37,929 nucleotides of DNA. It comes from a virus. This document shows, piece after piece, positions 1 through 37,929 of the stretch; within the stretch, counting starts at the first letter, position 1; every line of letters starts with the position of its first letter. The stretch is from positions 1 through 37,929 of IMG/VR virus record IMGVR_UViG_3300044995_000156; one strand, 5' to 3'. Under the pieces are notes generated by a model. It had not been told where the DNA came from and searched no databases. It saw only the letters and a list, made by a program, of their open reading frames with translations. A program made the translations under genes and the position numbers.

Positions 1-1001
1 TCCAAGACGTGCTCTATGCCCGTATTCGCTTGCGCTCTTACCGGAAAGTCAAAGTTGTCGCTTCCCCAGAAAACGTTCCGCTCATTTTGGCCCTCTACGA
101 AATGAAGCTCCGGGATGAGTTGGCTTCCCTCCAGGTCTGTTCCCCGTCTCTGATTAGCAACAACTGGCGCCGTCTCCCCCCAGCGGACTTACTCTATCGA
201 GCTGCCCAGACTTATTTCTCCCCAAGCTGCGGAGGCTTCCACGAGTTTACCGAAATCAACTATCCGTCCTATGCCTTGCGGGCAATGGTCTCTCCGGCTT
301 CAGAGTCCGGGTTCAAGCCGGATTTCGATCCGTCGTTCGTGCGCTATTTCGTCGAAATGCATCCTTTGTATTTCTTGTCGGTTTCTTTGCCTCACTTACA
401 TTTCCTGGACCTGGCGCGCTTGGTGGCGGAAATCCTAGACCCGCGTTTCTTTGTCGATATCTACCATACCGAGCGCTATTCTAAGCTTTACGGGTATTTC
501 GGTCTTTTCCCGACATACGTGCGCAAGGTTCTGAACGACCATTTCTATTCTTCTTCCTTTCCAGGTTCTGGCGCTGGTTCGTTCCCGGATCCGAAGAAAG
601 CGAAAACGTCCTCTCCATCGTCGTCATCGTCGCGTTCTCGGGAATCCTCTTCCCCCCAGACTCCTTCGCCGCCTTCGCCTGTTTCTCCTCCCCAGTCGGA
701 GACTCCCGAGAAGCGTTACTTGCGTCGCTGTCAGCTCGTCTATGATTGCTCTTTCTCTGTTCTCCCCAACGATTCGCAAGAAGAAGCTCCGCAGTTTTTC
801 CTCTGGCGGGAACAGCGGCGTTTTGGAGGAGGTATCAAGGGTACGCTACGTGCTCTCCAGAAGTTCCTGCGTCTGATCTCTATGATCTGGAAAGATCAGC
901 TCTATAAAAATTCCAATTCCTGGAAAGAGCCTCTTTTCGTTCCGGAGTACTTCTTCGACAGCTCAGACGAGATCAGTTGGTTTCGCAGCATATATAATTG
1001 A
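1..1001 (+). CDS. Hypothetical protein, 5' end cut by window edge
   Basis: The frame is open from the first bases of the window; a GTG at 9 is the first possible start, but the gene may begin upstream. I do not recognise the product. Residues 1-185 (counted from the GTG) are aromatic-rich and look globular. Residues about 190-235 are a low-complexity Ser/Pro linker. Residues 240-330 form a second, more basic globular segment that begins with a YLRRCQLVYDCSF stretch. The stop lies 33 nt before the ATG of the helicase gene, so it probably shares that operon. No signal peptide or membrane segment is evident. Its place beside the replication genes suggests a replication or recombination accessory role, but that is inference only. 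Confidence 0.6.
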   Translation, partial: QDVLYARIRLRSYRKVKVVASPENVPLILALYEMKLRDELASLQVCSPSLISNNWRRLPPADLLYRAAQTYFSPSCGGFHEFTEINYPSYALRAMVSPASESGFKPDFDPSFVRYFVEMHPLYFLSVSLPHLHFLDLARLVAEILDPRFFVDIYHTERYSKLYGYFGLFPTYVRKVLNDHFYSSSFPGSGAGSFPDPKKAKTSSPSSSSSRSRESSSPQTPSPPSPVSPPQSETPEKRYLRRCQLVYDCSFSVLPNDSQEEAPQFFLWREQRRFGGGIKGTLRALQKFLRLISMIWKDQLYKNSNSWKEPLFVPEYFFDSSDEISWFRSIYN

Positions 1002-1034
1002 CCAGTGTCTAACCTCCCTGGCGGAGATCCAACC

Positions 1035-2666
1035 ATGACGGGAGACATTGGTTCCTCTGTGTCGGATTCCTTTGTTGTTTCTTCGGAAAACCTTGAACCT
1101 GCTGCCTCTGATTTTCAGCCGGAACTCGGGCCGATTGTCCTGCGGCAAGTTTCGAACCTCCTCGAAGTGTCCTGGGACGGCGGTCCGCTGCCTCAAGAAG
1201 TGCTTGAGATTATCGATGGGGAGTTGTCCTACTTTTTCATGCGTTACCTCTACGGACGGGACGCTTATGATCCTATAACCGGATCGTACCAGCCGGTTTG
1301 CGAAGAGAGACGTTCTCTCTATCAAATCCTTCCCGGAGGAACCGTGGCTTGCTTTTCGGGCTACCGGGAGCGTTTGGAGAGGACGTTTCGTTCTCTAGGG
1401 TTTGCAGTCCGTTTCTTTGATGAGCGTCCTGCAATTGAGGAGTTGGCTCCCGATCGGGCAGACCGCTATCGCTTCGATCCGAGCTATGCTTTGCGTTATA
1501 GTTCGCTTCTTCCACACCAGATCGAGGTCCTGCGCCTTTTTGGACCCTACGAGAATGGCCTTTTTGAGTTGCCCACAGGAACGGGTAAGACCTATCTCCT
1601 GTCAGCGATCTGCCTGGCGTTCCGAAAAGCCCGGATTCATGTTATTTCCGAAGGCATTCCTATCCTAAGACGTATTGTGGCGGCTCTGACGCATTTCTTG
1701 CCCAATGTCGGTTACGTTGGCGAGGGTAAGGCCGATTTCCAGCGGGTGACGGTGATTTCCTCGGACTCTCTGCACCGGGTGGCAGAAGGATTCCATGACA
1801 TTCATAGCGAACGGGCAGCGGACATTGTCCTCTTTGATGAGGTCCATCGGGCAGCTACGCCATCGGTTTTGAGCTACCTAGCCCGCTACGAAAACTGTCG
1901 TCTCTACGGTTTCTCGGCTTCGGTCGATAAGCGTCCTGACAATGCCTGGCAGGAACTCGAAGGCATCTTCGGGCCAATCCGCTATCGCATGCCTTACCAG
2001 AGAGCGGTCGATCTGCGCCTGGTAGTTCCCATTCGGGTCCAGTGGATTCCGATGGTCTTTTCGATGCCGTTTCGGAGTTTTCGTCAACAGTCTGTGAAGG
2101 ACCGCTACTACATTTGGGCCAACGGCGAGCGCAATCGGCGCATCGCTTCCTATGTTCGCTCTCGGTTTTCGGATGATGTGCAGGTCCTGATCATGGTGTC
2201 TACCATCGAGCATGCCCTCAGCCTCAAGGCTCTTCTTCCGGAATACGAAGTTTGCTACGGAGCCGTCTTGCCGGATCCTGCCGTGCTCAAGCGCCTCCGA
2301 CGGCGCGGTATCCTGGACCAGGTGTACATAGGGGAGATGACTCCGGAGAGACGGGACGCCCTGTTACAACGTTTTGCGTCGGGAGTTATTAAGAAGGTCA
2401 TCGCCACCGATGTGTGGAGCACGGGCGTCGATTTTCCGAACCTTCAGGTTCTCGTTCGGGCCGACGGACGGGCTAGTCCAGTCTTGGACATTCAAGTTCC
2501 CGGTCGCGTCTCCCGTCTTGGTTCCGGGAAAGAATACGGTCTCATCGTGGACTGTTGGGACGACTTTCACTACACTTATCGCCGTCGTTCCCAGGAACGC
2601 TGGAAGTCCTACGTCGATCAAGGATGGGAAGTCGATAACCCGGTGCGGAGCTCTCGCCCTCGCTAG
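1035..2666 (+). CDS. SF2 (DEAD/DEAH-like) DNA helicase
   Basis: This is a 543-residue superfamily 2 helicase, an ATP-driven translocase probably acting in replication or recombination. Motif I (Walker A) is LPTGTGKT with K185, motif II is DEVH at 268-271, motif III is SAS in place of the usual SAT, and motif VI is QVPGRVSRL at 487-495, whose arginines include R491 and R494. The layout resembles phage helicases of the UvsW or T5 D10 kind. An in-frame GTG exists at 1005, but the ATG at 1035 is preceded by GGAG about 10 nt upstream and is the better start. The protein ends in a basic RSSRPR tail. A pyrimidine-rich gap of about 150 nt separates it from the primase and shows no ORF or clear hairpin. 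Confidence 0.88.
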   Translation: MTGDIGSSVSDSFVVSSENLEPAASDFQPELGPIVLRQVSNLLEVSWDGGPLPQEVLEIIDGELSYFFMRYLYGRDAYDPITGSYQPVCEERRSLYQILPGGTVACFSGYRERLERTFRSLGFAVRFFDERPAIEELAPDRADRYRFDPSYALRYSSLLPHQIEVLRLFGPYENGLFELPTGTGKTYLLSAICLAFRKARIHVISEGIPILRRIVAALTHFLPNVGYVGEGKADFQRVTVISSDSLHRVAEGFHDIHSERAADIVLFDEVHRAATPSVLSYLARYENCRLYGFSASVDKRPDNAWQELEGIFGPIRYRMPYQRAVDLRLVVPIRVQWIPMVFSMPFRSFRQQSVKDRYYIWANGERNRRIASYVRSRFSDDVQVLIMVSTIEHALSLKALLPEYEVCYGAVLPDPAVLKRLRRRGILDQVYIGEMTPERRDALLQRFASGVIKKVIATDVWSTGVDFPNLQVLVRADGRASPVLDIQVPGRVSRLGSGKEYGLIVDCWDDFHYTYRRRSQERWKSYVDQGWEVDNPVRSSRPR

Positions 2667-2818
2667 GTCTGTCTTTTCCTTTTCCTGTTCTGTCTTTTCC
2701 TGCTTGGTTCTTGTTTCTCGGTTTCTTGTCTTTTCTGACGGTTTGCTCTTTGGGCTTACTTGGATTTGGCTGTCCTTGACCGTGGGCTTAGCGGTGTGGA
2801 CGGGCAGGAGGAGTGCTT

Positions 2819-3895
2819 GTGTCCCAGGTTCTCGATCCTGTGCTCTACGATGCTCTCCTTCAGAGGTTTGGTCGGGTCCGTGTCGCCAACGCTGGGGTCC
2901 AGGCGACCTGCCGTGTTCTTCCGGACGGAAGAATTTTCGTGGACCATTGGGGGGAATGTTACGAAGTTTGCTGCCCGAAGTGTGGAGATACGCGTTTTCG
3001 CCTGCGCTTTTCTCATCTCTTTCGTCAGCATCGCTTTCTGGTCTATTGCTTCAACGAGAACTGCTTTCAATCCCCTGAATGTCGGCAGCAGATTTGGAGT
3101 TATGTTTTCTCCAAAGGCTCGTTTCGCGGATTCGGCTCTGGAGAAGAAGAAGTTCCGTCTTTTTCAAGCCTCGTGCCTGCTTTTGTTGAGGACCTTTCGA
3201 CTTGGGATCCGCTGGCGGATTTTCCGGTTATCCAGCCGCCCCGTTCTCTGGTTTTGCTTTCGTCTTTGCCGTCGTTCCATGCTGCGAACTATTACCTGAC
3301 TGCACGCGGCTTCGACGTGGTTGAGCTGGCTTCTCTTTACCAAGTTTCTTATTGCGAGTCGTATCCGCAGTTTCCGCAGTGTCAGTGGCGGATTTTCATT
3401 CCGTTTCTTCTCTCCGGGCGGCTCATCGGCTGGCAAGCTCGGTTTGTTGGAGAGCGGAATTGGAAGTTCAGTTCGGCTCCGAAGTACTACCACATGCCGG
3501 GATTTCGTAAGAGCCGTTACCTTTACAACTACGATCAGGCCAAGACCTCGGATCTTATCGTGGTGGTTGAAGGGGTGATGGATGCTTGGCGGATCGGCCC
3601 AGAGGCGGTGGCCGTTATGGGGCACCGGATTTCTCGCTACCAGGCGGAGCTTTTGCGTCGAGCCAACAAACCGGTCGTTCTCTTTTTCGACCTGGATGTC
3701 TCTGAGGCTGACCTCGAAAAGGAGCGTTCGACTCTCTTTCAGTTAGCGGGTGTTCCTGTATTCTCCGTTCCGTTTCGGCGGTACCTTTTGGAGTCTCAGC
3801 TTCCCCAAGAGTGGGATGACCCAGCGGCCTTGCCGCGGGCAGTGTGTTGGGAGTGGATCAGCCGCGCCCTTCAGGAAGGTTCTCGGCATTCTTGA
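2819..3895 (+). CDS. DnaG-like primase with zinc-binding and TOPRIM domains
   Basis: This 358-residue protein would make RNA primers for phage DNA replication. A zinc-ribbon-like segment has CPKCGD with C52 and C55, then C77 and C82 (YCFNENC). The TOPRIM core has VVEGVMDAW with catalytic E251, then the metal-binding FFDLD with D291 and D293. It is shorter than cellular DnaG and has no C-terminal helicase-binding domain that I can see; a separate helicase gene lies just upstream. The start is placed at GTG 2819 because a GGAGGAG ribosome binding site ends about 6 nt before it; the in-frame GTG at 2813 overlaps that site. The polymerase gene follows 14 nt after the stop. Confidence 0.85.
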   Translation: MSQVLDPVLYDALLQRFGRVRVANAGVQATCRVLPDGRIFVDHWGECYEVCCPKCGDTRFRLRFSHLFRQHRFLVYCFNENCFQSPECRQQIWSYVFSKGSFRGFGSGEEEVPSFSSLVPAFVEDLSTWDPLADFPVIQPPRSLVLLSSLPSFHAANYYLTARGFDVVELASLYQVSYCESYPQFPQCQWRIFIPFLLSGRLIGWQARFVGERNWKFSSAPKYYHMPGFRKSRYLYNYDQAKTSDLIVVVEGVMDAWRIGPEAVAVMGHRISRYQAELLRRANKPVVLFFDLDVSEADLEKERSTLFQLAGVPVFSVPFRRYLLESQLPQEWDDPAALPRAVCWEWISRALQEGSRHS

Positions 3896-3909
3896 TCAGG
3901 AGGTCGGAA

Positions 3910-6900
3910 GTGAGCGAGTTTTTCCGTCAGATTTTCCCGTCGTGTCATGACGACTCGAAGGTCGGGATTTTGTGTCCGTCTGCCCTCGATTGGTCCGGTT
4001 TGCGTAAGGACTACCCCTATGTCCGCTTTCAGGAGTGTGCTTGGTTATCCCCTCCAGGACCAGGGTTTTCGGCTTATGCTTCGACTTTGCTTCAGGAGTA
4101 TTCCCTTTTGCCTCCGGAAAGCGATGTCGGCAAAGGCAAAGCGTTTTCGAGTCAGAGAGCCTACAAAGCCCACTGTCAGGCTCTCCTCCGCGATCTGTCT
4201 GATCGTCTGTACTACCAGGCTCTCTATGACGATGCGTTTGCTTTGCCGATTGTTTGGGAAGGCACCCACGTTCTGGCGCGGTATGTCCTCGGGCATCGCT
4301 GGGGGTATGTTCCCGACGGACCGCGTCCGGTTACGGTGATGATTGTCGGAAAGTGTCCCGGTCCGGAGGAAGCTGCGAAGTGTCGCAATTTTGTAGGCCG
4401 GTCTGGCCTCTACACTCGCCAGGTCCTGCAAGAGTTGGGTCTGTCTCCTGACGAGTTTGATGAGTGGTACGTTACAAACCTCTGTCGCTTTCCTGTTCCT
4501 GAGTCTGCCAGAGTTGTTCCCGGAAATTGGATCAAAGATTGCTTGCCCCTTTTGCAGCAGGAGCTTTTGCTCTGTGCTCCCCGTCTGATCCTGGCTTTTG
4601 GCAATGAAGCGATTGGCTACTTCCTGGGACGTGGACGTAACTTCAAGCATGTCCACGGGCGCAGCTACGAGTATACCTATCGCCGTCCGCTTTTTCGTGC
4701 GGGCGAGATTTCCGATTGGGTGGAGCATACAGCTTTGGTTGTTCCCTGTGTCCATCCGGCAGCGGTTTTGCGCGATCCGAATCTGGCAAGTCTATTCAAG
4801 AAATCTCTGTCTTTGGCCCTCAACATCCTAGAAGGAAAGTCCTCATCGTCTTCTTCAGCTTTGGTTTCGACAGATCTTTCGGTGCGTCATTACCTGGTTT
4901 CGTCGACAGAAGAGCTGAGTCGTTTGTGTCAGTACCTTTCGGAGCATAAACCACGAGCTTTAGCCATTGATACGGAGTTTACCGGGCCGACGCCTCTTTC
5001 GGGCCAGGTTGTCTCGATTCAGTTTTCTTGGGAAAGAGGTCAGGCAGCGATTCTGGCTTTGCGCGATGAGTCACAGCGTTGGACTTTCTCCGGAACTCAG
5101 GAACAGATCGTTTCTCTCTTGTCGCCTTTCCTAGAAGATCCAGACATTCGTCTGGTTTTCCATTACGCCTTAGCGGACCTTTGGTGGCTGGAAGATTTCG
5201 GTCTGATTTTTCCGCTCGATAAGGTCATGGCTCCTCTCGATGATGACGCTCCCGATGGGTATCAAACGTTCTTTGGTTGGCAGAAGACTTTCTGGACCGG
5301 GCCGTTCGATACGATGTTAGCTGCTCATGCGGTCAACGAGACTTCCGAGTTCGATCTCAAAGAGCAGGCGATCCTGCACACGTCTTTGGGTAATTATTCG
5401 TATCGTCTCCAGGAATGGATGCGGGCCAACCGGGGTAAAGTCAAAGAGAGCGGTTTCGGGGCTTGTCCTCGCAGTATCCTCTTTGGCGAAGCTATTTCGC
5501 AGACCCCGTTTGGGTCCTTGGTGCGTTCGAGCTATGCCGGGTTTGACGCGGATGCTACCTATCGCCTCTTTGAGGTTTACAACGCCAGCCTTCTCGATTG
5601 CGATCGTTTCGGTCTGTGTTGTCGTATTCCGTTCTGGATTTCCCTTCGAGCTTCGACAGCGTTCTACGAGATGCACAAGACTGGACTGGCGGTTGATCTT
5701 GAGCGGGTCCAGCTTTTGTCGGCCCAGTATCGAGAAGCTTTCGCTCGTCTGCTGGCCGATTTTCGTTCCGAGATTGCTTGGCCTGATTTCAATCCCAGCA
5801 GTATCGATCATTGTCGAGAATTGCTCTTTGGCGAAGAGTACAACGGCAAAGTTGATTCTCAGACGGGTTCGCCACTGCGATTGCGTCCTGCCGAGGCTCT
5901 CTCCTTGCGTTTGCCTCCTTACAAAACGACTGGCAAACGTTCCCAGCTCTGGGAGAAGCGGCGGGACCTCAAGGCTTTGCCAGCAGCCGACAAAGAGACG
6001 CTCGAAGTGCTCAAGGCGAAGAGTTCCTACATTCAGAAGTTGTTAGACCTGCGTTATGTGGGTCAGGTCCTGCGTTATGTGCTAAAGGTTGAAGAGGCTT
6101 CTCTGTCTTCTCTTGTATTGGATGATTCGCGGTCGTCTTCCTCTTCGGTTCGGTCCGCTTCCGGGATGCTTTCCTTCTTGCAGCCAGATGGCCGTCTCCA
6201 TACCAAGTTTTCCCAGACCAAAAAGACGGGTCGGGCGTCCTCGTGGGATCCGCCACTCCAGAACCTGAGCAAGAAGCGAGAACCGGATTACCAGCGTATT
6301 CTCGGGGAACGGTATACTTACCCACTTCGTTCAGTTCTGCGGGCTCGTCCTGGGCATGTTCTCATCTCGGCGGACTATACCGGAGCGGAACTCCTGGTGA
6401 TGGCGATCCAGGCTGGGGATCGCTCGATGATTCAGCACTGTTTCAGCTCATCTCTCCCAGAGAAAGGCTACACCCTCGAAGGCGACCCATGTCCCCACGG
6501 GAAAGGTGCGGCTTGCGAAGAGTGCGTCTATCCGCATCCCTACTTCTACGACATTCACAGCAATGTGGCGATTGCTGCTTTCCGTCCTCGAGATCCGAAC
6601 GGTAAGCTCATCCCATCAGGACGCTTGGCGAAGTTCTACTTGTCCAAATATGGGCTCAAGCACCTGCGCGATTCGGCCAAGCCCGTCGTGTTCGGTTATG
6701 CTTACGGTATTTCCGTCGATACGGCGTATCGGCGTATTCGAGAGGTAGTGGCGTCAGTCACTCGTTCTGACGTAGAAAGTATCATCAAGAACTTTGAGCG
6801 CCTCTACCCGGCTCTGACGCACTATTTCCCCCAGGCTGCCGAACGGGTTTTCAAACCTGGGTATATCGTCAACTGTTTCGGGCGCTATCGACGTATTCCG

Positions 6901-7368
6901 GAGAACTTGGACTACTCGAATCAGTCGCTCATCTCAGCGTTGCAGCGGGAGTTCATGAATTTTCCCATTCAGTCCGCCATAGCGGATGCGATGAGCACAG
7001 CGATGGCAAACTTGCAGGAGTATCGCATTGCGTACAACATGAACTATCGTCTGGTACTCCAGGTCCACGACGATGTGGTGGCGGAGGTTCCTTTCGAGGA
7101 AGCCGTGCGCTATTACAAAGAAGTCATCCCCTATTGTCTCCAGGAGAAAGTTCCTATCTTTCCGACCGATTTCGACGGGAATCTTATCTACGATCCAGCA
7201 GCGCCTTACCATCTGTCCCCGAACCGCTCGATCTACGTGCACTGGGGCGAAGAGTTGACTGAAGAAACCGCCCGCGCTTATGGTGTTCCCGAGGAAATTG
7301 TCGCCCTGTCGCAGTCGGAAGCCTTGTCCGAATCGGGCGCTATCGACTGGGCGGATGTCGAAGATTAG
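3910..7368 (+). CDS. Family A DNA polymerase with UDG-like and 3'-5' exonuclease domains
   Basis: This 1,152-residue protein is the likely replicative polymerase. Residues about 140-305 resemble a uracil-DNA glycosylase: VGKCPGPEE near 146, FVGRSG, and VHPAAVLRD with H282. The 3'-5' exonuclease has Exo I D354/E356, Exo II D423 and Exo III GFDADATYR near 546-548. The polymerase has motif A SADYTGAEL (D822), motif B R920-xxx-K924-xxx-F928-GYAYG, and motif C VHDD (H1053, D1054, D1055). The Cys pairs of family 4 UDG iron-sulfur clusters are not obvious, and the first motif has K and C where E and A/G are usual, so the glycosylase may be altered or inactive. An insert between motifs A and B carries C861, H863, C869 and C872, a possible zinc site. 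GTG 3910 is chosen because AGGAGG lies 6 nt upstream; an earlier in-frame start at 3844 would overlap the primase. Phage SPO1 polymerase has a comparable N-terminal UDG-like domain. Confidence 0.92.
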   Translation: MSEFFRQIFPSCHDDSKVGILCPSALDWSGLRKDYPYVRFQECAWLSPPGPGFSAYASTLLQEYSLLPPESDVGKGKAFSSQRAYKAHCQALLRDLSDRLYYQALYDDAFALPIVWEGTHVLARYVLGHRWGYVPDGPRPVTVMIVGKCPGPEEAAKCRNFVGRSGLYTRQVLQELGLSPDEFDEWYVTNLCRFPVPESARVVPGNWIKDCLPLLQQELLLCAPRLILAFGNEAIGYFLGRGRNFKHVHGRSYEYTYRRPLFRAGEISDWVEHTALVVPCVHPAAVLRDPNLASLFKKSLSLALNILEGKSSSSSSALVSTDLSVRHYLVSSTEELSRLCQYLSEHKPRALAIDTEFTGPTPLSGQVVSIQFSWERGQAAILALRDESQRWTFSGTQEQIVSLLSPFLEDPDIRLVFHYALADLWWLEDFGLIFPLDKVMAPLDDDAPDGYQTFFGWQKTFWTGPFDTMLAAHAVNETSEFDLKEQAILHTSLGNYSYRLQEWMRANRGKVKESGFGACPRSILFGEAISQTPFGSLVRSSYAGFDADATYRLFEVYNASLLDCDRFGLCCRIPFWISLRASTAFYEMHKTGLAVDLERVQLLSAQYREAFARLLADFRSEIAWPDFNPSSIDHCRELLFGEEYNGKVDSQTGSPLRLRPAEALSLRLPPYKTTGKRSQLWEKRRDLKALPAADKETLEVLKAKSSYIQKLLDLRYVGQVLRYVLKVEEASLSSLVLDDSRSSSSSVRSASGMLSFLQPDGRLHTKFSQTKKTGRASSWDPPLQNLSKKREPDYQRILGERYTYPLRSVLRARPGHVLISADYTGAELLVMAIQAGDRSMIQHCFSSSLPEKGYTLEGDPCPHGKGAACEECVYPHPYFYDIHSNVAIAAFRPRDPNGKLIPSGRLAKFYLSKYGLKHLRDSAKPVVFGYAYGISVDTAYRRIREVVASVTRSDVESIIKNFERLYPALTHYFPQAAERVFKPGYIVNCFGRYRRIPENLDYSNQSLISALQREFMNFPIQSAIADAMSTAMANLQEYRIAYNMNYRLVLQVHDDVVAEVPFEEAVRYYKEVIPYCLQEKVPIFPTDFDGNLIYDPAAPYHLSPNRSIYVHWGEELTEETARAYGVPEEIVALSQSEALSESGAIDWADVED

Positions 7369-7386
7369 ACTGGCCGGTACCGATTT

Positions 7387-7400
7387 TTGCTACGTAGCAA
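7387..7400. promoter_or_regulatory. 14-bp palindrome TTGCTACGTAGCAA, copy 1
   Basis: This is a perfect 14-bp palindrome in the gap between the polymerase and dCTP deaminase genes, 18 nt after the polymerase stop. Allowing one mismatched pair, the symmetry extends outward to GATT/AATC (about 24 bp). Identical cores occur at 25036 and 34752. The form suggests a binding site for a dimeric regulator. It is not a terminator, because no T-run follows on either strand. Confidence 0.6.
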
Positions 7401-7423
7401 CAATCAGTAAAGGAGTCATCTTT

Positions 7424-8074
7424 ATGCTCTCGGCTGCAGAGATTGTGCGCTATCTCAAGAATCCGGAACCCGGAAAGCGGATTGTCATTGATCCGTTTCA
7501 GGAAGAACGTCTCAACCCCAATAGCTATGACCTGACGTTGCACCACAAACTTTTGGTTTACCATGTCGAAGGCAACCTCCATCGGTTGCGCGCCTTTTAC
7601 AAGTCTTTGCAGGGTCGTTACGAGACTGCTATTCCGAGCGCTAAGGACCTGTACGCTCTTGAGGTCATGTCCAAGACGTGCAGTCGGCAGTATCTGACGA
7701 CTGCACGCAAAGATGACGCTCCGGTCGTGGCCCTGCATATTCCGGTCTCCGGTCTGGTGCTTTGTCCGGGAGTTCTCTACCTAGCTTCTACTCAAGAGTA
7801 CACTGAGACCGAAGGCTTTGTGCCTGTCATCTACGGCAAATCGACTCTCGGTCGCTTGGGTTTGACCATCCACCAGACCGCCGGGTTTGGCGACAATGGC
7901 TTCCGGGGCCATTGGACGTTGGAACTCCATGCCATCCATCCGGTTGTGGTCTATGCCGGAATGAAAATCTGCCAGATTTGCTACGAGCCCCTTCACGGAG
8001 ACTCATCTCGCCTCTATAATGGCCGGTACCAGGACCAGCTCGAAGTGACTCCAGCTTTGGTTGAAAAGCAATGA
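7424..8074 (+). CDS. dcd: dCTP deaminase
   Basis: This 216-residue protein of the dCTP deaminase/dUTPase trimer family deaminates dCTP to dUTP, feeding dTMP synthesis. It shows NPNSYDLTL near the N-terminus, GKSTLGRLGLTIHQTAGF, and GHWTLEL with the probable catalytic glutamate E167, then YAGMKICQICYE. The length is slightly above the usual 170-200 residues because of an extra segment at about 45-85. The ATG at 7424 has AAGGAG about 9 nt upstream. It could work with ThyX (14980) to turn dCTP-derived dUMP into dTMP; no separate dUTPase is seen here, so it might be a bifunctional enzyme, which the sequence alone cannot settle. A 177-nt gap follows that shows nothing I recognise. Confidence 0.88.
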   Translation: MLSAAEIVRYLKNPEPGKRIVIDPFQEERLNPNSYDLTLHHKLLVYHVEGNLHRLRAFYKSLQGRYETAIPSAKDLYALEVMSKTCSRQYLTTARKDDAPVVALHIPVSGLVLCPGVLYLASTQEYTETEGFVPVIYGKSTLGRLGLTIHQTAGFGDNGFRGHWTLELHAIHPVVVYAGMKICQICYEPLHGDSSRLYNGRYQDQLEVTPALVEKQ

Positions 8075-8251
8075 ACCTCTAAAATGCTTCGTCTTCTGTG
8101 AATGTTTCTTTTCCTGTTTCTGTCCTTGACTCAGCTACCTCGTGTCTCTAGACTCTTTCCCTGGATTTTGGTTCGACCGTGATTTTGCTTCTGAACTCTT
8201 GTACTTTCCACCCACAACCTTTTACCCTTGGACCTTGTTTGGAGAGAACCT

Positions 8252-9844
8252 ATGACCCAAGAATCCCGACGACCCGAAGGCCAGCGCTATCGTTTCGTTG
8301 AGCACAACACACTTGGACTCTCGCAGCGCAATTTCGGTACTCACCTGTTCCGTCGTGGTGTTCGTGCTTCGTTCTACCGTCCCAGTTGGTCTGCTACAGT
8401 CACAACTTTCCGAATCTTTCCCGTTCCTTCCGAAGATGGCCAAAGTTTCGAGCCCTGGCGTTACTCGGCACAATCCAACGATTTCAGCGACTGGATCCGT
8501 TCGTATGTGGCTGCAATCAACCTTGGCGATCCGCCTGTTACGTTCTTGCTCTACGACAACACCGATGTCGGTTATGACCCGAGATTAAATCCTGTCTACA
8601 TCCTCTACAACGCAATCAGTCGAGCCGTTCGGGCTGGACAGGGAGAGCCGGAGTGGGCATCGCTTCTGTTCAACAATGCCGATCGTGGCCAGAGACTTCG
8701 TTCCCCGCAATCCCTGGCCCTCGTGCAAGGCATTCTTTTCCAGCATGCTGGAAATGTCCTGAATCCGCCACGGGGCATCTCTTTAGATGGGGATACTGTT
8801 GTTCTCGGTTTGACCTCCTCGGCGGCTGATGCCATGCTTTCCCAGATGAATAAGCTCAAGGACGACGCTCCGCCGAACGGTTCCTTTGACGAAATTTTCG
8901 AGAGCGGCGACCCTGTTTCTATTCACCACGGACGTTTCGTGAATTTTTACCAGCTAGGCCATGATCCGCGGGGATCTCAGGAGAGTGCTTCTTCCCGAAA
9001 ATCGAACCTGGCAACTTTGTTGAAGGATTCTGGTTCATCTCGTTCCGGGTCGCAGCGAGAAGCCATTGGCTATGGTTGTTTCTTCACCGAAGAATTTCGT
9101 CAGATTTCGGCGTCTCTGGAAGGAATGGAAGAGATCGTTCGGGCGAAGTTCATTCCCTGGGATCGACTCCTCTACTTTCCCAACCATCGTGAACAGATTG
9201 AGCTCCTCTCTGGAGCCTTCCCAGCTAGTTGCATCGACTATGCGTTCCGGGATATTTATCCGGACCTCATTCCGGATTCAGTGAAGCGTAAGCTGGTCGA
9301 TCGGCGGACGATCGGACCGTTCAATGCCGGTCAGCCCGCTCCAGCTTATGGCTCAGTACCCGGTCCAGTTCCTGGTGTTGCTCGCGGGGCTGGTCCTGCT
9401 TATAATTCTGCTCGCGGAGCATACGAGCGGCCTTCCAGCCGTGTTGTTGAGAGGTCCGATGATGTTTCGTCTGCTCCTCCTCCTGTTTCTCATTTTTCCG
9501 GGTCTGACCTTGGGGATAGCCGTGGGTCGACCCATTCTGAAGAGGATGTAGCGACGGACGCTGATGAGCCTTTTGCAACCACTGACGGTTCTGAACCGGA
9601 GGAGTATGTAGCGACCGACGTTCCAACGGGACAGTCTCAGCCCCAAACTAAGACTTTCTCGGACCTAGCTGCTTCCCGTCAGCCAGTCTCTCACGAGTCG
9701 GCTGATTCTTCTCACCCGCACCAGCAAGCGCGGGAGCCTGATTCTCCGCGGCGGCGCGAGGAGATGGACAACGCGGTCAAAGCCGCCCTCCAGCAAGCTT
9801 TGGCCAAGCATCGAGAGAACCTCTCTCGTAAAACGCCTTTCTAG
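8252..9844 (+). CDS. Unknown replication-cluster protein, possible ssDNA-binding protein
   Basis: I do not recognise this 530-residue protein. Residues 1-370 appear folded, with a basic aromatic N-terminus (FRRGVRASFYRPSW) that would suit a nucleic-acid-binding fold. Residues about 375-530 are low complexity, rich in Ser, Pro, Glu and Asp. They contain a short acidic repeat (EEDVATDADE then EEYVATDVP), which is an imperfect 19-bp DNA repeat exactly 60 bp apart near 9543 and 9603. The order polymerase, dCTP deaminase, this gene, RecA-like makes a single-stranded-DNA-binding or annealing protein a reasonable guess, but no diagnostic motif is seen. The ATG at 8252 follows a GGAGAG ribosome binding site; an earlier in-frame TTG at 8228 has none. 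Confidence 0.7.
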   Translation: MTQESRRPEGQRYRFVEHNTLGLSQRNFGTHLFRRGVRASFYRPSWSATVTTFRIFPVPSEDGQSFEPWRYSAQSNDFSDWIRSYVAAINLGDPPVTFLLYDNTDVGYDPRLNPVYILYNAISRAVRAGQGEPEWASLLFNNADRGQRLRSPQSLALVQGILFQHAGNVLNPPRGISLDGDTVVLGLTSSAADAMLSQMNKLKDDAPPNGSFDEIFESGDPVSIHHGRFVNFYQLGHDPRGSQESASSRKSNLATLLKDSGSSRSGSQREAIGYGCFFTEEFRQISASLEGMEEIVRAKFIPWDRLLYFPNHREQIELLSGAFPASCIDYAFRDIYPDLIPDSVKRKLVDRRTIGPFNAGQPAPAYGSVPGPVPGVARGAGPAYNSARGAYERPSSRVVERSDDVSSAPPPVSHFSGSDLGDSRGSTHSEEDVATDADEPFATTDGSEPEEYVATDVPTGQSQPQTKTFSDLAASRQPVSHESADSSHPHQQAREPDSPRRREEMDNAVKAALQQALAKHRENLSRKTPF

Positions 9845-9881
9845 TCTATCCTCTACGTGGTTTGCTGAACGTGCCATGCTT

Positions 9882-9907
9882 CACCCTGGTCTCTTTCGGC
9901 CAGGGTG
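9882..9907 (+). other. Intergenic hairpin before the RecA-like gene
   Basis: CACCCTGG (9882-9889) and CCAGGGTG (9900-9907) form an 8-bp stem with a 10-nt loop in the 116-nt gap before the RecA-like gene. The sequence after it is only moderately T-rich, so it could be a weak terminator or a leader structure. Confidence 0.45.
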
Positions 9908-9960
9908 TGGCTTCTGGCTCTTTTCTGGTGCCAAACTCTTGCCTGGGTTGGGGTTGCCCT

Positions 9961-11238
9961 ATGCCGCGTAAGAAGAAAGCTCGTCAGCCGACGATTTCTG
10001 ACTTTTTCCAAGAGCGACTCAAAGAAGTCCAGGCCCGTCAGGGGACTCCTGGGGTTTTTCTAGGGCAGGATGCGGAGAGGGTTGTCATCGGCATTCCCCT
10101 TCCGGCGTTTTCTTTGCAGTATCTCTACTCGGCCAATGTCTATCCTCTGGGACGGATGGAGATGCTCATTGGCGAGTCGGATAGCTGCAAGACGGCGTTC
10201 CTCTTTGAGAAGGGGCGCTGGTTTCTATCCACTCCCGGAGGCGGGTTTGTCTACCTTCTCAACGAGGCCCGTGACCCAGCAGCCCTTCGCTCTTCGATCA
10301 TTGGCGAAGATCTCCTTTCCGATGGCCGCTTTGTCTTGGAAGGACCTTGTGAGTCGATGGAAGATTGGCAGCGGCGGATTTCTCACAAAGAGTACGGTTG
10401 GCTCCGCAAGCTCGAAGCAGTCCATGAAGAGATCGGCGACTGTGCGTTTCCTTTCCTACTTGGTCTCGATTCGATTACTGGAACGACCAACGAGAAGACC
10501 ATCGCTTCCATCGATGAAGCCGGGCATGCGTCCATTAGCTTTGCCCAGGACGCCAATCTCCTCAATCAATATGCTAAGTACCTGTTCCAGCGCCTCTATC
10601 CTTGGCCGGTCTCTTTTGTTTGCACCAATCACATCAAGTATGGCCAGGACCGTTACGGCAACCGGGTTATGCGCATTCCTGGAGGCGATGAGCTGCGCTA
10701 TGTCAGCACCTATATCGTTCTCCTCAAGCACGTCAAAGACATCGAGCGTACCTCGGTCGATGGCGGACGGCGTATTCGTTTCGAGACAGTCAAGACGATG
10801 GGAGACCGAAGGATTATTGAAGCCGAGTTCCTCTGGCTTTATAACCAGCACCAGGTTCCGCAGAAGTCCTGGTGGGACTGGCATTCCGCCTCGACCGAGC
10901 TTCTCCTTTCCCTCTCTTTGTCCTATCCCGAAAAGCTTCAGGACATTCTGACTTTTCCCACGGTTTACAAGAACCAGAGGTCGTGCAGTTGCCCGGAGTT
11001 GGGTCTACCTAAGCCTGCCCCCTATGCTGAAGTTGGTGCGGCCCTTATGGACCCGCAGAATGAGAAAGTTTTGCAGGCGCTCCAAGATCGTCTCGGGATC
11101 AGGCGTTATCGACTTTTTGAGTTCGGGATTTCCTACCGAGGGCAGCAAGAGCGGGCCCTTGCCGAGGGAAGTTTAGAAAGTGAGTCTCCAACCAGAGAGC
11201 CTTCCGATGGCGAGCCTACCTCACTTCCAGCCGACTGA
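9961..11238 (+). CDS. RecA/RadA-like recombination ATPase
   Basis: This 425-residue protein of the RecA-like ATPase fold would drive strand exchange or act as a recombination mediator. The Walker A is GESDSCKT (G71 to T78, K77), where Cys replaces the usual glycine before the lysine. The Walker B-like strand is FLLGLDSITG, and IPGGDELRYVST with VCTNHIKYG matches the RecA region that follows. The N-terminus is basic (PRKKKARQP). After about residue 330 the C-terminal part is unlike bacterial RecA. ATG 9961 is preferred because the protein reads naturally from it; the ribosome binding site (GGGG) is weak and a TTG start at 9862 is possible. The last 59 nt overlap the next ORF. Confidence 0.75.
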   Translation: MPRKKKARQPTISDFFQERLKEVQARQGTPGVFLGQDAERVVIGIPLPAFSLQYLYSANVYPLGRMEMLIGESDSCKTAFLFEKGRWFLSTPGGGFVYLLNEARDPAALRSSIIGEDLLSDGRFVLEGPCESMEDWQRRISHKEYGWLRKLEAVHEEIGDCAFPFLLGLDSITGTTNEKTIASIDEAGHASISFAQDANLLNQYAKYLFQRLYPWPVSFVCTNHIKYGQDRYGNRVMRIPGGDELRYVSTYIVLLKHVKDIERTSVDGGRRIRFETVKTMGDRRIIEAEFLWLYNQHQVPQKSWWDWHSASTELLLSLSLSYPEKLQDILTFPTVYKNQRSCSCPELGLPKPAPYAEVGAALMDPQNEKVLQALQDRLGIRRYRLFEFGISYRGQQERALAEGSLESESPTREPSDGEPTSLPAD

Positions 11239-12697
11239 AGGTTCCGGATCGGCTTCGGCCAGCTCCCTTTTCGCTCGGGAAGCCATGCAGTATCTCCTTT
11301 GGGAGAAGAGGACCGATCGTGCCTACAAACCTCCACGCAAGCGGAGTTTCCTGGCGGTGGCGTCTGATCCGTCCTGTTCCATTTCGGGGATCGATTTCTT
11401 CGTTCGCAGTCCGTTTTTCCTCTTCTATCCTTTTTCGTTGGAAGAAGTTTCTTCTCGCCTGGATTCTATTTATGCTCCTTCGACTCTTCTCTGGACCGAA
11501 GACACAAACGATCTTTGCCTGGATCTATCCGGTCGAGCTTTTTCCGGGCAGTATCGTTATACGGAGCGTTGTTTGTTCAACCTCTGTGCTTTTCGCCGGA
11601 TTAGTTCCTTGGGGCGCTTGATTCTCGAGACCCAGTTTTTCCCCTCCCGCGAAGCGAGTCCGGCTTCGTCGGTAGTCATACCGCCGGAATTCTTGTCTTT
11701 GTTCAATTCCTTTCTGCGTTTGATCGGTTTGGACTTGGGGCGAACTGGAATTCTTGCTGATCCGTCTCGACGTTTGCTCCTCTTTCCTTTACCACGTTGG
11801 ATTTTGTTCGGGCAGAAGATTACGCCGACCCTCGAGAGGTTCTTCCGAACCATTTCTCGCTGTTGCTTAGCTCCTTATTTCCTTGCGGAAGATCTTGGTT
11901 GGCGAACAGCTTTTGCTGTTGAAGCTTCGGGAACGTTCTGGTCTGTCTTCTATGACCCCCAGCGGTTTTCTTTTCTATCTCCGTTCCGTTCGACGAGCCA
12001 GGTCTTCCATCCGGCAATCGCTTTCTTCTTTTCTCTCAGTAAGACGCGTTTTGCTTTAGCAGCCGGGATCCATTTCCCTGATTTGCCTTTTTCTTTCCTG
12101 CCTCTAAAAATTCCGGTGGACTGCTCAAATCTCTTTCCGCTTCCAGAGGTCTTCTGGTCAGAGAAAGCTTTTCGGAAGACACTCACGAAGTTTTGGAACT
12201 TTTGCTCCACTACAGTCTGTCAGACATGGGATCGTTCGACAGCTTCCGGTTCGTCGGACGGCGCCTTTCGGTATCATCTGATCCCAACAGTTTTGGCTGA
12301 CCACTTGGATTTGCGCTTTGCCAATCGGATTACGTCCTCTCAATCTCTTTTTCGGTTCGTGACTTCAGGGATTTCCAACAAATTTGCGGTTTCGAGGCTG
12401 CGCGTTACTGACAGCGTGTTTGACTTCTTCTGTGCCTGTGTCTATTACGAGTTGGCTCATTTCAGTCTGAAGAAGTATCTTCTAGCTCTCTTGTCTTACT
12501 GTTTCCTTTCTGAGGCCCCTCTGGAAACCGGTTGGGATATGCTCTATCGCTTGTTATTGTCCCAGAACGATTTGCTGATGTCTTCGTCCTGTTGCCAGGA
12601 CTTTTTCCTCTATCTGCTTTTCCTGAAGGTCTTTCTAGCTTTTTCTCTCTACCCTGATCTGGTCCGTTTGATTGTCTCCCGGGCTCGGGCGTATTAG
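11180..12697 (+). CDS. Hypothetical protein
   Basis: I do not recognise this protein, which is 505 residues from GTG 11180. It is very rich in Phe, Leu, Ser and Arg, with many short aromatic strands, and has no clear enzyme motif. The start is uncertain: GTG 11180 overlaps the RecA-like gene, while ATG 11207 (MASLPHF) and ATG 11285 (MQYLLWEKR) are alternatives, the latter with GGAAG just upstream. Its place directly after the RecA-like gene suggests a recombination or replication partner. A 180-nt gap follows, containing a possible 6-bp stem (GTCGGA with TCCGAC, near 12767 to 12814) but no ORF with a good ribosome binding site. Confidence 0.65.
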   Translation: MSLQPESLPMASLPHFQPTEGSGSASASSLFAREAMQYLLWEKRTDRAYKPPRKRSFLAVASDPSCSISGIDFFVRSPFFLFYPFSLEEVSSRLDSIYAPSTLLWTEDTNDLCLDLSGRAFSGQYRYTERCLFNLCAFRRISSLGRLILETQFFPSREASPASSVVIPPEFLSLFNSFLRLIGLDLGRTGILADPSRRLLLFPLPRWILFGQKITPTLERFFRTISRCCLAPYFLAEDLGWRTAFAVEASGTFWSVFYDPQRFSFLSPFRSTSQVFHPAIAFFFSLSKTRFALAAGIHFPDLPFSFLPLKIPVDCSNLFPLPEVFWSEKAFRKTLTKFWNFCSTTVCQTWDRSTASGSSDGAFRYHLIPTVLADHLDLRFANRITSSQSLFRFVTSGISNKFAVSRLRVTDSVFDFFCACVYYELAHFSLKKYLLALLSYCFLSEAPLETGWDMLYRLLLSQNDLLMSSSCCQDFFLYLLFLKVFLAFSLYPDLVRLIVSRARAY

Positions 12698-12877
12698 GCC
12701 TGTTGTCCTGTGTTGATTTCGGCTTGTGCGGACTTGTCTCGGTAGTTAGAATTGTCCGGTGCCGCGTCGGATCTACTGGGAATCGTAGTTGTTTTCGTAT
12801 CTCCGACGACACGACGATGGTTTTTGTTCCGTCTGTTTAGGAAGTCGAACCAGCGAAACTTGTCGAGGAGGTTGTTT

Positions 12878-14008
12878 ATGGATAAAGATTTCGCCTCGGT
12901 TGAGACAGTGTCCCAGTCCGGAGGAAAGTCAGGCAAAAAGAGCCTTCTGGCTACGGTTGTGGACCCTGGTTCGGAGCTTACTGATCGTGAGGAAGTTTTG
13001 TCTTCTCTCAACGAGAGTCTGCGGGAAGAGTACCAGAACTTGGTCCGAATGTTTGCCGGGCAGCTCAAAAAGTCTGTTTTCTTCTATCATGATGTTGGAG
13101 GGGTCGTTCGGAAGATCTATAATGACGTTACTACTTATGGAGCCAATGCGGTCGAGAAGATTGCGTTCCTGCTGGGGGTCGAAAAAACTCTCCTCTACCG
13201 GATGATGCAGTTCCATACCTCTTTTTCCCGTCAGGAACTTGAGGAGATCATTCAGCGTTCTGAGTCATATGGTTCGTGTGCTTTGAGCTGGTCGCATTTT
13301 GTGCTCCTTCTGAGTATTCGGGACAAGGATCGGCGTCTCAAGATCTTGGACGAGGCGATTGCTCGGAATATGACAGTTGAGGAACTGCGTTCGATCTTAC
13401 GTTTGTCTCGGGGTGCACGTTCCGACAAGACTCTCGAGCCGTCTGCGTCGGGTCCTTCGGTGGTGGCTAAGACAGCAAACAAATCCAAGAATGTCCAGGC
13501 CCCACTTCTTCCCTCCGAGGAAGTCCTGACGGTTTCTTCCATCAAAGAGAACCTCGATTATTTTCTCGATTACCTGTCGCAGATCTACGAAGATCTCAAA
13601 CGGACCTGGACCGATCGGTGTTTGCTTCCTCTTCAACGGAAGAACTTTCTGAAAGAGCATGATAGCGAGTCCCTCTCGGAGGTGGCTGTTTCCATCCAAG
13701 ACGTGGTCGAGGTCGCTAACTGGATTTCTCAGTTTTTGAAGGATATGGTGGGTAAGTTTGAAGCGGTTGAAGGCAAGATTATGGATCAGATCTCCGAGGA
13801 GGGGGCAGTTCTGATTGAGAAGACGGAGGAAGCGCATACCTTGGAGAAAGCGCGGCGGACCGAAAAGATCCGTCGCTCCGTGCAGAAGTATAGCGAAGAA
13901 CTTGGCCTCGTTAAGACTGGACGGATTGCTCCAAACGACGATGATCCGGACGACTCCGGTTCTTTTGAGGATGAGGAGGCGTCTGGTTCTGCGGATGATG
14001 AGGATTGA
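12878..14008 (+). CDS. DUF1016-N-like / ParB-type HTH protein
   Basis: This 376-residue protein probably binds DNA. Residues about 45-165 (VVRKIYNDVTTYGANAVEK through ALSWSHFVLLLSIRD and TVEELRSIL) resemble the N-terminal helix-turn-helix domain of DUF1016/YhcG proteins, which has an LSWSHYRLLL-type signature, and the related ParB-type helices. The PD-(D/E)XK nuclease domain that usually follows in YhcG is not seen. Instead there is a linker (about 170-205), a helical coiled-coil-like region (about 215-350) and a strongly acidic tail ending in ADDED. The ATG at 12878 has GAGGAGG about 6 nt upstream. The family call rests on reading the motif, so it is moderate; a partition, replication-initiation or transcription role is possible. 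Confidence 0.65.
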   Translation: MDKDFASVETVSQSGGKSGKKSLLATVVDPGSELTDREEVLSSLNESLREEYQNLVRMFAGQLKKSVFFYHDVGGVVRKIYNDVTTYGANAVEKIAFLLGVEKTLLYRMMQFHTSFSRQELEEIIQRSESYGSCALSWSHFVLLLSIRDKDRRLKILDEAIARNMTVEELRSILRLSRGARSDKTLEPSASGPSVVAKTANKSKNVQAPLLPSEEVLTVSSIKENLDYFLDYLSQIYEDLKRTWTDRCLLPLQRKNFLKEHDSESLSEVAVSIQDVVEVANWISQFLKDMVGKFEAVEGKIMDQISEEGAVLIEKTEEAHTLEKARRTEKIRRSVQKYSEELGLVKTGRIAPNDDDPDDSGSFEDEEASGSADDED

Positions 14009-14065
14009 TGGGCCCTACCGGGAGTTCCTCGGGAAGTGACGCCTGTGGACACCGGAGGTTGCAGG

Positions 14066-14130
14066 CCGGTGCCGGTGGATGAAGCAGGAAGCAGCCAAGA
14101 TGGGCCATTTGTCCAGGAGCTGCAGAACGG
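14066..14130. repeat. 65-bp direct repeat, copy 1
   Basis: These 65 bp match 16466-16530 with two mismatches (14069 and 14120), exactly 2,400 bp away. This copy lies between the HTH gene and the glycosyltransferase start and ends 10 nt before ATG 14141. It contains RWMKQEAAKMGHLSR in one frame, but that frame is not the one used by the gene that follows. The role is unknown. Confidence 0.85.
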
Positions 14131-14140
14131 TGCGTCATTT

Positions 14141-14983
14141 ATGTCGCTTCGTAGTTCCCCTCCAAACTCCGAGCGTTTTGACCTTTCGGACCTGACGATT
14201 GCCGTCCTTTTCTACGGGGACTATCCCGACCTGGCTCGTCGCGTCCTGCCTTCTCTCTGCACTATTGCCTTGTACTGCCCTGTCGAGCTGCGCATCGGTT
14301 GCAATGCCTGTTCCGCTGAAACGCTTTCTATCGTTGAGTCCTATCGCAAATACTTTGCTGCCAAAGATCTCTCCGAGCGGATTCTCCTCGAAGTTTCGTC
14401 GGAGAATATCTACAAGTACCCGATGATGCGGCGGCTGATTGACCTCAAGCCGCTTCCCTCTCTTTTCATGTGGTTCGACGATGACAGCTACATCACTTCT
14501 CCGGACCCCATTCGCTGGGCGGAAACTGTCCTCAACAGGATGAACCGTTGCGACATGTTGGGTTCGATCTACACGATCCGCCTCCAAGGCAATCAGCACC
14601 TCTGGATCCAGGACCAGCCCTGGTACAAAGGCAAGCCCGTTGCTCCCGGCAAACGGGTTCGTTTTGCCACAGGCGGTTGGTGGTGTGTCCGTTCCCAGGT
14701 TCTTTACGCTTTCAACTATCCCTTCCCGGACCTTCGCCATCGCGGCGGCGATGTCATGCTGGGTGAGGCTCTCTTTCAGAACGACTATCGCCTGGATCAC
14801 TTCAACGAGGGGGTAGCCATCAATGCCGATGCCGAGGGTCGTGAATCCAAATCCCCGCGGCGTGGGTATGATGAGTTGCCTGTCGGAGTGCGCTATCAGC
14901 CTTCTTCGACTGATTCGTCTCCATCGTCTCCATCGCCTCCATCGACTTCATCGACTTCATCGGTTCCAGGGACTGCTGCATGA
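14141..14983 (+). CDS. GT-A fold glycosyltransferase
   Basis: This 280-residue protein is probably a nucleotide-sugar-dependent glycosyltransferase. The segment LTIAVLFYGDYPDLARRVLPSL is a typical GT-A start, and WFDDDSY (D113-D115) is a DxD-type metal and sugar-nucleotide site. ATGGWWCVRS and GGDVMLGEAL follow at the expected acceptor side. The C-terminal 30 residues are Ser/Pro/Thr low complexity encoded by imperfect 9-bp repeats (near 14918-14960). ATG 14141 has no good ribosome binding site; an in-frame GTG at 14036 would add 35 residues encoded by the 65-bp repeat, so the start is unsure. Its ATGA overlap with thyX implies translational coupling. The target (DNA base, virion or host) is not known. 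Confidence 0.75.
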   Translation: MSLRSSPPNSERFDLSDLTIAVLFYGDYPDLARRVLPSLCTIALYCPVELRIGCNACSAETLSIVESYRKYFAAKDLSERILLEVSSENIYKYPMMRRLIDLKPLPSLFMWFDDDSYITSPDPIRWAETVLNRMNRCDMLGSIYTIRLQGNQHLWIQDQPWYKGKPVAPGKRVRFATGGWWCVRSQVLYAFNYPFPDLRHRGGDVMLGEALFQNDYRLDHFNEGVAINADAEGRESKSPRRGYDELPVGVRYQPSSTDSSPSSPSPPSTSSTSSVPGTAA

Positions 14984-15852
14984 GTGACGCTGATAGTCTG
15001 CCGCCTGGAGAACCCATTGAACCTCCCAATACTGAGTTCTGGGAGAAGATTCGGATTTATCTGATCGCCAAGACTACAGTTGATAAGCCCGCAACTCAGT
15101 CCTGGTTGTCTGACTTGGGTGTCTCGCCGGAATATCTTTCCTCGCAGGAGCTGCCCGAAGATCCTGAGCTTCTCGTCTCTCTTGCGGCCAAGCGTTGTTA
15201 CCTCTCATTCGAGCCCGGGCTCAACGAGAACGTGACCCGCATTCGGCGTCATTGGGATGAGTACCTCAAGAATATCCTTGCCAGCGGGCATGGTTCTGTT
15301 TTGGAGCATGCAACGTTTACCTTTGCCATTGAAGGCGTCAGTCGGGTCTTTACGGCGGAGATGAACCGCCATCGGGCTGGTTGGGCAATCAGCGAAGGTT
15401 CCCTGCGTTACATTCGCAAGAACGACTTTCGTCTGACCTGGCCGCCTTCTCTCAATCCCGAACCGTCGGACTCGGAAGAAGATCGTCAGCGCAAAGAAGC
15501 GACCCGCAAGATCATGGAGTCCGCTTTCCAGACGATCCTGGCGACGTACCAGAGCCTCTGTCAGCTCTGGGAGCTCGACTCTCCCCACAAAGATTTCGCC
15601 TATCGTAAGAAGGTTACTTCGCTCATTCGGCGCATACTGCCTCTAGGTATTGCCACCGGAGGCGTTTGGACCGGGAACCTTCGGGCCTTGCGGCATGTTA
15701 TTGCCCTGCGAGCTTCTCCATCTGCTGAAGAAGAAGTCTGTCATGTCTTTACCCGGATCGGTAAGATGATGATCGAGGCTCTGCCCCTGGTTTTCGGAGA
15801 TTTCAAACTGATCTCCGGGAAGTTTTGGATCCCCTGGTATCCAAAGGTTTAG
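14980..15852 (+). CDS. thyX: Flavin-dependent thymidylate synthase ThyX (variant signature)
   Basis: This 290-residue protein belongs to the ThyX family, which methylates dUMP to dTMP using methylenetetrahydrofolate, NADPH and FAD. GHGSVLEHATFTF precedes the signature region, where R130-H131-R132 is followed by AGWAISEGSLRY up to Y144. The standard signature has seven residues between RHR and the SxRY serine; here there are eight, and the usual first serine position is not matched. The N-terminal 35 residues are an extra Pro/Glu-rich extension. The start overlaps the glycosyltransferase stop by four bases. A partner dCTP deaminase lies at 7424. The variant signature could be neutral or could mean altered chemistry on the pyrimidine. 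Confidence 0.85.
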   Translation: MSDADSLPPGEPIEPPNTEFWEKIRIYLIAKTTVDKPATQSWLSDLGVSPEYLSSQELPEDPELLVSLAAKRCYLSFEPGLNENVTRIRRHWDEYLKNILASGHGSVLEHATFTFAIEGVSRVFTAEMNRHRAGWAISEGSLRYIRKNDFRLTWPPSLNPEPSDSEEDRQRKEATRKIMESAFQTILATYQSLCQLWELDSPHKDFAYRKKVTSLIRRILPLGIATGGVWTGNLRALRHVIALRASPSAEEEVCHVFTRIGKMMIEALPLVFGDFKLISGKFWIPWYPKV

Positions 15853-15868
15853 CATCGAGGAGGCTCTC

Positions 15869-16435
15869 ATGTCTCTTTTGCAGCTTCGCTTGCCGAAAGA
15901 CCAGGGCGGCGACGGACGGTGGTATAATCCGAATCGGGATATTGCTTACTGTTGGCAGTACTTGGTGAAGCGTGCGGCTTCTGTTCTGGAAGACGCTGCT
16001 CAGGAGCCTTGGTTACGTTCGTACCTCGATCATTATCAGGTAACGCTTGACGATTTAGGTGAGGGCATTGCGGTCTATGTTCGCTACATGGTCTACGCCC
16101 ATACGCCATCGATCCAAGGTTTGCCTCAAGCCCTCGAACAGTCGGGTTGGTACAAACTCGCTCCAGCGGTTCAGGGAGCTGTTCTTATGGCTTTGGGGCA
16201 GGTCATGACGTGCGCTTTCTACCCAGCGATTCGGGATGTCTATTTCCCGAACGAAACAGAAAAGCCGCTCGATGAGCAGGCTCTCTTTGCTGCTGTTTCT
16301 TTCTTCAAAGATTCTGTCTCTCGTCCTCCTTTGCGCCTGCGTCTGGCTCGTGTCTGGCGTTACTTGCGTTCCCGTTGTTCTCGCTTCTTTCGCTTGTTGC
16401 GCTCTCTGGCTTTCTGGCGGAGTCGTTCGCGTTAG
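15869..16435 (+). CDS. Hypothetical protein with Arg-rich C-terminus
   Basis: I do not recognise this 188-residue protein. Residues 1-155 look helical and soluble, with a hydrophobic stretch around VQGAVLMALGQVMTCAF. The last 35 residues are dominated by Arg with Leu, Phe and Trp in an amphipathic pattern (RLARVWRYLRSRCSRFFRLL), which could bind nucleic acid or a membrane surface. ATG 15869 has a strong GAGGAGG site 5 nt upstream. It sits between thyX and the resolvase gene in the same direction. Confidence 0.7.
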   Translation: MSLLQLRLPKDQGGDGRWYNPNRDIAYCWQYLVKRAASVLEDAAQEPWLRSYLDHYQVTLDDLGEGIAVYVRYMVYAHTPSIQGLPQALEQSGWYKLAPAVQGAVLMALGQVMTCAFYPAIRDVYFPNETEKPLDEQALFAAVSFFKDSVSRPPLRLRLARVWRYLRSRCSRFFRLLRSLAFWRSRSR

Positions 16436-16454
16436 TCCAGTCCAGCGATCGAAC

Positions 16455-17177
16455 ATGAAGATTAACCGTTGCCGGTGGATGAAGCAGGAAGCAGCCAAGA
16501 TGGGCCATTTGTCCAGGAGATGCAGAACGGCTTTTTCCGGGCGCAAGAAGCTTCTCATTGTCGGGATTGACCCTGGCACTCAAAATGGCGGCTACGCCGT
16601 CTACTCGCCTGTCCAGGGTTCCTTCTTAGATGCTGGTATCCTTCCGTCGCAGGTCGATTGGATCCCCTCGCGGGCCAAGCGTAAGGGAGAATCACTCGAC
16701 CTGACCTGGCTCGACTCTTTCTTCCGGAGTCTGACCCTGCGGTATCATGACGTTCTGTTTTTTCCAGAAGAGCTTGCCAATCCAAAACAACGATCTCAGG
16801 TCAGCCTCCGAGAAAGGATACTCGTCTGTTACGAACTGCCTCCTCTCATTCCGAAGGGCGCTTTCGGGACAGCCTACCTGTATCGTGCTATTGGTCATAT
16901 CGAAGCTCTAGCCATGCGGATTTCTCTCCTGGATGTGATGCCAGTCAATCCGCGTTCTTGGAAAGCCGCCCTTTTCGGTTCCGAGGAAGCCAAGCGTCGG
17001 GGTAAATCTGTCTCTGTGGACTATATCCTGGCTCATTATCCGGAAGTTGACCTGCTTCCAGGTCGCTTGCGTAAGCCTCACCACGGTATTGCCGACGCTT
17101 GTTGCGTCTCCCTCTATGCTTCCTCCCAGCTTGGTTATTCGATCCAGTTACCTCCTGGCTCTCCATCCGCCAGATAG
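16455..17177 (+). CDS. RuvC-like Holliday junction resolvase
   Basis: This protein of up to 240 residues with an RNase H-like fold would cut branched DNA before packaging. It has VGIDPGTQNGG (D39), FPEELA (E105/E106) and KPHHGIADACCVSLYA (H209, H210, D214), matching the acidic catalytic set of RuvC-type resolvases. The start is uncertain: ATG 16455, 16479 and 16500 are in frame and the usual start of the fold is at KKLLIVGID. The N-terminal residues RWMKQEAAKMGHLSR are encoded by the second copy of the 65-bp repeat, so they may be an added leader rather than part of the enzyme. No strong ribosome binding site precedes any of the three starts. Confidence 0.82.
   Translation: MKINRCRWMKQEAAKMGHLSRRCRTAFSGRKKLLIVGIDPGTQNGGYAVYSPVQGSFLDAGILPSQVDWIPSRAKRKGESLDLTWLDSFFRSLTLRYHDVLFFPEELANPKQRSQVSLRERILVCYELPPLIPKGAFGTAYLYRAIGHIEALAMRISLLDVMPVNPRSWKAALFGSEEAKRRGKSVSVDYILAHYPEVDLLPGRLRKPHHGIADACCVSLYASSQLGYSIQLPPGSPSAR
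16466..16530. repeat. 65-bp direct repeat, copy 2
   Basis: This is the near-identical partner of 14066-14130. Here it lies inside the 5' end of the resolvase ORF and is read in the RWMKQEAAKMGHLSR frame. The flanks on both sides differ completely from copy 1. Confidence 0.85.
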
Positions 17178-17187
17178 TTCCTGCCCT

Positions 17188-17217
17188 AAATTCTGCCTGT
17201 AACCGCGTCATTATAAG
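17188..17217 (+). promoter_or_regulatory. Bipartite promoter-like site P1
   Basis: AAATTC (17188-17193), an 11-nt gap, then GCGTCATTATAA (17205-17216), with TATAAG serving as a -10 element. The same two blocks with the same gap occur at three other places in the window. It lies 10 nt after the resolvase stop and would drive the gene at 17309. Confidence 0.65.
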
Positions 17218-17219
17218 TT

Positions 17220-17254
17220 GCCGGTGCTTTCGGGGTGCACCGGCTTTCTTTTTT
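17220..17254 (+). terminator. Rho-independent terminator overlapping the P1 start region
   Basis: GCCGGTGC (17220-17227) pairs with GCACCGGC (17237-17244) and is followed by TTTCTTTTTT. It would end transcripts coming from the resolvase operon. The expected P1 start (about 17223-17224) is inside the left arm, so P1 transcripts should not form the full stem. Confidence 0.75.
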
Positions 17255-17308
17255 GTCTATTCGGCAAGCGCTCGACCCCGAACGCGCTTGCCTTTTGGAG
17301 GACCAAAT

Positions 17309-18193
17309 ATGTCCACCACCACCACCACCCACGCTACCTCCGCCACTGCTCCCTCCCGCATCGATTGGGCTCGGGAGAGGAAGCGCATGGGTGAGGCAGT
17401 CCTACTGGCGCTCCCCCGGGGCGACAAGCCACTGCCGGAAGGGCAACGGATCGTCCCAGCTGGGGACGTTCTGCTCTTGAGTCTAACCCGACGGCCCTTC
17501 CCCCGATTGGCTGAAAGGAAGGGCCTCACAAACCCGGTGGGCGTTTTCCTCTCCGGATACGTGTTCCGAGAGGGCCAACCAGAAAACGTTCTGTTCTTTG
17601 ACCTTTCCCTCGAGCCCCGTAGTGGTGCCTACGGGCGGGCGTTGGACACGGAGCGACACCGGACCTTGATCGACTCGGTATCCCGGATGCGGGCCGCTAG
17701 CGAGAAGTGCTCTTGGACGGAGCTGTCCAGTTTATTCCTCGCCCGTGGGTCGGCGCGTCTCGATATTCAGGCTTGTCGGGATGCGCTCATGAAGAGACTT
17801 ACCCCGAAGAAGAATGGCCGAATCGTGGATATCCACGAGGAGGACGGGGAGATACTGATCGGAATCGGTCAGGAGGGGGAGCAGATTGACGAAGTACTTG
17901 TAATTCCGGTTGAGCTTCGCCAGAATCTCCGTCCTTGGGTCGTCCCCGGGAACCGGGTCAATGCCCCGGTTGTCCGACACCTGTCGGACAGTGACGTGGT
18001 CAAGATGTGTCGACTTCTTTACGAAGAAGGCGACTACATCAGGCTGCGATACCTGTCGAAGAATGGTACGCTTCCTCCAATAGCTGCCTTGGACGTATCT
18101 CTGTTTGAGGCTCCGAGAATCGTTTCTCCGGAGTCTCTCGAGGTTCTTGGTCTGTGGAATCTTTCCCCGCGCTTCCAGGCTTTTCTCGGCTAA
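17309..18193 (+). CDS. Hypothetical protein, independently promoted
   Basis: I do not recognise this 294-residue protein. It starts with a Thr/Ala-rich segment (MSTTTTTHATSATAPS), followed by a globular body with alternating charged and hydrophobic segments and no enzyme motif I can name. ATG 17309 has GGAGG about 7 nt upstream. The gene uses C-ending codons more than its neighbours, and it is bounded on the left by a terminator and its own promoter P1, so it may have been acquired separately (a moron-type cargo gene). That origin is inference. It is followed after about 120 nt by the Ser/Pro-rich gene, with no terminator between. Confidence 0.75.
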   Translation: MSTTTTTHATSATAPSRIDWARERKRMGEAVLLALPRGDKPLPEGQRIVPAGDVLLLSLTRRPFPRLAERKGLTNPVGVFLSGYVFREGQPENVLFFDLSLEPRSGAYGRALDTERHRTLIDSVSRMRAASEKCSWTELSSLFLARGSARLDIQACRDALMKRLTPKKNGRIVDIHEEDGEILIGIGQEGEQIDEVLVIPVELRQNLRPWVVPGNRVNAPVVRHLSDSDVVKMCRLLYEEGDYIRLRYLSKNGTLPPIAALDVSLFEAPRIVSPESLEVLGLWNLSPRFQAFLG

Positions 18194-18316
18194 TGGTGCC
18201 TGACTAGAAAGGAGTTGCGCACGGATGCGCAGCTTCTTTCTTCTTTTTTAGCTGTCTCAAGTTTGGTCCAGTGCTTGGCGAGTCTTTGGAATATCTTGAC
18301 ACGAGCGGGGCCTATT

Positions 18317-19666
18317 ATGGATCCGGTTAGCTTTATGATGGCCTTGTCCGAAGCTACGGTTCGACATTATGAAGACCTGCGTAACCGAGCTTCTAGCGGT
18401 AATATGGCCGATGCCCTTTTGGAGCATAACGTCAAACTGGCCAAAGGGTCGCGTTTGCCTTACCACGGGTTTTTGAATCCAGTGCCTCTTCCAGCGAAGG
18501 TCGTGATTTACGAACAGGAAGGCAGTGGTTTTCGTGCCCAAGAGTTTCCTTTCTCGGCTCTTCCGGCCTACAAGAATATCCTCGATGAGCGTCGACGTTT
18601 GTATCATAAGGTCGGATTTTTCGAGCGGTTGTCCGACGATGGTTCAGTCGAGGCGGCTTCCTTGCCTCGGGCTTCTTCTGGCATGAATCCAGAGTCGTCT
18701 TTTTCGTCTTCTCCGTCTTCTGTTTCTTCTCAGATCAACGATTTCTCAGGAGATTATCCGATGTCGCAGAGTCCGAGCCCAAACCAACCCGGTTTTCCCG
18801 GTCCTTCTGGTCCTGCCGTGCCGTCGATGGGAAGACCTGACTCTTACACCGTACCTCATCAAGGTTTTGTGGACCAGACTCCGGCTGCCCGTCCGTTTCC
18901 GTCGAGTATGGCTAACCTTCCGTCGTCCTCGTCTGCTGTTTTGCCGAACAACTTATCTTCGACAGCGAACTCTCCAGCTTCTCCAGTCTCGTCAGCGACT
19001 CCGCCTAGACCTGGAGTCCAGCGTTCCGCGTTTGCGTCTTCCTCTCCAGTTTTTCAGCGTATGCCCGCGCAACCGATGCAACGGATTGTTTACGAGTTGC
19101 CCGGATACGGGACTCTGGAAACTTCCTGCTACCAGGTCGTGCGCAAAGGCGCTCACCTGATTCTGGTCTGGGATCGTTCATTCCCGTCTGGTGTGCGTTT
19201 TTCCCCCTCAAACACGTCCGGTTCGATGCTTCTCTGGGTTGAGGGCGTATCTCATGTATTCGAGGTCAAATATTCCGGGATCGAGTTTTCTCTGGACTCG
19301 AAAGACCTAGTGATCCTCGACATTCTCAATACCTACGACTACCCGGCTTCCTTAAACCAAGACTCAACACCCCGAGATTCCGCTTCCACTTTCGCTTCGA
19401 CTTTTCCGAGCAGTTCTTCGGTCAGGTCCTCGCCTTCTGGTTCTTCGCAGGTTTCGGTTTCTAGTTCTTCAACGGAATCGTTTTTTGCTGCTCTGTCCGC
19501 CCCTGTGGCGTCTCAGGTCTCTGATTCTCGTTCTCAAAGTTACGACGCAAGTCCGAGAACCGACTTCGCTTTTCCTCAGAACCAGCATGAGGATGACGAA
19601 GGCGTTGCACGCCAGGATTCGTTTGGTGTTCTAGATTCTCTAGAGCCTGAAGACTCCGGGAATTAG
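18317..19666 (+). CDS. Ser/Pro-rich protein upstream of portal
   Basis: I do not recognise this protein, which is 449 residues from ATG 18317. Residues 1-105 are globular, about 115-250 are Ser/Pro low complexity, about 265-360 are a second folded part (QRIVYELPGYGTLETSCYQV onwards) and the tail is Ser-rich and acidic. A longer version from TTG 18215 would add 34 residues with a hydrophobic stretch (SSFLAVSSLVQCLASLW), but its AAAGGAG site directly touches the TTG; the start is therefore unsure. The position just before the portal gene suggests a morphogenesis or virion-associated role, by location only. Confidence 0.65.
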   Translation: MDPVSFMMALSEATVRHYEDLRNRASSGNMADALLEHNVKLAKGSRLPYHGFLNPVPLPAKVVIYEQEGSGFRAQEFPFSALPAYKNILDERRRLYHKVGFFERLSDDGSVEAASLPRASSGMNPESSFSSSPSSVSSQINDFSGDYPMSQSPSPNQPGFPGPSGPAVPSMGRPDSYTVPHQGFVDQTPAARPFPSSMANLPSSSSAVLPNNLSSTANSPASPVSSATPPRPGVQRSAFASSSPVFQRMPAQPMQRIVYELPGYGTLETSCYQVVRKGAHLILVWDRSFPSGVRFSPSNTSGSMLLWVEGVSHVFEVKYSGIEFSLDSKDLVILDILNTYDYPASLNQDSTPRDSASTFASTFPSSSSVRSSPSGSSQVSVSSSSTESFFAALSAPVASQVSDSRSQSYDASPRTDFAFPQNQHEDDEGVARQDSFGVLDSLEPEDSGN

Positions 19667-19706
19667 TCGAGGTTCTGATTGAAGTACTTGGTGAAGTACC
19701 TTTCCT

Positions 19707-21629
19707 ATGAGCTTCTTTGCTTCTTCGACAAATCCGTGGTCTTTCGGTCTACTCGGTTACGAGGGCTTTCCGCATCCGTTTATTGATCTGACCTCTCATC
19801 TTTTACCGAATCTCCTTCCGCAAGTTTTTGACCTCTGCCAGTTTGTTGTTAATACCAACGGCACATATCGCTCGGCTCTCCAGCGGGTTCTCTCGTACTT
19901 CATAACGGATGTTCAGGTAGGGGATGACGCTACTGGTGATGATGAACGGGAGAAGTGGGAAAGGTTTCTCAATGATCTCCTCAAGATCAAGAAGGTCCTT
20001 TTTGACTTCGGGATGAATTACCTGACTTATGGCAACGCCTTTGTTTCTGTCTTACCTCCATTTCGACGTTACCTCCTTTGTCCGAAGTGTCGTACTACTC
20101 ACCCGCTCTCGGTGGTTGCCCGCGAGCCTGCTTACAAGTTTCGTTGGGTCAACTTTGAATTTCATGCTTACTGTCCGAATCGGGATGTTACGACGGGAGA
20201 AGAGTGTGCCTATCAAGGGGCGTGGGAAGTCAAAGACATTCGGGTCATGGATGAGAAGGAGATTCGCGTTCGTTTCTGGCCGCCTCAAGAGATTGAAATC
20301 AAGTACGACGATCTGACTGGCGACAAGACTTACATCTGGAAGATTCCGGAAGATTACAAGCGTAAAGTTCGGGAAGGGCATGTGCATTTTTTAGAACGAG
20401 TGCATGAAGATGTTCTCAAGTGCATCAAACTCAACCAGAATCTAGAATTTGAACCAGGGGCTGTATTTCATCTCTACGATCCTCCTTTAGCTGGGCATAA
20501 AACCTATGGTTGGGGTTTGCCTCGGGTCCTTACGAATTTCCGCTTAGTGCTCTACAATCAGCTTCTCACTCGTTACAACGAAGCAATCGCAATGGACTAC
20601 GTGATCCCTTTTCGGGTGATCACTCCGGCCCCATCACCGGGGGGAGCGGATGGGGTTATTGCTGATCCTTTGCGGTCCATGAATGCTGGCGGTTTCATGG
20701 CCAGAGTTCGAGCGATGTTGCGCCAACGCCGTCGGAATCCAACCGAGTGGTTCTCTCTTCCGTTTCCGATTCAGTATCAGGTTTTGGGAGGGGAAGCCAA
20801 AGCGCTGGCTCCGGTCGAGCTTCTCGATCAAGGGATATCGATGCTTCTCAATGCGATTGGGGTACCTTTCGAGCTGTACAAAGGCAACCTTTCCGTTCAG
20901 GCGGCTCCAGCGGCCTTGCGTCTTTTCGAGACTTCTTGGACCCATCTCGTCCACGGTCTCAACGAATTTCTCCAACAGTTAGTCGATCAAGTTTCTTTGG
21001 CCCTCAACTGGGAGTCTGTTCCAGTAAAACTCCTCAGTCCGAAGATTACCGACGACATCAACGATCAGATGGCCAAGCTTCAGCTTATGTCTGGGCGTCA
21101 GATCAGTCAGACGACTGGTCTTCAGGCTCTTGGTCTCGACTTCAAGACCGAGCAGCGGCGGATCATGGAAGAAGAGCGTTACGTCCAAGAGCAGATGGCC
21201 AAGATCCAGAAAGAAATGGAACAGATGCAGGCGGCAGAACAGCTGGCTCCGCCGATGACGGTTTCCAATTTCCTTATGCAGCAGCAGCAACAGCAGCAGG
21301 CAGCGATGCAGGGTCAGGCTCCTCCAGCAGGCGGTGCTCCTGGTTCTCCAGCTGCGCCTGGTGCTATGCCGGGTATGGATGCTCTTTCCCAAGCTCTCTC
21401 CGGTCCGCAGCAAGGACAAACTCCGAGCGACCTTATCCAACAGGCTCAGTCACTAGCTCCGCAGCTCCTACAATTGACTGAATCGCAGCGGCAGAGTATG
21501 ATGCGTCAGCTCAAAGCGACCAATCCGACTCTGCATGCCTTGGTCAAGCAGATGATTCAGGACCAGTACCAGCAGATGCGGACTCAGGGTAAGCAGATGC
21601 TTATGCAACAGCAGTTTGGAGGTACCTAG
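19707..21629 (+). CDS. Phage portal protein
   Basis: This 640-residue protein has the character of a tailed-phage portal, the dodecameric channel at the head vertex through which DNA is packaged. Supporting features are the order of the core (FLNDLLKIKKVLFDFGMNYLTYGNAFV, then GWGLPRVLTNFRLVLYNQLL), the long helical C-terminal region and a Gln-rich tail with a run of seven Gln near 525. An insertion holds C125, C128, C156 and C167 in CPKC...C...C spacing and looks like a zinc-binding finger, which is unusual for portals. No terminase gene is visible in this window. The ribosome binding site before ATG 19707 is weak. Confidence 0.72.
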   Translation: MSFFASSTNPWSFGLLGYEGFPHPFIDLTSHLLPNLLPQVFDLCQFVVNTNGTYRSALQRVLSYFITDVQVGDDATGDDEREKWERFLNDLLKIKKVLFDFGMNYLTYGNAFVSVLPPFRRYLLCPKCRTTHPLSVVAREPAYKFRWVNFEFHAYCPNRDVTTGEECAYQGAWEVKDIRVMDEKEIRVRFWPPQEIEIKYDDLTGDKTYIWKIPEDYKRKVREGHVHFLERVHEDVLKCIKLNQNLEFEPGAVFHLYDPPLAGHKTYGWGLPRVLTNFRLVLYNQLLTRYNEAIAMDYVIPFRVITPAPSPGGADGVIADPLRSMNAGGFMARVRAMLRQRRRNPTEWFSLPFPIQYQVLGGEAKALAPVELLDQGISMLLNAIGVPFELYKGNLSVQAAPAALRLFETSWTHLVHGLNEFLQQLVDQVSLALNWESVPVKLLSPKITDDINDQMAKLQLMSGRQISQTTGLQALGLDFKTEQRRIMEEERYVQEQMAKIQKEMEQMQAAEQLAPPMTVSNFLMQQQQQQQAAMQGQAPPAGGAPGSPAAPGAMPGMDALSQALSGPQQGQTPSDLIQQAQSLAPQLLQLTESQRQSMMRQLKATNPTLHALVKQMIQDQYQQMRTQGKQMLMQQQFGGT

Positions 21630-21634
21630 TATAG

Positions 21635-22336
21635 ATGTCCGAGAACGTTACTCCTTCGCCGACTCAATCAACTCATCTGTGGCGTTCTGCAAGTTGTCTA
21701 CGGTCTAAGGTTCAGGATCAGGTGGTTCTGGTGGTCGGCAAAGGTCCGTCTTTCTCTCGTATTGGTGAACTTTCTATTTCTCATAAACTGATAGCAGCCT
21801 TGAATCATTCTGTCCTTGAGCTCCTGCGGCAGAAATATCCTGTCCATTTCTTTCACTTCGTGGATGCTGAAGTTTGGACGGAGTGTTCTCCTCAGTTGTC
21901 GTCGTATTTTTCGTCGCCCGATGCTTGGCCTGATATTGTTGTCCCGTTCTACTGGAACGAGAAGTTCAACTTCTGCCCTCTGTCCCTGGATGATCGCCTG
22001 GCTACGGATTCTCTCTTGTTAGAACTCGCCAAGGCCGGTAAGATTTTCGCTTACTCGCGGGCTTACACCCCGATGGTGCGTGGCACCCCGCAGGTTTTCC
22101 TTCAAGGGTTTAGCGTGACCGGAATGGTCGACCTTCTCGGTTACTTGAAAGCCAGGGAGATCGAGCTCATCGGCGTTGACGGCGGCAAGGAGTACGCTCC
22201 TTGTTTCCAGAGCCGTCCTCTTCAGAATGGCCAGCCCAGTTTCGACGTTCAGTTTCGGTACTTGGCTCTTTCTGTCCGGCGTTATGGAGTACCAGTGATC
22301 CATGCCCTTTCCCGTAAGCCTGCTCCAGCCAGTTAA
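21635..22336 (+). CDS. DUF115 / MptE-like sugar-transfer family protein
   Basis: This 233-residue protein begins its fold with VVLVVGKGPSFSRI (G35), like the GxGPS start of DUF115 proteins (MptE-like and flagellin-glycosylation Maf-like). It continues with FHFVDAEVW and IELIGVDGGKEYA, which fit the same Rossmann-like family. A role in transferring activated sugars is plausible, since the three neighbouring genes include two glycosyltransferases. The ATG lies 5 nt after the portal stop, with GGAGG about 14 nt upstream, so translation may be coupled to the portal gene. The exact substrate is unknown and the family call is moderate. Confidence 0.6.
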   Translation: MSENVTPSPTQSTHLWRSASCLRSKVQDQVVLVVGKGPSFSRIGELSISHKLIAALNHSVLELLRQKYPVHFFHFVDAEVWTECSPQLSSYFSSPDAWPDIVVPFYWNEKFNFCPLSLDDRLATDSLLLELAKAGKIFAYSRAYTPMVRGTPQVFLQGFSVTGMVDLLGYLKAREIELIGVDGGKEYAPCFQSRPLQNGQPSFDVQFRYLALSVRRYGVPVIHALSRKPAPAS

Positions 22337-23273
22337 GCCTCCCGAGCCGGTTCGAGTTTTTATCGGCACCGACAAGGACACGATCATTCCGTCGCGGGTG
22401 CTGGCGTTTAGCATTACGTCCCGCTCGTCTCTGCCCGTTGAGATTCACTACATGGAAGGACCGGATTGGAATTATGATCCGTTCCTCTGCAAGGTCGGCT
22501 TCGGGACGTATTTCTCGCTGCGGCGCTGGCTGATACCGTCGCGCTGCAACTATACCGGACGAGCCATTTACTTGGATGCCGATATTCTCTGCTTAGCCGA
22601 TATTGTTGAGCTGTGGTCCGAGCCGGATAAGACTTTCCCTCTGATCGAATTGGCCAACGTCGGTCACTATGATATGTTGCGTCGCCGGTATGACCCGGTC
22701 ATTTGGTGCGCCTTTGCTACGGATTCGATCTCACGGAAAGATCCTTGGCCGCAGACTTCGGTTATGGTCATTGACTGCGTCAAGGCTAAGGACATCTGGT
22801 GCTTTTCTCCGGAGCTGATGTTCCGAGAAGTCCGGTCCTTTCAATCGAAAGATGAGTACCATCGCTTCATGCATGCGATCCCGATTCAGGATCGGATCTA
22901 TGCTATCAGTTCCTATTGGAACTGCCTAGACTCTTACGATCCGGGTAAGTCCAAGATGGTGCATTACACCAGTGTTCCGCAGCAGCCGTGGTACAATCCA
23001 AAACACAAGCATGCCAAGATCTGGCAGAGCGAACTGGCCCGGGCTGTCTCCAGTGGCTTCATCTCGAAGGAACTCCTGGAACAGGAGATGGATCGGTATC
23101 GGCCAGCTACGAAGTCTTCGTGTCCTTCGGGTTTGCATCCTTTTTACCATCAGTTTCTCTCGCTGAGCCCGAGTCCAGAAACTCGTGCTGCGTCTTCCGC
23201 CAGCAACCCAGAGACCGCTGCTTCTTCTTTGTCGAGAGATTCGAGTTCGTCAGTTCAAGGAATCGCTCGGTGA
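22302..23273 (+). CDS. GT8-like glycosyltransferase
   Basis: This 323-residue GT-A glycosyltransferase resembles family 8. It has VRVFIGTDKD at the start of the fold, IYLDADILC with D92 and D94 as the DxD metal site, and SVMVIDC and WNCLDSYDPGKSKMVHYTS with the downstream histidine typical of GT8. The last 60 residues are Ser-rich and disordered. The ATG lies 35 nt inside the previous gene. The acceptor is not known. Confidence 0.78.
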   Translation: MPFPVSLLQPVKPPEPVRVFIGTDKDTIIPSRVLAFSITSRSSLPVEIHYMEGPDWNYDPFLCKVGFGTYFSLRRWLIPSRCNYTGRAIYLDADILCLADIVELWSEPDKTFPLIELANVGHYDMLRRRYDPVIWCAFATDSISRKDPWPQTSVMVIDCVKAKDIWCFSPELMFREVRSFQSKDEYHRFMHAIPIQDRIYAISSYWNCLDSYDPGKSKMVHYTSVPQQPWYNPKHKHAKIWQSELARAVSSGFISKELLEQEMDRYRPATKSSCPSGLHPFYHQFLSLSPSPETRAASSASNPETAASSLSRDSSSSVQGIAR

Positions 23274-24202
23274 GTCCTAATGAGCGAGTGATCTGGCTGA
23301 CCACCTGTAACCGTAGGCTGTGGGAAGCTTCGGGAGAACGCCTGATTCGGTCGTTTCTGCAGCATCAGTCTTCGCAAGCCGATCAACAGTTATGGCTCCT
23401 TTACGAAGTAGACGATGCGGATGACCTTCCGAGTTCCCTGAGAGACTGCAGTTCTTCGCCTGTGATTCGCCTGGTTATCATTGATTACCGTCAATATCCG
23501 GGTTTGGTAGCCTATCTGCTTCAACACTATTCGCAAGCTGTTCCGGTCGAGTTTGGTGGTCAGGGACGGTTTTACTACACCACGCCCCAAGGGTATTTTC
23601 GCTACCACGCGGTGCGTTTCCTCAAGAAGGTTGATGCTCTCTCTTTCGCATTCTCTGAGTTGCTGAATTGTGCAGCAGAGGATGGGGAGTCGACGCGGAT
23701 TCCGTTTGCTTCTCTACTGTGGCTCGATTGCGATTGCTTCTTTGAGAAGACGTTACCGTCGTCGGAGTTGGACGAAGCTCTCTTCGGAGAGAATGACTTG
23801 GTATTCCTCAAGTCGCGGAGGGCCGCTTGCGAGAGCGGTTTTCTGGGATGGCGTTACCGTCCAGAGAGGAAATCTCCAGACGGTCGTCCGGTCCTTTGTT
23901 CTGCTCTAAGTATCGTGCAGGACTTTTTTGTTTCCGGGGAGTTTTTGCATTATCCGCGTTGGGATGACGGTTATATCTGGGCTTGTCTTTTGCCGCGTTT
24001 CCGGGAGAAAGCAGGTCTGGTGTATGGTGACATTGCTTATGACGAGAAGGGCGGTCATGTGTTTCCCTACAGTCGTTTAGCTGGTTATATTGCTCACGAC
24101 AAAGGCCGCCACGGACGTGCCTTTTCTTACCTCAAACAGGGAGGTTTGTTGCATGTTGCCGGAGCTGCCCCTATCGAGCGATACGCTCACCCCGGAGGAT
24201 AA
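23270..24202 (+). CDS. Putative glycosyltransferase with DCD motif
   Basis: This 310-residue protein appears to be a divergent GT-A enzyme. LLWLDCDCFF carries D153 and D155 in a DxD arrangement at the end of a hydrophobic strand, and HYPRWDDGYIW may supply the catalytic acid. The GTG at 23270 overlaps the stop of the previous gene by four bases and has AAGGA about 8 nt upstream, which argues for translational coupling and against the earlier in-frame ATG at 22988. No close family is recognised. Confidence 0.6.
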   Translation: MSPNERVIWLTTCNRRLWEASGERLIRSFLQHQSSQADQQLWLLYEVDDADDLPSSLRDCSSSPVIRLVIIDYRQYPGLVAYLLQHYSQAVPVEFGGQGRFYYTTPQGYFRYHAVRFLKKVDALSFAFSELLNCAAEDGESTRIPFASLLWLDCDCFFEKTLPSSELDEALFGENDLVFLKSRRAACESGFLGWRYRPERKSPDGRPVLCSALSIVQDFFVSGEFLHYPRWDDGYIWACLLPRFREKAGLVYGDIAYDEKGGHVFPYSRLAGYIAHDKGRHGRAFSYLKQGGLLHVAGAAPIERYAHPGG

Positions 24203-24968
24203 CCTGCCTATTCCACCGGTTTATCCGGATGATGTCTCTCAACAAGTTTCAGATCGCGGTCGCCGGTTGCTGGCTTATCTGGATGGCGGTCTAGGCCTGG
24301 CTGGAGCTGCTCAAGACTACCTGATTGTTTCTTTTTCTCTTCTCAAATTGCGTATCGGGCCGATGGATCAGCGTCTGATTGCTGATTTTGTTGCATCGGT
24401 CCATTCTTCTGATGCTGATGAAATCGTTTCTATAACCCTCGGCGACTCGCCAGTGATTCCGTCTAATTCTCTCGTTCTCGATACCCTTTATTTGATCCCC
24501 CACACGTTGTCTGAAGATTTCGCCCGCTTTTTGCGTCTCTGTTCGTTCGTAGAGCGTTTGCCTAGCCATCATCGTGATAGCTCTGGTCGGATTCCTTTGT
24601 CGGTTGTGTCCGAATCGTCCCTCTGGAAAGCTGAACTTCAGGTTGTGGCTGTTCCGGATAACCTCTCCAGTTCTGCTGGCTCTCAGTTCGCACCTGTTGT
24701 TTTTCCTGTTCCGTATCGTTCTGACTTCTCCAAGGCTATCTGCTTTGAAGCTCCGTTTGGGATGGATATTATCCAGGTTCGGTTTCTGCCCGATGAGGCT
24801 CTAAAGTTGGCTTCGTCTGGGGAGCCCCATCCTAGTGTCGACCCGGAGTTCCGTCGTTGTTTGCAGTCTACTCATTCTCAGGCTTTGCGTTTGGCTCGTA
24901 AAAGTCTTGCGAAGCTCTCCCACTTGTTATCGTCTGAGTCCAGCGGCCCCAAGCTGATTGTTCCGTGA
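24153..24968 (+). CDS. Hypothetical protein
   Basis: I do not recognise this 271-residue protein. It is rich in Ser, Leu, Pro and Asp, with short hydrophobic strands (DYLIVSFSLLKL, LVLDTLYLIPHTL) and no catalytic motif I can name. ATG 24153 has GGGAGG about 7 nt upstream and lies 50 nt inside the end of the preceding glycosyltransferase gene; an in-frame start at 24090 is less likely. The overlap puts it in the same operon as the glycosylation genes. Confidence 0.65.
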   Translation: MLPELPLSSDTLTPEDNLPIPPVYPDDVSQQVSDRGRRLLAYLDGGLGLAGAAQDYLIVSFSLLKLRIGPMDQRLIADFVASVHSSDADEIVSITLGDSPVIPSNSLVLDTLYLIPHTLSEDFARFLRLCSFVERLPSHHRDSSGRIPLSVVSESSLWKAELQVVAVPDNLSSSAGSQFAPVVFPVPYRSDFSKAICFEAPFGMDIIQVRFLPDEALKLASSGEPHPSVDPEFRRCLQSTHSQALRLARKSLAKLSHLLSSESSGPKLIVP

Positions 24969-25024
24969 TCTAGGTTCTAGATGGGCTCAACCTTACACGT
25001 CCAAATTCTCGTCGAGGTACTTCC

Positions 25025-25831
25025 GTGTCCACTTTTTGCTACGTAGCAACATTCGTATTTTCTCTTTTGCATCTTAGTGTTTACCTCTCCCTTTTCTCTG
25101 GTTTATCCAGCCCGCGCTGTTGGTATCGAGACGAGTGCGAAAACCGTTTGCGTCTTCTCATCGGCGAATTGCGGCATACTCCGGACTACGGTCGCTCTTC
25201 GTCTCTCCTACGCCTTTTAGGTTGGCATTCTTTTTGTCATCCTGACCCAGAAGTCCGACACCGAGCTTCTCGTCTTTATCGTTCCCACTGGGCCGGTTAC
25301 CCAGATTGGGTCTTAGCTTCTGCTCCTCCTTATTTACCTTGGCTAGATACTCTGCCAAATCCGCCTCTTGTTGTTCAGGCAGCTTCTGTCTATTTCTCAG
25401 CTCAGCCTCTGCCGGTTCCAACGCTTTCCTTGTCCGTGACCCATATGGGGTCGCTCTACCCGGAGTATTACTTCGAGCATTTGCGGGCTTACTTGGGTCA
25501 CGCTAATGATCTGTTGCTCTATCGCCAGCGTGAGAAAGATCCGTATGCAGATTACTTGCGCATCGAAGAGGATCGCATTACTTTGCCCGTTCCGTTCCAG
25601 CTCGGTTCGTTCTACGGCAAAGAGTCGGCTTTCCTGCCTTACCGTCTGGCATCGTACTTTTACCTCAAAGACATGATTCGGGACGGGACCTTGTCCGAGA
25701 CCGACTTTCGCCTCTATATTGTCTTCTGTCAGCTTCTCGAGGCCATGTTCTGGGATTCTCGAGATCCGATTGATTGGAACCGACCGGCTTCAGCTTCTTT
25801 GCTTTCTCTTTCCTACCGACCTGGACGTTGA
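25025..25831 (+). CDS. Hypothetical protein
   Basis: I do not recognise this product (268 residues from GTG 25025). The N-terminal 30 residues read like a membrane or signal segment (FVFSLLHLSVYLSLFSGL), but codons 4-9 are made of the TTGCTACGTAGCAA element, so the real start may lie downstream, for example at a TTG. From about residue 33 the protein looks soluble, with many Arg, Tyr, Leu and Pro residues, including YPEYYFEHLRAYLGHAND and a C-terminal helical part. A GAGG about 8 nt before the GTG supports that start weakly. Confidence 0.6.
   Translation: MSTFCYVATFVFSLLHLSVYLSLFSGLSSPRCWYRDECENRLRLLIGELRHTPDYGRSSSLLRLLGWHSFCHPDPEVRHRASRLYRSHWAGYPDWVLASAPPYLPWLDTLPNPPLVVQAASVYFSAQPLPVPTLSLSVTHMGSLYPEYYFEHLRAYLGHANDLLLYRQREKDPYADYLRIEEDRITLPVPFQLGSFYGKESAFLPYRLASYFYLKDMIRDGTLSETDFRLYIVFCQLLEAMFWDSRDPIDWNRPASASLLSLSYRPGR
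25036..25049. promoter_or_regulatory. 14-bp palindrome TTGCTACGTAGCAA, copy 2
   Basis: The core is identical to copies 1 and 3. It lies 67 nt after the stop of the 24153 gene and 11 nt into the next ORF. It shares with copy 1 the same orientation of flanks (TTT before, CA after). Confidence 0.55.
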
Positions 25832-25936
25832 GTATCTTTTCTTCCTATTCTGTTCCCTGGTGCGCGCTCCTTTTGTCTTCACGGTTTTGTCTTGCGTTTA
25901 CTCTACGAACCGTTTCAAGTTCCACGGAGAAGGACG

Positions 25937-26836
25937 ATGGATCACTACGAAGTTGATCTGGATGAAGGTGCTATGATCTCTGAAGACTCTGTACCTAGTT
26001 CCTTGCGCCCTTACTTTACTGGACGCTATCTGCATCTTTACTCAGCTATCGATGAAACCATTCCCTACTTCTGCAAACGCTCCAAGAACGTCGACCCCCA
26101 AGATGTTCGTTATCGCATTATCGAATTCGGGACTTACGACGGCAAACGTTCGGCAGCTCTGATCCGAGCGGCTTTATCCCTGGGCGCTCCCACAGTACAG
26201 TACGTCGGTTTCGATCTCTTCGCCGAACATTGTACTTCTGAGATAGCTAAAAAAGAGAACACCGCTTCACACATACCTCCGTCCAAGAAAGCTGTAGAGT
26301 CCTACTTCCGCTCGAAGTTTCCTGATTCATCCAAGGTCCATATCCTTCTCGAATCTGGGTTCACGAAGCATACAGCTCCAGCTTTCTTCTACGACATTGC
26401 TCTCTTAGAAGACTGCGGTCAGTCCCCTTATTATCGGTTTCCCTATCCTGTTGGTCTGATCTTCGTCGACGGCGGTCACTCTATTCCGACCATCACGAAC
26501 GATCTCTTCTATGCCCTCTGTCTTGCTTCTCCGAAGACAGTGGTCCTTCTGGATGACTACTACCCAGATCGAACTGATGTCGGGGCTCGTTCTATTTACG
26601 AGGCTCTCCTGAATACTCCTGGACGTGAGCATTACTTTCACCTTACTCTCCTCGAACCTGCGGAGTATTTCTCGAATACCGACACGACAGTCCAGATGGT
26701 TCGTATTGATCCGGTACCTAATCCTCCCCGGCCATTAGCTTGTGAAATCCAGGATCCGTCTGGCCTCTTTGCTCCTGTCTTCTCAGAGGTCGCTAACGCT
26801 TTCCTGGAGTATACGGATGTTGCCGACAGTCACTGA
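25937..26836 (+). CDS. Class I SAM-dependent methyltransferase
   Basis: This 299-residue protein would transfer a methyl group from S-adenosylmethionine. Motif I is IIEFGTYDGKRSAAL (E63), the acidic end of strand 2 is YVGFDLF, and LIFVDGGHSIPTITNDL (D178) matches the Methyltransf_24-type post-motif with its conserved DG-H. TVVLLDDYYPD follows. It lies within the glycosyltransferase cluster, so methylation of a sugar or other glycan part is a reasonable guess. ATG 25937 follows a GGAGAAGG site; an upstream TTG at 25892 has none. Confidence 0.75.
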   Translation: MDHYEVDLDEGAMISEDSVPSSLRPYFTGRYLHLYSAIDETIPYFCKRSKNVDPQDVRYRIIEFGTYDGKRSAALIRAALSLGAPTVQYVGFDLFAEHCTSEIAKKENTASHIPPSKKAVESYFRSKFPDSSKVHILLESGFTKHTAPAFFYDIALLEDCGQSPYYRFPYPVGLIFVDGGHSIPTITNDLFYALCLASPKTVVLLDDYYPDRTDVGARSIYEALLNTPGREHYFHLTLLEPAEYFSNTDTTVQMVRIDPVPNPPRPLACEIQDPSGLFAPVFSEVANAFLEYTDVADSH

Positions 26837-27887
26837 TCCGAACTTCTCTCAGTCGTCTCTCGTTGCGTCCGATTGCCTCTTTGAACCTGATCGCTATGGG
26901 TTCGATCCTGTGGCTCATTCCATCTCCGCTGAACAGTCTCGGAAGTACTTCTTGGAAGAACCGGAATTTGTTACCGGTTTCTCGTTCTTGCCTCCAGAAG
27001 GCACACCATCAGTCCTTGTGTGCGTTCCGTCCTATACCAAGCTCGGATATGCGACTCAGACAGCTCTATCAGCTTACGGCTCGTTTCCCTATGGCGTTGT
27101 CTGGGTGGTCATTATTGACGACTGTACTCCCGAAAAGAGTTTCAACTACGCCCTCGAACATTACTTCCGCAAACTGCCCTACCACTACGTTTCGATCCTG
27201 CGCTTTCCTCATCGAGCTGGACTTACCCGTTCTTGGAACTATGCTGCGATCTTAGCTCAGAAGTTTTCGATTCCGTTCATCGTCTTTGGCAATTCCGACC
27301 TACTATTTCCGAAGAATTGGTTCCTGCCGATCCGTAAGCTACTTCTCGAGCAGGTCCTTCACGTTTGCGGTCCAGTGACTAACGCTCCTGGTCATCGGGA
27401 CCATCAGTTGGTAGTACCGTACCTGGAAGCGACTTCGTTCCACGGTTTCAAGAACTTTACGGATGACCAACAGCAGATCGAATCTATTCAGTCTGTCCTT
27501 TTTTCCGTGCACTGGTCCAAGGGCCGTCTACCACCGGAAGCATTTCCGAACGATCCGGTTTGGTATTTCCTAGGTCCGCTTTCCGACCCAGAACTCGGTC
27601 TACCGACTTTCCATCGGCAGCCTATCAATGGGTTCTGCTTCGTATCGACACTCGAAGCAGTCCAGAAGGCAGCTTACGACCTCAAAGCCAATTACTTCTT
27701 CTGTCCGGATTTCCCTCTTATTCGTAACGAGGACTCTTTCTTGGGGCAGGTCAAACGTGCGTCCATGACCTACGGTTTTACTCCAGCGTCTTACGTGTTC
27801 CACTATCGCAGCATTACTCGTGGACCATCTGGCCTATACGGTCCGAACCGGAAGTGGCATTATCGACCGCCAACACCGCCGAGCTAA
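26817..27887 (+). CDS. GT2-like glycosyltransferase
   Basis: This 356-residue protein has a GT-A start typical of family 2: VLVCVPSYTKLGYATQTALS, then VVWVVIIDDCTPE. FGNSDLLFPKNW supplies a D161-containing motif in place of DxD, and QPINGFCFVS and RNEDSFLGQ suit the acceptor and catalytic regions. The C-terminus is Pro-rich and basic. ATG 26817 overlaps the methyltransferase stop by 20 nt and has GGAG 8 nt upstream. The stop is followed by nine A residues and then by a noncoding-looking region. This ends the rightward glycosylation cluster. Confidence 0.75.
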   Translation: MLPTVTDPNFSQSSLVASDCLFEPDRYGFDPVAHSISAEQSRKYFLEEPEFVTGFSFLPPEGTPSVLVCVPSYTKLGYATQTALSAYGSFPYGVVWVVIIDDCTPEKSFNYALEHYFRKLPYHYVSILRFPHRAGLTRSWNYAAILAQKFSIPFIVFGNSDLLFPKNWFLPIRKLLLEQVLHVCGPVTNAPGHRDHQLVVPYLEATSFHGFKNFTDDQQQIESIQSVLFSVHWSKGRLPPEAFPNDPVWYFLGPLSDPELGLPTFHRQPINGFCFVSTLEAVQKAAYDLKANYFFCPDFPLIRNEDSFLGQVKRASMTYGFTPASYVFHYRSITRGPSGLYGPNRKWHYRPPTPPS

Positions 27888-27902
27888 AAAAAAAGAGAAC
27901 GG

Positions 27903-27935
27903 ACTGCAAAACCCCCAGGCATCCTTGCCTGGGGG
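27903..27935 (-). terminator. Terminator of the - strand small-peptide unit
   Basis: CCCCCAGGCA (27912-27921) and TGCCTGGGGG (27926-27935) form a 10-bp stem with a TCCT loop. On the - strand the stem is followed by TTTTGC and, further on, by nine Ts. On the + strand no T-run follows, so it should end leftward transcripts. Confidence 0.7.
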
Positions 27936-27982
27936 AGCTGCGTTGTGATGCCGGACCACGTTCGCCTGTGTGGGCTGTGGAA

Positions 27983-28066
27983 TTAGAGGATCCACAGCAG
28001 CTTCAAATTCAAGAGAAACGCGGTTATCAGCCATAACATCAGAATCAGCCCTACCAACGTGGCCAT
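27983..28066 (-). CDS. Tiny hydrophobic peptide (27 aa), candidate toxin-like or membrane peptide
   Basis: This ORF is too short for ordinary gene finders. It encodes 27 residues starting MATLVGLILMLWLITAF and ending in LLWIL; nearly all residues are Leu, Ile, Trp, Val, Ala, Met or Phe, with one Lys and one Asn, so it should be a single membrane-spanning helix. The AUG at 28066 is preceded by a perfect AGGAGG (28079-28074) with a 7-nt spacer. A bipartite promoter (28168-28140) lies upstream and a strong terminator (27935-27903) lies downstream, giving a transcript of about 230 nt with a 66-nt leader. Small hydrophobic peptides of this size include type I toxins (Ibs, Ldr, TisB-like), superinfection-exclusion peptides and accessory lysis proteins. 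No antisense RNA over it is evident, so its function is open. Confidence 0.6.
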   Translation of the reverse strand: MATLVGLILMLWLITAFLLNLKLLWIL

Positions 28067-28139
28067 CTCTGGTCCTCCTGGGTTTGCGGCGCTTGAATCC
28101 ACCTGGAACGTTGGTGCGCCGAACTACCACCGCTCCAAG

Positions 28140-28168
28140 TTATAATGACGCAATTTCCGGAGGAATTT
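28140..28168 (-). promoter_or_regulatory. Bipartite promoter-like site P2 (leftward)
   Basis: On the - strand, AAATTC (28168-28163), 11 nt, then GCGTCATTATAA (28151-28140). The -10 is TATAAC and the expected start is near 28132. It drives the hydrophobic-peptide ORF. After the -10, a weaker imperfect stem (TGGA and GGTG with CACC and TCCA) begins two nt downstream. Confidence 0.65.
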
Positions 28169-28206
28169 ACGAGTGATTCCTGTTTGCCTCCATTTCTAGA
28201 GTCCAG

Positions 28207-28236
28207 AAATTCACCCAGAAAATGCGTCATTATAAT
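28207..28236 (+). promoter_or_regulatory. Bipartite promoter-like site P3 (rightward)
   Basis: AAATTC (28207-28212), 11 nt, then GCGTCATTATAA (28224-28235), giving a consensus TATAAT -10 at 28231-28236. It is divergent from P2; the two -35 blocks are 38 nt apart, so one regulator could act on both. It would transcribe the pseudoknot RNA and the small ORF at 28331. Confidence 0.68.
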
Positions 28237-28239
28237 CTG

Positions 28240-28320
28240 GTCCTGGTTTGCTTGTACCAGGACGCAGCCCGATTGTTTTAGCAGTGGCGCAATCGAGGCT
28301 GCTTTTTTCCTGCCACTGCG
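28240..28320 (+). ncRNA. Structured RNA: hairpin plus H-type pseudoknot with T-run
   Basis: Hairpin 1 pairs 28240-28247 with 28256-28263 (8 bp). Stem 1 pairs 28264-28275 with 28290-28302 (12 bp with a bulged A at 28296). It is followed at once by TTTTTT, so alone it is a textbook terminator. Its loop holds GCAGTGGC (28281-28288), which is fully complementary to GCCACTGC at 28312-28319. Pairing gives a sterically sensible H-type pseudoknot, with a 5-nt loop crossing the 8-bp stem and a 9-nt U-rich loop crossing the 12-bp stem. It could be a short regulatory RNA, a conditional terminator or the leader of the small ORF at 28331. No known RNA family was recognised. Confidence 0.55.
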
Positions 28321-28330
28321 GGGAGCGGTC

Positions 28331-28426
28331 ATGAACTATTTCTTTGTTCTCGGAGCCCAAGACAAGGAAATGGCAAAACCGGGACATACGGCGACCCCGA
28401 AAGGGGCTTCGCCGGTGGGTACCTGA
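28331..28426 (+). CDS. Possible small protein (31 aa)
   Basis: This 31-residue ORF reads MNYFFVLGAQDKEMAKPG and continues to a KGASPVGT C-terminus. A GGGGAG ribosome binding site lies 5 nt upstream of the ATG, directly after the pseudoknot. The second half overlaps a very stable nested hairpin (CGGCGA and CCCC-GAAA-GGGG with TCGCCG, about 28389-28413), so this part of the RNA may be under structural rather than coding selection. It might also be the remaining 5' end of a truncated gene. A terminator follows the stop by about 12 nt. Confidence 0.35.
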   Translation: MNYFFVLGAQDKEMAKPGHTATPKGASPVGT

Positions 28427-28437
28427 GTTGATAACGA

Positions 28438-28469
28438 AGAAGAGACGGAACGGAGTCCGTCTCTTTTTT
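28438..28469 (+). terminator. Rho-independent terminator
   Basis: AGAGACGGA (28441-28449) pairs with TCCGTCTCT (28456-28464) and is followed by TTTTT. It ends the rightward P3 unit and lies 20 nt before the 3' end of the convergent - strand gene, for which it could also serve, although the T-run on that side is poorer (TCTTCTTC). Confidence 0.8.
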
Positions 28470-28489
28470 CGCTATGCGCCTTTCAGTTT

Positions 28490-28903
28490 TTAGCCTGAAG
28501 TACCTTGTATGTTTTTCTGCTCCTTTCTTGTGAGGTCAATTAGTTCCTCCGGAAGTTGTCCGAGTTTGACACGTTCTCGAGTCTCAAGTGCTACCATGAT
28601 ATTCCATGCAGCAGCCCGGAGGTGATCTTCGTCTTCCTCTCCAGAGAGGAACTGAAACAAGTGCCTCAGTCCGGAGTCTATGAACCAGGACAACGGCATA
28701 CCCTTTTCCCAGTTCCTCTCGCCGTATTTTTTCGCTCCGATCTCGAATTGGAGTGCGAGCTGTCTTAGGGCGAGTGGGGGTAATAAATCGAATCGCCCTT
28801 TACCGTCTCGGCTGTCTCGAATCGCTCCATACGGTGTTTGTCTTTGGCTGCTGTCTTTCTTTGGTCCTTTCTTCTGGTCTTTCCTCTTTGTACGTCCTTT
28901 CAT
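28490..28903 (-). CDS. dATP/dGTP pyrophosphohydrolase-like protein (DUF5664)
   Basis: This 137-residue protein is the only sizeable gene on the - strand. After a basic N-terminus (KGRTKRKDQKKGPKK) the core has RFDLLPPLALRQLALQFEIG, AKKYGERNWEKGMP and SGLRHLFQFLSGEEDEDHLRAAAWNIMVAL. These match the DUF5664 helical domain, called the dATP/dGTP diphosphohydrolase N-terminal domain and related to MazG/MazZ nucleotide pyrophosphatases, with the HL...H...AAWN metal and helix motifs. It would remove selected purine dNTPs or modified nucleotides. The AUG at 28903 has GGAGAG about 5 nt upstream; a longer frame upstream lacks a ribosome binding site. It diverges from the AAA+ gene. Confidence 0.8.
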   Translation of the reverse strand: MKGRTKRKDQKKGPKKDSSQRQTPYGAIRDSRDGKGRFDLLPPLALRQLALQFEIGAKKYGERNWEKGMPLSWFIDSGLRHLFQFLSGEEDEDHLRAAAWNIMVALETRERVKLGQLPEELIDLTRKEQKNIQGTSG

Positions 28904-28987
28904 AGAGTCTCTCCGTATTGCGTGGCGGTTGGTTGTTTTCCTGCAGACTCGACCGAAAGCACAAAAAACCCAAAGGAGGAGGTTAGC

Positions 28988-30532
28988 ATGCTCAGCCTGA
29001 GCCGTTTCTGGAAAGCTGGCTATCCTGCTATTTGTGTTTCTACTCCGGAAGAACGTCGTTTCCTCAAGATTGTCCAGGAGCTGTTTGGCGGCACTGGTAC
29101 TGGAGTTGTCCGACCAATCTATAAGATTGCTGCCGTCGGCGGATTGCGCCGTGTAAGCGGCGGTAGCGATAAAGATGAACAGCCAATGGCGAACTACGCT
29201 CATGCCTGGCAGTTTGCCTCCGAGAAGGAGGTCATCCTTGTTGTATTCGATTTCCATCACCTCAATGGCCCTGTCGGGTATCGTCCTTTGTTGGACAGTC
29301 TGCCAGCAATCAAACGACGTGGCTCGTTCGTCATCTTGGTCGCTCCAGCTTGGAACCTGCCTCCCGAGCTGCGCCATGAGATTCCTTGCTTGGAGTTGCC
29401 TCTGCCTTCGCGCAAGGAGCTAGAATCTCCATTGGGCCGGGTGGTTGCTAACTCTTCCGCCAAGATTTCTTCGGAAGCCGAGTATCAGGCGCTCCTCGAT
29501 GCGGCATCTGGTCTGGCGCTGGAAGAGGCCGAGAGCGCTTTTGCCCTGGCGGTCAGCCGTGATGAAACGAAGCGTGTCTACATTTCTCGTGAGATAGTCG
29601 AGGCCGAGAAGGTTCGTCTGATCCGCGCCCAGCGCGGCCTTGAGGTCGATCCGCCTATTTCTCTGTCTCAGTTGGGCGGGCTGTCTCGTTTCCGGGAGTG
29701 GATCGACTCCGAGGTTCTCCCGCATCGGCGGGACGAGCAACTCGCCATACGTTCGACCTTGCTGATCGGTCCGCCAGGTACCGGTAAGTCTCTGGCTTCT
29801 CGGGTTCTCGGTTCTGTGTTGGGATGCCCGGTCCTTCGTCTTGACCTTTCGTCTTGCCGGAGTCGCTTCGTTGGTCAGACTGAAGAGACTCTTCGGGCAG
29901 CTCTGAAGACCGCGGATGCGGTCGCTCCGTGCATCCTACGCATTGACGAAATCGACTCGGCTTTGGGCGGCCACCAGTCGAGTGCGGTGACCGACGGTGG
30001 TCTGACCCTTGGTATGTTGTCTATCCTCCTGACCTGGATGCAGGAGCGTACCTCCGAGGTGTTGCTTGTAGCAACGGCGAATTATCCGGAGAACCTTCCT
30101 CCGGCGCTAATTCGCGCTGGCCGCATGGATGCTATCTGGGCCTTTGACTTGCCCTCCAGAATCGAGCGAGAGGAAATCGCTCGTATTCACATGAAACAGC
30201 TCAAGTGCTCGCCCGAGCTAGCCGCCTATCTGGCCGATCAGACCAAGGGCTTCTCCGGCGCCGAAATCGCTGGCGTGGTGAAGACCGCTGCTCGGCGGTC
30301 CAAGCGGGCTCTCAACAAGGAGGTTCTCGACAAGGTCGTCGGCGAGGTCGTTCCGCTCTCGTCTTCCCGAGCTCGAGAAATCGAGAAGATGCGAGAGTGG
30401 GCCCGCGCTTATGCTCGCTGGGCTAACGTTGATGCGGAGGAAGTCCAGCAGGACAAGCGGCAGATCCGCACGAACGATGATCTTTCTGGCGATGGTGGGT
30501 TCTTTGTTCCTGTCGACCCCACCGTCAATTGA
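28988..30532 (+). CDS. Ycf46-type AAA+ ATPase
   Basis: This 514-residue AAA+ protein has an N-terminal domain of about 225 residues and one AAA module. Walker A is GPPGTGKS (261-268, K267), Walker B is LRIDEID (D320, E321), sensor 1 is VATANYP, and RAGRMD supplies arginine-finger residues R376 and R379. FSGAEIAGVVKTAARR matches the C-terminal AAA lid. The N-terminal domain (IFxVSTPEERRFLKIVQEL-type start and IKRRGSFVILVAP) fits the Ycf46 subfamily of cyanobacteria and plastids. ATG 28988 follows AGGAGG; an in-frame GTG at 28838 is only a track extension. The next gene is a Ycf35-DUF2997 fusion, the usual partner family, so they likely act together. Confidence 0.82.
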   Translation: MLSLSRFWKAGYPAICVSTPEERRFLKIVQELFGGTGTGVVRPIYKIAAVGGLRRVSGGSDKDEQPMANYAHAWQFASEKEVILVVFDFHHLNGPVGYRPLLDSLPAIKRRGSFVILVAPAWNLPPELRHEIPCLELPLPSRKELESPLGRVVANSSAKISSEAEYQALLDAASGLALEEAESAFALAVSRDETKRVYISREIVEAEKVRLIRAQRGLEVDPPISLSQLGGLSRFREWIDSEVLPHRRDEQLAIRSTLLIGPPGTGKSLASRVLGSVLGCPVLRLDLSSCRSRFVGQTEETLRAALKTADAVAPCILRIDEIDSALGGHQSSAVTDGGLTLGMLSILLTWMQERTSEVLLVATANYPENLPPALIRAGRMDAIWAFDLPSRIEREEIARIHMKQLKCSPELAAYLADQTKGFSGAEIAGVVKTAARRSKRALNKEVLDKVVGEVVPLSSSRAREIEKMREWARAYARWANVDAEEVQQDKRQIRTNDDLSGDGGFFVPVDPTVN

Positions 30533-30571
30533 TTTGTCCTGGTCTGTTTCCGACTCTGCCTCTTGCTGATT

Positions 30572-30642
30572 GGAAAGGAAGCCGGTAAGATGTCAGAAAT
30601 TGGTGCGTAGCTCGTGGCGTCTGACGGCTTCCTTTCCTTTTT
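30572..30642 (+). terminator. Long terminator hairpin after the AAA+ gene
   Basis: GGAAAGGAAGCCG (30572-30584) pairs with CGGCTTCCTTTCC (30625-30637) over 13 bp and is followed by TTTTT. An inner stem (GTCAGA with TCTGAC) and a 7-nt bulge extend it. It is larger than a normal terminator, so it may also be a regulatory leader for the DUF1257 gene. Confidence 0.7.
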
Positions 30643-30751
30643 AGTCCTTTTTCGTCCTGTTTCGTCCTTTTCGAGCTGTTTTGTTTTTGCTGGCTTTCTT
30701 TTACGTGGTTTGTCAGAATCCGAACCTGCAGAAAGAAAGAGGAGCGTAACC

Positions 30752-31420
30752 ATGACCGGTTTGCCCGTCCTTACGAATGAAGGCAAGACAGAGGCGACTG
30801 GTTTCTCGTGCCCTCGTTCCTGTCGTTGGGCTGAAAAGGTCGATATTTGTCGTTTCATGCCCATCCTTGAAAAGATGGTTGATCGAGTTGTGGACTCCCA
30901 TACAACTCGTGTGGAGTTCAAGATCAAAGACAGGGATATTTTGATATCTGTTATCAGTCGTCATCCTGAGATCAAGCTCATTGGTGAGGGAGCGCATCAG
31001 CTTTACAGCGGTCCTGTTCACGGGTTTGCCTTCCATCTCCCAGGTTGGAAGTACCCGGTGGTCTTGTCTAAAGATACCCTCTACTATGACAATTACGGAG
31101 GTCGGTGGGGGGATCAGTCCGTTCTTGACCGTATTCTCTCCGAGTACAAGCTGGCTCTTGTCGAAAGTGAGTGCTTACGTTTGGGATGGATGTATCAGAC
31201 CGATTTGAAAAGCAATTCTGTCACCGTATATCACCCTGATGGAGGCACCCTGACCATCCATTTGGACAAAGACGTGGTCATTGATGCCAATGGCTTCGTT
31301 GGCTCTTCCTGCCACGAGGCCGCTGCCAGCTTCGTCTCCAAGTTCGGGCAAGCTCTTGAGGTGACCGAGAAGCCCAGTTCTCAGCTCAACAACGCGGTCA
31401 TCCAACAGCTTGAAGGCTGA
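30752..31420 (+). CDS. Ycf35 (DUF1257)-DUF2997 fusion protein
   Basis: This 222-residue protein has an N-terminal Cys-containing segment (C20, C24, C33), then a DUF1257/Ycf35-like domain (about 48-150, starting HTTRVEFKIKD and including YYDNYGGRWGD) and a DUF2997-like domain (about 165-200, TLTIHLDKDVVIDANGFVG and SSCHEAAASF). In cyanobacteria and plastids, Ycf35 and DUF2997 proteins are usually separate and sit near Ycf46-type AAA+ ATPases; here they are fused and lie directly after one. The biochemical role of this set is not established; an ATPase-driven remodelling complex is a guess. AGAGGAG precedes ATG 30752. A hairpin lies on each side of the gene. Confidence 0.7.
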   Translation: MTGLPVLTNEGKTEATGFSCPRSCRWAEKVDICRFMPILEKMVDRVVDSHTTRVEFKIKDRDILISVISRHPEIKLIGEGAHQLYSGPVHGFAFHLPGWKYPVVLSKDTLYYDNYGGRWGDQSVLDRILSEYKLALVESECLRLGWMYQTDLKSNSVTVYHPDGGTLTIHLDKDVVIDANGFVGSSCHEAAASFVSKFGQALEVTEKPSSQLNNAVIQQLEG

Positions 31421-31451
31421 TTTTTGGTCGTTTGTGCTGTGACAAGTGATT

Positions 31452-31490
31452 AGAGTCCCGGTTTGTGCTGAGTCGACAGACCGGGACTCT
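31452..31490 (+). other. Strong intergenic hairpin
   Basis: AGAGTCCCGGT (31452-31462) and ACCGGGACTCT (31480-31490) form an 11-bp stem with a 17-nt loop, 31 nt after the DUF1257 gene. The T-run that follows is weak (TCCTGCCTTATC), so it may be a terminator, a processing site or a stability element. Confidence 0.6.
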
Positions 31491-31567
31491 TCCTGCCTTA
31501 TCTCCTTTATCTCTTTTTTGCTATCCCTCGTTTCTACGCCACTCTGCAACTCTGGAGGTGATGCTGT

Positions 31568-32701
31568 ATGTCCGAGTCCCAATCGACACTTTACAGACGG
31601 TACCTTCGTACTAGCCGGATCGATATCGTTTCCAACGTGCAGCGTTATTACCGTTCAGGCAACCTGGCGCTCTTTACTCCGATAGCTCCGGACTGCGGTT
31701 ACGTTTTGCATCAGGGATCTCGTTGGATGGAATCTCCTAATGAAACCTTTTTGACGGTTAGCGTTCTCTTCTCGCCTTATCCGTATCTGTGTTTGCAGGA
31801 TCTTGGGTTTTCTGTCCACAGTTCTGGCTCAACGCAGAAAGTCTGGCATTCTTGTTACTCTGTACCGTTTACAGAGATCACTGTGCCCTATCACTTCAGT
31901 GTAACTTTGCAGGAGGTTTATCCGATACTCTGGGAGGCTTTACAAGAGTCTGAAGTCGCCAGCTCCGAACAGGAGCTTCGGTCTTTGGTAGTTCGGATTT
32001 TTCAGGGTCTAAGGGTTTGGCGGTCTGGTCTCCGTTACTGCGCCTGGCATGACTTTCATACTGGCAGCCATGATGCGTCTATGCCTTTGCCTGTTTCTGA
32101 GCCGATTATCGGAATCTCTTCAACGAAGAGTAAGTTTGGTTTCCAGCGTCGAGTTATCAGCCAGAATTTGAAGAGGGTGTCTAATTTCAACATTCTGTTC
32201 CGTCAGAGAGAACAGAAGGGAATTACAGAAGAACAGAAGGGCTATCTGGTCCGAGGTTTTGCTATAGGAGTTGGCCCTTCTAATTTTGCTGAGTACTGTT
32301 TCTGGTCCTATTGTACTGATTTGTCTGATGAAGACCAAGAGTTGTTGAGCCAGGAAATCGCTTCTGGAAGTCGGTTCTTGGTTTGCCCTTTGCCGATGAT
32401 TTGCAACTATCGTTTCGAGACTCGGCCAGATGATGAGTTCTGGTCGAGACACAACGTGTCGTTTGTTGTACTGCCGGTATTTCGGGCCGTCCTCCTGACA
32501 GCGTATTACTTATCGCTGCTCAAGTTTTTGAGCTCCTATCACGCAGGCTCGGAACAGGAGGACCATCGCTACTCTTCAGGTAATTATACACCGTTCAGTC
32601 ACGCAACCGGTGTGAGTCGGTACTCTTGGGGCGTTAGCCTGCGCGGCTTCTTCGACGCGCACTTCTCTTGGCTTCCTGAGTTTCAGAGTTGTTCCGGCTG
32701 A
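31568..32701 (+). CDS. Hypothetical protein
   Basis: I do not recognise this 377-residue protein. It is rich in Ser, Phe, Tyr and Leu, with several Cys (YCFWSYC near 280) and a hydrophobic stretch SFVVLPVFRAVLLTAYYLSLL near the C-terminus that could be a buried helix or a membrane segment. ATG 31568 follows GGAGGTGAT, a very good ribosome binding site. An internal segment (RWMESPNETFLTVSVLFSPY) faintly resembles one in the 35803 protein (RRSWSVRSLTPYTLSVTLRI), so the two may be distant relatives. No motif gives a function. Confidence 0.7.
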   Translation: MSESQSTLYRRYLRTSRIDIVSNVQRYYRSGNLALFTPIAPDCGYVLHQGSRWMESPNETFLTVSVLFSPYPYLCLQDLGFSVHSSGSTQKVWHSCYSVPFTEITVPYHFSVTLQEVYPILWEALQESEVASSEQELRSLVVRIFQGLRVWRSGLRYCAWHDFHTGSHDASMPLPVSEPIIGISSTKSKFGFQRRVISQNLKRVSNFNILFRQREQKGITEEQKGYLVRGFAIGVGPSNFAEYCFWSYCTDLSDEDQELLSQEIASGSRFLVCPLPMICNYRFETRPDDEFWSRHNVSFVVLPVFRAVLLTAYYLSLLKFLSSYHAGSEQEDHRYSSGNYTPFSHATGVSRYSWGVSLRGFFDAHFSWLPEFQSCSG

Positions 32702-32728
32702 GTGGCCTAGCCATTGAGGAGATGTGTA

Positions 32729-34072
32729 ATGATACGGACCCTTTCTGACGGAAGAACGATTCCGGTTCGTGAAGATAATCTCTGGCTGGTGCCTGTTCCA
32801 AGTGAGTTGATTCTCGCGCTTCTGCTTCGTTGCGAATTTCGACACTTGATCCGCTACTATCGTAAAGGATCCGGCAGCAGTGCTATCGGAGTTTTGTCCA
32901 TCAGGTACTCCGTAACTTTCGATCCGTCTGTGAATGAGCTCATCCGTCACTACATGCCTTCTCAAGGTTTCAGTCCTGAGATTGTTGATTTCGTTGCCTC
33001 TCTCACTCCTTGTGAGTTGATCAATCTTGTTTACGGAGCGTGCGCAGAACTTTGGTTCGATGTGAGGGAAATCGACCCTGTCTCGCATATCCAGGGAAAC
33101 AGCGACGGTCCGGAGTTCACGTTTGCTCGTTTGTATTACGATGAACTGCGGTACCTTCTGTCGTCGACCCTCTTGGTGCCGAATTGGCTGGATCGTTTCA
33201 TCTACGATATCGGCATTCCGCTTAACGGCAGAGTAGACATTTCGCGTTTTCTCAATGATGACTCGATAAAAGAGAATGGAACCATTCTTTTCTCTAAGAA
33301 CGTCAAGAACGTTACTGGTCGCAGACCGTCGAAGGTCCGGAGATCTAAAACCTCTTACGTTTGTCGGTCCTTGGTGGATGGTGTTTCTTGTTCGACTATC
33401 CTGCCTTTGCCGTTGACGCATTTTGTTCCTTGTTCCAGATCTAGGTATCGTATTGCTCCGTCTTTCCGTAAGTCTTCGCCTAAGTCCAAGACCGGAGATT
33501 CCGCTACCAATACCGTACCCGAGGAATTTTCTGGCTACACGCTCGTTTGTGGCAGTCCAGGTACGAAGGCTCGATCTGCTCTCTTCAAGTATTTGAAAGA
33601 CGCCAGTACCTCGGAGGAGTTTAAGAAGTTACTGGATGAAGTTTCTTGTCTTACGTATTCGACTGACACATTTTTCAACGAAATGGCTTTTATGCCTCGA
33701 TCAGAGCCTGCTGTCCGGTTGGACAAAAGTTGCCAGATAAAATTTGACGGTCGCCCTTCGGTGGCCTACTCGACCGACGAAGTTCGTGAATTCGGTTCTC
33801 CGCTTTATTATTCTCATCCAGACTCGGAGGTTATGTTGAACTTGTATTTCTCTCTGCTGAAGGTCTGTGGGTTGGCTGTTCGAGATGCTGTCGAGTGCCG
33901 GATGTGTTCCGTCGGCAAAACCCAGTCGATCTTGTCTTCTTTTCCGAGGCACAATAGCTTTTGCGCCAACCGCTTTGGAGACTATTGCATCCTCAAAGTT
34001 CCTTATCCTCCGTCTCAGAATCACTTGTTGAATTGTGTAACTCGAGATAGAGTCATTCGTTTGGACGACTAG
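32729..34072 (+). CDS. Hypothetical protein
   Basis: I do not recognise this 447-residue protein. It has a globular N-terminal part (1-200), a basic linker (about 205-275, TGRRPSKVRRSKTS onwards) and a second globular part (275-447). A few Cys near the C-terminus (ECRMC) could bind metal but do not form a clear finger. ATG 32729 follows GAGGAGAT with about 6 nt spacing; an upstream TTG at 32714 lies inside that site. It ends 35 nt before the glycosyltransferase GTG, in the same direction. Confidence 0.7.
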   Translation: MIRTLSDGRTIPVREDNLWLVPVPSELILALLLRCEFRHLIRYYRKGSGSSAIGVLSIRYSVTFDPSVNELIRHYMPSQGFSPEIVDFVASLTPCELINLVYGACAELWFDVREIDPVSHIQGNSDGPEFTFARLYYDELRYLLSSTLLVPNWLDRFIYDIGIPLNGRVDISRFLNDDSIKENGTILFSKNVKNVTGRRPSKVRRSKTSYVCRSLVDGVSCSTILPLPLTHFVPCSRSRYRIAPSFRKSSPKSKTGDSATNTVPEEFSGYTLVCGSPGTKARSALFKYLKDASTSEEFKKLLDEVSCLTYSTDTFFNEMAFMPRSEPAVRLDKSCQIKFDGRPSVAYSTDEVREFGSPLYYSHPDSEVMLNLYFSLLKVCGLAVRDAVECRMCSVGKTQSILSSFPRHNSFCANRFGDYCILKVPYPPSQNHLLNCVTRDRVIRLDD

Positions 34073-34107
34073 TCTACGAGTTTCGTTTTCTGCTTCTGGG
34101 GATTGAC

Positions 34108-34731
34108 GTGTTCGACACTCCGAAAGTTGGGTTTGTCATTTCCGCTTACTTTACGGAGACTCCTCATCGCCAGCGGACCTGTCTGGCGTTGTTAGCCTCT
34201 CTGAAAGCGCAAATCTACCCTCATTGGGAAGCGGTTATTGTCCATGACGGTCCGTTTGCGGAGGAGTCTCTTCTGCCGGAACTGCTTTGTTTCCTGCGTA
34301 ACTCTTCTCCTACAAACCAAGTGAGGTTCCTAGAGACTCCAGAGCGCAAAGGCTACTGGGGTTATCCCTATCGCTACTGGGGTCTCCAACAGCTTTCGGA
34401 GGATATCGAATACGTCAACTTCACCTGTGACGATGCCTACTATTGTCCGGTTTATTTGGACTATATGACCAAGCAGCTCGCTCGGAACTTTTCGGATCTG
34501 GCTTATTGTTCGATGGTCCATAACCACAGAGGCTACCGTGGTTTTCTCTCTGCCCAGCCTCGTCGTGGTCAAGTCGATATCGGCTCTTTCCTTGTGCGCA
34601 AGTCTCTGGCTTTAGAGACGCCTTTCCCGACTGTCACGGATTTTGCCTCGGACTGGTATTACTTTCAGGAACTTCTCAAGAAGGCACGCAACCCGGTTCG
34701 GGTCGACCGGGTACTCTATGTGCACAACTAG
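34108..34731 (+). CDS. GT2-like glycosyltransferase
   Basis: This 207-residue protein is a short GT-A glycosyltransferase. It starts VGFVISAYFTETPHRQRTCLALLASLKAQ, then WEAVIVHDGP. VNFTCDDAYY carries the D108-D109 metal site, and GSFLVRKSLALETPFP with FASDWYYFQELL matches the typical acceptor-side and catalytic region of family 2. It is shorter than most GT2 proteins (about 250-300) because it lacks a C-terminal extension. The GTG at 34108 has GGGGAT upstream. It is separated from the other sugar genes by unknown genes, and a palindrome and promoter follow it. Confidence 0.75.
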   Translation: MFDTPKVGFVISAYFTETPHRQRTCLALLASLKAQIYPHWEAVIVHDGPFAEESLLPELLCFLRNSSPTNQVRFLETPERKGYWGYPYRYWGLQQLSEDIEYVNFTCDDAYYCPVYLDYMTKQLARNFSDLAYCSMVHNHRGYRGFLSAQPRRGQVDIGSFLVRKSLALETPFPTVTDFASDWYYFQELLKKARNPVRVDRVLYVHN

Positions 34732-34751
34732 GTCGAACCGAAAAGCAATTG

Positions 34752-34765
34752 TTGCTACGTAGCAA
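34752..34765. promoter_or_regulatory. 14-bp palindrome TTGCTACGTAGCAA, copy 3
   Basis: The core is identical to copies 1 and 2, but the flanks match copy 1 in reverse orientation. The symmetry extends to CAATT/AATTG, apart from one mismatched pair. The site ends exactly where the -35 block of promoter P4 begins (34766), the expected place for an activator or repressor. Confidence 0.65.
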
Positions 34766-34795
34766 AAATTGCCGTTGCTGGCGCGTCATTATAAA
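34766..34795 (+). promoter_or_regulatory. Bipartite promoter-like site P4
   Basis: AAATTG (34766-34771, one change from AAATTC), 11 nt, then GCGTCATTATAA (34783-34794), with TATAAA as the -10. It would drive the five-gene group 34871-37868. The palindrome copy 3 abuts its -35 block. Confidence 0.65.
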
Positions 34796-34831
34796 CTGAC
34801 GGCGGTTTTCGCCGTCAGTCGGTTCGTTTTT
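34795..34831 (+). terminator. Hairpin with T-run overlapping the P4 start region
   Basis: ACTGACGGCG (34795-34804) pairs with CGCCGTCAGT (34810-34819), loop GTTTT, followed after 7 nt by TTTTT. As at P1, the stem starts at the end of the -10 element. The T-run is displaced, so efficiency may be lower than at P1. Confidence 0.6.
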
Positions 34832-34870
34832 AGCTGCTGAGTCTGGCAGACTTTGAACAGGAGGCTAGAC

Positions 34871-35806
34871 ATGAGCGACCAGAAGCAGGAAACCTACGGA
34901 CCTGATTCGTTTCCTGTGATCTTTGAACATCGGTTCCTCGGCAGAAGACCAGGAAATAATCTATTCGAGTTGGAGGTAAAGATCTTCGTACAGAATGCCG
35001 ATCGGCTGGGTTTATATTATATTTGTCGCAATGCCTATCCTGACATTTTCGAGATCGGTTCTCCTCTTTCTTACGACGACCTTGTTTTCCTGTTGGACGA
35101 TGTGAAGCCGTGTTTGGATGTCTCTGATATTGACTGGATGGTCCGAGATCCTGCCTGCGCCAAGCAGGTCTTCTCGCAGTTTCCGACGTGGCCTGATGGA
35201 GCGAGTAACTATACTAAGATGAATGTAATCGTGTCTTCTTACCGATCAACGGCGTACAAGCCATTGTCGTACTTCTCGGTGTTTTTCTTCAAGCCAAATC
35301 AGATTGAGCCAGAGATTTGCCGTCTTTGTGACGACCGCAGCAACTGTCTGCGCTTTGCCCGGCGCGAAGAAGTTTTCTACTACGGCAGTGGCTACGGTAC
35401 GCGCGGGCATTTCCTGATGTCGAAGCACCAATTGCCGGAAGAGCAGATGCGGGAGGTCTGCGAGAGACTCTTCTTGAATCGGGTGACTTTCGGCAGGGTG
35501 ATGTTCTTGCCGGTGGGTTATACGGTCCGCTACGGGTTGTGGACCTACGATCAAATGGAGTCGTTCTTGGGTTTCCTGAGAAACCAATGCCGGAAAGTAG
35601 CCGGTAATTTGTATCGCTATCTGTCCGAAAACCAGGAAATGGAGGCGAAACAAAAGGTTCAGGAACAGTTCCGGCCTTCCGAGTTTGTCAATGAACTGGC
35701 TCTAGGTCCTGGCGAGGAGGGTCGAGTACGCAAGATTCGTCTCTATGATCTGCCCGGTGAGGAGTGGCTTTCTTCTGTCCATCAAGTCTCAGGAGAAATC
35801 GTATGA
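34871..35806 (+). CDS. Hypothetical protein, possible Cys metal site
   Basis: I do not recognise this 311-residue protein. It has mixed alpha/beta character; a CRLCDDRSNC segment (about residue 155) could bind zinc or iron, and the C-terminal third is charged and helical (NQEMEAKQKVQEQFRP). ATG 34871 follows AGGAGG and lies about 70 nt downstream of the expected P4 start. It is the first gene of the P4 unit. Confidence 0.7.
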   Translation: MSDQKQETYGPDSFPVIFEHRFLGRRPGNNLFELEVKIFVQNADRLGLYYICRNAYPDIFEIGSPLSYDDLVFLLDDVKPCLDVSDIDWMVRDPACAKQVFSQFPTWPDGASNYTKMNVIVSSYRSTAYKPLSYFSVFFFKPNQIEPEICRLCDDRSNCLRFARREEVFYYGSGYGTRGHFLMSKHQLPEEQMREVCERLFLNRVTFGRVMFLPVGYTVRYGLWTYDQMESFLGFLRNQCRKVAGNLYRYLSENQEMEAKQKVQEQFRPSEFVNELALGPGEEGRVRKIRLYDLPGEEWLSSVHQVSGEIV

Positions 35807-36594
35807 ATAAGCCCGTTTCCGCAGTCAACCCGGTCGATTTGGCTTCTCTTGTGTCTTGCGCTACCCAGTACGTTCGCCTCTTTCCGCAGTATGTCGAGTC
35901 TCAGGTTCGAGATGGGTCTATAGAGTGTCCTTCTGCTTTTCCCGAAGTTTTCTACCAGCAGCTCCATTTCCTGCGTCATGCTTTGTACGTGCTCGATCAT
36001 TCGGCCAATCGTTACCCTGAGCGTCTGGACGTTCAGGATATGTTCGCCGACGTTCAGAAACCGTCTGCTTCTAAGAACGTTCCTTCATGGCCAGATCTCT
36101 ATGATTTCCTGCTGAAAAGGCAGTTGGTTGATCTGTCCAAGGCGGATCGTTTGCATCCGAACGACTGGTTGTGTTTCCGCCGGTCCTGGTCCGTTCGATC
36201 CCTGACGCCCTACACTCTTTCTGTCACCCTACGCATTCCGCTCACGCCCCGCGGCGTCCTCTACTGTTCCCGTGGCACTCCAGTCTTTCGGGAAGAGGTT
36301 TGTCGTCCTCTGACGAATAACCCCGATGCCTGGGCCGTTGTTGACCGCCGGATTTCCGCGGCTTTCCTGGAAATTTCGGCTCCGCCGTTGCATGGCTCTG
36401 AGTTTTTCTGGATGTCGCCAGAAGGCATCTTCTACGAAGACGAGCTCGTGCGACCGGAGTTCGACCTGCCCTACATCACCTGGGTGGGCGAATTCTTCCG
36501 GGATCTTCTCGACGATCATTTGCAGACTCTGGAAGGAATCGGCGTACAGCGTCCGCTGTCCATCTGTTTTTCTGACCTGGCTTCGTGTTGCTGA
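35803..36594 (+). CDS. Hypothetical protein
   Basis: I do not recognise this 263-residue protein. A helical N-terminal region (1-110) is followed by a region of alternating strands (RRSWSVRSLTPYTLSVTLRI onward) and a C-terminal helix with an acidic face. ATG 35803 overlaps the previous stop by four bases (ATGA), with AGGAG about 8 nt upstream, so it is coupled to the 34871 gene. The middle segment faintly resembles the 31568 protein. Confidence 0.7.
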   Translation: MNKPVSAVNPVDLASLVSCATQYVRLFPQYVESQVRDGSIECPSAFPEVFYQQLHFLRHALYVLDHSANRYPERLDVQDMFADVQKPSASKNVPSWPDLYDFLLKRQLVDLSKADRLHPNDWLCFRRSWSVRSLTPYTLSVTLRIPLTPRGVLYCSRGTPVFREEVCRPLTNNPDAWAVVDRRISAAFLEISAPPLHGSEFFWMSPEGIFYEDELVRPEFDLPYITWVGEFFRDLLDDHLQTLEGIGVQRPLSICFSDLASCC

Positions 36595-36648
36595 TGTGTT
36601 CTCGAAGAGACGCTTTTGCACCAACCACAGGCAAAATGGGAGGTAACT

Positions 36649-36903
36649 ATGGCCAAGAGTAGTCAAGCTAAGTCCAAGTCCGGAACCATCCTGGTCGTCG
36701 TCCGTTACGGTGCTGTTTACCAGGTACTGTCCTCCAATCCGGACGTGTCTGTTCATGTTTTGGATTTGGACGACTTGGCTTCAGCTTATGAGGAGTACTC
36801 GAATATCTTTGAAGACGAGGAAGAGTTTCTGAATATGGACGAAGACGATGTGATTGATGCTGTATCTCAGGAAGTCGGTGCCGACACTGTAGTGTACGAG
36901 TAA
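36649..36903 (+). CDS. Small acidic protein (84 aa)
   Basis: This small protein has a basic Ser/Lys N-terminus followed by TILVVVRYGAVYQVLSS and DVSVHVLDLDDLA, a pattern seen in many small phage and plasmid proteins of unknown role. The second half is strongly acidic (FEDEEEFLNMDEDDVIDA). A DNA-mimic or regulatory role would be possible for such a charge pattern, but nothing specific supports it. ATG 36649 follows GGGAGGT with 5-6 nt spacing. Confidence 0.7.
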   Translation: MAKSSQAKSKSGTILVVVRYGAVYQVLSSNPDVSVHVLDLDDLASAYEEYSNIFEDEEEFLNMDEDDVIDAVSQEVGADTVVYE

Positions 36904-36930
36904 GTCGTCTATCGACACGAGGATAACGCA

Positions 36931-37470
36931 ATGGTCAAGGATGACCAACCTCTTATTCCCATTCCGCCATCTTCCCCGTTTTTTCCGGTATCAGGGGATG
37001 AACGTTTGAAGGTTCATCCCCATCTGCCTCCGGGTTTGCCTCCTCCAGACGGTAAGTCCCTCTACTACCTAGCTTCGCCTTATTCTGTTCCCGAAGGTGC
37101 TAAGGAGCTGCACTACGAGTATAACCTCAAAGCTCTCAAGCACCTTCTCAGTTTAGGGTATGCCGTGTTATCTCCCATAGCGCATACCCATCCTATCGGC
37201 GGAGAGTTGCCTCGGTCCTGGGAAGATTTCTGGGGCCCTTTCAGCCTGATCTGCTCCGCCCACTGTGACGCCTGTCTCGTTCTGCAACTTCCTGGTTACA
37301 ATGTTAGCCGCGGTGTTCGGGAGGAAATCCTCTTCTTTCAGTCTCTCAACCGTCCCGTCTACTGGCTCTGTCCAAACACCGTAGGATTGGATCTTTCTGA
37401 GATAGAAAAGCGCTATGCGATTTTCCTTGATCCAGCGCCTGTTCACAAGGCGTCCACTCGAAGGATTTGA
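36931..37470 (+). CDS. DUF1937 family protein (nucleoside deoxyribosyltransferase-like fold)
   Basis: This 179-residue protein has YYLASPYSVP (Y46-S52), VLSPIAHTHPIGGELP (H85, H87), a WEDFWGPF segment and LVLQLPGYNVSRGVREEI. These are the hallmarks of DUF1937, a phage-common family related to nucleoside 2-deoxyribosyltransferases. It may act on nucleotides or modified bases; no activity can be assigned from sequence. The first 40 residues are a Pro-rich extension. ATG 36931 has GAGG about 10 nt upstream. It belongs to the P4 unit. Confidence 0.72.
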   Translation: MVKDDQPLIPIPPSSPFFPVSGDERLKVHPHLPPGLPPPDGKSLYYLASPYSVPEGAKELHYEYNLKALKHLLSLGYAVLSPIAHTHPIGGELPRSWEDFWGPFSLICSAHCDACLVLQLPGYNVSRGVREEILFFQSLNRPVYWLCPNTVGLDLSEIEKRYAIFLDPAPVHKASTRRI

Positions 37471-37481
37471 AGGAATCGCTC

Positions 37482-37868
37482 ATGACTTCTGACACACCAA
37501 GCTTGGTTCCAGCTATCGGATGGCTGGGCGAGGAAGGGCGTCTGGCCGTTGTCAAAGTTCTTTGGCCAGACCATCCTTCCGAGGGAGATGATGAGATTCT
37601 GAAGTGTCTGAGTTTCACTGTTCACAATATGAGCCCTAGTAAATCCGGTCCTGCTGCCAACGAAGCCTGTCCGATTGCTTTGGTGCCTTGTATTCCAGTC
37701 GGGAACGGACCGCCTGTTCCTGGAGACGGGAAGTTCCCCCTTCAGCCTGTGCTGTTTTCTTTACCTTATGAGATTGCCGAAACCCTTTGGGATAACGGAG
37801 TGAAGTCTGTCCCGACTCTTCTACCTGCTCGTCTGTTTCCAGCTATCACTAAGCCTCTCTATTCCTGA
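37482..37868 (+). CDS. Hypothetical protein
   Basis: I do not recognise this 128-residue protein. It has no clear motif; it is rich in Pro, Leu, Ser and Val, with two Cys (CPIALVPC). ATG 37482 has AAGGA about 8 nt upstream and lies 11 nt after the DUF1937 stop; an in-frame TTG at 37467 overlaps the ribosome binding site. The stop codon begins a 9-bp tandem repeat, and the next five complete units also start with an in-frame stop codon. Confidence 0.68.
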   Translation: MTSDTPSLVPAIGWLGEEGRLAVVKVLWPDHPSEGDDEILKCLSFTVHNMSPSKSGPAANEACPIALVPCIPVGNGPPVPGDGKFPLQPVLFSLPYEIAETLWDNGVKSVPTLLPARLFPAITKPLYS

Positions 37869-37929
37869 GTATCCTAAGTATCCTGAGTATCCTGAATATC
37901 CTGAGTATCCTGAGTATCCTGAGTATCTT
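37866..37929. repeat. 9-bp tandem repeat TGAGTATCC, running off the window
   Basis: Seven units of TGAGTATCC follow each other (variants TAAGTATCC, TGAATATCC and TGAGTATCT). The array starts at the stop of the last gene and continues to the window end, so its full length is unknown. Read in the other two + frames it encodes repeating EYP or SIL. Confidence 0.85.

Follow-up and report, generated by a model that had tools for sequence, protein, structure and literature searches.

A phage-specific promoter-like motif and a candidate attenuated leader RNA with loop-to-downstream pairing in an uncultivated phage

The virus record IMGVR_UViG_3300044995_000156 belongs to a large, uncultivated phage lineage and is a fragment of the genome; the whole stretch of 37.9 kb (37,929 nt) that was analysed is referred to as the window. 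A helicase, a UDG-PolA fusion, a primase, a UvsX-like recombinase, a portal protein and ThyX are encoded in it. The fusion protein (3892-7368) is a family A DNA polymerase that carries a uracil-DNA glycosylase domain fused at its N-terminal side. The proteins shared with a 138-kb collinear relative (contig G001) are mostly 23-40% identical to their counterparts, and a further set of relatives comprised 43 loci fetched by portal alignment (35-46% portal identity).

Several short repeats were also recorded. A 16-bp palindrome, GAGTAA[C/T]GCATTACTC, occurs in about 45 copies at gene boundaries in L007-L013 (contig IMGVR_UViG_3300047585_000208), many of them directly 5' of a Shine-Dalgarno site. 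A different palindrome, TTGCTACGTAGCAA, has three copies by gene boundaries in the window (7387-7400, 25036-25049 and 34752-34765), and the contig end (37863-37929) carries TATCCTGAG in tandem repeats.

The element studied here sits in a 600-bp intergenic gap, downstream of a plus-strand glycosyltransferase-like gene (end 27887); on the other side of the gap lies a convergent dATP/dGTP diphosphohydrolase-like gene (28490-28903, minus strand). The features of the gap are the following.

27912-27935, minus strand: terminator hairpin of the minus-strand unit, followed by TTTT
27983-28066, minus strand: ORF for a 27-aa hydrophobic peptide (MATLVGLILMLWLITAFLLNLKLLWIL) in the divergent unit, with a strong AGGAGG Shine-Dalgarno sequence
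28136-28168, minus strand: divergent copy of the promoter-like motif, an exact match, which would drive the minus-strand unit
28207-28239, plus strand: promoter-like motif AAATT-N12-GCGTCATTATAA-NYTG, with AAATT as -35-like and TATAAT as -10-like element and G28239 as putative start
28239-28470, plus strand: predicted structured RNA of 232 nt, from start to terminator (z-score -6.5 with 200 shuffles; first for structure among 377 same-length plus-strand windows)
28240-28263, plus strand: hairpin 1 of the predicted fold, 8 bp, at the putative 5' end
28264-28302, plus strand: hairpin A, terminator-like, 12 bp, with a bulged A28296 and a 14-nt loop (28276-28289)
28281-28288, plus strand: 5' strand of the candidate second pseudoknot stem (GCAGTGGC, in loop A; p 0.002)
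28303-28308, plus strand: T6, the U-tract of the terminator, which also makes up most of the 9-nt crossing loop (U-tract score 4.4, high)
28306-28325, plus strand: hairpin B of the nested fold, a competitor of the pseudoknot in which GGGGAG (28320-28325) is covered
28312-28319, plus strand: 3' strand of the candidate second pseudoknot stem (GCCACTGC)
28331-28426, plus strand: 31-codon ORF (MNYFFVLGAQDKEMAKPGHTATPKGASPVGT), a doubtful gene with a weak Shine-Dalgarno-like GGGGAG upstream
28336-28373, plus strand: hairpin C of the predicted 232-nt RNA
28377-28429, plus strand: hairpin D, with a GAAA apical loop
28436-28469, plus strand: terminator hairpin that closes the unit and on which the minus-strand gene 28490-28903 converges

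The promoter-like motif emerged from TATAATGACG, which is found five times in the window without a mismatch; inspection of these copies gave the discrete element AAATT-N12-GCGTCATTATAA. This element occurs in four exact copies, the next best match in the window having 5 mismatches in 17 positions, and all four continue directly with N-Y-T-G. The chance expectation for such matches is about 1e-7. The distance from AAATT to TATAAN, 17-18 nt, is promoter-like. Compared with a sigma-70-type promoter (TTGACA/TATAAT, 16-18 nt), a -10-like TATAAN is present but AAATT stands in the place of the -35 hexamer, and a promoter scan of the window did not report the element. The two copies outside the gap are also followed by hairpins.

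17188-17220, plus strand: motif copy upstream of gene 17309-18193, an exact match
17220-17244, plus strand: terminator-like hairpin with loop TTTCGGGGT, then TTTCTTTTTT (U-tract score 4.48)
17263-17292, plus strand: hairpin B of the parallel leader, with loop ACCCCGAA (17275-17282; p 0.004)
34766-34798, plus strand: motif copy upstream of gene 34871-35806, an exact match, followed by a hairpin at 34798-34816

Both downstream genes, 17309 and 34871, have strong Shine-Dalgarno sites. The motif copy at 34766 is adjoined by the TTGCTACGTAGCAA copy at 34752. In the gap, the two divergent motifs form a 34-nt inverted repeat (82%; 28135-28240); their similarity extends to parts of the spacer, which is otherwise not conserved, and each motif faces its own unit, closed by a terminator. 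Counted from the conserved G, a hairpin begins at nucleotide 1-2 in all four putative transcripts, compared with a background of 19%. A promoter, previously undescribed and of a phage-specific class, and a structured RNA following it can both be assumed fairly firmly; as judged from the sequence, the promoter would be active and would start transcription at the conserved G.

The motif is absent from the 43 portal relatives and from the collinear contig. Three viral matches to it elsewhere each stand alone as a single match and are not followed by an evident hairpin. Neither similarity searches of phage DNA nor exact-pattern searches of viral and genome contigs found homologues of the leader. 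As to known RNA families, the Rfam/Infernal check that had been proposed for the element gave no match at the gathering score in the window (4227 families), and relaxed thresholds gave only weak, sub-threshold matches in the region; one of them, to the SR6 antitoxin, was rejected (E 0.058, opposite strand, 24 bits vs 55 required).

From 28239 to 28469 the predicted fold is a succession of hairpin domains with few unpaired bases between them. Homologue searches with the 31-aa ORF found no relatives, and its codon usage is unlike that of genes (lowest 9% of in-frame gene segments). The lack of relatives and the weak Shine-Dalgarno sequence make a translational role doubtful.

Hairpin A begins 25 nt into the putative transcript. 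The original prediction described a 12-bp stem followed by six Ts, whose loop is complementary over 8 nt to sequence just past the T-run. All of this is found at the coordinates given: GCAGCCCGATTG (28264-28275) pairs with CAATCG-A-GGCTGC (28290-28302), T6 follows the stem directly, and the loop octamer GCAGTGGC is the exact reverse complement of GCCACTGC; the bulged A had been missed, and the octamer pairing can be extended by one G-U pair (28289/28311). With its G+C-rich bulged hairpin of 12 bp and the U6 that follows, hairpin A has the sequence of an intrinsic terminator, and early termination near 28308 is expected because the U-tract is strong.

The geometry is that of an H-type pseudoknot, with eight perfect pairs and the predicted loop lengths of 5, 1 and 9 nt. 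However, a competing hairpin had been missed: the nested minimum free energy fold pairs 28306-28313 with 28318-28325 (hairpin B) in place of the pseudoknot. The energies were estimated by hand with the generally known Dirks-Pierce and pknotsRG pseudoknot penalties, under which the pseudoknot amounts to -34.3 and -30.4 kcal/mol, respectively; the best nested fold reaches -30.5 kcal/mol, and the first stem plus hairpin B -27.1 kcal/mol. On these estimates the pseudoknot would be competitive with the nested fold, not clearly dominant over it. Geometry and energy thus allow the pseudoknot; with relatives that carry neither the motif nor a comparable pairing, it is supported but not proven. The two states appear close in energy, as a switch would need. 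The original prediction had suggested a switch or a stable small RNA; this fits the upstream promoter motif, the high degree of structure and the downstream terminator, and the switch itself is something that we infer.

How unusual is the octamer pairing? Shuffling of the 28 bases downstream, with hairpin and loop kept unchanged, yields an 8-nt complement of loop A in 0.2% of cases, and the element is the best hairpin with loop-to-downstream pairing in the whole window, on either strand. Window-wide, about one 8-nt loop complement per strand to sequence within 70 nt is expected by chance, and shuffled windows give about 0.17 comparable objects (stem of at least 12, pairing of at least 8) per strand, so that the pairing taken alone is only moderately unusual. 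It gains weight from its promoter context and from a second instance at 17220. Two other candidates were set aside: an 8-nt loop complement at 10190 falls within a coding gene, and an 11-nt loop complement (30560/30627) was rejected as a parallel case, being an ordinary long hairpin terminator. The latter belongs to a long interrupted hairpin with T5 (30560-30642), 3' of an AAA ATPase gene.

In the leader at 17220, which, like the promoter motif, the original prediction had overlooked, loop TTCGGGGT (17229-17236) is complementary at 8/8 positions to loop ACCCCGAA (p 0.004), and the hairpin that carries the latter stands directly before GGAGG and the ATG at 17309. The logic is the same, as loop-loop pairing, and the letters are unrelated to those of the 28239 leader. 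No loop pairing follows the hairpin at 34798-34816, and the minus-strand leader (28136) has only a 6-nt loop match (p 0.036); thus, 8/8 loop pairing is found in exactly the two leaders with a strong U-tract. The change of letters with retention of pairing between these two leaders may be regarded as covariation between paralogues, and offers the only covariation-like support. It is the best evidence for a selected pairing, and it consists of two cases that were found after looking.

What the sequence itself shows is the motif in its copies, the complementary stretches and an excess of structure; the following course of events could connect them. The promoter at 28207-28239 would start an RNA at about 28239, in which hairpin 1 would be followed by hairpin A and U6 acting as an early intrinsic terminator, or attenuator. 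A stop at U6 would release an RNA of about 70 nt with two hairpins. If the polymerase proceeded beyond the U-tract, loop A could pair with 28312-28319, as an H-type pseudoknot or as a loop-loop contact; this pairing would exclude hairpin B, which otherwise would hide the GGGGAG that precedes the short ORF and the remainder of the 232-nt RNA ending at 28469. The same plan, in different letters, would underlie the leader at 17188-17309. Consequences of this scheme would be termination, pairing in vivo and effects on translation or on RNA stability. Our main reading, an attenuated phage leader or noncoding RNA whose read-through form contains an H-type or loop-loop pairing, is given a probability of roughly 40%, and the odds that the pairing of loop A is functional are about even.

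A more far-reaching reading, which we regard as rather doubtful, is that of a private promoter class all of whose transcripts start with a hairpin, some of them carrying a terminator hairpin with a loop matched to a site ahead of the next gene. On this reading a regulatory RNA module would recur at several promoters of one genome, and it would be its architecture and its private loop pairing that define it, and not its sequence.

The strongest alternative, a serious contender although below even odds, accepts the promoter and the structured RNA as real and takes the 8-nt pairing as chance, hairpin A being a terminator or structural hairpin and hairpin B the one that forms. Cases of the same size do arise in shuffled windows, the nested fold and the pseudoknot are of about equal stability, and such pairing is missing both at 34798 and in the relatives, where none of 78 terminators (portal relatives plus the collinear contig) has a loop complement of at least 7 nt. 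However, chance would have to explain why 8/8 pairing recurs at a copy of the promoter that was defined independently, with p values of 0.002 and 0.004 for the two leaders.

It is improbable, in our estimation, that hairpins 1 and A form an early polymerase-modifying RNA of the type of HK022 put, or a Q-type antitermination site, the loop pairing being secondary. The two stem-loops, which abut each other and occupy 63 nt immediately at the start site, would suit this explanation, as would a terminator placed straight after a promoter, as in PR'/tR' of phage 21 (PMC6606751), but there is no sequence or Rfam match, and the leaders at 17220 and 34798 are devoid of two abutting long stems.

Still less probable is the explanation that the motif acts at the RNA level, as a nut- or processing-like site placed before terminators, instead of being a promoter. 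The motif indeed always precedes a hairpin, in two cases with a U-tract; however, the promoter-like spacing of AAATT and TATAAN argues against it, and so does the minus-strand unit of the divergent pair, which would be left with no other visible promoter.

Finally, a type I toxin-antitoxin-like locus in the layout of tisB/istR, with the divergent 27-aa peptide as toxin and the plus-strand RNA as antisense antitoxin, is very improbable: the units are divergent, the peptide is of membrane type with its strong AGGAGG (family searches with MATLVGLILMLWLITAFLLNLKLLWIL gave no match) and hairpin 1 pairs piecewise with the 5' UTR at -25.5 kcal/mol, but this pairing is at chance level (p 0.05; generic duplex energies with no length limit did not discriminate in this test), and the two RNAs share no contiguous complement of at least 9 nt.

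If the attenuated-leader reading is true, this would be a leader design in which one hairpin serves as early terminator and also contributes one side of a pairing by which the read-through RNA is reshaped. Paralogous leaders would then keep their pairing without keeping their sequence, and searches by sequence or covariance, such as Rfam, would miss such cases. The promoter motif would moreover permit the mapping of transcription starts in a large group of uncultivated phages. The components (terminator, H-type or loop-loop pairing, 5' hairpin and attenuation) are known, and their combination with a private promoter class amounts at most to a new variant; a search of the literature available to the analysis found no clear precedent for a terminator hairpin with such a loop-to-downstream pairing.

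With respect to known systems, H-type pseudoknots control ribosome access in the T4 gene 32 leader and in the SAM-II and preQ1-II riboswitches. These likewise place a crossing stem beside a possible ribosome-binding site, with a U-rich crossing loop, but here stem 1 is a terminator hairpin and the downstream ORF is doubtful. In the divergent type I toxin-antitoxin loci tisB/istR, zor/orz and dinQ/agrB, as here, a gene for a small hydrophobic peptide is divergent from a structured RNA; however, the antisense stretch that defines them is absent from this locus.

Stem-loops at the 5' terminus stabilise mRNAs such as ompA and papA (works cited in PMC3997798), and the four putative transcripts share with them a hairpin at the 5' end, at nucleotide 1-2. 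In lambdoid phages dependent on Q antitermination the order is the same as here, an intrinsic terminator lying directly after the promoter, as in PR'/tR' of phage 21 (PMC6606751), but neither a Q gene nor a Q-binding site was identified in the window, which is a genome fragment. The put RNAs of HK022 are about 70 nt long and consist of two stem-loops, putL lying just downstream of its own promoter (PMC9378689). The putL and putR sites resemble the present element in having tandem stem-loops of about 65-70 nt directly after a phage promoter (PMC9378689), here the abutting stem-loops 28240-28263 and 28264-28302; no sequence relation was seen, as judged by Rfam and phage-DNA searches alone. Unlike put, the element described here has a terminator U-tract and a pairing of the loop with downstream sequence.
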